DNA from: Chrysophaeum taylorii
Lineage: Eukaryota > Sar > Pelagophyceae > Pelagomonadales > Pelagomonadaceae
Reading direction: 5' to 3'
Assembly: GCA_029834535.1 (NCBI GenBank)
Contig: JAQMWT010000314.1
Coordinates: 868,001 to 932,000 of the forward strand
Length of the DNA stretch: 64,000 nucleotides
Part shown: in pieces, positions 1 through 64,000 of the stretch
Numbering within the stretch: the stretch's first letter is position 1
Layout of the letters: each line of letters opens with the position of its first letter
Program-made: the position numbers and the translations under genes
The notes under the pieces: generated by a model
The model's database searches: none
What the model was told of the DNA's origin: nothing
The model's input: the letters and a program-made list of their open reading frames with translations, nothing else

Positions 1-1193
1 TAACAAGCTCAAGTCCATTTATTTCGTGGGAAGCCCCCCGATAGGTCCAACTCGACGACGCAAGGATCATAAACTCGGCGTGGTTATGGGCCCGTCTACT
101 CGGCAGTGGCTCAAGTCCTAGCGACGCGTGCTCTTATAACCAGCGGCCCGAACTCGGTCGCTTTGTTGTCTGTCTCAAGCAACCGCAGCGGCGAGAACCA
201 GGTTTTAGCTTTCATAGTTTGACGCCATGGGCCATGGCATGGCAGCGCCAAGTCCTGACCAAGTGGCGTGGTTTTTCTACCTCTCGTGCCCTGATTGGTC
301 CATTGAAAGACTCTGACATCAGCAACCACCAATTGAATGACTCGCTGAGTTCTCTGGGGGTTTCGGTCGTTTGAGTTGAAGTTAGCGTCCGTTGGTCTTC
401 TTGGAAGTTATCGACTACCTGGGAAACCGATCGTGGGAGTCAACCGATTCGTCGAGGGACTACCGTGGGTTGCGAGGACGTTTTCGCTGCGATGGTGCGC
501 TGTGCGGTCCGGATATCTCGCGACCGAGAGTCCCGAGATCAATCGCCTCTCGAGATTAGTCCTTCGCATCGCGACAGATAGGATGCGGCATCCAAGCCCT
601 GAGCGCGATCGGGATCTTCGTGGTGGTGATGATGTCAGTTTCGAGGTACGACGAGCTCGCGGACGAGAGCTTCTCGACAGGGTGCTGACGCTGCTGCTTA
701 TTATTGGCGCAGTCTCCCTCAAGCCAGGCAGGCGCGCGCGCGGTCGAGAGCCGGAACGCGTCGTGCGGGTGGCGGTACTTGCAGTTTTTTTGCGCATGGT
801 ATATGTGCGTGTGCGTCTTCCAAAGAGGTTTATTTATTTATTTATTTATTTATTTATTTTGGCGGATAATATCCTTTTTGTTCAAACGACGAATATTATG
901 TCTCTCAGAAAGACCCCGACTTGATCGAAATGGTGATCGAAGGCATCTCGGCGCCAATCTGCCTCATCCTCACCATCGCCGAGCACGCCAGGATGCTCGT
1001 CCTCCTCCTCCTCCTCCTCGCTGTCCTCCCCGACGACGACGACGGCGGTACACCGCGCACCCACCTTTCTCTTCCGCCACCGTCGTGATCGAGGACCTAT
1101 GATGATATTTAAATGCTGCTGCTGCTGCTGCTTAGAGAAGAGGAAGAACAATCTCGGAGGGGGACTAGTTGAATGAATTCTCCTCCTTGGATC
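1..1193. other. No recognisable gene; simple repeats
   Basis: I see no gene I can support here. The stretch holds a (TTTA)n run near 832-862, a CT/CTC-rich run near 998-1025 and a CTG run near 1112-1132. Short frames on both strands exist, including a hydrophobic plus-strand one around 930-1090, but none shows a known domain and their composition follows the simple repeats. Confidence 0.5.
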
Positions 1194-2051
1194 TTAGGCC
1201 GCGTCTACGTTTGTGAGGATGTTGGTCTTGAGGGCGGCCTGGAGGTCGGCGACGGCCTGGGGGGCGTGAGGGATGAAGAGGGTGTTCGAGTTGGTGGCGC
1301 CGACTTCCTTGAGCATGTCGAAGTACTGCGTGACGAGGAGGAGGTCCATGACGTCCTTAGGGGTAGTGCCGCGAATCTCGCCAGAAAATTCGAGTATAGA
1401 GTCGCGAAGGCCGCCAACGATGGCCTGGCGTTGGCGCGCGACCCCGACCCCCGACAAGTACTTGCTCTCCGCGTCGGCCTCGGCCGCCTTGACCTGGACG
1501 ATTTTGTCGGCCTCGGCCTTTTCCTTGGAGGCCTCCCGGAGGCGACGACTCGCATTGATTTCGTTCATGCTCATCTTCACCCGCTGATCCGGCGAGATGT
1601 CGGTGACGAGGGCTTTGCAAATGTGGTACCCGTAGGTCGACATGGTCTCGTCGAGGTGAGTCTTGACGGCCGTCGCGAGGTCCTCCTTAGAACTGAAGGA
1701 CTCGTCGAGGTCCATTCTAGGCAACGTCGACCTCACGACGTCGAAGACGTACGCCTGAATCTGGAGTTCGGGGTTCGCGAGCCGGTAGTACGCGTCGTAC
1801 GCCGCCTTGGCGATCGCCTCGTACTGGACAGATATCACCACGTTCACGAACACGTTGTCCTTTGTCTTCGTTTCGCAGTTTACGTCCAGTTGCTGCACGC
1901 GGAGCGAAACTTTACCAACCAGGGTCTCGCACGGCCACGCGACGCAGTGGAACCCGGGACCCGTCAGCCGCGAGAACTTCCCGCACCGTTCCATCACCCC
2001 AATATTTTGGGTGCGGACGCACACGCAGCACAGACACCCCTCGGTGCACAT
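1194..2051 (-). CDS. SPFH/band-7 protein, hypersensitive-induced reaction (HIR) type
   Basis: Predicted 285-residue membrane-scaffold protein of the stomatin/prohibitin/flotillin/HIR superfamily. These proteins oligomerise on the cytosolic face of membranes and organise microdomains. The match is nearly full length: a Cys-rich N-terminus (MCTEGCLCCVC, a likely acylation site), then SLRVQQLDVNCETKTKDNVF, QIQAYVFDVVRSTLP, a charged region with MNEINASRRLREA and KYLSGVGVARQRQAIV, and a C-terminal KDVMDLLLVTQYFDMLKEVGA. All are HIR hallmarks. I start at the Met at 2051 because the Cys-rich segment follows directly, as in plant HIRs; an upstream in-frame Met at 2096 would add 15 unconserved residues. 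No transmembrane helix is evident, so attachment is probably by lipid. The family assignment is firm; the physiological role in an alga is not known from sequence. Confidence 0.93.
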   Translation of the reverse strand: MCTEGCLCCVCVRTQNIGVMERCGKFSRLTGPGFHCVAWPCETLVGKVSLRVQQLDVNCETKTKDNVFVNVVISVQYEAIAKAAYDAYYRLANPELQIQAYVFDVVRSTLPRMDLDESFSSKEDLATAVKTHLDETMSTYGYHICKALVTDISPDQRVKMSMNEINASRRLREASKEKAEADKIVQVKAAEADAESKYLSGVGVARQRQAIVGGLRDSILEFSGEIRGTTPKDVMDLLLVTQYFDMLKEVGATNSNTLFIPHAPQAVADLQAALKTNILTNVDAA

Positions 2052-2317
2052 CCTCCTCCTACCGCCACAACGGTTCTCTAACGGACAAGTCCACAACGCT
2101 CTTGTGTTTTTTTGGGGTTTTAAGGAGGAGAGGACCTGTGTGGGTGGGCAGCAGACGAGGCATCAACGACGGCGAGAATAGTGCAATATGCGCATAAAAA
2201 AAGCGGGGTGGGGGACAAGAGGGAGAGGGGCTGGGAACGCGAGCCACTTGACGTGCGCGGCAGGTCTCCATAGAAAAGAGAAGAGTCGTCGGCTCTTAGA
2301 GATAGACAAGTGCAGGC

Positions 2318-2610
2318 CAGTAAGTTCACCTAGTCCCAATCTCTAACCCCAGTAAGTTCACCTGTTTCTGTTAAGTTCACCTAGTCCCAATCTCTAACCC
2401 CAGTAAGTTCGGCGTAAACCGACTCGTGCTCACACCACTCCTTCGAGCTCGTCGCTCTCGCCTCCGCCAATCTAAGCTGCTTTGATCCGCACACGCCGCT
2501 AACCTTTGAGTTTACTCTAAAACCCCCAGTAAGTTCACCTGGTCACTCAGTTCACCTAGTCCCAATCTCAAACCCCAGTAAGTCCACCTGGTCCCAGTAA
2601 GCTCACCTAC
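2318..2610. repeat. Diverged tandem repeat, ~30-bp unit
   Basis: Imperfect copies of a unit containing CCAGTAAGTTCACCTAGTCC followed by CAATCTCTAACC lie at 2318-2410 and again at 2527-2610, with unrelated sequence between the two blocks. Copies differ by substitutions and by loss of parts of the unit. There are no unique spacers of constant length, so this is not a CRISPR array. No coding role is visible. Confidence 0.75.
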
Positions 2611-3439
2611 AGTGCGCGTGTAGACGCCGGGAGGGGGCTTATCGGTATTGCGCAGCACGTGTGGGGTAGGGTGGAGTCGTCGACTCAGAAGAGCATATCC
2701 TCGGGGTTGCCGATCGACAGAGAGCCGCGTAGAGCTGGACGTGACAGAAGACGGGCTTGGGCGAGAGGACGCCGACCTCGCGGGGCGTCTGGCCCTAGCT
2801 CTTGGTGATCGTTTGGCGTCGGCGGGCCCTAAGGGATACAGGTTGGAGGAGCCTCGGTGACAACGACACGATCGATCATGTATCTGGTACCATTGCAGTG
2901 GCCGTGCGACGGGTCGAGGTTGCGAAGACTTTAAGCTCGCGATCAAAGTCAGCATGCCGTTGGTTGTCAGGGAGTTGAAAACTCGACTGTTAAGAGCGAG
3001 GCGTCGTCTTCCGACCCAACCTAGTCGGCCGAAAAGAACTCCGACGCCTCGTCTCCGGGAAAAAAAGGCCGCGGTCATTCATGCGCGCGTTGTCAGCATC
3101 GACAACATCGTTTCAACGGGGCGTGAGAATGGCGCGCTGGCTAAAAGAGCCGCCGCGGGTCGTGGAAATAGTCTGCGAGGTCGCCGTAGACGGCTTCGAG
3201 GATCAATGGCCGGCTCGCGGGCCTACATGATCCTTACCCTAAATCGAGGGACAAACTCGCTGTGCCCTCACCGCCCTCACCCATGTCGCCGCCTCGGGGA
3301 ACCCCGCCCAGGCCGCCCGATCCCAGCAGGACGTCACCCTTCGTCGCACATACGTCCGGCGGCAGCATGCGTACGACCTACGGGCGGGGCCCGTCCTCTC
3401 TTCGCCTGCCCCACGCCTCGGCGATGGCCCCGACTAGGT
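2611..3439. other. Non-coding or degraded sequence, no gene recognised
   Basis: No frame here shows a known motif. Overlapping Arg/Pro-rich frames occur on both strands at 2512-3078 and 2954-3544, which is what high GC produces by chance. The segment lies between two repeat families at the edge of the accessory island and may be decayed mobile DNA. Confidence 0.4.
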
Positions 3440-3575
3440 CCCGCGTACTTATCTCCGCCCGTCAGGCACATCCCTCATACCCCACAAACCCACCCACATC
3501 CTTCATGCTCCCCACACACCCCCCTCTTAGCAGTCGACATTTAAAGACAAACAAACAGACAGACAAACATCTGTC
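3440..3575. repeat. Dispersed repeat, copy 1 (second copy near 48.95 kb)
   Basis: The segment beginning CCCGCGTACTTATCTCCGCC, running through ATCCTTCATGCTCCCCACAC and CTCTTAGCAGTCGACATTTA into an (ACAGAC)-type run, is repeated almost unchanged at 48951-49094. Two copies 45 kb apart in the same orientation indicate a dispersed repeat family, perhaps the end of a mobile element. No coding potential is seen. Confidence 0.8.
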
Positions 3576-3600
3576 GATTAGTACTACTATTAGTAGTTAG

Positions 3601-3801
3601 GAAACTTCCATTTAGGGTTAGGAACCCCCCCAGCCCCCTCTTAACCACCCCACCACCACACTTATACAACCACTAAATCGCTGTGTCGTACACCACCGTG
3701 CTGCTGCTCTTTGTGTCGTCGTTAGAGGACAGGACGAAAGGCAGCACTACCACTGCCACCATTCTCTACCAGAGGCACAGTGATTTTTACTGTTTTCTAG
3801 G
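3601..3801 (+). repeat. Left copy of ~195-bp direct repeat flanking the Pro/Thr-rich element
   Basis: This segment starts GAAACTTCCATTTAGGGTTA and ends CTGTTTTCTAGG. It is repeated in direct orientation at 14212-14400 with high identity. The left copy is longer by several small duplications (ACC, CTG and GTC triplets), which suggests slippage. The pair brackets the 4.0-14.2 kb reading frame, like short long terminal repeats. However, they lack TG...CA ends and I see no primer-binding site just inside, so their nature is open. Both carry a telomere-like TTAGGGTTAGG near their start. Confidence 0.75.
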
Positions 3802-5849
3802 TAAGGACCCAGTCCGGTACTCGTAGAGATAAGTCCTCCGAAGGACGTCGATCTCGATCGACGTCTCGGACAAAGGCTCAGGATTTCCAGGCAAGTGCAA
3901 TCTCCTGAAGTTCCTGAAAGTTTTAAGACCGTAGTCAAGTTTCATCGCTTGCTACTGGTGAAAAAGTGTGAAAAAGTGTGAAAGGCAACCAACAACGCGC
4001 AAAACGCAACCCCGAAAACGATGGCGACTCAAGACCCACAAGTCCCGAGTCTGGAAGTAGCGACGCAATTCGCTACACAACAAGCTCACTGGCACCAGCT
4101 CCAAGCTAAGTTGCAACAGCTCAACGCTAATTTCTTAGATCAACTCGCCGCCGATCAAGCCTGCCTTAAGAGCCAAACACGCTGCCGAAAGAGCTGCACT
4201 CGCCGAAGAATTCGCTGCAGAAAGAGCTGCGCTCGCCGAAAAATTCGCCGCCGCAATCGAAGCTCAAGAAGTGCAACTCGATCAAGACGAGCAACTCGAA
4301 CAAGCTCCCCAACCAGCTGTTCATACGGCAACTCCCCTTAAGCACAAGCAAACTTCTCACGAAGTCACGACCCAAGACCCGATCATCTCGATGGTCACCC
4401 CCCCTCATGCCGACAACCCCACTGGATGTCAACCACCCCACGGCAAAGTCTCAGACCCCACTGCCTTCCCTCCGGACCCAGGCATAGCCAAGGTTACTCC
4501 ACAACCTAGCACACCCCACGTTCACGAGAACACTCCACCTTGTTTGAATATCGCACCAGCAATATTGAACACTCCACCACCACAACCAATAAACACTACT
4601 CCCTTCACTCCGCCAACCCCACCGGAGCCTCCACCTCCTTCACTGGAGCCTAACTCCCCACTATCGGCGACTCCCGCTACACCACATATACAAGTTCCCC
4701 AACATCCTCGTCAACCCTCTCGCCGCACCACTCATCTTCTTGATGATCATGCCATATACGGCCATGACGGCCCCGGCACCTTCATCCCTGACCAAGCCCC
4801 CACCGCGGCTCAAGCTCATGCCGCCCCACTGTCGGATTCCCTTGTCCGATACCCATCATCTTCCGCTCAGGACTTTCCTCTCCATCCACAAGACCATGCC
4901 ACCTACGGCCACGACGGCCCCGGCACTTCCATTTCTACCACAGCTCCTTCCGCGGCTCAAGTTCCTGCCGCCCAACCATCGCACCATCCTGACAGACCTT
5001 CATTTCCTTTCGAAAGTCGCTGTTCCCCCGATTTGCACCTCCACCCGCGTGACTATGCATTCTACGACTACGACCATTCCTCCGTCCCCACTCGAGTCCC
5101 CACTAAAGCAACACTCCACCTCCTTTCTCCAAGTTCCAATGCACCTCCGTCTGAGCTCCAACGCGAGTTGGCCACAACTACGGCTGCATTCCGCTCCCAA
5201 ACCGCTGAATTGGCCGCAACCAAGTCCATTCTCATTCGCAAGGATGACGCTGTGTCCTCCACAGCCAACAAACTCACCACCACCGACGCCGCCTTGGCTT
5301 TCGCCACTGCCCAGCTCGCCATCCAAGCCGACGAACTGGTCTCCACCCAAGCCGAACACCATCTAACCCACACCCAGCTCAAGGCACTCGAAACTGCCCA
5401 CGCTGACATCCGCAGCTCCCACCTAGAAACCAACGCCGCCCTCCAAACCATTCTTACCTCATTGGATGCCACTCACCCCACCCAAGATGCTGCATCGCAT
5501 CTTTCACCTCCTTTCCCCATCCACAACCAACATTCATCCCCTTCCGAACCAACCTCCAATGCCTCTCCCCCGATTCTCCCCGAGTATCATCACCACCTCC
5601 ACGGATGCCCTGGACCCGGTTCTCCTGGTTCACCACCCATTCCGTCTCTCTGTTCTCAAACCCCCGCCATCTCTGGCCCCTCCTCCTCTACCCACTCAAC
5701 CTTCGCCTCTTTGGCACCCCCTGAACCCCTTTGCACCCGCTCGCCGTATCCGCTACCTGGTTCATTCCAACTCGACCACATCGCCGCGTCCGAGTTGCGA
5801 GGGCGTACATTCAACACCAGCGACCGTACCCCTACCACCAGCGAAGATC

Positions 5850-5913
5850 TAACTAACTAACTAACTTCGGACCTCTCCCGGGCATGGGAGCCAGGCTGGG
5901 CCGGCAGTAGCCA
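5850..5913 (-). mobile_element. 64-bp severely 5'-truncated LINE tail with 13-bp target-site duplication
   Basis: Identical 13-bp sequences ACCAGCGAAGATC lie at 5837-5849 and 5914-5926 and bracket this insert. The insert begins with a (TAAC)n run. From 5861 to 5910 it is 49/50 identical to 30893-30942, which lies downstream of a recognisable LINE C-terminal coding fragment on the minus strand. Read on the minus strand it is therefore a LINE 3' end with a (GTTA)n tail, copied in by target-primed reverse transcription. It creates the stop that ends the upstream frame; removal with one duplication copy restores the frame. Confidence 0.85.
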
Positions 5914-8900
5914 ACCAGCGAAGATCACCACGTGCAAAGTCCCACCAAGAATCAAGACCACCCAAATCAAGAGTCGACAAGTTCCGAACTATCAAAAGAC
6001 AGCTATTTGCCAGATGGTCATGCTCACCATCATGCTGCCAAGACATGCATAAGGGCTTCTTCTCTCTTCGGGCACAACGGCCCAGGAAGCAATCTTGTCG
6101 AAGAAACACCAAGCCATCTCGATCCCACTTTCGACAAGTCAAAGACCAATACACCTCAAGATGCTCCCGAGTATTATGCCTACATCGACCATGGCAACCA
6201 CACCCAAGAACCTAAGGCTCCGCCGTATTCCATGCACCGGGCACAAGAGCCGCAGGCCACTGACAACATCCCTTCCGATTCAGTCCCCTGGTATGATGCA
6301 TACAGCGAAGTAGCAAGACCCACTTCACAAGCCTCGAAGATGGTCTCCTCGACCATTCCAGATCAGCCGCCTGATCCAAGCAGCACCAATGACCCCGCAA
6401 TGCCGAATCCACAAGGACAAGACACGCTGTCAACGGTCCCACGGTCACCATACTCGCAGGCACTCACCGCACCTGCAGGTATCAGCTCAGATTCACCAGG
6501 CACTCCCGCCTTGTTCGATATCACTCGATCAACAGCTCCCGATCACTTCGAAGCTGGTTCCGCCTCGCCGCCTCCCCTCCTCGAAGACAGGCGCGCACTG
6601 CCGCTCACCGGCGCTTGCTGCTGCACCCACCATCCACCTTCTCGGTTGGATGCACTGGATGACACTGCTCAGCAGGTTGCATGGACCCATCTGCGACCGC
6701 CATGTAACGATTTGATGGATGTCTTCGCACGAGCACCAGTCGCAACACCTGATCACACGCTCCCTATCTTTCGGTCAGAGGACGCACTCCTTTCGACTAC
6801 CGATCCTTATGTCTTACCGCAACCAAGCCTCTGGAAACCTTTCCCCATGGCTGCAGTAACAGACACAGATTTCTTTTTTTGCGAGAGTTCTGAACGACCC
6901 GATCAGCCGCAAACTATGCACAATTCCATTGCGACCACTTCGGTCCTGTGTGTCCCCTTGCATAGCTCTCTTCTGGACGCCACACGCTTGCGCTGCCTCC
7001 GAAAAATCGACTTTGCGCTCTCAGGAAACATTATCCGCGCACTATGCACAGACTCGCTTCAACTGAGCCACTTCTGTAAGCATTTTCGCATCACTGGAAT
7101 GCACGACAAACGCTCCACGCCAGCTGCCGGCTCCACCACAAACATGCACCCAAGTCACGTACGTTGCCTGCCTCAAAAGCGTCTTATCGCTCGGCACGTC
7201 ACTCCTCATTCGACGCATGTCACATGCCCGCACCTTCGAATGCTCTACAAGCCTAAGGGCAACCCTGGCCACTACGGCACTCACCACTCTGGTCCCAGCA
7301 TCTCCGCTATTGAGGATGCACCCAGCAGGGCTGATCCTTACATCGCCTTTGGTTCAACTGCACTCTCCCTCGGCAACCCCTCTTTTCGACTTCCCGCACT
7401 GGACCCCAAGCATTTCAGGCCGGATACTCTCCACCACGGGATCCCAGCTCACGCGCCCATCTGCCCTACCTTGCAGACAGGTCAGCCGCGAGCCACACTC
7501 CTTTTTGGCACTGACTTCGGACCACCCGCATCACGTGCTTTCGCTCTTGGAGCATGACACGCTTTTCGATGCTCTCCGCGTCACCGCCTTTAACACCACG
7601 ACACTCCTCATTTCCACCGACGCTCCGCGCCGCAACGTATCTCACGACCTTCAGATCACCAACCTAAGTCGCTCGCGCCCGCACCACGTCGCGCACGCCT
7701 TACGAGGGCGTATTTCAATTGGTGACCTCACAGGTCTTTCGATGCATTTTCCGACGTCCGACTTTGAACTTACGAGTTACTTTATGGCAATACCCAATGC
7801 CAAGACGTCCGAAGCTGCGCCAAAGCAACAGAAACTGCCAGACAAGAGAGCACTCAGCTCTCAACAGCTGCTCAACAGCTACGTAAAGTTTCGCACATAG
7901 CAACGAGTACTATCTCGCAGTCTCTATTGGACGACAAGACGAAAGATAAGACCACAACGGCTAGCTACACCAGCCAGCTCATTGATGTAGTAGACGAGAC
8001 AACGCAAACCAACTGCACAGCACGGTTCCAGAATATGCAGACGATGCTCAGGTCCAACGCTCAATTACTCGACCACGCAAACGTTCTGTCACCTGACCTT
8101 GCACTGCCACTGGCTCCTGTCTCATCCATAGCTGATGCACCCCATCCGATGGACCAATCCCTAAGAAATGTCCCGCTCGCAGAAGCACCACCACAGGACA
8201 CAAAGGCACATCATGAAGACACAGGTAAGCGCACCACGATCATGCGCACAAGCTCATTGCGCCTATCCGATCACGATGAGACGAAGCTACAGCTTTGCTT
8301 GACCCCTTCGCCTCTGGAACACAAAGGCCGCCTCTCAACCCCCCAGGCACCTGATCCTTCCCTGTCGCTGCAATCCGTATTAGCACAGACGATTTCGCCT
8401 CCCTGCACGACCGCAGATCAGGCACAAGCCAATGTCAGCACTCTGCAGAGTTATGCGCACCCGCTGGAATTTTACCAGCACTGCTACCTCAGCCAGTCAG
8501 GTCACTGCACCACCTCGGTCTCCCCTGACACCAGGTCGACGTATCGCTCATTCGCGACCACCACAAGTCATCTAATGGACGACTATGATCTCGAGCATGA
8601 ACTCATTGCAACGCTTGAGTCATGCCTAAGAAGGAATCCTACTTTGGAGTCACCTCAACCACTCCCACAGGAACTTTGGCCACCAGACGCCACCCATGCG
8701 CTCATGGTTTCTCCATTGGTTTCCTCCAAGGCATTTGACTGCAGCAGAGACAAAATGAAACCTCCCCATGCGACTATAACCGCATTCTCGTTTGGGACAC
8801 AAGCATTTACTTCATGTCATTTGTTTACGCCCATAGTACCGCGACACACGGCAACCAAGATACAAGTGGACTGCGTTCCACCCTCATCTCTGAGCGCCAC

Positions 8901-9334
8901 CCGCGACATGCTGCTCCCGGCACTACTAGCCAGTCCCATCACGTCTGATTCGGCTCCCATCGCTTTGTATGACGTCATATGTCATATTCCGATTAAAGCC
9001 CAGGCACCGCACAGGCTACAATGCACTCGCGACGGCACGCTCACCGCCCCTCTCGGTTTAGACTACGAACATTGCGCCACACCCCTGGTACACTCACAGT
9101 CAACTGAGACGCACGCTCGCTTGTCGTACAGTGCGATGCCCAAACACCTTTTGATTCATGATACGCAGAACACTGTCGTCTCAGCCACCGCTGAAGCACC
9201 TCCTCCGACCGCCGCCCGGCTCTGCGCTCGTTTCGCAATCATGGTCTCTCGGTCTCACCGGCAATTCGAAGATTCCACCCAGTTCGAATTACGAGGGCAC
9301 ATTAGTGTTCCACCGACGACAAAATCCGTTTCGA

Positions 9335-9342
9335 TTCGTATC
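9335..9342. repeat. hAT target-site duplication, left copy
   Basis: TTCGTATC, identical to 12211-12218 on the far side of the element. The last codon of the interrupted frame ends exactly at 9342. Confidence 0.95.
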
Positions 9343-9360
9343 CAGCGTTGGGAATTCACT
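9343..9360 (+). repeat. hAT terminal inverted repeat, left
   Basis: CAGCGTTGGGAATTCACT is the exact reverse complement of 12193-12210. Confidence 0.95.
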
Positions 9361-9484
9361 GAGCTCACTTCACTAGGTTCACTGAATTTGGTTCACTTCA
9401 CTCCACCGAAAATTTTCGTCCGAAGTCCAATGTTCACTTCACGTTCATTTACTTTGGCTGACGGCCTGACCGGGACCCCGTCTG

Positions 9485-11928
9485 ATGAGCGAAGTCGTGG
9501 AGGTGGAGGATAATGTTGATGATGAGGAGGAATACGCGGAACAGAAGGATGAGCACAAGAACGAGCCGATTGCGACGTCGATGCTGACGTGGAACACACC
9601 CGGCAAAAGTGGACGATCAACCAGGTCCAAGGTGTGGGACTGCGTGCGTCGACTGAAGGAAAATCATCCTGACCGCGTCAGTGGGAAGGCGACGCATGTG
9701 TGTATCCGGTGCTGGGAGCGCCTGAAGGTGACGAGAGACTTCAAGAAAGGCACATGGCAGACGACCAAGCCCTCTTCGGGCCCACTTCAAGGCTTCGCAT
9801 CCGGAGGAGGACGAGCTGGGACGTCAACAGCTCACCAAGAAACAGAAGACAGACCAAGAAAAGGAGGACGTCATGACGGCCGTGGGCGTTGTGGCAGCCT
9901 CGAAGGGTAAATCAGATATTACGAGATACTTCATGGCCATGCCCAGCCAGGCAAAGCACTCTTCCCTGATGGCGTTCTCGGCTCGGCACTACGTGTACAC
10001 GTCGCAGCGGATTTCCAAGCGCACCTTTGACGACGAAGATCATCGCAACCTAATTGAGGCGTATTACAGCGTCGGTGGCGGGAAAGGCAAGTGCCCGTTC
10101 ATGACTCGAAAGGCGCTGTTTGAATGGGTGGACGCTGAATATCGTTGCTTTGTTCGAATCTTGAAGCACGTCGTTACGGAGTGTTATGAAGCGGCTTTCG
10201 GCAATCCATTCGCCCAGGTGCTGCATGACGGCGGGACACTCAAGGATAAGTTCAAGCGACAGGCCATTGGCCTATCCTTCATCTGGCCCGATTGGAGTGG
10301 CGTTGAGACGGTGTGCGTGGGCCTTGTTCCAGCTGTCGACGGAACCGATTCCGGCACGGCTTCTCTGCTCCGTTCTGTGGTCGCGGAGCGTGCGAGAATC
10401 GATATCGATTTGGCGTCCGCAACCATTGTTCAAGACCGGGCTGCAATTGGCGTCGCTGAAGAAATTTTTGTTGAGGTCGAAACGTGTGACATGCATGATA
10501 TCTCAAAAATCTCGGCAACGGCATGTGGCGACTTGACGCGATCCAGAGGCAAGCAGGTGATCAATCCATTCCCAGCTGGCCAAGAGCTGCTGAACAGTGC
10601 CCACGATGGAGCCAAGTACTTTTCTTACGGCACACGTTTGAAAGACCTGCATGCGCTTTTGCCATTACAGCCGGCGAAACTGCCGAAGCTCAAGCTCGAC
10701 CTCATTAAGACGAGGTACCGGGTTCGATACCAACTTATTCGTTCCTTGCTGCGTATGCACCACGTGCTCAAACTGTACACGGCTACCAACATTGGACTCC
10801 CCTGGACAATCAGTGAGGAGCAATGGGTGGCGTTGGCTGAATTCGAGGCGAGTTTTGCTATAACGGACGAGGCCGTTGTTTTCGTGCAACATGAACACTT
10901 ATACCAGGGGGCGTACGCCGCATTGATCAGGCACAACATGATCGACTCTCTGCGAGCTGGGACGCTAGAAGTCATTGATCTCCCGAACATAACTGCGAAA
11001 TCCATGCCACGTAAGACTGTCGATGTTGACGACCTCAGCGAGACCGGAAAAATCTGTCTTCAGCGGGCTATACTCGAATGTGAGCGTCGGTTTTGCGGGA
11101 ATAATGAAAACTACGAGCGTCACTTCGACTACGAATTCAACGATCGCGAGCTGATTGCCTTCCTTCTTGACTTTCGGACTATGAACTGCCGGCACCTGTC
11201 GTCCAATCAGAGAGCTCAGGCCAGGAAGTTGCTTGCTCAAGGAAGAATATGTGATTTACGCACGGACTGCATTCCACCACGAAAAGGCAAAGACTTCCTC
11301 CGAGTCTGCGCCGCCCTCCGAGCCTGCGCCTGCGCGCAGCCTCTTGGCGGCACTCGACGCACCCGGCGCTTGGGACGACATTAGTGGCGACGTGCCTTCT
11401 TTTGCTATGCCTGAGAACCAGATGCCCGATTTCAATGTGGAGTTTGAACAGGTCTTCACTCAATGGATCAGGCTCTCGAGATCGCTCAACTGGAAAGTGC
11501 ATTATCCTGAACTTGAGAATAAGGATGAAGTCGGCTTCACAGATCTGGCTGTGCTCGACGTTTGAAAGCTGTATCGACCGCTCATCAAGGAGCAGTATGG
11601 GTTCCTTCCGGACATAGCGAGAGCTTCTAATCGTTCAATTGGTACACATGGCGCGCAGAGCTACTGTGAGCGCTGCCTGAGCATTGGAAATCTTGTCCTG
11701 ACTGAGGGAAACACGTTGCTCGGCGCGGGCGAGACGGACAAAGTTGCCCTACTGCGCATGAACAAGAATTTCTTCATTGCGGCGGCCCGGATTAAGTACA
11801 GGGACCTCGGACACGAGACCGAGTTCTTCAAAAACACCGAGAGCACCATCCCCGAGACTCTTTGGAGGTGGGGGTTGATGAGAAAGAACCAGACGAAGAT
11901 ACCGAGGTCGTTCGTTCACATCGCCTAA
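9485..11928 (+). pseudogene. hAT transposase with BED finger, disrupted by two frameshifts and a stop
   Basis: DDE-type transposase of the hAT family that would cut and paste the surrounding element. The first 9485-9780 encodes an acidic leader and the first half of a BED zinc finger (SKVWDCVRRL then HVCIRCWERLK, a C-x2-C pair). The matching H-x4-H (AHFKASH, 9780-9800) lies one frame on, so an extra G in the GGG at 9778-9780 splits the finger. The body, with DITRYFMAMPSQAK near 9915 and WISEEQW-like central segments, runs to about 11235, where a second shift is needed to reach EEYVIYARTAFHHEKAK. A TGA at 11563-11565 follows, and past it the same frame carries the C-terminal dimerisation block SYCERCLSIGNLVLTEGNTL to 11928. 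All standard parts are present in order, so the copy is a recently inactivated full transposase. Confidence 0.88.
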
Positions 11929-12192
11929 AGTAAGAAACACTGAACCACATCCACGGTAACTCCTCCTTCGTCCCGAAACGCGAATGAATATAAGAGCACC
12001 AGACCTAGGCAATAGCGCGCGGGGGGCACGGAACTGACGGGGCGCGGCAGGGACCGGCGCTGGCGTTAAAAAAAAAAAAAAGTGGCGTTCACTTCACAAA
12101 GGTTCACGATGGCCACGTAGGGTGACGTGTTCACTTCAAATCACTTCACCAATATTGCGTGGCTGGTGAAGTGGTTCACGTTCACTTGCTGA

Positions 12193-12210
12193 AGTGAATT
12201 CCCAACGCTG
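12193..12210 (-). repeat. hAT terminal inverted repeat, right
   Basis: AGTGAATTCCCAACGCTG mirrors the left end perfectly over 18 bp. Confidence 0.95.
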
Positions 12211-12218
12211 TTCGTATC
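12211..12218. repeat. hAT target-site duplication, right copy
   Basis: TTCGTATC, the second copy. The interrupted frame resumes at 12219 in the phase expected after precise excision. Confidence 0.95.
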
Positions 12219-14211
12219 AGTCATGCCTCCTATGGCTACTCTGGCTACACCGGAACACAATTCAAGGCACGTACCGAAGTCCCTCTTTCTAAGGACCTCC
12301 GTCACGCGCCAAGACCTGATGAGTATTCGTCGTTCCTCCCCGCTTCAACGCGACTCCCGATGATCAAATCCCCGACGATTTGTGATGACACTAAGTTCCG
12401 TCATCAATGCAATTCCGAGCCTCCCACGCTCCTCCGTCAGTCTCTCGCAGGTCACTCCTCTCGAGTTTCAGCATTCCACCCTCGCTCGATTTTATCCAGC
12501 ATGCTGCCATATGCAAACGAAGTTCAGTCACGCCAACGCCACACTTCGCAGTTATCGCTAGTCTCGCACAATAAATGCTCGCCACCAAATGATAGCCGCA
12601 CGCAGAGTCCTTTACTCATCTCTCTTCACGTCCCTCCCAGCACTATGCTTGACGTTGAAGCTCTGCACCACTATGGTTCGGTTACAACACAACTTCACGC
12701 GAAATCCTCGTCCGGTTCTGATCATATCTCGCATCTGTCGACATTGTTATCGGTATCATGCTTCGGACACAGCTCAGACAGCACTAGCGTATTACGCTCT
12801 TATGACGCACTCGGCTCGCTCCTTCCCGTTCACACTACAGGTTCCATCTTGCAGAACTCTGCGTCCAACAGCCGCCATTGCGATTCGCACCCAGCCGATG
12901 CTTTCCGTAGCACCCGCGAGGATAACTCCCAATCTCCACAGGTCGGACACGCGCTCTGCTCTAAGCATTCCACCAAATTGTCACTGCCGCATACCGCTAG
13001 CCCCACCCAATTGTGTTATGAATCAAGGGAAGTTAACTGCCATGCCTACCTACTTCTTCATTCCCACACACTCGCTGCTAGACCCAGTCTCGCATGACTC
13101 ATTGCCGGACAGTTCTCGCATTATGGACAGGACCTCACATCATGTTCATTCTTCAGACATCCCCCGTCCACAAATCAATCCTCTCTTGAAACATACGCTC
13201 CCTACACGTTGTAAACAGTACAGCTCTCGCATATCGACAACACCCTTCTGTCGAATGTCTCCCCTTTCAGTCACTGCACGATTCACCAGGGATGCACCAC
13301 GCTCCCTCGCGCTTGTACATCAAGGGAAGTTTGATTCTGGTGAAAACGCTTCGTTTGATTCTGATGAAAACGACTCCGGACATGAAATGAATAGATCTGT
13401 CGATTGTAACAGTTCAGGATCACTTTGCAACATTGAACACGAAAGATGCGACTTTGACCATACCTTCGAAGTCAACTCTCCCCCTGGCACGGACACTATC
13501 TTCAAGCAGTCCATCGCCTTCAGGCATTCTCTTCTGTTGCCCAACTCTTCTGCATTTTCTGCACAGGGCACCGACTCGTCAGCACAGGACACACGCCTCT
13601 ATCCACCATCATACGCGATACACTCGCAAACCTCAGTCTCCGCCCAATCATCTTTCGATGATAGCCACTGGCTACTTACACGAGACTACGAATCCAAACC
13701 TACAGCAAATTTAGAGTACGAACCCAAAGCTACTGCAAATTTAGAGTTTTCATATTTATGGCCACCCCCAGACAACTTTATCCCGATGTCCTCATCGCGC
13801 TACGATTATCCGCATATTATTTTAGACGCTAATACCCTAGCTTCAGCTGTCCCGCGCTACACTCAGGACGACAGCTTTGACACGTATGTGACAGGCAATT
13901 CTGGTTCTCTCATCTTCCAGAAACAGCTCCGCCTTACTCGCTCTCATTACGACGATTACCTGACCATGTCGAAACCGATTTGGTTAAATGGTCATATATA
14001 TATCTCTTCATGGGATCACGCTAGCACTCCGTCACATCGTCAAATCTTTACTAGCCCAACATTAGCCACAATAGCATCTCATCCCTACGGCCACTCTCAT
14101 TATTCACCTTCCGATCAACCATTGGTCTGCTGCACAATCCCCGACTGCCTGACCCATGATCCCTCCTGATGTTATTCGTTAGATTACCTGCTCTACTCAA
14201 ATGCTCCCCTA

Positions 14212-14400
14212 GAAAATTCCATTTAGGGTTAGGAACCCCCCCCACCCCCCTTAACCACCACACCACCACACTTACAACCACTAAATCGCTGTGTCGCACA
14301 CCGTGCTGCTCTTTGTGTCGTTAGAGGACAGGACGAAAGGCAGCACTACCACTGCCACCATTCTCTACCAGAGGCACAGTGATTTTTACTGTTCTCTAGG
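14212..14400 (+). repeat. Right copy of ~195-bp direct repeat
   Basis: Near-identical to 3601-3801 in direct orientation, starting GAAAATTCCATTTAGGG and ending CTGTTCTCTAGG. It begins 42 bp after the last stop of the Pro/Thr-rich frame. Shared inner landmarks include ACTAAATCGCTGTGTCG and CAGAGGCACAGTGATTTTTA. It is shorter than the left copy because several triplets are not duplicated. Confidence 0.75.
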
Positions 14401-17400
14401 CTCTCAGGGCGTGCGCGACGCGCTGCATCCATCCTGGTATCAGCTCGAGGGAACGTGGGTGAGGATTTTGCGCTTGGCGAGAAGTGCGCGGCCGCGATAG
14501 ATGGCGATGATGGTGAGCGTGCGGAAGCGGCGTGTCACAGTTCCGGAAAATGACATTCCGAGCGCCCGTCCATCGCCAATCATGATCAGCTAAGCGCTGC
14601 CGAGCATTGAGACGGACAAGGCCGGTGAGGACAGTGTTACATTCGCCAAAGTTGCCAACGACGAATCCTTGATAGCTGCCGTGACATTGGAGGCGCAGTT
14701 TTTCGACAAGGGCGCTTTTTCCATCACGAAAGATTTCACCACGCTCTTGCGCGCCCTTAAAAAATAGAGAAGGTCGCAATAATGATCGACCCTCGGATAA
14801 ATTGCGTCTGCTCGTGTCAACAACGTCTGCTGACGAACCACGGACGCAGATAGATTCCCCGCAGGCGCTTCGACGGCATCGTCTGCGTGCTTCTTTAAAC
14901 AACACTCCACTGCGTCAGCCTCAAGCGCCACCAGCGACACGCTTAGATTTGTGCCAGCGCGGCGTGGTGAATAGCAGTTGACCTCGCGACCTTCATTCAC
15001 AAAGTCAAGGTCGATCTCAAGATTTTCCAGGTCTTGTCGTATCTTAGGACATTTCCCCCTCCGCGAGATTACCTACTACGGTTTCCACAAAAAAATAGCT
15101 GCGGCGCCTTCGCGTATCTCGCAGCAACGCTCATCCTCGCCGGCACAACGATTTATTTCCCTTTCGATCTGGTTCGACCAACTCAGGTCCGCGCGATCGA
15201 TCGCCCTCCGGGTGATCCGGCGGCGTCACTCGGGTGCAGCTTCAGCTGCTGACGGTCCTCGTCGTAGCCTACTGAGAGCTCCTCGCAGCAGTACGCTGTT
15301 CGTTTGCTTCAATGCGACAATCGCCTTCACGACGACGCGGCAGAGAGACGTTCAGAGATGAGATACAAATGTGAACACCAGGTTCCGACCTCGCTCGGGC
15401 GTTCTCCAGAGGCTGGTCCCGCGAGAGCTGTCCGGCGAGCCTTCGCGCGGGGGGCTTACTCGACGGAATATTTATAATAGGAACTTGCTTGACTTGCCGA
15501 TGCTTACTGAATCCAAGTATTGTGCGCCTTCTGCAAAGTGATCATGGTGCGAGGCTTCGCCCGACGACGAAACGGAATTCTACGCATCGTGCCTCGGTCG
15601 CTGATAAAAGAGGGCATTCAACCGCTTTGCTTCGCTTGTGAGCATGGTAACGCGAGGTCGCGGGAGTTCTGCTCAAAGCACCAACGTCATCGATGGCTGC
15701 TGTTTTATATTGCTTGCCAGAAAGCCCACGTCGTACGGTTGCTACTCTACGCTGACTTTCACGACGAGGGCACCGCTCTGCGTGACAATGTGCAGCAGTA
15801 ATGAACTTGCTGCTCAGCAATGGCGTTGGCATCCACCCGGCCATAAACGAAGGTCGTTTGGCAGTTTGCGAAATGGCCAGTAAAGGGCGCGTGCTGGTTG
15901 GTCGTGGTATAGGCGCAAACTAGACCTGGGTTCACGTCGCGTTGGATAGCGAGTCTTTGCTGCAGTATCGGCATTGCGGGCCACTTCCTCGAGCGAGGCG
16001 CTAGGCTGACAACGTACGGCTCACGCCGCTCCACCTTGCGGCCGTGAGCGGTCTCGTCAAAGTCGCGAATCTGCTGCTGCGCAGAAGTCGACGTCCATCG
16101 CGATATCGCTAAAGCGCGGTGTCGTTCCCATCAAAGCAGAATACGCTCCATTTTTTTTGGAATGCCATGCCATCGGCTTGCCCGTGTTCATCCCGCGCGA
16201 GTTGTTCAAAGCGGGTGATGCAGAGAAGCCGCACGCAATTGATATCATACTCCGAGCTCGAGCACTTTGGGATGATGATACTTGCCTTTCGCGAATTACG
16301 CGAGTCCGACATCGAAGCGCCGTCTGCGTTGCCGTCGTGTCGCGAAAGGGGATTCGATGCGTGCGTGACTTGAACCACAGATGGTCTTCCACCGATGTCG
16401 GCGGCGGCGCACCGCTGCTGTCTTTTCCTCGTCGATGTCAAGAGCGTAGTCTATCAATACGCCCTGCGCTTGAGTCCCCCTCGAGAGACGAGAGTCGTGA
16501 CGAATTATGCCTCTGTGTGTCTGTCTCCAGGCGCGGATAAAAATGTTATTTGTTCTCTTTCGTCGAGAAACTAATAATTAACTCTCAAGAAAGGAAAATC
16601 ACGGTCAACATATTTTCTGTGGCAACTTGAGAGTCAGCCTTCAATTTCACGCCTCCTCGTACTGACACACCCTGATCGAGGTGTGCCAAAATAAAAGGGC
16701 AGCGAAAAAGTTTCTCGCGGCCTGTTTGGGTCGACCAAATCGGACGAACTTTCGACTGGATTTCCTGCCCGTACCGGGCTTGCTTCCTTTCAAAGATTTC
16801 GCACATCCACTCGCCGTGCTCGTACGGACGCGTCGCCCGGGCGTGAAACGCAGATGGAGACCCACGCGTCGTCCTTGATCACGTCTATGGCGGCGGCGGC
16901 GGCGGCGAAATTGCAGTCGCGCGAGCCCGACGTCCGACCAGTCGCGGTTCGTTGCTTAAAGTTGCGCGCGAGCGCAGCGCGTCGTGCGCTCGTTTCTCTA
17001 ATAAGACCTTGGCGAGCTGGTAATTATTTGCAAGTTTTTAATAATTTGCGGCGGCACTGTGATCCAGCACTTACACCATAGGGCGAGCCGTAGCCTCGCA
17101 CGCAGTGTGCGGGAAGTTAGCGAACAGCCTCCCTTCCGAAATGCCGCACCAAACTGAGGCAGCCCTTGACGAAAGGAGGGCGGATCCCTCCAATAGAATA
17201 CCAAGCCGCTGAGCACCTAGGTGTCTTTGTTGACGTGCGCAGGCTCTGCTGGTCGGTTGGTTGCCGCTTCGCCTCAAGAGCCCGATATAGCTCGCGACGC
17301 AGAGCAGCATTCGTCGCCTGGTGGTGGACGTCAGCCTCCATTATGAGGCGCGCGATATGGTTGTAATTAATACATTTTGACTCGCTCGGTTGAAGAATAT

Positions 17401-17581
17401 GATCAGCGCCGTTTGTTTTTGTCATGCTCGCGACCACGAAATTATCGCGCCAAGGAACAGACTTGGCACGCCAGTAACTAGAGCATCGTGCTGGCGTGAG
17501 GCAGGCCACGACTAAACAAACAAAGACAGTTTCTTCGTTCGCCACTTTTGTACAAGCTGATCGCGAGAAGAATACTAAGGA
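14401..17581. other. Degraded accessory sequence with weak coding relics
   Basis: No intact gene can be supported. On the minus strand 14590-15000 and the continuation to about 14440 give protein-like but interrupted sequence I cannot assign. On the plus strand near 15600-15780, pieces such as PLCFACEHGN and ACQKAHVVRLLLYADF in different frames look like decayed ankyrin repeats. The rest (15800-17580) shows only short frames. Base composition is less GC-rich than in the genes to the right. I read this as the remains of accessory genes or mobile DNA. Confidence 0.45.
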
Positions 17582-17692
17582 TTCTTCTTCTTCTTCTTCT
17601 TCTTCTTCTTCTTCTTCTTCTTCTTCTTCTTCTTCTTCTTCTTCTTCTTCTTCTTCTTCTTCTTCTTCTTCTTCTTCTTCTTCTTCTTCTTC
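17582..17692. repeat. (TTC)n microsatellite, about 37 units
   Basis: An essentially perfect TTC run of about 111 bp, 145 bp upstream of the megasynthase start. In one frame it reads as poly-Ser, in another as poly-Leu and on the other strand as poly-Glu; none of these is a supported protein. Confidence 0.95.
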
Positions 17693-17837
17693 CAAGTGGA
17701 CCGGACCGACCTCGCGGCTGGCGAAGTGCGTTTGACTTGGTGTGTTTGCGTTTGACTTGGTCCTGCGCTTCACTTCAAATGTGTCGTCTGTGTGTCACAA
17801 GGAAATTCTGATGAGAAGTTGGATTTGAAGGGTAATC

Positions 17838-20800
17838 ATGATGATGAAAGTGCGTTTTCTGTTGATCCTTCTGTTGATCCGTTATTTCCAGCGAGTTTTC
17901 GGAATCGCGTCACAACGCTATAAGGTTGAGGCAGCAGGGGAAATGGCGCTCGCGACGCTCCGCGATCTGATCGGAGTCGCCTCGGAGCGGGGCGACACGA
18001 AGGTAGCGCTGGTGACCGCCGAGGATTCGGAGCTGCGGGTGACGTATGGCGAGCTCGCACGGCTGTGCTTGCAGCTCGCGGGTCATTTGAGGGGGAAGTG
18101 TGGTCTTGGTGCTGGCGATGTGGCGAGCATCGTGCTCCCCCGGCGAATCAGCCTCGCGCAAGTGGTGGCGACGCTGGGGGCGATGTGCGGGCGCGTGGTG
18201 GCCGCGCCGTTGAACCCAACCTACAAGATCGAGGAGTTGGAGTTCTTCATCGGGGACGCCGAGGCCAAGGTGGTGGTCGTGGAGGCGAGCAACGAGTCGT
18301 CGAGGAGCGCGTGGGTTGCGGCGACGACGCTCGGGATTCCGACGTGCTCGATGGTGTTGGAGTGGGACGGAGGTGTGAGAATGACCTTGTCGGAGATGAT
18401 GGGGTCGTCGTCGACCTGGGATCCCGAGGAGTCGGTCGAGCCGGAGGACCTCGCGCTGGTGCTGCACACGTCGGGGACGACGTCGAGGCCCAAGCTCGTG
18501 CCGCTCACGCACCGGAACATGTGCGCCTCGGTGCGCGCCGTGGTGAAGCACTACGAGATCACGAGTGCCGACTCGACGCTGATCGTGCAGCCGCTGTTCC
18601 ACATCGGAGGGCTCGTGACGCCTTTGCTGTCGACGCTGAGCGTCGGCGGGACGGTCGCGATCGCTCGAATGTTCGACGACGCGAAGCATTGGCAGTTCGT
18701 GAGCGAGCACGAGGCGACCTGGTTCACCGCGGTCCCGACGATCCACAAGGTGTTGTTGGCCAACGCGGACCGGGACTTTGCGGACGCGTCCAAATTTCCC
18801 GGCGGGAAGCGACCCGAGCTCCGTTTTATCCGGTCGGGGTCGGCGGCGCTGCCGCCCGACCTCCTGGATCAGATCGAAGCCGCCTTCGGGGCACCGCTCA
18901 TCGAGTCCTACGGGATGACCGAGGCGGCGCAGCTGATTTGCGCCAACCCGTTGCCCCCAGGAAACCGGTACGCGGGGTCGGTCGGGATATGCGCGGGGCC
19001 GAACGGCAGGGTGTTCGACGCCGAGACCGGCAGGCGCGCCGCGGCCGACGAGGAGGGCGCCGTGGTCGGCGAGATGTGTATTTCGGGGGAGTCGGTGATG
19101 AAGGGCTACGCGCGCAACCCGACGGCCAACGAGAGCAGTTTCGTGCGGGACCCGGACGACGATGATAGTGCCGCCGCTGGCGCGGCGGTCGAATGGTTTC
19201 GGACGGGCGACCTCGTGTCGCGGACTGCCGAGGGGTACTACTCGATCGTCGGGCGGATCAAGGAGATCATAAACCGCGCCGGGGAGAAGATCGCCCCCGC
19301 GAAGTTGGACAAGGTGCTGGCCTACAAGAACCGCAAGGATTCGGTGGTGTCGTTCGGCGTGCCCGATCCGGACTTTGGGCAGGCGGTCGCGGCGGCGATT
19401 GTCTTCGACGGCGAAAAGTATCCGGATGACGCCGGCGCGTCCGACGCCGAGGCGAGGCGCCGCGCCGAGCTCATGATTAAGACTGCCCTCGACAAGCTCG
19501 CGCCCCACGAGGTTCCGACGACGGTCTACGCGATTCCTAAGGACGACGTCCCGAAGACGGCCACGGGCAAAACGAAGCGGATCAAGTGCGGCGAGTTCTG
19601 CTGCGAAACCCTGACGCCGATCGTCAAAAACGGCGTCTGGAAGAAGACGACGACGACGACGACGACGGCGGAGGAAAAAAAGGTGCTCAGCAGCGCCGCC
19701 GCCGCCGACGACAAGAATGAACAGCCATCGTCGATCGCGGCGACTCAAGCCGGGGGGCTGGACGCGGCGAGGGACAAGGCGCGCGGGGCCATCGCCGAAG
19801 CGCTGACGGCGGTGGGCGTGCCGCTGGCCGTCGGCGACGACGCGCCGCTCATGCAGTCCGGGCTGACCTCGATGATGGTGTTCGGATTCGTCAAGGCGCT
19901 CTCCGCGAACCTCGACCTCGGCGCGAGTCTGCCGCACATGCTCGTGTTCGACGCGCCGACGCCGTCCGCGCTGAGCCTCGAGCTCGCCGAGCGCATGGTC
20001 GGGTCTCAGGAGGGAGGAGGAGGACCCCCCGAAAAAAGCAAGAGCATCGCCGCGGTTGGAAAGAAGGCCGAGAAAACGGCGATTTCGGGCGCGTCGTGGC
20101 GGCTCCCGGGGTGCAGCCGGCCCTCGGAGGCGGACCCGGACGCGGCGCGGGCGGTGCTGGACGCGTGCGCGAACGTTCGGTCACCTTCGAGCCAGCGGTG
20201 GAGCGGCATCGAGGAAATCGTGGGAAAGAACGATGCCATCCTGTCTCGGTGCGAGTTTGGGGGGTACGTCGAGGGGCTCGACTACTTTGACAACGGCAAG
20301 TTTGGGATCTCCAAGGCGGAGGCGGCCCTCATGGATCCGCAGCAGCGTATGCTGATGGAACACGGGCACGCGGCCCTCGCAGCAGCAGCAGCAGCAGAGC
20401 CCGAAGAGGCCGACGTAGGGGTATTCGTGGGCGTGTCGTTCCACGACTGGGCATTGTTGACGTTGTGGAACGGCGAGGCTTCGACCAAAAAATCGGCCTT
20501 CGCGTCTTCGGGTTCTTTTACGTCGGTGGCTTCGGGCCGGCTCTCGTTCGCTTTAGGGCTGCGCGGGCCGTGCGTCACCGTCAACACGGCGTGCTCGTCG
20601 GGGTTGGTCGCTTTGCATGGCGCGCACCAGGCCGTCGCGAGCTCGGAAGCGCCGCGGGGCGCCCTCGCGGCGGCGTCGAACGTGATTCTCGAACCAACGA
20701 TTTCTATCAATTTCGCCGTCAAGGGGATCACGTCGCCCCGAGGGAGATGCCACACGTTCGACGCTTCTGCGGACGGCTATCTCAGGACGGAGGCCTGCGT

Positions 20801-23800
20801 CTGCGCTACCGTATCCGCTGTCGACGATGATGATTCGAGCCGTGCCGCGAGCCGTGCCGCTCGCGTTTTGGGGATTGCCGTGCGGCACGACGGCCGGTCG
20901 GCGAGCCTGACGGCGCCCAACGGCTCCGCGCAGCTGGCGATGCTGAGGTCTTTCGCGCAGCAGGAGAGGTCTTTTGTTGAAGCCCACGGCACGGCGACGC
21001 CCCTGGGGGATCCAATCGAGGTCGGGGCTCTCGCGCGCCTCGCCGCGAAGACCGGAACCTCGTTCCGCGTATCGGGCGCCAAGTCGTCGTACGGCCACGG
21101 CGAAGCTACGGCGGGATCCATAGGCTTGCTCGCTCTTTTGTTGGCCGTGCGAAAAGAGGACGTCGCGCCCAACGGTGCTCTCGCGAAGATCAACCCGGCC
21201 GTCAGAGACGCAGTGCTCTCGACCACGATGAACCTGGGAACCACCGAGACGACGGCGTTGCCCGGGAGTACGAAAACGGGGGGTGTCTCGTCGCTCGGCG
21301 CCTCGGGTACCATCGCGCACGCGCTCCTCGAGGGCCCCGCCAAGGAGGACGCGGTGCGCGGGGCTGGAGTCTTGGCGCGTCCGTGGCCCCTCCTCTCCCG
21401 CCATCACTTTCCCTGGACCAAGTGGACGCCGCCAACGACTCCCGCGAAACAAAAAATACATCAGCAGCAAAAGTCGTCTTCTTCTTCTTCGGTGCTGGAG
21501 ATCGTGCGGGGAATCGTGTCGCCGTTCGTGGACGGCGAGATCGACGACAAAGCCCCGCTCCTCGACGGCGGACTCGACTCGATCGTGGCGATAGAGCTCG
21601 TCGCCGAGCTCCAGGCCAAGTTCGACCCCGTCGAGCTGCCGCAGACGCTGCTGAACGACTACCCCTCGATTGCGAGCATCGCGGGCCTCGTCGCGGATAA
21701 AGCAGCGGGGGAGGAGGAGGAGGAGGAAAGAGTGGTAGAAGAAGAAGTGAAGAACGAGGAAGGCCCCGACGGGCCGACTGTCGTGGTGAAGAAAAAAAAG
21801 AAAACCGAAGATGATGGTACCGGCCCGCTCGCGCGCGACGAGCAGATATTCTTTATTCACGGCGTCGACGGCGACCCGCTCGCGATGCTGTTCCATCAGG
21901 TTGCTGCCGAACTCCGGTTTCCGTCCTCGACGGTGCGATGCATCGAAGCTCCCAAAAGAACGTGCGCTTCCCTCGAGGATCTCGCCGCCTACTACGTCGC
22001 TCGAATCAAGGAACGGCAACCGAACGGCAAGTACCGGCTCTTCGGGCACTCGTTCGGCGCCCTGATCGCCCACCAGGTCGCGCTCCAGCTCGAGCGAAAC
22101 GGAGACCGCGTGGCGGCGTTGGTGTTGGGGGACTTCGAAGTGACGTATCCGCCGTCGCGGTCGCGAAGAACCGAAGACAAAGGACGGTTCGGAATCGAAG
22201 AGTGGGAAGGAGGCGAGATCGAGGCCGTCAAGCTCGCGTGCCGCCGGTTTGGATCCTCGACGGCGGGCATGTCCTTCGACCCCGACGAATTCAGGTCGAG
22301 AGTTCTGGACGGCGCCAAGTCGCCGTCCGAGCGCCGGATGCGCGCCATGTTCCACTACATGCCGAGCTACATGCAGCGTCGCGAGTGGGACAGGCTGCTC
22401 GATCTCTGGGAACGCAACATGGAGTTTTTGCACACGGTCACGGTCCCTAAGTTTGGCCCCAAGCGCCGCGACATCTGGGAGCCCGACGGCGTCGTCAAAG
22501 GCCCGACCCTCCACCTCCGAGCCCTCGGCTCGCGAGAGTTTGCCGCGGCCGTCGACATCAACCGCAAGTACTGCGCCGACTACGCCGTCCGCGCCCTCGA
22601 CGGCCTCCACTACACCTTTCTCCAGAAGCCTAACTCGACGGCCGTCGCGAACGCGATAGACAACTTTGTCGTGGCTGCGGACCAGCATCAAGGCGGCGGC
22701 GGCGGCGGCGTCCTATCGCCCGCGCCGTCTCGCCACCAGAAACAACCACCACCTTTGGAGACGGTGGCGGGCGTCGTTTTGGCTCACGCGCGCGCGCGGC
22801 CGGCAGCGCCCTGCATCGTGGCCTGGGACCGCAAGGCCGGCGAGGTCGAGACGGTTTCGTACGCCGAATTCGCCGCGCGCGTAGCGGCGACGGCGTCGCG
22901 CCTCGCAACGACGACGCGGCCGCCGCGCGGGTTGTTGGTCGAGGGCGACGCTCTGGCCATCCTCGCGCACGCGACGACGGCCGCTCACGTGGTGGTCGTG
23001 GCGGCTATGGCTTTGGGGGCGCGCGCCGTCATGCTCAACCCCCGGCTCGCCGCCGACACGCTCGACAGGCTCTGCGCGAGCGTGGATAGGTGCCGCGCGA
23101 TGGCCGTCGGGCTCTCGCTCCGCGAAATAGGCGCGCGCGTCGCCACGAACCTCGAGACGCTCGTGATCCTGGGATCGGACGACGAGTTTCCTCCGAGCGG
23201 TGGTGGTGGTGGTGGTGGTGACCTTTTGGCTGAGGTGGTGCCGCTCCCGACCACCACCAGCACTGCGGCGGCGGTCGATGATTTGGGAATTCTCGAGCGC
23301 AACGCGGACCCCGACGCCCCGGCGGTGGTCATGTTCACCTCGGGAACGACCGGAACTCCCAAGCCCGTGGAGCGGTCGTCTCGCCACCTCTTGACCGCCG
23401 TCGACCGCATGAAGAACTTCGAGACGGCGCAGGGCTTTTGCAACAAAAACAAGCCGTCGGCGACCCTCTCGTTCCTTCCGTTGTACCACATGATGGGCAT
23501 GGCGCACAACTTCGTCCTCAACCTCCGGCTGGGGGGCAGGATTCTCGTGCACGCGGCGGCGCCCTACCTCCCGCTGACGCTCGGCCTGCTGCTAGAAGCA
23601 GCCCCCGCGCTCAAGCCGACATCGATCGAATCGATCGCGGTCGTCGCCGAGCAGCTCAGCGACACGCTCTCGGTGGGGGGGGACATGGCCCGCGACATCA
23701 AAAAGCGTCTAGAGACGGTCGCCTGCGTCAAGGTCGGGGGCTCGCCCCTCGCGACGGCCGTCGTCCACAACCTCGAAGCCCACGGCTTCCGCGTTCTCTC

Positions 23801-24649
23801 GCACTACGGCCAAACAGAACTCTGCGGCTACGTCTTGGCCTCGGTCACGCCGCGCGACGCGCCCCCGCCGCCGCCCAAAAAGCTGACCAGGGTCTCGTCC
23901 GCCGCGTCCCTCCCTTCGGACGGCCTCCGCCACGGCTTTTCGTCCATGTCTGACTTCTACGGCAACGACGAGGACCCCATCGCCTACCTGGCCGAATACG
24001 AGGCGACTCGCAACGGCGCTGCCGGCGACGAAATCGACGAGATAAACATGCTCCCCGTCGACGACGCGCTCCAAGTCCGCCTCCGCGGCGACAACGGTAA
24101 CCACCACCGCCGCCAGATTGGCGAGCTCGTGATATGCGGCCTCCATGGTACCGACCTCTACGCCACCGGCGACATCTTCCTCAAGACCGACCGGGGCTAC
24201 ACCTTCCGCGCTCGCGTCGACGGCATGCTCGTCCTCGGTTCGGGGGAGATGCTCGACCCCGCCCACCTCGAAGCCCAGCTTCTCCGCGCCCTCGTGCGCC
24301 ACGTCAAGCGCTGCTGTCTCCTCGGATCCGGACGCCCCCGTCCCGCCCTCCTCCTCGAGCTCCGCCCCGCCTCTTCGCTCGACGACGCCTTGAACGCCAT
24401 CTCCAAGGCCGTCGACGACCTCCACCTCGACCAAGCGACGGCGATCCTTCCCACCCACGTCCTCGTCTTGGACGACGCCCTCCCCACCACTCTCAAGGGC
24501 GCCGTCAACTACTCGGCCTCGGCCGACCAATTCAAGGACACCCTCGACCAAGCTGACCGCGGCACGCTCATCCCTAACTCACTCCAAGCCCTCCGTCTCA
24601 ACAACAGCAACAACAACAACAACAAACGCGGCGCCGCCGCCTTCTCCAC

Positions 24650-24686
<37 letters not shown>

Positions 24687-24704
24687 CTTGAAGAGAAAGA
24701 ATGA
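17838..24704 (+). CDS. Multidomain NRPS-like/PKS megasynthase: A-ACP-KS-ACP-TE-A
   Basis: A single 2,288-residue open frame without introns. Domains in order: adenylation domain A1 (~36-600; SGTTSRPK phosphate loop near 210, YGMTEAA, WFRTGD, GRIKEIINRAGEKI, PKTATGK near 575), closest in style to acyl/oxalyl-CoA synthetases; carrier protein (~635-720; Ser678 in SGLTSMM as phosphopantetheine site); ketosynthase (~745-1188) with the full triad Cys919 (TACSSG), His1050 (EAHGTATPLGDP) and His1087 (YGHGEA); second carrier (~1218-1290; Ser1248 in GLDSIVA); alpha/beta thioesterase (~1333-1612; Ser1405 in GHSFGA); a second adenylation domain A2 (~1640-2248; FTSGTTGTPKP near 1834, HYGQTELCG, DLYATGD, terminal PTTLKG); then a poly-Asp tail. 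No acyltransferase, KR, DH or ER domain is present, so one extension with an extender loaded in trans is likely. A domain after the thioesterase is unusual. The start at 17838 gives a hydrophobic leader; Met36 (17943) is an alternative cytosolic start. Product unknown. Confidence 0.95.
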
Positions 24705-25638
24705 TCCATCATCTCCTACCACCACCACCAAGAACTTACTTCCTTCTTCCTTACTACTTTTCTCTCTCTCTTTCTCGAAGAGAAGTAGTGTCTCTTCCCT
24801 TTCAAGGCAAGGCGCCGCCTCGCTTTGCCTGCCTGCCGTTTCCTCATTACTAGGGTGATGAATAAGCACACTCTTATTAATAATATTCTACTATTTATGC
24901 TACAGCAGTTTGTTTCATTTCATCATTGCGGGACACGATGTTTTCGTTTTCACCAGTTTACAACGGCAACGGCAGGCAAAAAAAAATTAGGGCTTTTTTA
25001 TTACTATTTTATGCAAACATGCCGCCTTCCTGGTGCTCTGATTGGCAGTTGTTCTACTGCTCGTATTTTTAGTGACTCGTAGGGAGCCAGACTACAAGAA
25101 GCAATAATTCAAAAAGGGCACATCGGTTGTTGCGCCCTCCGCCTTCCGACTGTAACTGTACCACGTCACCGTACCAATGGGAGGAGAGCAACTCAGAACG
25201 TGTTCGTCGTCTCCATGCCAAGATTTTTGGCCACAATGATATGCGCGTCGCACTGAAGGAACGGCGCACGTGTCTTGCGGGTTCCAGAAGACGACGACGC
25301 GACCGAGAACGCTGGATGTTGGTTGGCGGTTTTGGTTTGGTTGGATTGCTCAGGTTGATTGCGTTTTTCGACTGGTTAATAAATAATTGTTGGGTTTGAT
25401 TTTTTAGGGTGGTCTAACAATTTCTTCGCCTGGTTGGTTGGGTTTGATTTTCTGGGATCATAATTTTTCGGGGCGTTGGAACGGCCACCTAGTTGGAACG
25501 GCTCATCGGCCAATGACGTTACGTCTCGTGTTTTGCTTTGCGTCGTCAACACAGTAAAAGAAAAGAGGCTCTTTAATAATAAGTCTCTATCATCAAATTC
25601 GACGTACGCACTTATTATTATTATTATTATTAGTTGAG
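24705..25638. other. Intergenic, no gene recognised
   Basis: No supported frame in 934 bp. The sequence is AT-richer than the flanking genes and contains CT-rich and TTTTTATTA runs. It separates the megasynthase from the acyltransferase/GT2 locus and presumably holds the terminator of the first and the promoter of the second. Confidence 0.5.
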
Positions 25639-27235
25639 ATGGCTGTTCCCAAGTCGGAGGAGGCGGCCCTGCTGCCCAAGGAGGAGCCCCCTGAATTGGA
25701 GGGTCCTCGTCGCGAGGAGCCAACTGCATGGCTGCTTGTCGTGGGCGCTCTCGCGACCGTGTTGTTTGGGACGTCGGGGACGTCTCTCCCACGCATGCTC
25801 GAGGGCACGCTCGACGGCCACAAATGGTATGAGAAGCAGTTTCGGTTGCTGATGACCATGCACATCACGAGCGGCTGCGTGCTGGGGCTCGTGGGCCGGC
25901 ACCTCGCTCCCCAGATCCGGTCGGCGCTGCGCCAGGCAAAGGCAGCCGACGAGCGAAACACTAACAGCGACGGCGGCAATATGGAGCACCGCTGGGACAC
26001 GCTCAAGTGGACGTTGACGATGCTGGTATCGCTGACGCACTTCACCGACGTGTTTGAGAACTTTGTGTGGCGACGTATCTACGGTACGTTCAAGGAGTTC
26101 TTTCTAATGGAGACGTACATGTTCGCGTCGGGGTACGCGACGCCGCCGGTCGCGACGCGTCGACGGCTGCGCGCGACTTGGAAGTCGGTGGCCGGGGCGT
26201 ACATTGTGAACCAGTCGCTTCTTTTGACGTTGGTGAAGATCGCGTACAAGTGGGGTCCCGCGGGGCGGCTCGAGCAAACGTTCAAAGACTACTCGAGACG
26301 CGAGGTGGCAAAGATGAACATGTTCACCGAGTTCTGGGTGCCGTTCTCGATCCTGTTCTACATCGCCGACCTCATCGTGGCGCGCATCGTCGCGCCGACC
26401 TGGATGGAGCTTCGGTATCCGTTGGTCGCGAGCTTCGTGCTGATGGTCTGTATCCAGTACGTGCCGAACGACGACCAGACGAGCTTCTTTGCCCTCAAGG
26501 ATTTTTTCGCGTTATTTCCGTACTACGTTCTCGGCGTGACGGCCAAGAAGCACGCGTCGCAATTTGCTCGTACCCTCGAATGGCGCGGAACGCGAGTAGG
26601 CCTCGCTCTCGGCTCGGCGCTCTTTCTAACGCTGACGATCGTCGGCTACGGCCTCCGCAACGATGTGGGTCTCGACGCCGTCGTCGAGCACGCCGGGTGG
26701 TTCGACGCGATGGAGGGCAAGGAGGGGTTCGCCTACAACACGCAGTACTCGGGCTCGACGCTTTGGTTCGCGTGGTACGACACCGTCGGCGGTATCCCGT
26801 TGCGATTTTTGATGGTCGCGGCTGCGATCTCGATCTTTGGGGGCGGCGGCGCCGCCGACCCCGTCGTCTTCAAGCTGCCGTTTTTTTGTGGATTCCAACT
26901 CGACATCACGCAACAGGGCAAGAACTCGATGGCGAACTTCATCCTCCACTTTTACCTCAAGTTTCTTCTCGCCTTTACGCCGCTTTTTCTGCCCACCCAC
27001 TACGGTCTCGCCAAGATCCTCTTCATCGTATTGATTGTGTGCGTTGGATGTGCTGTTTTTCCGTTGGAGATGATGTGGTGTGTGGTTCCCTCGCAGATTC
27101 GTCCAGGCAAATTTTTGGATGTGGCCACCCGTATACCGTCTTGTCCACCCAATATTCCTGGCACCCGACATGGGCTCTTTCCTCGCTCCCGGCCTCTCGG
27201 AGGGCGCCTTCCAAGGGGGCAGCAAGCCGCCGTAG
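25639..27235 (+). CDS. Acyltransferase-3 family membrane protein, paralog 1 (one intron)
   Basis: A 512-residue protein with about ten membrane segments, of the acyltransferase-3 family (NolL/fucose-4-O-acetylase style), which moves acyl groups onto sugars across a membrane. Family signs: HRWDTLKWTLTMLVSLTHF, with the conserved His134 in the second part, followed by FLMETYMFASGY. The first exon is 25639-27038, the intron 27039-27096 (58 bp, GTGCGT...CGCAG), and the second exon 27097-27235. Splicing gives a tail FVQANFWMWPPVYRLVHPIF that matches the paralog at 31491; the unspliced frame loses this. The N-terminus carries an acidic di-leucine motif (EEAALLPKEE). It lies 223 bp upstream of the GH16/GT2 fusion on the same strand, suggesting it decorates the glycan made there. 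The substrate is not known. Family confidence is good; sugar O-acylation is an inference. Confidence 0.85.
27039..27096 (+). other. Intron of acyltransferase paralog 1
   Basis: Donor GTGCGT, acceptor CGCAG, 58 bp, phase 2. Its position is identical to that of the intron in the paralog at 32852-32916, and only the spliced frame conserves the C-terminal helix, so the call is strong. Confidence 0.88.
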
Positions 27236-27458
27236 ATCCATCCAACCACGGCGGAATGGAATTTCTCCCTTCTTGCAAGAATAAATAATTGCAACATAGA
27301 GATGTCGGGGGTTCAATCGACAATCGAGTAGTCCCGAGTAGAACCCCGAGAGTAGTACAGTAGTATTCTCTTCGCTTTCGAGTACGTCGACTTGTTTGTG
27401 GCAAAAATATTCACGCACGACAGTGAAGGCTGACAGGCAGAGTGAGCGTGCACAAAGG

Positions 27459-30317
27459 ATGAACGCAGAAGAGGCGCCCCTGCTGGTGTCATCGATTGGT
27501 GGTGGTGGTGGTGGTGGTGGTGGTGTGAAAGCGCCGCCGCCGGGGGATGAGCGGCGGTCGGACGAGCGGCGGTCATCGCGTTTCTGGCGGCCGGGGGTCG
27601 CATCGTGGGTTGTGGTCGCCCAAATTTGCGCGATCGTGCCCATCCTCGTGATGTTCGCGTACCTCGACTGGGACAACGAGAAAACGTACATGAGAATCGA
27701 GGGGTCGTTTAGCGATAATTTTACCGCGTTCGACTCGTCGCGGTGGTACAGCCCGAAGAAGCCGACGTGTCAGTGGACGGAGGGCACCGAGTACTGCGAA
27801 TCGTTGTCTCGCGCTTCGTTCTCGAGCACGTTCGGAGAACTTAATTTGTCGAATTCCCAGAGCGACGAGTGCGGGTGCGGGGGATCGGACGCGACGGCGG
27901 GACACATGCGGAGCCAGGACTATTATCTGTCCGGAAAAGTGAGCCTCGAGGCATCGTATTCAGATACGACGGGTCGGGGCGAGGCGTCGAACGATACGCT
28001 GGGCTGCGTCGGCGCTTATTCCGTACTTCGCAAGTGGGAGGGAACGACCCACAACGAGATGACGTTTTGCTGGTTCGAGATCGATACGCCTTCTGTCCAC
28101 TTCAGTTGGTGGACGGGGTACTACCTTCACACGATCGGCGCTACGCTGCCGTTCAACTCGACCGAACTCCATCTGTACGAGTACGAGTGGTCGGACGATG
28201 GTTTTCGATGGACGATCGATGGCGAGCTGTGGTACGGCCGGTCGAACTCGACGCTAGACTGCGGGAGCGGCTTGGCCTTTGAGGACGAGCACTTTCTGTA
28301 CGCTACTTATTCGTTCTACGGCGACCACGGCTGGGTCTACTACCCGTTTTTCGGCGACGAAGCAAAGAAGACTGGGTGCGACTTTTCCCACGATGCCGAA
28401 GCGACCATCAACCAACCCGTTCAACTCTTGATGCTGACGCGGCCCTACACGGCATCTGCGGTCGCGGACCCGGACCTGAGCTCGATGCTGCGGATGCGTA
28501 AATTCGAGTACTCGGCGTTCGACGAGGGCTCGGAAGAGTGGGAGGCCGAAGTCGACAAGTGGTCGGACTACAGGATCGCGTGCGAGGACGATGTGGGAGA
28601 CTACGAGGCCGACGGCGCGTGTGCGAAAAACCTCCGCGCCTTCAAGATCAGCCTCCGGATCTACACCAAGCTCTTCCGCGACGCTTTGGTGTTGATGGTT
28701 CTCGGAACGCTCGCCGCGCTCTTGCTGCGTTTCGCGAGGTTTGCGATGACATCAACACAAAACAACGTTGATAATAATAATAATGCGCCGGAAGATCTTT
28801 CGACCTGGACGTCGATTGGCTTGTTGGGATACCTTTGCCGAGACCTGAAGGGCGCGAAGCGCCATTTCGTTTATTGGGGCTCGTTGCTCGCGGGGGCGAT
28901 GCTCGCCGTCGCCAAACCCAAACCGATCGTCGTCGCGTGGGATCGACTGTCCCTCGTGTCTCACCACGGCGACACTACCACCCGTTCCACGCTCGTCTCC
29001 CAGATCGTCTGCACGTTTGTGGTGATGCAGGTATTCCACGTCGTCTGCCTCGCGGTCGCGAAACTCCCGAAAGACAACCGGTTCGCGTCCAACAAACTCG
29101 AAGCGTTCTCGAACGATCCGGCTTTCGTGTCCCGCATCGGGTATATCGTCCCCTGCCACAAGTCCGAGGCTGAAATAGGGCGCACCGTGCGGTCGATTCT
29201 AGACAGCGGAATTTCGCCGGAAAACGTGTGCGTCGTGGACAACGCGAACCAACCCACCCCCCCCGACAAGACGCGCGAGGTCGTCGCGATGGTCCACCCC
29301 GACGTCCAATACGTCTACGTCCCCCAGGGACTCAAGACCAACGCGCTCTACGTCGGCACGAAGCACCTCCCCCCAACCGTCGACTTCGTCGCGCACCTCG
29401 ACGACGACACCATCATCCCCGGCGCCGACATGGTCTACGACGCGTCTCGCTTCGACGACCCGAGGGTGTCTGCCGTGTCCTACGGCATCGAGATCGAGCG
29501 CACGGGCCCGGTCCAGAATCTCGTCGATTTCGAGTTCCGGCTCTGGTCGCACTGGCGATACTACAGGGCCCGCACCTCCACCGCCTGGTACTGCCACGGC
29601 ATTATCGGGATTTGGCGCCGCGATCGCTTCGAGCGCGCCATGGCCCAACACCCCTTCATGCCCTTTGGGGAAGATGGCTGGCTCGGCGCGATCGTCCTCT
29701 GCGACGACCAACGGATAGAGCAGGAAATGCGGTGCGCCGTCACGACGTTCGCCCCCGACCGCCTCGTGCCCGCGATCCACTACCAAAAGCGCCTCCAGGG
29801 TTACGGCGCCTCCACAATCTTCCACCAGCGCAGCAAGCGCTGGTTTGTCAACGCGCCGCGCCGCCTCGTCATTCGTGCCCTTCTCTGGCTCACCTACGAC
29901 GCTGGAACCGTGGCCCAGCAGCTCCTCTTCCGCGTCGAGCTCCTCCGGCACGTCGCCGTCACCCTCATCGCCCTCCTCTACCCGCTCTTCGTCATCCGCG
30001 TCCTCTACGACGAGTCCTGGACGGAATTCCTCCTCCTCAAGGCCGTGATCGTTTTGACCGACTACCTCATGTACGCCACCATCAATTACGCCATCTGGGA
30101 CCAGTGCAACCGCGTCGCCCTCGACACCGTCCTCCTCTACCCCTTTTACCGCCTCTTCCTCCGCCTCTGCATTGTCCTCGGACACTGGCGCTGCGTCCTC
30201 TGGTACATGCCTTTCGTCGAGATGCGCACCTGCCGATACCACGCCAAGCAACCGAAGTGCGATTTCCGCGTCCTCCGCCGCTGGTTCTCGAATCGCCTCC
30301 TCCTCGACACCAAGTGA
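27459..30317 (+). CDS. GH16-like domain fused to processive family-2 glycosyltransferase
   Basis: A 952-residue membrane protein. After a cytosolic tail with EEAPLL and a Gly run comes a membrane segment (~47-69), then a large region (~78-358) with a GH16/laminarinase fold signature (SGKVSLEASYS, EYEWSDDGFRWTIDGELWYG, Asn-glycosylation sites, paired Cys). Next are a membrane segment (~405-430) and a GT2 catalytic domain (~550-800): IGYIVPCHKSE, DDD at 648-650, GED at 737-739, and R791-x-x-R-W795 as the R/QxxRW product-binding motif. Several C-terminal helices follow, as in hyaluronan and chitin synthases. The GH16 catalytic motif ExDxxE is not intact (EMTFCW in its place), so that domain may bind rather than cut glycan. 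The start is the Met at 27459, matching the di-leucine N-termini of its neighbours. It probably makes and extrudes a beta-glycan, modified by the flanking acyltransferases. The polymer is unknown. Confidence 0.88.
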   Translation: MNAEEAPLLVSSIGGGGGGGGGVKAPPPGDERRSDERRSSRFWRPGVASWVVVAQICAIVPILVMFAYLDWDNEKTYMRIEGSFSDNFTAFDSSRWYSPKKPTCQWTEGTEYCESLSRASFSSTFGELNLSNSQSDECGCGGSDATAGHMRSQDYYLSGKVSLEASYSDTTGRGEASNDTLGCVGAYSVLRKWEGTTHNEMTFCWFEIDTPSVHFSWWTGYYLHTIGATLPFNSTELHLYEYEWSDDGFRWTIDGELWYGRSNSTLDCGSGLAFEDEHFLYATYSFYGDHGWVYYPFFGDEAKKTGCDFSHDAEATINQPVQLLMLTRPYTASAVADPDLSSMLRMRKFEYSAFDEGSEEWEAEVDKWSDYRIACEDDVGDYEADGACAKNLRAFKISLRIYTKLFRDALVLMVLGTLAALLLRFARFAMTSTQNNVDNNNNAPEDLSTWTSIGLLGYLCRDLKGAKRHFVYWGSLLAGAMLAVAKPKPIVVAWDRLSLVSHHGDTTTRSTLVSQIVCTFVVMQVFHVVCLAVAKLPKDNRFASNKLEAFSNDPAFVSRIGYIVPCHKSEAEIGRTVRSILDSGISPENVCVVDNANQPTPPDKTREVVAMVHPDVQYVYVPQGLKTNALYVGTKHLPPTVDFVAHLDDDTIIPGADMVYDASRFDDPRVSAVSYGIEIERTGPVQNLVDFEFRLWSHWRYYRARTSTAWYCHGIIGIWRRDRFERAMAQHPFMPFGEDGWLGAIVLCDDQRIEQEMRCAVTTFAPDRLVPAIHYQKRLQGYGASTIFHQRSKRWFVNAPRRLVIRALLWLTYDAGTVAQQLLFRVELLRHVAVTLIALLYPLFVIRVLYDESWTEFLLLKAVIVLTDYLMYATINYAIWDQCNRVALDTVLLYPFYRLFLRLCIVLGHWRCVLWYMPFVEMRTCRYHAKQPKCDFRVLRRWFSNRLLLDTK

Positions 30318-31490
30318 TCATGCGAAGCGCAGCGGTAATTCATTTCCTTCCTTCGCTGTTCAGGCTGGCTGCCTCTCAGTCGCGGATGCAGCTGCCCTCC
30401 TTCTTCTGCACTGCCCGTGTTTTCGACAGCAATTTATCGCGGCGGTTTGCGGCGGCGGCGGTGCGAGATAATATCTACATCGATATCAAAGCCCATCGGG
30501 ACGTCACTCGAAGAACCCCTAAGTTATTTATTCGCCAAATACTCACTCGCTCGCTCGCTCGCTCGCTCGCTCACGAAATTAATATTTCTGCAGCATCTTC
30601 TTCGCGACATCCCCCCACCCCCTTTCGTCGTTTGGATCAAACGAAACGAACCAAGACACCCCTCTTCGAGCGAGCGAGTGTGTATGTATTAACAAGGCGC
30701 TGCGATCATCTCGACATTAAGAACTTGAAGAAACTTCTTCTTCTCTCTAGCCTTGTCATCATCGTTGAATATAACATCCCTCCGGGGGGAGCCTCCCCCA
30801 AGCGTTCTCTCGCTGCTGGGGGAAAACTTTGGCTCTCAGGGAGCCAGGAGCCGTCGAAGGTATCGGTCGCAACTTTTCCTTCTTCTAACGAACTAACTTC
30901 GGACCTCTCCCGGGCATGGGAGCCAGGCCGGGCCGGCAGTAGGCGGTCCAGGATCACAGAGCAAAAATCACACAGTTGGGGTAGAGGCGAGAGATGAAAG
31001 TGCGTGGATGGCGGACCGCCACTGCGCGCGGTCTTGTGCGAGGTCGTGCCATGCTGATGTCGCTGCCACGAGATGAAGGGGATGTCGCATTTCCGGAGTG
31101 CCTTGACGAGCGACCTCCCGTACGTCATCTGCGGAGCCCCCGGTGGGCGCTTGGAGCGGACCCAAGACGAGAGCATCTTGCGAGGGAGTCGGGAGAAGGG
31201 CATGCGGGCGACGTGACCGGCGTAACTACTAAAGCCTTGTTCATTTATTTGAGAACAACGGGTACTGTGCTGCTATCTTTTTTTCGGACAGGTGGTGTTC
31301 TCGTGACAACAACTACAAGTAGCGTTTTTGCCTCAAAAAAACTTAGTCATGCAGCTGGTTTCAGCCACAGAACAGTTTTACTGCCAACAACACAACGTCA
31401 TTTTGAAACAAAAATCGTATCGTATCCACGTAACATACGTCACGCGTGGCAAGAAGATTCGAGTACGACGACGGTGAACCAAGACGAAAG
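30318..31490. other. Intergenic with LINE relic
   Basis: Between the GT2 fusion and the second acyltransferase. It holds a (CTCG)n run near 30543-30573 and the LINE fragment described separately. No host gene is seen. Confidence 0.6.
30775..31226 (-). mobile_element. 3' fragment of a LINE (non-LTR retrotransposon)
   Basis: On the minus strand 31221-31201 encodes AGHVARM, followed by RLPRKMLSSWV, GAPQMTYGRSLVKAL and, after a frameshift, AQDRAQWR. This is the usual C-terminal tail of many LINE ORF2 proteins. Downstream (30942-30893) is the 50-bp segment shared with the insertion at 5861-5910, so 30775-30960 is its 3' untranslated end. The 5' portion, including reverse transcriptase, is missing. 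It is a dead, 5'-truncated copy. Confidence 0.85.
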
Positions 31491-33097
31491 ATGCCCCCGC
31501 AAGAGGAGGTGTCGCTGCTGCCCAAGGAGGAGGCAGCGGAGCCGCCGCGTCGCGAGGAGCCGACCGCGTGGCTGTTAGTCTTGGGTTCTCTCGCGACTGT
31601 GCTGTTCGGAGCCTCCGGGACGTCACTGCCGCGAATGCTCCAGGGTGCGGAGGAGGGCAAGCACTGGTACAGGAAACAATTGTCGTTGCTGGTGACGATC
31701 CACATCACGAGCGGGTGCGTGCTGGGGCTCGTGGGCCGGCACCTCGCCCCACAAATCCGGTCGGCCCTCCGCGAGGCCAAGGCTGCCGACGAGGGCAACG
31801 CGCCGTCGGTGGTCGAGCACCGCTGGGACACGCTCAAGTGGACCTTGACGATGCTCGTGTCGCTCACGCACTTTACAGATGTTTTCGAATACTTCGTGTG
31901 GCGGCAGATCTACGGGACGTTCAAGGAGTTTTTTCTCATGGAAACCTACATGTTCGTCTCGGGTTACCTGTCTACGCCCGTCGCGACGAGTCGGCGGCTG
32001 CGCGCGATTTGGAAGTCTGTCGCGGGGGCGTACTTCGTCAACCAGCTGCTGTTTCTGACCTTGGTGAAGATCGCGTACAAGTGGGGACCCGTTGGTCGGC
32101 TCGACCAGACTTTTAAGGACTATTCGAGCAAGGAGGCGGCAGAGATTAACATGTTCGAGTACTTCTGGTATCCGTTCTCTATCCTCTATTACCTTGCCGA
32201 CCTCATCATGGCGCGCATCGCCGCGCCGACGTGGATGGAACTGCGGTATCCTCTGGTCATGAGCTTCGTCCTCGCCGTGTGCGTCCAGTACGGTGGATCT
32301 TCTGGTTTCTTCGCACTCACGGAATTCTTCGCCTTCTTTCCCTATTACATCCTCGGGATCACCGTCAAGAAGCACGCACGGCAGTTTGCGCAGTTTTTGG
32401 AGTGGAAAGGTACGCGCGTTGGTTTGGCCCTCGGCTTTATGCTCATGTTCGTCGTGACGATCGTCAGCTACGGCCTCAAAAACGAGCTCGGCCTTAACTC
32501 TGTCCTCGAGCATACGGGCTGGTTCGACGCGATGGAGGGCAAGGAAGGCTTCGACTTCAAATCCGACTATTCGGGCAAGACCCTATGGTTCGCGTGGTAC
32601 GACAACGTCGGCGGTATACCGTTGCGTTTTTTGATGATAGCGGCCGCCATCTCGCTGTTTGGCGGCGGCTCCGATCCCGTCGTCTTCAAGCTCCCCTTTG
32701 GTGGCTTCGAACTCGATATCACGCAGCAGGGCAAGAACTCGATGGCAAACTACATCCTCCACTACTACCTCAAGTTCCTTCTGGCCTTCACGCCGCTCTT
32801 CCTGCCCTCGCACTACGGCATCCCGAAAATCCTCCTAATCTGTTTCATCGTGTGCGTCACTCCTCCTCGGTCGGTGATACACCACCCTAACTTTTTTTCT
32901 CCCTCCTTCTACGCAGGTTTGTCCAGGCGAATTTTTGGATGTGGCCGCCCGTCCAGCGCTTCCTCAAGCCAATCTTCCTGGCCCCCAACATGGACTTTCT
33001 CCTCGCGCCGCCCGAGGACCTTCCCTCCCGCCAACACCAGCAGCAGCACCAGCAGCACCAGCAAAAGGGCGTCGTCGTCGCGTCAAAGAAGCCGTAG
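31491..33097 (+). CDS. Acyltransferase-3 family membrane protein, paralog 2 (one intron)
   Basis: A 513-residue paralog of the 25639 gene, colinear along its whole length (HRWDTLKWTLTMLVSLTHF with His127, FLMETYMFVSGY, NSMANYILHYYLKFLLAFTP). Exon 1 is 31491-32851; the intron 32852-32916 is 65 bp with donor GTGCGT, branch-like CCCTAAC and acceptor ACGCAG; exon 2 is 32917-33097. Splicing yields FVQANFWMWPPVQRFLKPIF and a Gln/His-rich tail. I start at 31491 (MPPQEEVSLLPKEE) because it aligns with paralog 1; an upstream in-frame Met at 31446 adds unmatched residues. The same acidic di-leucine motif occurs in all three proteins of this locus. It probably acylates the product of the GT2 fusion. Whether the two paralogs use different acyl groups or positions cannot be told from sequence. 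Confidence 0.85.
32852..32916 (+). other. Intron of acyltransferase paralog 2
   Basis: 65 bp, phase 2, GTGCGT donor and CGCAG acceptor, at the same codon position as in paralog 1. Confidence 0.88.
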
Positions 33098-33202
33098 TGG
33101 CGGAAGCTCTCCTTTATTATTACAAGAATGAATATTTAAATTATTTACCTCAAAAAAAAGAGAAACACCTTTCTTTAGGTTAGAAACCGATTTGAAAACA
33201 AA

Positions 33203-33209
33203 ATGGTAA

Positions 33210-33243
<34 letters not shown>

Positions 33244-34775
33244 TTGAAAGGAATGATGGCCGGGAGATCGTCCACGGCAAGCCGACGGGGTACGGGACGG
33301 GGGGTGGACCTTGGCTGCGCGGCGCAATACCCAAGGCTCTTGGCAAGAGCAGACCTTCCGAGACGAGTACAAGGAACGTCGCCACCGCGGTCGTGACCCG
33401 GTCGGAACGGAGTGATTTGTTTGATAGTTTGGCCAAGGCGCGGAAGAAGCTTGACGAATGGTGTTGGAAGTCGTCAGCCACAGACCAGTGGCGGACCACC
33501 AAGAGCGGCAGGAGATGCGCTCGGCGCGCACTTACACGACCCCGAACAGCGGCAGCCCAAGTACGCGCGCGTCGAGGAAGAACCGGAACGGCTGGCCGCA
33601 AGCCCCAAGGAGATTCATTCCGTGGAGCACAAGGCTGTCAACGCAGACGCGAGCCGCTCGCATCGGAGCATTTCGTGCGAATATTTGAAAAATGTCGAGG
33701 TGGAGAACAAGGTAGACAGATGGGCAGTGCTATTGTTGGCTGTGGACCGGCGTGTGGCCGAAGAGCTGGAGCCGAAAAGCACGCACGTCGACGCGTCTGC
33801 AAGGCGCGTACCACTGGAGAAAGAGCTGCACGTGGCGAAGCGGACGCGGGACAAGGTACTCACGCACGCGCAGCTCAACGCAGAGAAGAACAAGTTCGAG
33901 GCGCACGCCACGTTGCCGAAGAAGCAACACGCGCAGCAGGTCGAGGTTCCTTTGCGACGGTCGAAGCGGCACGCCCCGAACGACGGGACCGGTACATAGG
34001 ACAAGCCGCTGGTGATCGACTCGGACGAGGAGGCACCGTCGCCGCCGCCGCCGCCGCCCAAGAAGCGGCGGAAGCGGAACGACGACGACAACGAGGTCGT
34101 GCTCCACTACCCGTCTCCCAATGCGACGGACGCCATCGCGATTACGCGAGGCGACCGCTTTCGGACCTGGGTCCCGAGGAATTTTTGAACGAAAATCTAA
34201 TGGACTTTTTGGTTAAGCCGACGACGGCAGAGCGACCCCCCGCTCTCGTCGTTGCTGTCCGACGCGGTAACGGCCAATATCGTCAAGCGAAAGGTCCACG
34301 TCTTTTCCAGCCACTTCTATGCCGTCGCTATTGAAGACAGACGTCGAGGACCTCACCGACGATCGGGCCCCCTGCGCCATCTTCGTGGACTCTCTCAAGA
34401 TGCACCGCGCGGCGACCGTCCACTTCAACCTTCGGACCTGGCTCTGCTTGGAAGCTCGCAAAAAGAACAAGCCCCTCCACCTCGACGACACGACCGCCTT
34501 TTCGAAGGACCATCTCCCCCTCGTCGTGACTGACCCCGGCCGTCCCGATGCAAGCCGACGGCTGGGATTGTGGTCTAAAAATGATCAGGCACGCGACTGA
34601 CCTCCTCTACCGACTCCTCGAAGAACCCTCTCTCAAAGTATCGCGCGCCAACATCAAAGCCCACTTCCACTGCCCTCGGAGGGCCTCAAGCGGGGTCGTG
34701 TTGTTCCTCCCCACCGACATCGCGCACCTCCGCGATCACATCAGAATCACCATCGCCATAATGGAAGCTCGCTAG
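33203..34775 (+). pseudogene. Decayed tandem copy of the Ulp1 protease gene
   Basis: This segment parallels 34940-36600 in order: ATGGTAAC(GTC)n leader, GGAATGATGGCCGGGAG start region, EEPER, RTRDKVLTHAQLNAE, VEVPLRRSKRHAPNDGTGT, FLNENLMDF, VHVFSSHFY, MHRAATVHFNLRTWL and GWDCG. Compared with the intact copy it has an extra ~180-bp block near 33600-33790 and a TAG stop at 33997. A deletion joins VHVFSSHFY directly to LLKTDVEDL-equivalent sequence, removing the catalytic His region. Frameshifts separate the remaining blocks. It cannot encode an active protease. It is probably a duplication product that lost function. Confidence 0.9.
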
Positions 34776-34951
34776 AGTAAAAACTGATTTAAGAACCACC
34801 CAAGCGCGCTGACCACTCTTCAGAATCACCATCGCCCCGTCCTATAATGGGAGCTCTCTAAAGCCTCACCAACAGTGAGTAGTAGTAAAACAACAAAATC
34901 TGCCTCACCCCCCCAAAAAAAAAACAGTCAATTTGGAAGCACAAGTGGTAA

Positions 34952-34993
<42 letters not shown>
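34952..34993. repeat. (GTC)n microsatellite at the Ulp1 5' end
   Basis: About 14 GTC units just upstream of the likely start at 35004; the pseudogene copy has about ten at 33211-33241. Translated in frame it would give poly-Val, which argues for it being leader rather than coding. Confidence 0.9.
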
Positions 34994-34994
<1 letters not shown>

Positions 34995-35003
34995 TTGAAA
35001 GGA

Positions 35004-36842
35004 ATGGCCGGGGGGGGGAAGAAGATCGTCCCCGGCAAGGCGATGGGGTTCGGGACGGGGGGTGGTGTGCTGGCCGATCCACGCTTCGGACTTGGCGGGC
35101 CGAGTTTCTCCGGAAAGTCCGGTCCTCCTCGCATTCCGAAAAAGGAGAGTAGTCGGTCCTCCTTGGGTGCGCGGCGCAATGTCCCCGAGCAGACCTTCCG
35201 AGAGGAGCACAAGGTCGTCGATACGGTCGTGACCCGGTCGCATCGGAATGATTTGTTTGATAGTTTGGACAAAACCAAAGCGCGGAAGAAGGTCGACGAA
35301 TGGAATGCGAAAGGGTCAGCCGCAGACCGGTGGGCGGCCCAAGAGCGGGAGGAGAAGAAGCGCGCCGCGCGCACTTACGAGTCCGAACGGCGGCAGCCCA
35401 AGTACGCGCGCGTCGAGGAAGAACCGGAACGGCAGGCCGCGAGGCGCGCGCCCGCGGAGAAAGAGCTGGAACACCCCGCAACCAGGCGCGTACCACTGGA
35501 GAGAAAAGAGCCGCCCGTGGCGGCGCGGACGCGGGACAAAGTACTCACCCACGCGCAGCTCAACGCGGAGAACAAGAAGCTCGACGCGCGCGCCAAGTTG
35601 CCGAAGAAGCAACGAGCGCAGCAGGTCGAGGTTCCTTTGCGACGGTCGAAGCGGCGCGCCCCGAACGACGGGACGGGTACGGAGGACAAGCCGCTGGTGA
35701 TCGACTCGGACGAGGAGGCACCGTCGCCGCCGCCGCCGCCGCCCAAGAAGCGTCGGAAGCGGGACGACGACGACGACGACGACGAGGTCGTGCTCCACTA
35801 CCCGTCTCCCGATGCGACGGACGCCGTCGCGATTACGCGAGGCGACCGCTCTCGGCTGGTTCCCGAGGAGTTTTTGAACGACAACCTGGTGGACTTTTAT
35901 CTCAAGGTGACGACGACAGACCCTCGACACTCGTTGGTTCTAAACGAAGTGGTGACGGCCGATGTCGTCAAGCGCAAGGTCCACGTCTTTTCCAGCCACT
36001 TTTATACCAAACTCCACGAAACAAAGATCTGTAGCCGCAACCAGAGGCAACAACGCGAGGCCTACGACCGCGTCGCGCGCTGGACGCGCGGCGTCGACGT
36101 CTTCGCGTTCGACGTCCTCGTCGTTCCCATCGTCGAACATCTCCACTGGTCTCTCGCCGTCGTCTGCAACCCCGCCAAGCTGCTGAAGACAGACGTCGAG
36201 GACCTCACCGACGACCGGGCCCCCTGCGTCATCTTCATGGACTCTCTCAAGATGCACCGCGCGGCGACCGTCCACTTCAACCTTCGGACCTGGCTTTGCT
36301 TGGAAGCTCGCAAAAAGAACAAGCCCCTCCACCTCGACGACACGACCGCATTTTCCAAGGACCATCTCCCCCTCGCGACCCCGGCCGTCCCGATGCAAGC
36401 CAACGGCTGGGATTGTGGGGTGTTTGTGCTCAGGTACGCGATCGACCTCCTCTACCTACTCTGCTCTGACCCACCTCTCAAAGTCACGCACGCTAACGTT
36501 AAAGCTCACTTCAAGGACGAGGGCTTTGTGGAATGGTTTCGCGGCGACGACATCAAGGAACTTCGCGGCGTTATCAGACGCACCATCGAGAGCCTCGTTG
36601 ATGCTGCTGCTGCTACCGCCGAGTCGTCGGCCACCACCTCTTCGAACCGCGACGGAGCTGCTTCCAACGAACTATCCGACCTCTCCCGACGGCCGTCTCG
36701 TAAGCCCAAGCCGAGCAAACGAGGCGCATCACCACCACCTCCCGAATCGCCGCCGCCGCCGTGCGATACTGCTGCCCGCGTCGATGAGGACGAGATCAAG
36801 ACGCAGAGCTCGAGCACGCCACCACCGCCCGAAGCTGACTGA
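35004..36842 (+). CDS. ULP1: Ulp1/SENP-type SUMO protease (C48 peptidase)
   Basis: A 612-residue cysteine protease predicted to process SUMO or remove it from proteins. The N-terminal 270 residues are basic and disordered (RRSKRRAPND, Asp/Pro runs). The C48 domain follows: FLNDNLVDFYL, VHVFSSHFY, then the catalytic set His381 (HWSLAVV), Asp413 (FMDSLKMH), Gln465 (VPMQANGWDCG) and Cys471. All four are present, so it should be active. The tail is Ser/Pro-rich. I start at 35004 (MAGGGKK), after the (GTC)n run; an upstream Met at 34875 would add a 13-Val stretch. It stands directly behind its own decayed duplicate. SUMO specificity rather than another Ubl is assumed from the family. Confidence 0.92.
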   Translation: MAGGGKKIVPGKAMGFGTGGGVLADPRFGLGGPSFSGKSGPPRIPKKESSRSSLGARRNVPEQTFREEHKVVDTVVTRSHRNDLFDSLDKTKARKKVDEWNAKGSAADRWAAQEREEKKRAARTYESERRQPKYARVEEEPERQAARRAPAEKELEHPATRRVPLERKEPPVAARTRDKVLTHAQLNAENKKLDARAKLPKKQRAQQVEVPLRRSKRRAPNDGTGTEDKPLVIDSDEEAPSPPPPPPKKRRKRDDDDDDDEVVLHYPSPDATDAVAITRGDRSRLVPEEFLNDNLVDFYLKVTTTDPRHSLVLNEVVTADVVKRKVHVFSSHFYTKLHETKICSRNQRQQREAYDRVARWTRGVDVFAFDVLVVPIVEHLHWSLAVVCNPAKLLKTDVEDLTDDRAPCVIFMDSLKMHRAATVHFNLRTWLCLEARKKNKPLHLDDTTAFSKDHLPLATPAVPMQANGWDCGVFVLRYAIDLLYLLCSDPPLKVTHANVKAHFKDEGFVEWFRGDDIKELRGVIRRTIESLVDAAAATAESSATTSSNRDGAASNELSDLSRRPSRKPKPSKRGASPPPPESPPPPCDTAARVDEDEIKTQSSSTPPPPEAD

Positions 36843-36980
36843 CTCCCCCTAAACCTCCGCATATGTCGGCGCCGAAGTTATACTTACGTTTCAACGCGAC
36901 AGGGACTTGGGTGGCGCGGGCGCGCTCGTTCCTGTTGTTTGTTTTGTCTGCCCCCCTTGTTGTTTCAAGACTCCCAGCTC

Positions 36981-36992
36981 CTAGGGTTAGGT
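36981..36992 (+). promoter_or_regulatory. Telobox-like element upstream of RagA
   Basis: CTAGGGTTAGG about 12 bp before the ATG at 37004; one of several similar motifs next to start codons in this window. Confidence 0.45.
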
Positions 36993-37003
36993 TTCTGAAG
37001 AAG

Positions 37004-37900
37004 ATGACGACAGACAGCAAGAAGGTGCTGCTGATGGGTCGGTCCGGCAGCGGTAAGACGTCGATGCGGTCGATCATCTTCGCGGACTACCTCGCCCGCG
37101 ACACGATGCGTCTGTCGCCGACGATCGATGTCGAGTATTCCCACGTCCGTTTCCTTGGGAATTTGCATCTCCACCTCTGGGACTGCGGTGGGCAGGACGA
37201 CTTTTACCGGAACTATCTCGAGAACATGCGGGACCACATCTTCCGGAGCGTAGAGCTCTTGATCTACGTGTTCGACATCGAGTCGGAAGAGGAGGGCTCG
37301 GATTTCGCGCAGTTCGCCGAGGTTTTGGAGGCCTTAGAGCAGCACTCGCCCGACGCGCGAGTTTACGTGCTCGTGCACAAGATGGACCTCGTCAAAGAGG
37401 AACTGCGGGACGATGTCTTCGAGGAGCGTCAGGCCTCCATCTTGGAGCTGGCGGGCCGCCTTCGCGTCGCGTGCTTTGCGACGAGCATATGGGACGAAAC
37501 TTTGTACAGAGCGTGGTCTGAGATCGTCTATTCGCTCGTCCCCAACACCCACATGCTCGAAACGCACTTGACCGACTTCTGCAGAGCCTGCGGTGCTGAC
37601 GAGGTCGTCTTGTTCGAATCTACGACTTTTCTCGTGATAGGCCACGCTGCGCAAAACCCTCATCCCGACGCGCATAGATTCGAAAAAATTTCTAACATCA
37701 TCAAGCAGTTCAAGCTCTCCTGCCGCAAGGCCCAGGCCCAGTTCGAGGGCATGCTCGTCCAAACCAACACCCTCACGGCCCTCTTCGCCATCTTGTCCAA
37801 AAATACCACCATCATGGTCGTCGCCTCGGACCCCCTCATCCACGAGGCCGCCCTCAACTGCAACATAGCCGACCTCCGCAACCGCATGAATTTAAAGTAG
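37004..37900 (+). CDS. RAGA: RagA/Gtr1-type small GTPase
   Basis: A 298-residue Rag GTPase of the A/B class, which forms a dimer with RagC/D on lysosome or vacuole membranes and passes amino-acid signals to TORC1. Motifs: P-loop GRSGSGKTS (12-20), switch II WDCGGQDDF, and the RagA-specific HKMDLV in place of NKxD. A C-terminal roadblock-like half runs from about 185. Length matches the family. I start at 37004 because the P-loop lies 12 residues in, as in other RagA proteins; an in-frame upstream Met at 36863 would add 47 unrelated hydrophobic residues. The partner RagC is not in the window. Confidence 0.95.
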   Translation: MTTDSKKVLLMGRSGSGKTSMRSIIFADYLARDTMRLSPTIDVEYSHVRFLGNLHLHLWDCGGQDDFYRNYLENMRDHIFRSVELLIYVFDIESEEEGSDFAQFAEVLEALEQHSPDARVYVLVHKMDLVKEELRDDVFEERQASILELAGRLRVACFATSIWDETLYRAWSEIVYSLVPNTHMLETHLTDFCRACGADEVVLFESTTFLVIGHAAQNPHPDAHRFEKISNIIKQFKLSCRKAQAQFEGMLVQTNTLTALFAILSKNTTIMVVASDPLIHEAALNCNIADLRNRMNLK

Positions 37901-38062
37901 GTCTTTCTTTCGGGGAGGAAGGAATTAGGGTCTCGATCGCCAGACCGACCCTCTGCGCGCGAGCCGTCGCGGAGGAGGAGGAGGATGGCGCAACAACGCT
38001 TTGTTGTTGTTGTTGTTGGTGTGTGGCGCGCCACCTTCTTTTCCGCGAGCGAGGGATATGCC

Positions 38063-38073
38063 TTAGGGTTAGG
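38063..38073 (+). promoter_or_regulatory. Telobox-like element
   Basis: TTAGGGTTAGG, 75 bp upstream of the ATG at 38148. Confidence 0.4.
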
Positions 38074-38147
38074 ATAAGTGTTCGAGCCGTTGAAGCAGAT
38101 TCGTCGTCGCTGCGGCAAGGCTCTCGCCAGCTCTTCTTCTTCTTCTT

Positions 38148-39020
38148 ATGGGGCGGAAGAACCGGAAGAAGCAGGACGACGACGAGTACTTTAATAGTCT
38201 TGCGAGCGCGTCGACGCCGAGCGAGACGGTGGCGGTGGACGAGGCGGCAGTGTTGCGCGCCGAGCGCGCGGCCGCCGCCGCCGAAGAGAAACGCGTCGCG
38301 GAAGCTGACGCCGCCGTTTTGCGCGCCGAAAATGCCGCGCGCGCCAAGGCCATGATGGAGAAGCGGCGGAGCCGCAAGAAGAAGGAGGACGAGGAGCCAG
38401 CCGTTGAAGAAGAAGAAGAAGAAGAAGGAGGTCTGACGTGGTTCGGGCGGTTGCTCTTATCGCTGCGGGCGCGAGCGTGGTTTTTTTGGCTTATTTTGAA
38501 AATTTTCGCGAGCCCGGCGACGCTGCGCCGCGTCGAGGTCGCGGCGTGCGAGGACGACGATGTCGCCGCCGAGAGACGGCGCCGCGATATGTTGTACTGT
38601 CCGGCGACGGCGACGTGGTTCGACCGGGCGAAGGTAAGCGTCGTCGATACGTATCGCGACGGCGAGAGACTCCAGAAGAAGGCTACGGGGCGGGAGCTGT
38701 GGGTACCTGTGAAGGAGGGCGAGGGGTGGGCCACGCACGGCGTCTCGGTTCTCTGCATGGAAGGTGGCGACGTCTTCGACGCGACCGCCTGGGTGGCTTC
38801 TCATCTCTGCGACCCGACGCTCTTGGCTCCCTACGTCGACTCGGGGAAGCCGGTGTTGACGGTTCGTCGCGACGACGACGGCCTCCTCGTTGCGACGCTG
38901 TTGAAGAAGGTCCAGGAGGACGTGCGGCGTGCCGCCGCGGGCGAGGAGGCCCCCCCCCCAAAGAAGGGGAAACTCTCGCGCTCGGAGAAGAAGGCGAAGA
39001 AGCTCGCGTATGGTCGCTAG
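38148..39020 (+). CDS. Unrecognised basic, coiled-coil-containing protein
   Basis: A 290-residue protein I cannot assign. It begins MGRKNRKKQ (basic, with Gly2 for possible myristoylation). An Ala/Glu/Arg-rich coiled-coil stretch (~35-90) follows, then a Glu run and a hydrophobic segment WFFWLILKIF (~112-121) that could be amphipathic or membrane-inserted. The C-terminal half is globular-looking (LYCPATATWFDRAKVSVVDT, GWATHGVSVLCMEGG) and ends in a Lys-rich tail. Codon use and length favour a real gene. It lies behind RagA on the same strand. No function is proposed. Confidence 0.7.
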   Translation: MGRKNRKKQDDDEYFNSLASASTPSETVAVDEAAVLRAERAAAAAEEKRVAEADAAVLRAENAARAKAMMEKRRSRKKKEDEEPAVEEEEEEEGGLTWFGRLLLSLRARAWFFWLILKIFASPATLRRVEVAACEDDDVAAERRRRDMLYCPATATWFDRAKVSVVDTYRDGERLQKKATGRELWVPVKEGEGWATHGVSVLCMEGGDVFDATAWVASHLCDPTLLAPYVDSGKPVLTVRRDDDGLLVATLLKKVQEDVRRAAAGEEAPPPKKGKLSRSEKKAKKLAYGR

Positions 39021-39555
39021 GCAACAACATCAGCAAAGTGCGTGCTGTTCACTTATCATTTTTTGCGAGGAGGGAGATGGATAGCTGACTCTCTCTCTCT
39101 CAACTCAATCGGGTGTGGGGCGGCCCTTGGGGGGTGCGGAGAACGCCACAGCACCAATCGAGGACTCCGGCAGCAGCGGCAGCCGCCGCCGCCGCTCGAC
39201 GGCGCACAATACGACAACAAACGAGGTGTGTGGTGTGTTGTACTACGCGCACAGTAGTCGTCGTCGTGCATGCGCGCGCGCGTTTTCAAAGGAGGAAGGG
39301 TGGAAGAACAAGAGGGAAGGAGCACGAAAACACCGCACCCGCACAGTTGGTTGGTTGGTTGGTTGGTTGGTTGGTTGGTTGGTTGGTTGTGATGAAGACC
39401 GCGCCCGACCGCGGTAAACCGCGCCCGACCGCGGTAAACCGCGCCCGACCGCGGTAAACCGCGCGGTAAACCGCGCAAAAAAAAGAATGAGATGCAGCCA
39501 GACGCCCGCCCCGCCTCGATGATGAAATTCGTTCCGACGAGGAGAAAGGAGTAAT
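39021..39555. other. Convergent intergenic region with simple repeats
   Basis: Between the 3' ends of the unknown gene and the PstS-like gene. It contains (TTGG)n at 39347-39389 and the 20-bp tandem repeat listed below; no gene. Confidence 0.7.
39401..39476. repeat. 20-bp tandem repeat, three full copies plus part
   Basis: GCGCCCGACCGCGGTAAACC is repeated exactly at 39401, 39421 and 39441, followed by a partial unit. Each unit contains the palindrome CCGCGG. Confidence 0.95.
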
Positions 39556-41091
39556 TCAAAGCTGCTCGTTGTTGGGCTGCTTGTTGAGGTCCTCGTAGGC
39601 GTCGCCGTTGGGCTTGCCGCAGGGGACGGAAACAGAGGAGGTCGGGGCGAAGCCGGACTTGATGATGCGGTTGACCTTGCTGGTGGCAACCCAGGCCATC
39701 GCGACGGCGATGATGGCGACGAAAATAGCGACGACGGCGAGCGCGATCGCGACGTCTACCTTAGCCTTGAGGTGGTCGTGGTCGTCGTCGTCGCAGCTGC
39801 AGTCCCCCGAGGATGAGTGAGAATGAGTGCTCTCTTGGATGGAGGCGACGGTGGCGGCGAGGTCCTCGAGGTCTGAGACGGTCGCGGCCTCGGCCTCGAG
39901 CTCGGACACGGCGTACTCGTAAAAGGAGCGGCGCTTCCCAGAGATCACGTAGTCTTCCTGACCCGAGCCCGGGTCTGTCGCCGACTCGAAGGACCAGGAG
40001 GGCGCCCCCCCGGGCATCAGGAGCATGCCGAGCGAGGCGTTGGCGACCTTGAGCACGGCCGTCGGCACGCCTTCGAAATTGTAGTCTTCGAGCAGGAGCT
40101 GGCCGTCGTCCGAGAGGACGTACTCTACGAACGCGTACATCAAGGCCGCCGTGTCGGGGTCGACGGTGGTCTGGTCGGTACGCATGTAGATGTAGGAAAT
40201 CGCGACGATCGGCCACGTGAATTCCCCCGGCATGTTGTGGAGCGAAACTGCCGAGAAATCTGACGCGGGAGACGACGGGAGAATCCCCGCGTCCAAGGCC
40301 TCGTCGGCCGCCGCCTTGACGCCGCCGCGCGCGCTCGCCATGCGCGAGTCCTGGTAGGTCCCGAATTGATTCTCTAACTCGATCTCCGACAGGCCGTCGT
40401 CGTGGCCGTGGCCCGAGTCGATGTACCCTATCGCGTACTCGTTTCCGGATATCGCTTCGCTCATTCCGCCCGACCCCTGGGCTTCGAAGGTGCCGTCGGC
40501 CCAGGTAATCGTGGATCCGACCTGGTCGGCGGGCCACTTGCTCGGGCACGCACTGTTGAGGTAGGTCGTGATGCCGGACGTCGTCGACGAGCCGAGAACT
40601 CGGTGGTACACGAGGATTGGCTGCGACGTCGGAACGTCGAGATTTGGGTTGACCGCCAGGATCTCCGAATCGTCCCAAGTGGTGATGTCGCGGTTGAAGA
40701 TGTCGGCAAGCAGACACGCAGTCATGTTGAGCTTGTCGACGCCGGGAACGTTGTGGAAGAACGACATCGCTCCGAGAGAAAACGGAACGTGGAGCACGCC
40801 AATTTCGAGGTTCGTGAGATTCGCGTAATCCTCCTCGTCGATCGGGATGTCCCCCGACCCAAAATCGTTGTATGGCACGTACTCCTGATCTTTACCGATG
40901 AACTCGTACTGTCCTGTTGAGGACCCCACGGCGCGGTAGGTCATGCGGACGGCCGGCTTGGCCCGCGCCTCGAACAACGACATGATCTCCCAGTAAAATT
41001 TCGACGGATTCGTCGTGCCGGACCCATCGAGTTCGATGCCCGAGGAGGTCCCGAGAACCAACAACAACATATGAAAGAAGAACACCACCAT
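39556..41091 (-). CDS. PstS-like periplasmic-binding-type protein anchored by a C-terminal helix
   Basis: A 511-residue protein with a signal peptide (MVVFFFHMLLLVLGTSSG) followed by a PBP-like domain of the PstS phosphate-binding type. Signs are GSGTTNPSKFYWEI near the mature N-terminus, YRAVGSSTGQYEF, FGSGDIPI, ADIFNRDITTWDD and HRVLGSSTTSG. A coiled-coil and Ser/His/Asp-rich stem (~400-455) follows, then one membrane helix (VDVAIALAVVAIFVAIIAVAMAW) and a short cytosolic tail. The likely topology is an extracellular ligand-binding domain tethered to the cell surface. Bacterial PstS delivers phosphate to an ABC transporter; here a eukaryotic gene supplies only the binding module. I start at 41091 because the signal sequence begins there; 41133 is an in-frame alternative. 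Ligand identity (phosphate) is inferred. Confidence 0.85.
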   Translation of the reverse strand: MVVFFFHMLLLVLGTSSGIELDGSGTTNPSKFYWEIMSLFEARAKPAVRMTYRAVGSSTGQYEFIGKDQEYVPYNDFGSGDIPIDEEDYANLTNLEIGVLHVPFSLGAMSFFHNVPGVDKLNMTACLLADIFNRDITTWDDSEILAVNPNLDVPTSQPILVYHRVLGSSTTSGITTYLNSACPSKWPADQVGSTITWADGTFEAQGSGGMSEAISGNEYAIGYIDSGHGHDDGLSEIELENQFGTYQDSRMASARGGVKAAADEALDAGILPSSPASDFSAVSLHNMPGEFTWPIVAISYIYMRTDQTTVDPDTAALMYAFVEYVLSDDGQLLLEDYNFEGVPTAVLKVANASLGMLLMPGGAPSWSFESATDPGSGQEDYVISGKRRSFYEYAVSELEAEAATVSDLEDLAATVASIQESTHSHSSSGDCSCDDDDHDHLKAKVDVAIALAVVAIFVAIIAVAMAWVATSKVNRIIKSGFAPTSSVSVPCGKPNGDAYEDLNKQPNNEQL

Positions 41092-41272
41092 GATGCCTAG
41101 CTCGCTCGCTCGCCGATTATAGTTGTTATTCAAAAACGATGAGAGCCAGATGATGATTGCTCTTTTTCCAGGAGCGAAGAAACGGCAACATCCGAGCTTT
41201 CTTTTCTCTACGCTATTAGTATTATTATTATTTTTTGCCGAGGACCTTAATAAGTTTTTTTTTCTTTTCTTT

Positions 41273-43824
41273 TTAAGAAGAAGATGAAGAACAACTACAG
41301 CTTATTAACACGTCCTGGACCGTCGCCACCACAAGGGGCGAGGCGCGGCGGAGGAGGAGGAGGGCGTCGATCTTGCGGCGCAGCGCCGCCAACACGAGGC
41401 TCGCGTTGCTGGTTGTTTTGAAGGTCAGCCATCGGTCGACGACTATGGATTGGGTATCGTGGGATATGTCGACTCCTTTGCCACCGAACAAGACGATGGC
41501 CAGGGGGGAGACGATCGTCGTGTTCCAGAGATATTTCTTCTTCGAGGTCTCCATTCGGGACGCGAAGACGACGTACTTTCTTCTGGACGCGTACTTCTTT
41601 CGCGGCCGGAGTTCCTCGAAATTGGCGCTCGACGGGTGACAGTACCACCGGGTTTTGTTTTTGTCGACGAGAGGCCCCGTCGGCTGGCCGTCGTATCGCG
41701 CGATATTCGGGTACATTCCCGCGCAAATCAAGGCTCCGAGCAAGGCGGGGTGCTTGGCGTCGCCCGTCGTGCTCCAGCCCGCGTCCTCGAGCCGCGATCT
41801 GTAGTAGGCTCGCAACCGGTGCACCTCCCACATGGTCGTAGAGCACACGGAATGGCTCTTGCACAAGTCGAACTTGCGGTCCGCGAGGACCCACGCCTCG
41901 TAGATCTCCACGCATTTCGCGAGGTCTTGGGTTTTGCCGTCGTAGCGAAAGAAGAGGTCGCGCGACGCCGAAAGGACCGAGCCTATCGTGAGCGCGGCCT
42001 CGACGCACCCCAACGCCGAGCCTACGATCAACAATTTGGCAACGCGACAGGCCACGGGCAGGTCGGCGATGTGCCAGCCGAGCGGCGTGAGCTCCCACGA
42101 CGACGACGACGACGACGTCGGCCTCGCGGCCCCGACGGCCTCGAGGGTCGCGAGCGCCTCGTCTACGGCTTTCGTCGCGGGCGGCTGCGGGGCGCGCGAG
42201 AGGACGTCGCGCGGTTGGCCGAGGCCGAGTCGAAGCACGCGAAGCGCTATGTCTTCGAGCGGCGACCGCGTGATCTCCGGCTCCGTATGTTCCGCGAGCG
42301 AGTCGAAGCGGGCGCGCGGGTAGAGCCGCCAGACCGTGCCCGGCTTGACGCGGCCGGCGCGGCCCGCGCGCTGGCGAGCGGCTGCCTTGGAGACCCACGC
42401 GTCTTCGAGCCTGTCGAATCGCCGTTCGCGGACGCGCCCAGAGTCGACGACGGTCGCGACGTCGTCTATCGTGATCGAGGTCTCGGCGACGTTGGTCGCG
42501 ACGATGACCTTGTCCGGTCGTGGCTCGAAGACGCGTCGCTGCGCTGCAGGAGCGAGAGACGCGTGAAGCGGCAAAACGACGACGTCGGCACCACCCTCTC
42601 GAGCGCGGCGGCACACGTCCTCGACCTGCTTGACGCTCGCCACGAAGACCAGCGCCGGGCGCTCGACGGCGACCGCGACGCGCGCGACGAAGTCGCAGTC
42701 GAGGGCGTGGTGGTGGGGCTTGAAGACTTTTTTTGGCGGTATGATTCCCAAGTCGCCCGCGAGGTGCTCGAGATACCTCTCTCGCACCTCGAACTCGCGG
42801 CCCGGGACTCGAATAAACGGAGCGCCCGGAAAGTAGTCCAAAAACACCTCGGCGTCGAGGGTCGCGCTCATAATAACAACTCGAACGTGTTGTTGTTGCT
42901 GTTTCAAGACAACGAGAAGAAAGTCCGTGAGGCAGTCTCGCTCGTGCGCCTCGTCGACGACCACAACGTCGACGGCGACGCGCAGGTAATCCGGCGTCTG
43001 GACCCGCTGGAGCAGAACGCCGACCGTCGCGTACTCGAGGGAGGTCGGGCGTTTCGTGCGTTCGAGCCGAACGGCGTACCCCACATCGCCGCCTCGCTCG
43101 AGATTCACGCGTTCGGCGAGCGCGACGGCCGCGACTCTGCGGGGCTGCGTCACCACGATCCGCAAGTCCTCGCCGCGCTCCTCGGCGTCCTCGAGCAAAA
43201 ATTGGGGAACCTGCGTGGACTTTCCGCACCCCGTCGCGCCGGCGATAACGACGACGCGGTGTGCGCGACACACTTGAATAATCTCGGCGCGCTTGGCCGC
43301 CGCCGGCAGCCGGGACCTTCGCTCCTCGAACGCCGGAGGGCTACGATTCTTCTTATTATTATCGACGGGAGGGCGAGTCGCCGGCGCTTTACTTCGAACA
43401 ACCAAATTTTGCGCAGTATCGGCGGCGCGTGCTGCCTTGATAATAGGGACCCTCGCATCCGTCTCGTCGTCGTCGTCGACGCGAACGACCGTGCCGTTTT
43501 GAATGGCGTCGAGCGACGTGATCCGGACGCCCGTCGCGGCATCCAATAGGACTCTAGGCACCCGCTTCGTGCGGAGGACCTGCTTGGCCTTGGCGAGGAC
43601 GGCGGCAGGTCCTGCGTCGCGCCGGACCACCACCACCCTCCGCGCGTTTTTCTTCGTCTCCAATTCGAGACGAACTCGATTCTTCCCGCCGCCGCCGCCG
43701 CCGCCTGAAGAGAAGACCTTTTCCTCCTCCGCGCTCACAAAGAGATCTTCTTCGCAGCGGCGGCGGCGCTTGAGTTCCTCGAGGACGGCCTCGGGGCTGA
43801 GACCACCAGCACCACCAGCACCAG

Positions 43825-43855
<31 letters not shown>

Positions 43856-43924
43856 GGAGGTGTGTTCGGCGGCGGCCAAGAACTCGAGGACCTGCCTCTG
43901 GGCCCTCTCGGGGAAGAAGAGCAT
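41273..43924 (-). CDS. DEAH-box RNA helicase
   Basis: An 883-residue SF2 helicase. The N-terminal 140 residues contain a ubiquitin/doublecortin-like segment (RVLLDAATGVRITSLDAIQNG). The helicase core has motif I GATGCGKSTQ (229-238), TQPRRVAA, motif II DEAH (324-327), SAT, TNVAETSITI and QRAGRAGR. HA2 and OB-fold (DUF1605-like) regions follow. This order is that of the DHX/Prp family, which remodel RNA or RNPs using ATP. Without N-terminal KOW or S1 domains it cannot be tied to a particular splicing factor; similarity of style is to DHX36/DHX57-type proteins. It is transcribed divergently from the ABC1 kinase with only 81 bp between starts. Confidence 0.93.
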
Positions 43925-43947
43925 AGGGTAAGTAAGGGTAAAAAAGG
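43925..43947. promoter_or_regulatory. Bidirectional promoter element between DEAH helicase and ABC1 kinase
   Basis: Two AGGGTAAG/AAGGGTAA units lie directly before the helicase ATG (minus strand) in an 81-bp divergent spacer, so one element may serve both genes. Confidence 0.4.
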
Positions 43948-44005
43948 TTGAAGTAGTTATAGGGCATAGAGTTTATTTTTTTCCCCTTGAAGCAGCACGC
44001 ACACG

Positions 44006-45949
44006 ATGCTCCTCGTTGTCGTCGTCGTGGTGCCGTTCGCTGCGTGTTTCGTGCCGCCGGCCGCGGCGCCGCCGAGGTGGTGGTGGTGGTCGTCTTGTGA
44101 TTATTGCTGCTCGCCGCGCGAGTACGCGACCACCAGCCACCACCGCGAGGTGCTGGTGGTGCCCCCACCCCAGCATGCGGTGTTGGCGACTAGCAAAAAC
44201 AACAACGTGAGCCGTGCCAAGCTGGCAGCGAAGCGGACCTCCTTGATTTGGAGCGTCGCGGCCAAGTTCGTGGTGAAGTACCTGCTGCTGCGACGCAGCA
44301 GGCTGAGCGGCGACGCGTTGAAGCGCGCGAGGAAGGAGTTCGCGAGCGAATTTCGAGACGCTCTGGTCCGGCTGGGGCCGACGTTCATAAAATTCGGGCA
44401 GCTGTTGTCGACGCGCGTGGACGTGCTCCCCCCCGAAGTGATCCAGGAACTGGTGTCGCTCCAGAACGACGTGCCCGGCTTCAGCCCGCGACGCGCGTTG
44501 GAGATTATTCGGGAGGAGTTGGGGGAAGTGCCGTTCGCGACCTTCGACGAAACCCCGCTGGCTGCTGCGAGCTTGGCCCAGGTGCACCGCGCGACCCTCG
44601 AGACCGGGGAGGACGTGGTGGTGAAGGTGCAGAGAGACGGCCTCTTGGAGCAGTTTAGGGTGGACTGCGCGAACATCAGATTTCTCGCGCGCGTCGCCGA
44701 CCGCCTAGATCCGCAGGAGGAGGGCGTGAGTGCGAATTGGAAAGGGATCGCCGAGAGTTCGGAAAAAGTCCTGTTCCGGGAGATCGACTTTCTCCAGGAG
44801 AAGGAGTCGGCCCTGAAATTTCGGGAGAATTTTCACGAAACGGCCTTCGTTCGGATACCTCGAATCTACGACGAGTTCTGCACGCGCAAGGTGCTGACGA
44901 TGGAGTACGTCGCGGGCGCCAAGATCAACGCTCCCCCGCCCGGGAGCGACACCGAGCTCCTCGCGTCGCGGCTCACCACCAGCTACCTCGACCAGCTCTG
45001 TCGCCACGGTTTTTTTCACTGCGACCCCCACCCCGGCAACGTCGCGGTCGACGAGAATAACCGGATCATTTACTACGATTTTGGCATGATGGAAAAAATC
45101 GAGCCCCAGGTCAAGAAGGGGTTCGTGGATCTCGTGTACGCCCTCTACAAAAACGACCCGATGCTCGCCGTGGACGCCCTCGAGCTGATGGGCGTGCTGC
45201 GCGAAAATTTGGACCGTTTTTCTGTCGAGCGCGTCGCGCGATCTTACGTCTCGACGTTCGCCGAGACCATCCAAACCAACGCCCCCTGGGAGAACCAGAT
45301 GGACCCCGACGAGGCGCGCGCCGTCCGACGAGCGCGGCGCGCCAAGCTTGGGGCAGACCTCTTCGCGACCCAGGCCGAACGACCCTTCGTTTTTCCCCCT
45401 AAATTTACGTTCGTTTTTCGAGCTCTTTCGACGATCGACGGCATCGGCAAAACGCTCGACCCAAAGTACGACCTCACGAGACTCGCCTCGCCCTATCTTC
45501 GCGAGCTCGCCGACCTCCGCGATGGCTCGGCGCTTAAAACTGCTCTCCTCGAAATTCTTCGAAGCCTCGGCTGGCGCCCCGTCGACTTGTCCCAAGTCGT
45601 GCAACAACCGAGAAACGTCGCCAACGTGCAGACGGTCTTGCGACGCCTCGAGCGCGGCGACCTCAAACTCCGCGTCCGCGCTCAGGAATGCGAGTCCGTC
45701 CTCGAGCGCATCGAGACCCGACAAAAGCTCCTCCACTTTGCCCTCGTTTCCGCCCTTCTCTTCAAAATCGCCACCCAAATCGCCCCCTCCCCGAAGCTAA
45801 TTGCCGTCGTCGTCTCCAAACTCGCCTACTGCGCCTCGGCCTTTTTCGCCGCCAAGGCCGCCGCGAACCTCTTCGAACTCGAAAAACTCGAGCGGCGCAA
45901 AACGCGTTTCTTCGACCTCTCCAACCAGCGAGACGACAAGCCCTATTAA
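44006..45949 (+). CDS. ABC1/ADCK (COQ8-like) atypical kinase, plastid-targeted
   Basis: A 647-residue ABC1 kinase. These atypical kinases control isoprenoid-quinone and tocopherol metabolism and lipid droplets in plastids, or coenzyme Q in mitochondria. The N-terminus is a signal peptide ending PFAAC-FVPP, with Phe after the presumed cleavage site as in red-lineage plastid leaders, followed by a Trp/Ser-rich transit-like stretch. Family motifs: KxGQ as FIKFGQ (Lys129), the Ala-rich loop AAASLAQVHRA, catalytic FHCDPHPGN and metal-binding YYDFG. The C-terminus ends in two hydrophobic segments. This is the arrangement of chloroplast ABC1K proteins. The plastid location is inferred from the leader. 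Confidence 0.92.
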   Translation: MLLVVVVVVPFAACFVPPAAAPPRWWWWSSCDYCCSPREYATTSHHREVLVVPPPQHAVLATSKNNNVSRAKLAAKRTSLIWSVAAKFVVKYLLLRRSRLSGDALKRARKEFASEFRDALVRLGPTFIKFGQLLSTRVDVLPPEVIQELVSLQNDVPGFSPRRALEIIREELGEVPFATFDETPLAAASLAQVHRATLETGEDVVVKVQRDGLLEQFRVDCANIRFLARVADRLDPQEEGVSANWKGIAESSEKVLFREIDFLQEKESALKFRENFHETAFVRIPRIYDEFCTRKVLTMEYVAGAKINAPPPGSDTELLASRLTTSYLDQLCRHGFFHCDPHPGNVAVDENNRIIYYDFGMMEKIEPQVKKGFVDLVYALYKNDPMLAVDALELMGVLRENLDRFSVERVARSYVSTFAETIQTNAPWENQMDPDEARAVRRARRAKLGADLFATQAERPFVFPPKFTFVFRALSTIDGIGKTLDPKYDLTRLASPYLRELADLRDGSALKTALLEILRSLGWRPVDLSQVVQQPRNVANVQTVLRRLERGDLKLRVRAQECESVLERIETRQKLLHFALVSALLFKIATQIAPSPKLIAVVVSKLAYCASAFFAAKAAANLFELEKLERRKTRFFDLSNQRDDKPY

Positions 45950-46058
45950 CACACAAAGAAAAAAAGAGCCCCCATGCTTCTCTCGCTCTCTCTCTGCCGA
46001 AAGAAGACGACGACGACCCGCGCTTCTTCTTCTTCTTCTTCTTCTTCTTCTTCTTCTT

Positions 46059-46727
46059 CTACTTAGTAGTAGTGGTAGTATTCTCGACTTCTTCGAGTTT
46101 TTTCGCGATGTGGTCGACCTTGGCGAGAATAGTCCTCTGGAGGTCGACCAAATTCTGGGCCGCGCGGGTGTTGCCGAGTTCGTGGAGTTTGTCGAGTCGC
46201 AGGAACTTGCCGAGCCGCGTTTTGGCCAAAGCCTCGATCAAGTCCCACCCGTCCACGTCTCCGTCCTTATCGACGTCGAGCTCAAAGTACAACCCCAAAG
46301 CCTGGAAGGCCTTGGACTTGAGAAAAAAGTAGGTCCACAGGGCCACCACCGACCACATCGGATACAACGCGAGCATCGCGATCGCCGCTCCGACGATTCC
46401 GAGCAAGATCAGAATGATAGCAGGACCCACGGCCAGCGTCAAAGCCGTCGCCACCAGCATCTTGTGCCGCGGAAGCACCCAGAACCCCACAATTACCAAA
46501 ACACCGTACAACGCGTTGCACAGCAGCGCGACGCACAGCACCGTCACGCGCTCGTCGAGCGATACGCCGAGCGACCAGTACAGGTAGAATCGGTGCTTGG
46601 GCGTGTCGAGGTACTTGTACACCGCCTCCCCGAGGATACCGATCAGACCCCCGGCATGCGGCAGATCCTCGGGCTCTTCTTCTACCGCTTCCTCTTTCTT
46701 CTTCTGCTGAAACAACAACAACAACAT
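46059..46727 (-). CDS. Multi-pass membrane protein with a C-terminal EF-hand
   Basis: A 222-residue protein with a charged N-terminus, about three to four membrane helices (VTVLCVALLCNALYGVLVIVGFW, AIILILLGIVGAAIAMLAL and a following aromatic helix) and then one EF-hand loop (DVDKDGDVDGWDLIEAL). A helical tail that could form a coiled coil (RTILAKVDHIAKKLEEVE) ends it. I do not recognise the family. A calcium-sensing membrane protein is a reasonable reading. Its start lies 34 bp from that of the divergent coiled-coil gene. Confidence 0.75.
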   Translation of the reverse strand: MLLLLFQQKKKEEAVEEEPEDLPHAGGLIGILGEAVYKYLDTPKHRFYLYWSLGVSLDERVTVLCVALLCNALYGVLVIVGFWVLPRHKMLVATALTLAVGPAIILILLGIVGAAIAMLALYPMWSVVALWTYFFLKSKAFQALGLYFELDVDKDGDVDGWDLIEALAKTRLGKFLRLDKLHELGNTRAAQNLVDLQRTILAKVDHIAKKLEEVENTTTTTK

Positions 46728-46749
46728 TGCGATCTATCAAGAGGAGAGG

Positions 46750-46761
46750 CTAGGGTAGGGT
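46750..46761. promoter_or_regulatory. Telobox-like element in a 34-bp divergent spacer
   Basis: CTAGGGTAGGGT sits directly against the ATG at 46762, between two head-to-head genes. Confidence 0.4.
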
Positions 46762-47316
46762 ATGGAGGGGGAGGCTCCGCCGCGGTCGCGGCTGGTACGC
46801 GAACTCTTCTGCGCTGCGCCGCGGCGACCGAAAAACGGCGTTGAGAACAAAAAGCCCAACCTCGAGGGCCTGCGTTCGCGCGTCGAGGAGGCGAAGCGGG
46901 AGGTGCGCGAGGACCGCGCGACCGTCGCCGACCTCAAACGACGCCTCGACCATGCCGCGCGGACGCTCGTCGAGCGACGCGAGGCGGCCAGGAAGGAGAT
47001 CGCCGCGATGCGGAAAGAGATGGAGGGGGTGGAGAAGCCCGCGCCGCTCCGGCGAGTGCCACGGCGCCGCGACGCCGACCTCAAGGCGCGAAAGCTCGAG
47101 GTCGCGACCCTCGCCGAGCGCGTCGCAGCCATCGGCGACGCCAACGCGCGAACCGAGCGCCGCGACAGGTCCAACGAGCAGAGGTTGGGGGACGCGGTCA
47201 AGCACAACGCGGCGCGCTTGACCGAGCTCTCCGTGCTTTTGGAGCTCTACTCCTCCAACAAGAAGGGGCGAGCCCCCAACATCGTCGTCGCTGGCGCCCC
47301 CCACACCGTTGTTTAG
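46762..47316 (+). CDS. Small coiled-coil protein, unrecognised
   Basis: A 184-residue, Arg/Glu/Ala-rich protein, predicted mostly helical (LRSRVEEAKREVREDRATVA through KEIAAMRKEMEGV, then a second helical block to ~165). No known domain. The gene context (tight head-to-head pair, telobox at the start, stop codon overlapping the next telobox) supports a real gene. Confidence 0.65.
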   Translation: MEGEAPPRSRLVRELFCAAPRRPKNGVENKKPNLEGLRSRVEEAKREVREDRATVADLKRRLDHAARTLVERREAARKEIAAMRKEMEGVEKPAPLRRVPRRRDADLKARKLEVATLAERVAAIGDANARTERRDRSNEQRLGDAVKHNAARLTELSVLLELYSSNKKGRAPNIVVAGAPHTVV

Positions 47317-47322
47317 GGTAAG
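47312..47322 (+). promoter_or_regulatory. Telobox-like element upstream of the cytochrome-b5 gene
   Basis: TTTAGGGTAAG overlaps the stop of the preceding gene and lies 41 bp before the ATG at 47363. Confidence 0.4.
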
Positions 47323-47362
47323 AGTTGCGAGAACGAACTATTAGGAACAGCATCAAAGCGTG

Positions 47363-47892
47363 ATGAGCGCTCGGAGACGCGAAAAAGGCGTCAAGCCCGG
47401 GTTCTCGTTGATGGACTGGATACGGCTGACGGAGCACGCCAAGGACCTCGCCGGACTCAAGGGCGGGCGGCCGCGGGCCGTGACGATGGAGGACGTGGCG
47501 CAGCATAAAACCGAATTCGATGCCTGGACAATCTTAAACGGTCGAGTCTATAACCTCACGCCCTATTTGCATTACCACCCGGGGGGCATCCCGCTGTTGT
47601 GAGAGAATATATGTCGATCGATGATCCCCCCGAGGCGTCACCTCTCTCTGCCGCACGCAGGCGCGGGGTCGCGGGCAAGGACTGCACCGACCTCTTCAAC
47701 AAGCACCACCGCTGGGTCAACGGGGCGACGATGCTGCAAAAGTGCGAGGTCGGCTGGTTGGCGACCGCGCCGCCCCCCCCCCTCGACGAGGACGACGCCG
47801 ACGCCGCCGACGCCGACGCCGCCGACGACGACGCCGACGACGCCGACGACGACGACGACGACGACGAAGAAAGAAAGAACGGCCTAATATAA
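47363..47892 (+). CDS. Cytochrome b5 heme-binding domain protein (one intron)
   Basis: A 155-residue protein. Exon 1 is 47363-47598, the intron 47599-47660 (62 bp, GTGAGA...CGCAG), exon 2 47661-47892. Splicing joins YLHYHPGGIPLL to RGVAGKDCTDLFNKHHRWVN, restoring a complete b5 core with both axial His ligands (HPGG and HHRW). The segment FDAWTILNGRVYNLTPYL is the usual b5 start. Style is closest to the b5 domain of Cyb5R4-like proteins, but no reductase domain follows; the tail is Asp/Ala repeats. It should bind heme and carry electrons in the cytosol or on a membrane surface. The 3' end overlaps the convergent glutaredoxin gene by 9 bp. Confidence 0.88.
47599..47660 (+). other. Intron of the cytochrome-b5 gene
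   Basis: 62 bp, donor GTGAGA, acceptor ACGCAG; removal restores the b5 fold. Confidence 0.85.
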
Positions 47893-48813
47893 TGAGAGAA
47901 AGGCCGGGTCCGAGATCCGGCCCTTGAAGGAGAAAGCGGTGGTCTCGGGGATTTTGAGCTCGGCGTCTAGATCGTCCGCCCCACCCACGAGCCACTCCGC
48001 CGGACGCCCGTTGAGGGGCGGGGCGCGGAGCACGTAGAGCTGGGGAACCGTTTCGAAGCGGGCGTGGCGGGCGCGGCGGGTGATGTCGTCGTCGGCGTCC
48101 TCGGGGAGCGCGTCGAGGTCGACTTCGGTCCAGTAGGCTCCGAGCTTCCGGAGCGCGGCCCGCACGCGGTCGCAACGGGCGCACCCCCGAGCCACGTACA
48201 TCTCCAGCCGCGCGGTCTGCCACTCGGGTCGGAGGGCCTCCTCGGTTTGGGCCTGGACCTCTTGTTGCCAATCCCCGGCAGCCCTTCGCATCGTCGCTCT
48301 CTCGTCGCTCCGAATCTGCGCGTCCAAGCCGTCAGAGTCCGACCCGTCGAAGTCTCCGTCCTTCATCGCCTTCCGGACCACCGCCCCCCATGCCTCGGGG
48401 TCTTCGTCGCGCAGCGACGAGTCGGCGATCGCTTGCCGCAACCTCAGTTTTCGCTCGGCTTGGTCCTGGGTGAGCGGCGGTCGCGACCAACGCGAACCTT
48501 CTGATTGGTGCGTCGCGGGAGGACCGAGGGCAGCGACCCACTCCTCTCTCACGGCGTCCATCTCGGCGCGGCTCGGCTTTTCGAACTCGAGCACCCGCGC
48601 GGACCTGCAGTTCTCCTCTTCTTGGGTCGCTGCGAGACGAGCGAGTGCAGACTTCGCGTCCCGCGCCATGCCCACGAATTGCGCCGCCCCCGCGGCATCG
48701 AACACGGCAAACACGCCCGCGACCCTGGGCCCGCCGAGGCAGTACCCCTCGAGGTCGCTGATGCTCCGCGGCGCGAGCGCGCTCGCCAGGCCCAACACAC
48801 CCAACACCTTCAT
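47884..48813 (-). CDS. GRXS16: GIY-YIG-like/glutaredoxin fusion, plastid GRXS16-like
   Basis: A 309-residue protein. The leader MKVLGVLGLASALAP resembles an ochrophyte signal peptide with an ASA cleavage site. Residues ~25-95 (VAGVFAVFDAAGAAQFVGMA to REEWVAAL) match the GIY-YIG-like N-terminal domain of plant chloroplast GRXS16. A linker with LRLRQAI and an acidic stretch follows. The C-terminus (~205-290) is a glutaredoxin: LEMYVARGCARCDRVRAAL, ETVPQLYV and GGADDLDAEL. The active site is CARC, a dithiol, whereas plant GRXS16 is a monothiol CGFS type, so the redox chemistry may differ. The role would be thiol redox control, perhaps linked to DNA or Fe-S clusters in the plastid. Confidence 0.85.
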   Translation of the reverse strand: MKVLGVLGLASALAPRSISDLEGYCLGGPRVAGVFAVFDAAGAAQFVGMARDAKSALARLAATQEEENCRSARVLEFEKPSRAEMDAVREEWVAALGPPATHQSEGSRWSRPPLTQDQAERKLRLRQAIADSSLRDEDPEAWGAVVRKAMKDGDFDGSDSDGLDAQIRSDERATMRRAAGDWQQEVQAQTEEALRPEWQTARLEMYVARGCARCDRVRAALRKLGAYWTEVDLDALPEDADDDITRRARHARFETVPQLYVLRAPPLNGRPAEWLVGGADDLDAELKIPETTAFSFKGRISDPAFLSLY

Positions 48814-48887
48814 CCGAATTGCAACAACAACAACAACAAGCTGCTTGGACGGCGTCCAACTTCAATTTAGAATGTTTGGAGACAGAC

Positions 48888-49062
48888 CCACATCCTTCAT
48901 GCTCCCCCCCCCTCTTAGCAGTCGACATTTTTTAAAGACAGACAGACACACCCGCGTACTTATCTCCGCCCGTCAGGCACATCCCTCATACCCCACAAAC
49001 CCACCCACATCCTTCATGCTCCCCACACACACCCCCCCCTCTTAGCAGTCGACATTTTTTAA

Positions 49063-49095
<33 letters not shown>

Positions 49096-49143
49096 CCCCC
49101 CCCCTCTTAGCAGTCGACATTTAAAGAGAGACAGACAGACAGA
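48888..49143. repeat. Dispersed repeat, copy 2, with partial copies and (GACA)n
   Basis: 48951-49094 repeats 3440-3575 (CCCGCGTACTTATCTCCGCC onward). Partial copies lie on both sides: CATCCTTCATGCTCCCC...GTCGACATTT at 48888-48948 and CTCTTAGCAGTCGACATTTA at 49104-49125. The sub-blocks end in (GACA)n tracts. It fills most of the gap between the glutaredoxin and PLAC8 genes, and no gene is present. Confidence 0.85.
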
Positions 49144-49249
49144 CCCGCGCGCGATCGAGATCGAGGGGCCGCGCCTTCCTACCTCTCGGAACCAAGTCAG
49201 GAGGCATATGTGGTGCGAATGATATCCGGGTCGTCGTTAGGTACTCTGA

Positions 49250-49686
49250 TTAAGAGGCGGCGATCTCAGAGGCGGGGGGCGCCCCCGGCTCGACCGTGAT
49301 ACACCCCCAGGTAGCGTTTTCTTTGGTGATGACGAGGTTGATGTCTTGGATGACGGCACAGCAGTTACAGCAGCAGTGGGCGAATATCGCCATCGCCATC
49401 GATTCGTCGATGTTGTACTTTTCGGCGAGGCGGCCGCGGTTGTAGGCGCCGACGCAGGGCCGCAGGGGCGTCGTCATGCAGAGGCAGCAGACGAGGCACC
49501 CCCCGAGTTCTGCCTTTTCCATCGCACTTCCGTAGTTGCAGTTTCCGCAAAAACACATCTTGATGCAGCACGGCAAGCCGCAGTCCTTGACATCGCAGCA
49601 ACCAAACAGGCCAGTCGGGAATTCGCCTGAAGAGACGTCGACGCCGGCCCTCAAAAATGAGAAGAAAACGCACCAGCCTCAACCAT
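49250..49686 (-). CDS. PLAC8-family Cys-rich protein (one short intron)
   Basis: A 129-residue PLAC8 (cornifelin/PCR) protein, a family involved in membrane-linked metal transport, size control and stress in plants and fungi. Core: FPTGLFGCCDVKDCGLPCCI, CFCGNCNYGSAM, GCLVCCLCMTTPLRP and FAHCCCNCCAVIQDIN. The unspliced frame has no ATG. A 47-bp intron 49627-49673 (GTGCGT...TTCAG) joins exon 1 (49674-49686, MVEAG) to exon 2 and gives a typical start MVEAGEFPTGLFGCC. The donor matches that of two other introns in this window. The two Cys-rich hydrophobic segments probably insert into the membrane. Confidence 0.85.
49627..49673 (-). other. Intron of the PLAC8 gene
   Basis: 47 bp, GTGCGT donor and TTCAG acceptor on the minus strand. 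It supplies the only ATG in frame with the conserved protein. Confidence 0.75.
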
Positions 49687-49850
49687 CGTGAATCAATCAA
49701 TCAAATCAAATCAAATCAATCCAAATCAATCAATCCTTTCCGGTTGGTTGGTGCGTTGTTGTGTTGTACCAGTACAGAAAAAAAAAAAATTCGATCCATT
49801 CACGATTCTGGGCTTATTACAATAAGACACAAGAAGAAGAATTGTTTCCT

Positions 49851-52310
49851 TCAGGTAGGGTCTGAAATCGCGAAGGAGAAGACGGTGTTAAGGTGGGCGC
49901 CGAAATTGTCGCAGTGGGCGTAGACGCGGTGCGGGAGCTTGACGAGGTCGTCCGAAGTCTCGGCCTCGCAGAAGAGGAGGTAGTCCCTCGAGTCGGGGGT
50001 GGTGGAGGTGCGCGCCCCCAAGAGGGCGGGTCGCGAGTCGTCGTGGACCTCGATGACGCGGGCGAGGAGGAGTTGCTCGGCGAGGTCGGGGTCGTCGAAC
50101 TTTCTCAATACGGAGACAGCTCTGGCGAGGTGTGTCTCGGCGGCGGCGATCGCGTCGACGGCCGCGGGAACGAAAGTCGGGTCGAATTTGATAGGCTTGG
50201 CGGTGTCGTCGTCCGAGGGTAAGGACGCGATTAGGTCGTCGACGGCTTTTGTTGCGGCCGAGAGCGCCCCCCTCACCGAAGCGAGGCGCTTTGCGTCGGC
50301 CAGGCTGGTCGCCTCGTCGAGGACGAAAATAGCGGCGTTCGCGGCGACGCGCAGGCAGTGAGCGAATACCCACGAAGGGTGAGCGATTTCGAGGCGATGG
50401 AGCGCGTGCTCGGCCTCCTTGTCGACGAGAAAGAAGGGGCGCGCGAGGTGGGGTTCCGTTGGGGCCACGGCGTCCCAGAGTTCGGCCTTGAGATCTTCTT
50501 CGATTTGGCCGCCCGCGGCGGCAAAAAATCTCGGTTCGAAGTCGTCGGGTTCGTCCGATTTTGTCTTGAAGATGGCCATGTCGGAGGCCACGAGGGCGAG
50601 GGCGCGGCGCCGCGCGAGGTGCGCCGCCTGTTCCGGCGGGAGCCGCGCCATCTCCAAGGCCTCGCAGCCGTGCTCGGGGGGCGGCGCTTGGTATCCAAAT
50701 CCAGAACTAGAACCGTCGTCTTTCCGACCGGCGACGAGGATGGCCGCGTCTAGGACGTTGAGAACCTGGGTCAACGGGTCGCTCGGCTCCCTTTCTTTCT
50801 GGAGGGCCGCGAGGGCGCGACCGGTCACGCGTTTCGAGCCAACGTAGACGACGACAGCAGCGTCCTCCTCGTCGGTCGTCCGAGGAGGAAACCTGAGGGG
50901 CGGAGAGCGCTTTTCTTCCCAAATCGAGCGGTAGGTCCCGACGAAGCCGCGCCAGAGGTCGGCCATCGCCTCCAGCGACGAGAGCGAACCCATGCGGACA
51001 GCGAGATGCGCCGCGAGGGTCGGGTGGTCGGTGATATCGATCTCGACGTCGTCGTCGTCGTAGTCGGAGAAAAGGTCCGCCAGATACTCGTCGAGGCGCG
51101 AGGGCTTGAGGGTACCGGTGCGGTCGACGAGATACTGCGCCATCTCCTCCAGCTGGCGGATCCCGGACGACGACGACGACGGTCTGGGCGGCCGGCACGG
51201 CGCGCCGAAGACCGCGTCGTCGGGAAAAGAGACGGTCAACGCGGCGGCGAGCGACTCTAGGATGCGGGAGAGGGGCGCTTCGGCGGGCCCTTGTGTCCGC
51301 CGCAGGGTAAGGGAAGCCGTGAGGGAGGGGGCGTCGAGGGGATCGAAGGTCGAAAAGGGGGCCCCGGGTTCGTCGAGGACGCCGGAGACGCGCACGTCGT
51401 GCCACTCGGCGACGACGTCGAGACTTTTTACGGGGTCGAGCCGCGGGCCCCACAAAGGCTGACCGCGCCTCACCCCCGCGCCGCCGTCGCGGCCGCCCCG
51501 CAGCAAATCCGCCACCTGGGAGCTCCGGGTCCCGAGATCTCCCGTCTGCCGCCACCCGCAGGTCTCGTCGCTTCGCGCGATCCACGCGAAGCGCGTCGAG
51601 ACGCTCGCGTCGTCGAGCGAGAGGTTCGGCAGGCGTCGCCGAAGAGCCTCGATAACCCGCGCAAGCCGGAGCTCGGTGTCGTCGCTCCGCGCGAGGGTCT
51701 CGAACTCGGTGCAGCACCCCTCGACCACCACGGACCCGCGCACCACGCGGAAGAGCGCCGCCTCGGATTTGGCGAAAACGGGCAACTCTCGAGGAACGGA
51801 CGCCTCCAGAGCCGCGATACAAGCCGCGGACGCGAGCCACGCGACGCGCTCGCGCGCCCGCTTTTCGTCGGCCGACGGAAAGAAGGATGGAGTATGCGGC
51901 ACGTCCTCGAGGAGCACGAACCGCTCGACGCCAAACGTCGTCTTCATCGCGGCACGCGTCCTCCCCGCGTCCGAGTCTTCTTCGGAGACGTGGTGGCTGC
52001 CGAGCTCCCCGCCCTCGATAGGGGAGGGCCAGGGCCGACCGGGGGGAGCCGAAAAGTACGAGATCCGGTGCTTCTTCGCCTTGCCGCCCATCACGCAGAG
52101 TTCGACACTGCGAATTCGCGTCACCCGATCCCCCGACCCAGCGCACGTCTCCCCGGGAGCGCCCTCGGTCAGCTTGTGGTTCGACGACCACGCCTCCAAC
52201 ACCTGCGCGATGGCGCCCACCGCGCGCTCGAACGGCGTCACCATCGAGTAGTCCTCGTACATGCCCTCCCCATCGACAGCCTCCAGCAACGAGTCTGCGT
52301 CGACGATCAT
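49851..52310 (-). CDS. RAB3GAP1: Rab3 GTPase-activating protein, catalytic subunit
   Basis: An 819-residue protein of the Rab3GAP1 family, which with Rab3GAP2 acts on Rab18/Rab3 in membrane traffic, autophagy and lipid droplets. Signs: N-terminal EDYSMVTPFERAVGAIAQVL, internal TERFVLLEDVPHTPSFFP-like segment near 130, ITDHPTLAAHLAVRMGSL, and above all the conserved C-terminal block IEEDLKAELWDAVAP, then DKEAEHALHRLEIAHPS, the counterpart of the ELW..A.P / EAEK.LHYLE region of the catalytic subunit. The protein is shorter than animal homologs (about 980). I start at Met 52310, leaving a 19-bp spacer to the divergent S13 gene; Met 52331 would make the two ATGs overlap (CATG). The GAP function is assumed from the family; the catalytic Arg cannot be placed with certainty. 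Confidence 0.82.
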   Translation of the reverse strand: MIVDADSLLEAVDGEGMYEDYSMVTPFERAVGAIAQVLEAWSSNHKLTEGAPGETCAGSGDRVTRIRSVELCVMGGKAKKHRISYFSAPPGRPWPSPIEGGELGSHHVSEEDSDAGRTRAAMKTTFGVERFVLLEDVPHTPSFFPSADEKRARERVAWLASAACIAALEASVPRELPVFAKSEAALFRVVRGSVVVEGCCTEFETLARSDDTELRLARVIEALRRRLPNLSLDDASVSTRFAWIARSDETCGWRQTGDLGTRSSQVADLLRGGRDGGAGVRRGQPLWGPRLDPVKSLDVVAEWHDVRVSGVLDEPGAPFSTFDPLDAPSLTASLTLRRTQGPAEAPLSRILESLAAALTVSFPDDAVFGAPCRPPRPSSSSSGIRQLEEMAQYLVDRTGTLKPSRLDEYLADLFSDYDDDDVEIDITDHPTLAAHLAVRMGSLSSLEAMADLWRGFVGTYRSIWEEKRSPPLRFPPRTTDEEDAAVVVYVGSKRVTGRALAALQKEREPSDPLTQVLNVLDAAILVAGRKDDGSSSGFGYQAPPPEHGCEALEMARLPPEQAAHLARRRALALVASDMAIFKTKSDEPDDFEPRFFAAAGGQIEEDLKAELWDAVAPTEPHLARPFFLVDKEAEHALHRLEIAHPSWVFAHCLRVAANAAIFVLDEATSLADAKRLASVRGALSAATKAVDDLIASLPSDDDTAKPIKFDPTFVPAAVDAIAAAETHLARAVSVLRKFDDPDLAEQLLLARVIEVHDDSRPALLGARTSTTPDSRDYLLFCEAETSDDLVKLPHRVYAHCDNFGAHLNTVFSFAISDPT

Positions 52311-52313
52311 TCT

Positions 52314-52324
52314 CCCTAAACCCT
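52314..52324. promoter_or_regulatory. Telobox in the Rab3GAP1/S13 divergent spacer
   Basis: CCCTAAACCCT, the classic telo-box core in reverse orientation, lies between the two starts. Confidence 0.5.
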
Positions 52325-52329
52325 CCGTC

Positions 52330-52740
52330 ATGCTGCGCCGCACCCTCGCGCGACGCGTCCTCTTCATGAACCGTGACGTCGACGAGAAGAAGTCGATTCG
52401 GTCGGTCCTGACTTCCTTCAAGGGCATCGGGAACGCCCTCGCCGAAGGCTATTGCCGGGAAATCGGCTACCAGCCGCTGGCCAAGTTCTTCGAGCTGACG
52501 CCGCGACAACGGAACGCCCTCGCCGATCTCGTCGAGCGCGACGAGGACAATCTGCGCGGCGTGCACCTCGACCGCAAGGTCCGGGAGGACATCGAGCGCT
52601 TGTGGCAGATGAGGTGCTACCGCGGAATCCGTCACCGCGCGAGCCTGCCGGTTCGCGGACAACGGACCGCGACCAACGCCAAGACGGCCAGGAAGCTCAA
52701 CCGCTGGCTCAAGAAGGAATCCGGCGGCAGATCCTCCTAG
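52330..52740 (+). CDS. RPS13: Mitochondrial small-subunit ribosomal protein uS13
   Basis: A 136-residue uS13 with a basic presequence (MLRRTLARRVLFMN) suited to mitochondrial import. The body has SFKGIGNALAEGYCREIGY, LADLVERDEDNLRGVHLDRKV and the universal signature RCYRGIRHRASLPVRGQRT followed by TNAKTARK. Length fits bacterial-type S13. The start is chosen at 52330 because of the presequence; the in-frame upstream extension lies antisense to Rab3GAP1. Confidence 0.93.
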   Translation: MLRRTLARRVLFMNRDVDEKKSIRSVLTSFKGIGNALAEGYCREIGYQPLAKFFELTPRQRNALADLVERDEDNLRGVHLDRKVREDIERLWQMRCYRGIRHRASLPVRGQRTATNAKTARKLNRWLKKESGGRSS

Positions 52741-53328
52741 GGTCTGTCTTCTAGACACCAGTAGCAACGACGGTCTCGACACCCTTTCCCTTTTTTTCTT
52801 TCTTTCTTCCTTCTCCTGCAGATGAAATGAAATGAAATGAAATGAAATGAATCCCCAGAGTCCCCGTCGTCTAGGCGAACACACAGCGTGTGCGAGAAGC
52901 CTAGGAGTGTTTGAAACCTACGGCTTATAACTCCACAAGATTCTGGTCCTTGCCTTTCCTTAATCTTCGTCGACGAGTTCGAGAAAGCATGAGGTGCGGC
53001 GGCGCGCATTGGGTGCGTGGTCGACGCCGCGATTTGTTCGTTCCCCTTGTCTACCTACCTACCTACGACGACGACGACGACGACGACTTGGGCCCCCTCT
53101 GCAACACACACCGGAGGGCTAGCTAGACGAAATGTGGTGACGGAATGAGAGAGAAAATCATCTTAATTAGGGTTAGGGTTAGTTCTCTTAACTTTGGCCA
53201 TATTCTGAGTAGTGTGTATCCGTAAGACGTGGTCCGCGGAAAAAGAAACGGATCAAGGCGAAAGTTACGATAATTCGTGGTGTCCAGCCTCGCGTCATTC
53301 GACTCGTAGGATTCATTGATTCCTCCGT
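52741..53328. other. Intergenic with microsatellites and telomere-like repeat
   Basis: Contains (GAAAT)n at 52822-52851, (CTAC)n then (GAC)n near 53050-53086, and the telomere-like run listed next. No gene is seen. Confidence 0.6.
53167..53182 (+). repeat. Short interstitial telomere-like repeat
   Basis: TTAGGGTTAGGGTTAG, two and a half TTAGGG units, 147 bp upstream of the FG-GAP gene. It is probably a promoter telobox rather than a healed telomere, given the other copies near starts. Confidence 0.6.
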
Positions 53329-54603
53329 ATGGTCCTTTTCGCGACGATCCTGGCGGCGTCTGTCGTGGCGGGGGCATTGGTCGAGACCACCAAGCTGGTC
53401 GCGAGCGACGGCGCCGTGCGGGACTGGTTCGGGTTCGCCGTTGGCATCTCGGGAAATATCGCGGTTGTCGGAGCGTATCTCGACGACGACGGAGGTGAAC
53501 TATCGGGGTCGGCGTACGTGTTTCGACGGAACGAAAGCGCGTGGGAAGAGACCCAGAAGCTCACGGCAAGCGACGCGGCAACCTACGACTTTTTCGGCGA
53601 CGCGGTGTCGATTTCTGGGGATATAATCGTCGTAGGCGCCTACGGAGACGACGACGTCGCCGACACTTCCGGCGCAGCGTACGTTTTCCGGACTACCGAC
53701 GACGGCTTCGCGTGGGAGCAAACCCAGAAGCTCAAGGCGAGCGACGCGCAGGAAGCTGACCGGTTCGGACGCGCCGTCGCGATCTCCGGGACGTTGATGA
53801 TCGTCGGGGCGTTTGGCGACGACGACGTGAGCGACAGTTCCGGAGCCGCGTACATGTTCCGGAGCGAGGACGGAGGAATTTCGTGGGTGCAAACCCAAAA
53901 GCTGACGGCGAACGATTCGCTGGGCGGATGGTTCGGCTACGCCGTCGCGATCTCGGGAAATTTGGCAGTAGTCGGCGCGTACGGCGACGACGTCGTCGGC
54001 CCGCTCTCGGGTTCTGCCTATACGTTTCGCTCCGACGACGACGGCTTGGTCTGGGTGCAGACCCAAAAGTTGACGTCGAGCGACCTGTCGTCGGGGGATA
54101 ATTTTGGCCTCTCCGTGGGCATATCGGGAAATCTCGCCGTAGTCGGATCTATTTACGACGACGACGGAGGTTTCCTGGCCGGAGCGGCCTACGTCTTTCG
54201 CACCGTCGACGGGACCTCGTGGGTGCAAACCTTCAAGCTCAAGGCGACCGACGCCTTTGCTGGGGACTACTTTGGAGGCGCGGTTTCGATTGCGGGCGAC
54301 CTCGCCGTCGTGGGGGCGCGCTGGGACGACGACGCCGGTACTTTTTCTGGTTCCGCCTACGTCTTTGCCACCGACGACGACGGCCTCACCTGGTACCAGA
54401 CCCACAAGCTCGCGGCGAGCGACGGTGCGGTGGAGGACTACTTTGGACACGCCGTCGCGATTTCGGACGCGACCGCATTGGTTGGCGCCTATTATCACGA
54501 CGACGAAATCGCCGGCGAAGACGCGGGCTCGGTTTACGTCTACTCGGTGGAGACTCTGCCGCCGACGACCGCGCCGGTCGCTCAACCCACGCTTCTGGTG
54601 TGA
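53329..54603 (+). CDS. Secreted seven-repeat FG-GAP protein
   Basis: A 424-residue protein with a signal peptide (MVLFATILAASVVAGALV) and seven repeats of about 53 residues with consensus KLxASDxxxxDxFGxAVxISG, then VVGAYxDDD, then SGxAYVF. Seven FG-GAP units are enough to close one integrin-type beta-propeller, and the DDD-rich loops fit calcium binding. The likely role is extracellular or cell-surface adhesion or binding. The last part is PPTTAPVAQP, a linker. The stop TGA lies inside GTGAGTAAG (54600-54608), a strong splice donor, so the true gene may continue into a further exon, such as a membrane anchor. I could not place that exon. Confidence 0.85.
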   Translation: MVLFATILAASVVAGALVETTKLVASDGAVRDWFGFAVGISGNIAVVGAYLDDDGGELSGSAYVFRRNESAWEETQKLTASDAATYDFFGDAVSISGDIIVVGAYGDDDVADTSGAAYVFRTTDDGFAWEQTQKLKASDAQEADRFGRAVAISGTLMIVGAFGDDDVSDSSGAAYMFRSEDGGISWVQTQKLTANDSLGGWFGYAVAISGNLAVVGAYGDDVVGPLSGSAYTFRSDDDGLVWVQTQKLTSSDLSSGDNFGLSVGISGNLAVVGSIYDDDGGFLAGAAYVFRTVDGTSWVQTFKLKATDAFAGDYFGGAVSIAGDLAVVGARWDDDAGTFSGSAYVFATDDDGLTWYQTHKLAASDGAVEDYFGHAVAISDATALVGAYYHDDEIAGEDAGSVYVYSVETLPPTTAPVAQPTLLV

Positions 54604-55167
54604 GTAAGCCCGCGGCGAGGCGCTCCTTTGGTGGCGCCTCGTGGTGGGGGTCGGTCGCGCCACTTGTTCTTCGAGCAGCAGCAGCCAGCAGCAGCAGGGC
54701 CAGCTGCTCGAGACTCGTCGTCCAAGCGGGCGACAAAATGCCGCAGCGTCGCGGCAGCCTCTCTGACTCGCGAGGCGGTACGCCGCGTCGTGGTTTCGTG
54801 CCTCTGGGAGGCTGGCACGCGGCGGGATTTGCTTCATTTCGTCTCGTCTCGTCTCATCCCATCCCATCCCATCCCATCCACCGCGCGCAGCCTTGGACAA
54901 ATTTTGGCCACCGACGACGACGACGACGACGACGACGACGAAGGCGACCTCGCCGCCGCACTGCACTGCACTGCACTGCACTGCACTGCACTGCAATGGT
55001 GCGGATAATACACATCCACCCATCTGTCGCTGACAACAGCACCTCAACAGTCGCAGTCTTACCATAATTCAACCTATAATCAAGAAGCCGACATCGATTC
55101 TATAGTTACATCTCCCTCTCCGCGGCGCCGAGCGTGGAACACCCAACAAGACGTCTGTCTCAGAAAG
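54604..55167. other. Intergenic with (CATCC)n, (GAC)n and (ACTGC)n repeats
   Basis: Pentanucleotide runs at 54855-54880 and 54958-54995 and a (GAC)n at 54914-54942. Gln/Ala/Ser-rich frames near 54640-54830 are the only place a last exon of the FG-GAP gene could lie. Otherwise nothing is recognised. Confidence 0.5.
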
Positions 55168-55566
55168 TCACCTGCGCGCGGATGAACGACAACTAGAGAG
55201 CGGCGTACTACTCACGTCGTCGAGCGGCGTACTTCTCACGGGAAGGTATCCTTGCTTCCTCGTCTGCTCTCGCGCGCCGGCGAAGAAGCCGACGACGAGT
55301 GCCGTCGCCGCCGAAACGCTCGCCAAGGCGGCGAGCGTCGAGGAGCGCACGCCCTTCTCGTCTTCAACAAGTTCCGTCGAAAACGTACCATCGCAGCCGT
55401 TCAAGATATACTTTTCGGCGGCAGCGGGAAACGCAGGGCACAGGTACTGGCCGCACTGCTTGGCGTCGTGCCGCACGACGGGGTCCTTCAACGTCTTCTC
55501 GTCGCCGAGGGCGACCCGCGCGCCTGCGAACAACACACACAACAGAAGACGCCGCCACCACCGCAT
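55168..55566 (-). CDS. Small type-I membrane protein, unrecognised
   Basis: A 132-residue protein with a signal peptide (MRWWRRLLLCVLFAGARVALG), a short lumenal part with four Cys (AKQCGQYLCPAFP, LNGCDG), one membrane helix (STLAALASVSAATALVVGFFAG) and a basic cytosolic tail. No family assigned. The ATG at 55566 starts the signal peptide. An AGGGTAAGGGT motif lies 45 bp upstream on the same strand. Confidence 0.6.
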   Translation of the reverse strand: MRWWRRLLLCVLFAGARVALGDEKTLKDPVVRHDAKQCGQYLCPAFPAAAEKYILNGCDGTFSTELVEDEKGVRSSTLAALASVSAATALVVGFFAGAREQTRKQGYLPVRSTPLDDVSSTPLSSCRSSARR

Positions 55567-55610
55567 CGTAGTAGAATAGTACCGACGTGCGCACTCCAAA
55601 ATTAGTTATT

Positions 55611-55621
55611 ACCCTTACCCT
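55611..55621 (-). promoter_or_regulatory. Telobox-like element upstream of the small membrane protein
   Basis: On the minus strand CAGGGTAAGGGT, about 45 bp before the ATG at 55566. Confidence 0.4.
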
Positions 55622-55803
55622 GAATGAGGCAGTTTCTTATCTCGACGACCGAGTTGTGGATCCGCCAGCAGGCTGACCTAGAAGAAAATTGATGATGACT
55701 CTTCTTGTTGACAAACCAGAGTGGAGAGTCGCACGCGCTCAGTAGTTTATTTATTTATTTATTTATTACTACACACTCTCTGGTCTGAGTTTATTAATAT
55801 TTT

Positions 55804-57642
55804 CTATGGCGCGCGTTGGAGCAGCAGATACTGGTTGACGCTGCCGAGGAGCTGCTTGGATGTGAAGGGCTTTGCAATGACCGCGTCGAAGTTGGGCTGA
55901 ATGGTGACCATATCGACGCTGGCGGTGCAGGCGATGATGACGGGTCGGGACTTACGTTGGCCGTAGCGAGCAAAGAAGGCCCGAGCCATTTCGAGTCCGC
56001 CGAGCACGGGCATGTTGATGTCGGTCAGGATAACGTCGATTTTGGGGTGTTGCGAATCGAGGTTGTGGATAATTTTTTCGATGCCCTCCTTGCCGTTGTT
56101 GGCGACGTCGACGTCGTGGCCGGCCTTGGCGAGCGTGCGAACGACGAGATGGCGAAGGGCGATCGTGTCCTCGACGACGAGGATCTTGGCGCGCTGGAGG
56201 ACGGGCGGCTTCGCGGCGAAGTGGTTCGGTGCCTCGCTGGATGATTTGCACGGCACCGTGAACCAAAAATGCGAGCCGGGAGATAGGGGCTCGTAGCCGC
56301 ACTCGCCGCCTAAAATCCGCGTGCGGATCGTGACTCCGTAGAGGCCCACGCCGCTCCCTTTGATTGTTGACGTCGAAGTCGGGTTGGTGATGACGCCGCC
56401 GAAGAGCTGGGCGCGTTTTTCTTCGGGCACGCCGCAGCCCGTGTCCTTGACGCTCACGAGGAGACACGAGCCGTCCGGCGACGAAATGTTCACGTCGATG
56501 CTGCCGGCCCGCGTGTGCTTGGTCGCGTTCGTCAGATAGCTCAGGATGTTTTGGATGAGCCAGTCGCGGTCGGTGGTAACAAATTCCGACACGTTGGGCG
56601 AGATTCTGATGTTGACCGGCACGGAGGCCGTCGTGGCGGCGATCAGCCGCGTGCACTTCTCCTTGATCGTTTCGACGCGAAACGACGATTCTTTAGCGAC
56701 CATGCTCCCGGTATGCGCGATCTCCAAGGCCTGCATGACCATCAACCGAAGAAATTCCGCCGCGGACTCGGCCTCGTTGAGGAGATCTCTCGCGTTGTCG
56801 AGGTCCCTGATGGCGATTGCCTTTTGAGTCAATTCCAACGATAGCAAAAAGCTCGACACGGGCGTCTTGATATCGTGCGCGACGGTCGCCAAGTGGTCTA
56901 TGCGCGCCTGGTTGATCTCGGCGTATTGGAGCGCGGCCTCGGCCTTGGCGTCCCGAGCGAGCCGCGACAGCAGCACGAACCCGTTCGACTTGCGGAAAAT
57001 AACCGCGTCGAGCTCCTTGAACCGAGACGCGTGAGCCTCGAGCCGAATCCGAGTCACGGCCGCTTCGACGTCCTCCACGAGCAGGGCGTTTTTGAGCTTG
57101 ACGGCGTCGGACGCGCTCACGCATTCGAAGATGTTGCCGAGCGTCGACCGCGCGAACAGCGTCGCGTCACCAATGTACTGCTCGAAGCCTCCGACCTCGT
57201 TATGGAGAGATATGCACATCCCAAATCCCGTCGTCGAGTCGTTGTCGACGAGCATGTCGTTCGTCAAAAATATGTTCGTGAGCTCGGCGGGCGAGTAGCG
57301 CGTGACGGCTTTGAACACGGGCAGCCAACGCAGCAGCGCGAGGGCCGTCAACGCGCTCGCGACCGCCGTCAGCGGCTTGGTCAACCGCAGCGACCACCGA
57401 AAAAACGCGCCCCCGAGATGCGTCAGCCCGCACGAAAAGATGAACAGCATGAACAACACGCTGTGCATCTTTGCCTCGTCCGACACGCGCCGCGACATGT
57501 GCCGCGAGGACAGTCTGAGCGTCAACGCGATTTCCATGGGGATCAGAAAGTACGACACGGCGATGATTATGTCGCACGCCGCCTCCCAGCTCCATGCCTC
57601 CACTCCAAGGCTCGTCGTCTTCGTCGTCGTTGCCTGCCGCAT
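55804..57642 (-). CDS. Hybrid histidine kinase with ethylene-receptor-like transmembrane sensor
   Basis: A 612-residue membrane kinase. The N-terminal ~110 residues form three membrane helices with the ethylene-binding signature: Asp24, Tyr31, Ile34, Pro35, Glu37 (CDIIIAVSYFLIPMEI) and Cys71, His75 (SCGLTH), the same spacing within each helix as Asp25/Tyr32/Ile35/Pro36/Glu38 and Cys65/His69 of plant ETR1. Those Cys and His hold the copper that binds ethylene. A region of about 120 residues follows, not clearly a GAF domain. Then come the histidine-kinase dimerisation helix (His256 in VAHDIKTPVS), the ATPase (N box NILSYLTNATKHT, G1 VKDTGCGVP, G2 GSGVGLYG) and a receiver domain (~480-605) with phospho-acceptor Asp541 (LTDINMP) and Lys in IAKPFT. 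All catalytic boxes are intact, so it should be an active hybrid kinase. Ethylene sensing itself is inferred. Confidence 0.9.
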   Translation of the reverse strand: MRQATTTKTTSLGVEAWSWEAACDIIIAVSYFLIPMEIALTLRLSSRHMSRRVSDEAKMHSVLFMLFIFSCGLTHLGGAFFRWSLRLTKPLTAVASALTALALLRWLPVFKAVTRYSPAELTNIFLTNDMLVDNDSTTGFGMCISLHNEVGGFEQYIGDATLFARSTLGNIFECVSASDAVKLKNALLVEDVEAAVTRIRLEAHASRFKELDAVIFRKSNGFVLLSRLARDAKAEAALQYAEINQARIDHLATVAHDIKTPVSSFLLSLELTQKAIAIRDLDNARDLLNEAESAAEFLRLMVMQALEIAHTGSMVAKESSFRVETIKEKCTRLIAATTASVPVNIRISPNVSEFVTTDRDWLIQNILSYLTNATKHTRAGSIDVNISSPDGSCLLVSVKDTGCGVPEEKRAQLFGGVITNPTSTSTIKGSGVGLYGVTIRTRILGGECGYEPLSPGSHFWFTVPCKSSSEAPNHFAAKPPVLQRAKILVVEDTIALRHLVVRTLAKAGHDVDVANNGKEGIEKIIHNLDSQHPKIDVILTDINMPVLGGLEMARAFFARYGQRKSRPVIIACTASVDMVTIQPNFDAVIAKPFTSKQLLGSVNQYLLLQRAP

Positions 57643-60290
57643 TGCTCTTTTTCAAGGAGGCTCAAAGCTCGCTCGCCGAAGATTAAGGAAATGGATGACG
57701 ACTGCGATCGCTGCTGGTCACAACATATAATTTTTTTTTGGAAAAAGATGTTTTGAATGGAACTGTCTTTCGAATGTCTGAAGAGTTGCACCTTATTACC
57801 GCTGCGTTCTACGGTAGTTTGCTACTCATTATAACATCTAGTCAGAGTACTTAACTTTCGAATTGTTCCTCAATATCTTCTCGATGCCCACGAATTTCTG
57901 CCCGTATTTTTTGATCACAATTCGTTTTGTATTCTCATTCGTCAGAGAGGAGTTTCGAACCACCACCAAAACTCTCTTTTACAGAGTTTGATCGTTGGGT
58001 GTCCTTGAAGAAGGAAAGGTCGCAGTCTCGATCGCAGCACATGACTGGTGTCTTGCTTGAGTTTGAAGGTAGCATGACGTCACGTGAAGAGAGGAAGAGA
58101 TGAATTCACGACGAGGCCCAACAACGGCGCAACGAAATTTAGTCTCGTGCGGAGGATGCCCACGCACCCAAAAAAAAGCGCGTGTTTTTCTTCTTCCGAG
58201 ACATGCGTCGTCACTCGACATCGGTACCGTTGGCCGAGAAGATTCAATGATCGCCACGACGACGACGCGATCTCCAATTCTTGTCGTTGTTTTTGCAGTC
58301 GACAGCCATCAACGTAGGATACATAGACAACAGCGACCTCGGTCAGGAAGTGTTACGATTGTTATCCCGGTGTCGCACTAGCCTGGCGCGGGTCAATATA
58401 TGACCGTCACATTAGAAGCTTGCGCCTGGCGGCGGCGGCGGCCGCTCGGCGCCAGAGCCACCATCCTTCGGCGATGGCGAGTCGAGTGCCAGGCCGAGGT
58501 CATCCTGACAAATCTTAGAATGGGCGTGTCCCACAACACCCAAGGGAACAAGATAAGGTATATTCCGCCTGCGGAAGCACACGAGGACTTCCGTCCATAG
58601 GAGAGCAAAGAACCGAGAGAGTAGTGAAAAAGATCTAAAGCGACCTCGAACAGCAACGAGACTCCCGCCACGAGTCGAAGATGTAAGGCGCTGATCAGGA
58701 TAGATTTCCAACGCCAGTTTAGCTACGTGTTGAAACCTGGGCTTGGTTCGACCGACTCCCGTGGTGATTCTCGCCGGTACGGATGATGCGACGCCAGACT
58801 CGCGCGACCGCCAGCGCGGCTTTGCTGTATGTGCAAGGAAGCTGATCGCGGTTCGTTTCTTTTATCACACTAAAGCACGTTTCCGCCCATGAAATGTGGA
58901 GAAAGGACTGTGCTGGTTTATTATTATTATTATTATTCACACCCTATGTTGTCTCGAGTTTTTTCGAAGCCGACGAGATTCGCACGCGCGTTTAGCTTAC
59001 ACGTTTGCCTTGGCCGCTTTAGGAGTTAGTATCTGTTTGTTTTTCTCAGTACCTGTATGGCACTTGCAGCCTCAGCCTGGGCAGCTGGCTGCCTATCGGC
59101 GAACGTGCGTGTCCGAAGTTGGGCAGCTGGTTCGAGACTCGTCAAAGCCCAGAGTGGAGTGATTGATGTGCGAGCAACGCGCATGGCGAGTTTTTCATTC
59201 AGCAAATTTAGTAAAACACCAATCGAAATGCGCTTGGCCGGCGAGCTTACCGAACGTGACCCTTTTTTAGTTTTTATCACTTGGAGGCCCGTGTTTCAGG
59301 CTCTGGCTTGTAGCGCGACCAAGAAGAAGAAGAAGAAGAAGAAGAAGAAGACGACGACGACGAACGTACTTCGCGCGTGTAGTATCTATCGCGCTTCGCA
59401 TCGAGTAATAATTAATACCGCTACCCGAGCAAAAGAGTTGCCAGATCCGGGCCATCGAAAGCGCGCATTCCGCTCTTGTTCGGAGAGCCGAAGACGTAGC
59501 CCAAGTGGGCAATGATTAATTTGTTTCTGTGCATTCGTTCAAGACTAGCATCACGGCGCGCACTTTGTCCAGAACAAAACAGTCTACTTCTTCTTCTTCT
59601 TCCGGACCTTCGAGCTCGGCGAGGAGCAATCGCAGAGCCACCGACGACGCGCGCGACGCAGCCGCGGGCGTGCTCTGTCGATCGAAAAACGTGGGGGTAG
59701 CGGCACGACGCGATGACAACAACCAAGGCTTTGAGCGACAGAGGACGGGGCCATTTTTTTTTTGGTCGGCCGAACACAGGAGATGGCGTTAGCGGTGGCG
59801 AGTTCAAAGACGCCTGCCGACACACAGGGCTCAGCCGAGAGGTTCGTTCTCGCCAGAGACTCCCTAAGCATCTATCTACCTGCGGAAATGCCAGCTTAGG
59901 AACCTGCGCCTGAATTGCCGAGTCCCCTCTATCTTCAAGCGCCAGTTGGAGTGGTGAGAAGAGCGGTGATAGGTGGCGGGGCGCTGGAAGGAAGAAAAGA
60001 ATGAACGAGTCCGATCGGAGTTTACGACGGCAAGACGAGGACAAGCTCTCTCCACCACCTCGGAGCGCGACGGAGATCGACCCGACAATTCGAGCGTCGA
60101 GCAGCGAGTGACAACGAGGTTGTTTCGGACGACGAGTAACCGGTCTGACGCGAAAACGGATCTCGCCTCCGAGTGGAGGAAGTCTTTAACATTGCAGGCG
60201 AATCAACAATTCCTCGCAGGCGTCGTCGAACTCCCCAAATTCCTCCAACGCGCTGATACCCAAATTTACAACTTGTAAGCCACGACGACG
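57643..60290. other. Gene-poor region, no gene recognised
   Basis: 2.6 kb with only short frames. (AAG)n near 59320-59350, (TTC)n near 59585-59602 and (TTA)n near 58918-58936 are present. Small frames at 58084-58317, 59057-59515 and 59973-60278 show no family motif. The last ends QQFLAGVVELPKFLQRADT and looks slightly protein-like. Composition is less GC-rich than the neighbouring genes, so this may be decayed accessory DNA. Confidence 0.45.
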
Positions 60291-60713
60291 TCAATAGGCC
60301 ACAGTTACAGCACTTGAAGGATGCGCATCGTCGAGCCGGGAGTATTCTTCCTCTTGAAGGCGCGTGGCAATTTCGAGGTCCGCGTCTATCTGGTTGCAAT
60401 GTCCGTCGACGTCGAGAGAAGCGATGCGAAGCGCCACAAGTTCGTCGTTCTCGGGGACCAGAGGCGGTCCCGCGAAGCGCCTCTCCTCGAGGATCAAGCG
60501 CCGGCTGTCTTCGACGGCCTTGCGCCAGGCCGCGGCCTCATCGTAGGCCGGCCGAAACTCCTCGTACTCAAACTCCTCGTACTCATACTCCTCCTCAATC
60601 GCGTCGAGCGCTGTTGCATCCGTGTCGTCAGAGACTACTTCCCACTCGTCCTCCGTCTCGATTCGCGTCCACGAAGATTCCGTCGTCGTGTCGCTCTTCG
60701 TGTCGTTGGCCAT
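60291..60713 (-). CDS. Small acidic protein, unrecognised
   Basis: A 140-residue protein starting MANDTKSDTTTESSW. The middle is strongly acidic with repeated EYEEF units, and the C-terminal half is helical (AAAWRKAVEDSRRLILEERR, LEIATRLQEEEYSRLDD). The last helix resembles short ubiquitin-interacting or coiled segments but no firm match can be made. It sits close to the YchF gene on the same strand. Confidence 0.55.
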   Translation of the reverse strand: MANDTKSDTTTESSWTRIETEDEWEVVSDDTDATALDAIEEEYEYEEFEYEEFRPAYDEAAAWRKAVEDSRRLILEERRFAGPPLVPENDELVALRIASLDVDGHCNQIDADLEIATRLQEEEYSRLDDAHPSSAVTVAY

Positions 60714-60926
60714 GCACAAAGAATGTTCGCGGATCTAACGGCCCCTTCCTTCAAACGGCCCGAATTTTTAAGCGTTTCGAATCCTTGACACGACGACGAC
60801 GACGACAATAAGGAAGGAAAAAAGCGACCCACCACCCAGACCTAGTGTGTGTCGATGGCGAAAGAGACCACTCCCCCCCTCCTACAGCCCGTAGTTTGTT
60901 TATTTATAGGTCATAAAAAGAGATAA

Positions 60927-62078
60927 CTAGACGTTAAATCGGAAGAGCATGACGTCCCCGTCCTTGACGACGTAGTCCTTACCCTCGGCGCGCATGAGGC
61001 CCTTGTCTCTCGCGGCTTTCTCGGTGCCCGACTGGAGGAGGTCGGCATAGGCGATGGTCTCGGCGCGGATGAAGCCCCTCTCGAAGTCGCCGTGGATGAC
61101 GCCAGCAGCTCGGGGGGCGGTCCAGCCGTCCTTAATCGTCCAGGCGCGGGTTTCGGTTGGGCCAGAGGTATAGTAGGTGATGAGGCCGAGGGTATCGTAG
61201 GCCGCTCGGACGAGGGCTCGGAGTCCGCAGGTATCGAGCGTAACTCCGAGAGCGTCGAGGTAATCGGCCCGATCGTCGGGCGAAAGCGACACTAATTCTG
61301 ATTCGACTTGCGCCGACACCAGGACCGATCCCTCGCCCCGTTCCGTGGCCAAGGCGGCCACTGCCTCGCTCATCGCGTTGCCGGTCGCGAGACTATCGTC
61401 GTTCACGTTGCACGCGAAGATCGCGGGTTTGAGCGTGAGGAGGTTCAACGGCGCGATCGCCGCCAGCTCCGCATCGTCGAGGTCCGCGAATCTCGCTTGC
61501 GTGCCCTCGTCGAGAACCGTCTGGACTTTCCGAAGAGCTTGGGCCTCGTCGGCAAGTTTTCTGTCTCTGGAAACTTTGGTCAAACGTCTCTCGACTTGAC
61601 CCAAGTCGCTCAGAGCTAATTCTAACTCGATGACTTCGATGTCTCGCAAAGCGTCGACCGAGCCGTCGACGTGGATGATATTCTCGTCCTCGAAGCATCG
61701 GACCACGTGGACAATCGCGTCGCATTCCCTCACGTTCCCGAGAAACTGGTTCCCTAAGCCCTCGCCTTCGCTCGCCCCGCGGACGAGGCCGGCAATGTCG
61801 ACGAACTCGAGGGACGTAGCGACCGTTTTTGCTGAATCGTGGATCCCCGAGAGTTTCAAAAGGCGCTCGTCGGGCACCGACACAACCCCAACGTTGGGTT
61901 CGATCGTGCAGAACGGGTAGTTCGCCGCTTCGGCGTTCACGTCTTCAGTCAGGGCGTTGAACAGGGTCGACTTCCCGACGTTCGGAAGCCCGACGATCCC
62001 CGTCTTCAGTCCCATCGTCGGCACGAACCGCCGCGGTGCGAAGGCGCGGGATACGACGGCGAGCACCGCCAGCATCAT
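60927..62078 (-). CDS. ychF: YchF/OLA1-family P-loop GTPase/ATPase, plastid-targeted
   Basis: A 383-residue YchF protein of bacterial type. Leader MMLAVLAVVSRAFAPRRFVP contains SRA-FAP, the ASAFAP-type cleavage motif of red-lineage plastid signal peptides. Core motifs: GLPNVGKSTLFNAL, DIAGLVRGASEGEGLGNQFL, the YchF-type G4 NVNDDS, and the C-terminal TGS-like domain ending GDVMLFRFNV. Members bind ATP or GTP and associate with ribosomes and stress responses; this one should act in the plastid. The start at 62078 is chosen for the leader; a longer upstream frame to 62270 is antisense to SDA1. It is head-to-head with SDA1, 70 bp apart, with a (TGAC)n run between. Confidence 0.94.
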   Translation of the reverse strand: MMLAVLAVVSRAFAPRRFVPTMGLKTGIVGLPNVGKSTLFNALTEDVNAEAANYPFCTIEPNVGVVSVPDERLLKLSGIHDSAKTVATSLEFVDIAGLVRGASEGEGLGNQFLGNVRECDAIVHVVRCFEDENIIHVDGSVDALRDIEVIELELALSDLGQVERRLTKVSRDRKLADEAQALRKVQTVLDEGTQARFADLDDAELAAIAPLNLLTLKPAIFACNVNDDSLATGNAMSEAVAALATERGEGSVLVSAQVESELVSLSPDDRADYLDALGVTLDTCGLRALVRAAYDTLGLITYYTSGPTETRAWTIKDGWTAPRAAGVIHGDFERGFIRAETIAYADLLQSGTEKAARDKGLMRAEGKDYVVKDGDVMLFRFNV

Positions 62079-62148
62079 ACTGACTGACTCACTGACTGAC
62101 TGACTCAGGTGAGGAGGGTAATCTATCTCGGGTAGTGGTTGGTTGGCG

Positions 62149-63948
62149 ATGAAGGTGCGCGAGCTGAGCCTCGCTGTGCTGCAGAACCTGCTGAAGCGGG
62201 ACCCGGGCGCGTACGCCGAGGAGTTCGAGGCCTTGTGGCGGCAGTACGTTGCCGAACTCGAGGTTTTCAAGCTTGGCCACGCGGCGAAGCGATTGGGCGA
62301 GCTCGCGACCTTTGTCGCGCACTGCGGGTGTCACTACCCTTCTTCAGGCACCACCAAAGAGTTTGGAATCGAGCTCGTCGAGGTCCTCGGGAGACGCGGA
62401 GCGACTCTGGAGCCCGAGCTCCGGCTGACGCTCGCCCAGGCGTGTTTGCTGGCGCGCTCGAAAGGCCTGTTCGAGGACCCTTTGGTCGTTTTGAGGTTTA
62501 GCTTCGACCTCGCGCGGTTGCCAGACAAAGCGCTGCGGAAGGTGGCGATGGACTACGTGGTCTCTGACCTGCGGCGGGCAAGGGGCGAGTACGCGCGGCG
62601 GGCGCGGCGTTTCGTTCTGGCTCGTTTAGGAGACGAACGAGTCGCCAAGTCCGCGATGGCCGTGCTCGCCAAGCTCTACAGGCAGCGCGCGTGGACCGAC
62701 GCGGCGCTCGTGAACGCAATCGCTCGTTGCGAGGGAAAGGTTTTGACGAGCGCCGTGCGGTTCTTCATGGGGGAAGACGACAAAGAAGACGACGACGACG
62801 ACGAAGAAGAAGAAGAAGGGGCGCGACCGTCGGCGCGCCAGCACTCGAGGATGACGCGCAAGCGTCAGGCTCGGGTGGAGCGGGCGGCGAAAAAAGCGAA
62901 GAAATGCTCCAAAGAGCAACCAAAAACTCCCCTGTTTCGCGCGATCGACTTGATCGCAGACCCCTCGGGCCTGTGCGAGAGGCTAGTTTCGCGCGCGAGA
63001 GCTAACTCGGACGCGTTCGAAACTCGAATCCTGTTCCTCGATTTCGTGTCGCGCGTCGTCCACGCCCACCGCCTCCAGCTCGTGCCATTCTACTCGTACA
63101 CGGCGCGGTACCTGACCCCGCACCAAAAGCACGTCACGAGACTTCTGGCGATATTCGCGAACGCCTGCCACGATCAGGTCCCCGTCGACGACCTGACCCC
63201 TATTTTGCGCGCGATAGCCGACAACTTTGTGACCGATCGGAATGCTGCCGAGGCCGTTGCCCTCGGCATCAACGCCCTCCGCGAGATCGTGGTGCGGGTC
63301 CCCGCGGTCTTGGACGAGACCATGCTTGGCTTCGCGAGGGATTTGGCGTCGTACGCGAAGAATCGAGAAAAAGCGGTCGTCGTCGCCGCGAGAGGGTGGA
63401 TCAACGCGGTCCGGATCCACTACCCCTCTCTCCTCGCCAAGAAGGACCGCGGCAAGCCGAAGCCTCCGCCGCCCAATGAAGATCTTTTTCAGCTGTATCA
63501 GAAAGGCGAACTCCCGGAGGAGTTCGCCGACGTCGTAGAAGAGTGCGACGGCCTAGGCGGTGATAGCGACGACGACGACCGAGGTGCAATTCTCAGCGAC
63601 GCCGACTTCGCGCGCATTCGCTTGCTCAAGTCCCGCGCAGCAGAGCTCTACGACATGCCTTGTGGTGATGCTGGTGAAGGTCTTCTACTTTACGCGAACG
63701 ACTTGGCTCCGGCCGCGCGAGCCAAGGACAGAAAAGAAGCGAGAAAGGAAAAGGCCAAGGCCGGACGTGCTCCCTTCGAGCACAACATGCACGCCGGCGG
63801 CAAGACCAACACCGAGAAGCAGCGCAACAAGAATTATCTCATGCTCCAGAAGAAAAAGATGATCGAGGCCAATTCTCGCAAGCGGAGACGCCCCGCGCAG
63901 GCCAAGCAGCAGCTCGCCCGCGACAAGCGCAAGCGTCGCCGCCTCTAA
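62149..63948 (+). CDS. SDA1: SDA1, 60S ribosome biogenesis factor
   Basis: A 599-residue SDA1 homolog, required for 60S pre-ribosome maturation and export. Signs: opening KVRELSLAVLQNLLKRDPGAY, HYPSSGTTKEFGIELVEVLG-like segment, FRAIDLIADPSGLCERL, LQLVPFYSYTARYLTPHQKH, and the conserved end HAGGKTNTEKQRNKNYLMLQ with a Lys/Arg-rich nuclear tail. An acidic run (~208-225) is family-typical. The ATG at 62149 directly precedes the conserved N-terminus. It is divergent from YchF. Confidence 0.93.
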   Translation: MKVRELSLAVLQNLLKRDPGAYAEEFEALWRQYVAELEVFKLGHAAKRLGELATFVAHCGCHYPSSGTTKEFGIELVEVLGRRGATLEPELRLTLAQACLLARSKGLFEDPLVVLRFSFDLARLPDKALRKVAMDYVVSDLRRARGEYARRARRFVLARLGDERVAKSAMAVLAKLYRQRAWTDAALVNAIARCEGKVLTSAVRFFMGEDDKEDDDDDEEEEEGARPSARQHSRMTRKRQARVERAAKKAKKCSKEQPKTPLFRAIDLIADPSGLCERLVSRARANSDAFETRILFLDFVSRVVHAHRLQLVPFYSYTARYLTPHQKHVTRLLAIFANACHDQVPVDDLTPILRAIADNFVTDRNAAEAVALGINALREIVVRVPAVLDETMLGFARDLASYAKNREKAVVVAARGWINAVRIHYPSLLAKKDRGKPKPPPPNEDLFQLYQKGELPEEFADVVEECDGLGGDSDDDDRGAILSDADFARIRLLKSRAAELYDMPCGDAGEGLLLYANDLAPAARAKDRKEARKEKAKAGRAPFEHNMHAGGKTNTEKQRNKNYLMLQKKKMIEANSRKRRRPAQAKQQLARDKRKRRRL

Positions 63949-64000
63949 TGATAAAAGAAACCATGGCGGTTGAGTTTTCGTATCCATCCCTGTTGTGAGG

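What the first reader, a model, noticed from the sequence alone, without database searches (positions are those of the whole stretch)
17838..24704. Megasynthase with a second adenylation domain after its thioesterase (A-ACP-KS-ACP-TE-A)
One uninterrupted 2,288-residue protein carries two complete-looking adenylation domains, two carrier proteins with their Ser, a KS with the full Cys-His-His triad, and a GHSFGA thioesterase. In known assembly lines the thioesterase is normally last; here a full adenylation domain follows it with no carrier behind. There is no acyltransferase or reductive domain. This suggests a single-extension synthase that starts from an activated acid (A1), takes an extender in trans, releases by TE, and uses A2 either to re-activate the released product or to load a partner protein.
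Basis: partly seen in the sequence, partly recalled or inferred. Interest (0 to 1): 0.82.

Follow-up and report, generated by a model that had tools for sequence, protein, structure and literature searches.

The report
Algal polyketide synthase, adenylation after thioesterase
A one-module polyketide-making enzyme of pelagophyte algae carries two different acid-activating domains, one at each end, the second sitting unusually after the release domain; the arrangement is real and shared by related algae, but a bacterial peptide synthetase already shows a similar trick.

Summary
One open frame (17838-24704, start probably 17943) encodes A1-ACP1-KS-ACP2-TE-A2; Pfam finds no AT or reductive domain. 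It is no assembly accident: four sequences carry the whole order (window, P0002, P0003, P0004). P0007 (Aureoumbra) carries KS to A2, and P0005 (Aureococcus) is a damaged model of the same kind of gene, so the TE-A2 join occurs in both pelagophyte orders. Core catalytic letters are kept, apart from two damaged models.

The two A domains have different origins. A1 is closest to oxalate-CoA ligases. A2 groups with the N-terminal loading A domains of this genome's multimodular AT-less PKSs. The KS falls in the AT-less pelagophyte clade too.

Best reading: a unimodular trans-AT synthase. A1 charges ACP1, a trans-AT malonylates ACP2, KS makes one condensation, TE releases. A2 is a displaced loading domain that charges a carrier not next to it. 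The obafluorin synthetase ObiF (C-A-PCP-TE-MLP-A) is a precedent for an A domain after a TE. Substrates, A2's partner and product are unknown. New variant of a known kind.

The parts
17838..17942 (+). 35-codon leader of the ORF, probably not translated or not conserved (start likely ATG at 17943)
   Evidence: GC3 0.54 against 0.69-0.94 in the 100-codon blocks; no counterpart in the other models
17943..24704 (+). Whole coding frame A1-ACP1-KS-ACP2-TE-A2, one uninterrupted frame in this assembly
   Evidence: one full-length place in the genome
17997..19580 (+). A1, AAE3/oxalate-CoA-ligase-like adenylation domain with core motifs HTSGTTSRPK and PKTATGKTKR
   Evidence: motifs in 6 of 6 rows that cover them, one conservative change in P0003
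19773..20012 (+). ACP1, carrier with the serine motif GLTS
   Evidence: residues 646-1164 and 631-1169 match ACP-KS stretches of C28 and C557
20067..21353 (+). KS, triad Cys919, His in EAHGT, His in GH(G/C/T)E
   Evidence: triad in 5 of 5 extracted rows; tree
21480..21722 (+). ACP2, extension-type carrier (GLDS)
21810..22667 (+). TE, with Ser (GHSFGA), probable Asp (LGDFEV) and His (GLHYTF); the most conserved domain of the protein. Which Asp and His are catalytic is assigned by motif, recalled
   Evidence: 76-84% identity to the four orthologs that cover it intact
22668..22739 (+). TE-A2 linker, low complexity, open in frame
22740..24587 (+). A2, PF23562-type adenylation domain with A3, A5, A7, A8 and A10 (KGAV) motifs (motif names recalled); no carrier behind it

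Best explanation
A unimodular, AT-less (trans-AT type) polyketide synthase. Inferred steps: (1) A1 adenylates a carboxylic acid and charges ACP1; (2) a free-standing malonyl transferase charges ACP2; (3) KS makes one decarboxylative condensation, leaving an unreduced beta-keto chain on ACP2; (4) TE releases it. A2 is a loading adenylation domain of the kind that stands before ACP-KS in the multimodular PKSs of these algae. Here it stands behind the TE, with an AAE3-type A1 in the N-terminal slot. A2 most likely activates a second acid and charges a carrier that is not its neighbour: a discrete ACP or another synthase's carrier, as in ObiF. Shown here: domain order, motif conservation, and the kinship of KS and A2. 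Inferred: every chemical step and A2's partner.
For: Domain content with no AT or reductive domain. Whole order in 4 sequences, window included, and TE-A2 in P0005 and P0007, in Sarcinochrysidales and Pelagomonadales. Catalytic motifs kept. KS inside the AT-less pelagophyte clade, SH-aLRT 99, with green-algal KSs next, 87. A2 with loading A domains and other A proteins of this genome on one side of a branch, 100/100, apart from A1 and from four PF23562-bearing database ligases. All four multimodular AT-less PKS frames of the genome carry a PF23562 A match just before their first KS. ACP1's GLTS resembles the GL[ST]S of 4 of 4 pelagophyte loading ACPs that could be read. The two best further places in the genome run from the loading ACP through KS1 of C28 and C557. 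AT matches in frames without a KS match at C191, C595 and C362. ObiF precedent.
Against: The ACP tree does not group ACP1 with the loading ACPs (3 of 19 inner branches well supported, long branches). The first ACP of green-algal P0011 has GLDS, and the A-ACP membrane proteins have G[LIV]DS, so the motif is not a strict mark. ACP-KS matches also include extension units, such as C557:67759-69369. The A2 subclade is sister to, not within, the loading A domains. No substrate, partner carrier or product is known. No AT was tied to this synthase.
Confidence: 0.5

Rival explanations
1. Release and re-activation: TE frees the acid and A2 adenylates that same product to pass it to CoA or another carrier (one of the first reader's two options).
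For: A2 follows the TE directly and has no carrier behind it; a complete A fold including the C-terminal subdomain.
Against: Hydrolysing a thioester only to remake it costs ATP (inference); A2's kin are A domains paired with carriers.
Confidence: 0.15
2. A2 loads the extender: it adenylates a free malonate-like acid and charges ACP2, taking the place of an AT, so the synthase runs on two free acids.
For: No AT in the protein; ACP2 is the nearest carrier upstream of A2.
Against: In the four multimodular AT-less PKS frames of the genome the PF23562 A match lies at the loading position, and separate AT matches exist; pocket residues for malonate were not tested.
Confidence: 0.12
3. A2 and A1 both charge ACP1, in the same chain or across a dimer, giving the synthase two alternative starter acids.
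For: ACP1 has the loading-type motif, and ACP1-KS aligns with loading ACP-KS1 of C28 and C557.
Against: ACP tree unresolved; ACP1 sits next to A1, far from A2 in sequence.
Confidence: 0.15
4. Gene-model or assembly fusion of two neighbouring genes.
For: Variable low-complexity linker near 22.67-22.74 kb.
Against: Same uninterrupted TE-A2 join in P0002, P0003, P0004 and P0007; high GC3 runs through the linker.
Confidence: 0.03

Closest known systems
Multimodular AT-less (trans-AT) PKSs of pelagophytes, as described for Chrysophaeum taylorii (PMC10366177), and of other algae (PMC4661987)
   Same: KS clade, lack of AT, acid-loading A domain of the PF23562 class, loading-type ACP motif
   Different: One module only; N-terminal A is AAE3-like; the PF23562 A stands at the C-terminus behind the TE
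ObiF, obafluorin NRPS of Pseudomonas fluorescens (PMC6668435): C-A-PCP-TE-MLP-A
   Same: A second A domain follows the TE; there it loads a free-standing carrier (ObiD)
   Different: NRPS with condensation and MbtH-like domains; no KS in the order given
Pks13 of mycobacteria (NCBIfam NF040607, 280.7 bits against a cut-off of 2100, best stretch 664-1176); order ACP-KS-AT-ACP-TE recalled, no call
   Same: ACP-KS and ACP-TE around one condensation, with acid activation by a ligase
   Different: Has an AT; its ligase is a separate protein (recalled)
Oxalate-CoA ligase AAE3 (PDB 6qjz, 5ie0)
   Same: Closest solved relatives of A1
   Different: A separate CoA ligase; the His of 5ie0 in 'mteatHlmss' aligns with Gln in A1. 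That this His contacts oxalate is recalled
Haptophyte type I PKSs with an A domain, one with two thioesterases (PMC7073580, passages)
   Same: A domain and TE in a single-module algal PKS
   Different: Reductive domains; domain order drawn in a figure that is not held

Membership tests
AT-less / trans-AT type I PKS | KS and ACP without an integrated AT | tested here: met
   No AT in Pfam; KS matches end at 1165-1186 in the listed solved KSs and the ACP2 Pfam match begins at 1232, which leaves no room for an AT
AT-less / trans-AT type I PKS | Active KS triad Cys-His-His | tested here: met
   5 of 5 extracted KS rows; P0006 also keeps it
AT-less / trans-AT type I PKS | KS groups with other AT-less algal KSs | tested here: met
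   SH-aLRT 99, quick method, hand-picked rows
AT-less / trans-AT type I PKS | Free-standing AT that serves the ACP | tested here: inconclusive
   AT matches in frames without a KS match exist; no link to this synthase
ObiF-type synthetase | A domain C-terminal to the TE | tested here: met
ObiF-type synthetase | Condensation and MbtH-like domains | tested here: not met
   Neither in the Pfam list at E up to 0.001
Pks13-like condensing synthase | AT between KS and second ACP | tested here: not met
AAE3 oxalate-CoA ligase (A1) | Closest sequence relationship | tested here: met
   Best matches among solved structures
AAE3 oxalate-CoA ligase (A1) | Oxalate specificity | not testable with these tools
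   Needs an assay; binding residues only recalled
PF23562 adenylation class (A2) | AMP-binding_C_3 C-terminal subdomain above gathering score | tested here: met
   42.5 bits against 20.8
FAAL | PF23024 C-terminal domain (link to FAAL recalled) | tested here: not met
   PF23024 not in the Pfam list at E up to 0.001

The most novel reading that the evidence does not exclude
A self-contained Claisen synthase fed by two free acids: A1 loads the starter on ACP1 and A2 loads a malonate-like extender acid on ACP2, so that adenylation replaces the acyltransferase.
Probability: 0.12. Interest if true: 0.85.

Novelty: new variant of a known kind. Interest (0 to 1): 0.58.

Why it matters
Shelest et al. 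[quoted passage not shown] they use 'iterative' for unimodular enzymes. A one-module AT-less PKS found in both pelagophyte orders is a candidate for that form, though whether it works iteratively is not known. It also gives a eukaryotic PKS case of an adenylation domain behind a TE, as ObiF does for NRPSs. It is a single uninterrupted frame of under 7 kb, and relatives occur in the bloom-forming Aureococcus and Aureoumbra, so it is a tractable entry to algal type I PKSs, whose functions and products are in almost all cases unknown (PMC4661987).

Tried and rejected

Papers: PMC10366177, parts 1-3 of 5 read (figures not held, so its Fig. 2a may draw this gene); PMC4661987, passages and section 7; PMC6668435, PMC10756674, PMC10794256, PMC7073580, passages; other papers only as search listings. 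I found no paper that describes the exact architecture (open-licence papers only). This is a weak test: the order strings matched no paper at all.

Full report
Observation. The ORF at 17838-24704 is real and uninterrupted. Pfam finds A, KS, ACP, TE and a second A with a PF23562 C-terminal subdomain, and no AT or reductive domain. ACP1 has no Pfam hit of its own but shows a GLTS serine motif in 6 of 6 rows that cover it. The first 35 codons have GC3 0.54, against 0.69-0.94 in the 100-codon blocks, and no counterpart in the other models, so translation probably starts at 17943.

Conservation. The first protein search returned 815 hits, of which 120 were listed; the first six (P0002-P0007) share this architecture in whole or part. 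P0002, P0003 and P0004 are full length. P0005 (Aureococcus anophagefferens, 'ligase') is a damaged model, 94% identical to P0004 over aligned residues. P0006 loses similarity after the KS. P0007 (Aureoumbra lagunensis) begins just before the KS. A search with the TE-A2 part gave 43 hits: P0002, P0003, P0004, P0005 and P0007 score 672-1206 bits; the other 38 score at most 57 bits, cover 6-29% and list no PF23562 (only the 7979 candidates sharing most words were scored). Aureoumbra and Aureococcus belong to different orders, the two orders of the class according to PMC10366177. A partial A2 comes from the pelagophyte genus Chrysoreinhardia (P0122). Identity to the window, in the four orthologs intact there (P0002, P0003, P0004, P0007), is 76-84% for TE and 48-58% for A2; for A1 it is 71-77% in P0002, P0003, P0004 and P0006. 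P0006 is left out of the TE and A2 figures because it has lost its similarity there; P0005 was not in that count.

Active sites. KS Cys-His-His is present in 5 of 5 extracted rows. In one search, P0005 lacks the first KS His and A2's A5 and A8 motifs, which fits its damaged model, and P0006 has no ACP2, TE or A2 match. The other rows that cover a motif keep it, with small variants such as P0003 TTAAPK, P0002 HFGQTE and P0007 HYGSTE.

Origin of the parts. The genome (G000, 70.8 Mb, 697 contigs) holds 45 KS matches and four multimodular AT-less PKS frames at C557, C546, C407 and C28. Each has a PF23562 A match just before its first KS. In a tree of 32 hand-picked A domains, A2 (6 rows), the loading A domains (5 rows) and 5 other A proteins of this genome lie on one side of a branch at 100/100. 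A1 (5 rows) lies on the other side, as do four database ligases that carry PF23562 (rooted for drawing only). In a tree of 59 KS rows (one of 60 extracted was dropped as too short; partial profile matches were dropped earlier and not counted; 20 proteins and 16 own loci chosen by hand; quick method), the window KS family lies inside the AT-less pelagophyte clade at 99. A whole-protein search of the genome finds one full-length place; the next best is C28, 40% identity over residues 646-1164.

ACP evidence, both ways. Loading ACPs of C557, C407, C28 and P0009 read GL[ST]S, as does the first ACP of green-algal P0102; the extension ACPs that the pattern picked out in those pelagophyte PKSs read GLDS (C28, P0009), GIDS (C557) and, in a second one of P0009, DVDS. 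The C546 loading ACP was not found by the pattern. P0011's ACPs read GLDS and the A-ACP membrane proteins G[LIV]DS. The ACP tree does not group ACP1 with the loading ACPs. ACP-KS matches begin at loading ACPs for C28 and C557 but occur at extension units too.

Comparison with the known. ObiF of P. fluorescens is C-A-PCP-TE-MLP-A, and its last A domain loads a free carrier, ObiD (PMC6668435). So an A domain behind a TE has a tested precedent. The C. taylorii paper reports AT-less PKSs, all with an N-terminal A-like domain, and does not mention a C-terminal one in the parts read; its figure could not be seen.

Verdict. A conserved, probably functional, one-module AT-less PKS in which the loading-type A domain stands behind the TE and an AAE3-like A domain has the N-terminal slot. 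The role of A2 is the open question; I favour loading of a carrier that is not its neighbour.

Noticed in passing
G000:C564:90-111 kb (L024, L025, L027): Repeated PKS units, three of them about 4.9 kb apart with further partial KS matches beyond; the one read (L024) is ACP-ACP-KS by motif. The PF23562 search lists no match on this contig. A possible partner lacking its own loading domain.
   Followed up: partly
G000:C216, C366, C529, C365 (L029, L031, L032, L035): A (PF23562) followed by a GxDSL carrier motif; L029, L031 and L032 then run on, by eye, into a multi-pass membrane part. Pfam gave only the A domain in the two scanned, L029 and L031.
   Followed up: partly
G000:C595:18291-19004 (L060): Frame with an acyltransferase domain by Pfam and, by eye only, a thioesterase-like part before it; candidate trans-AT.
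   Followed up: partly
G000:C468 (L040): PF23562 A domain followed by a carrier motif and a BD-FAE hydrolase domain.
   Followed up: no
G000:C10 and C297: KS and AT matches at nearly the same coordinates with identical scores; possibly two haplotypes of one region.
   Followed up: no
window 55804-57642 (-): Hybrid histidine kinase with an ethylene-receptor ETR1-like N-terminal domain.
   Followed up: no
window 27396-30317 (+): Frame with a GH16-like part and a family 2 glycosyltransferase part.
   Followed up: no
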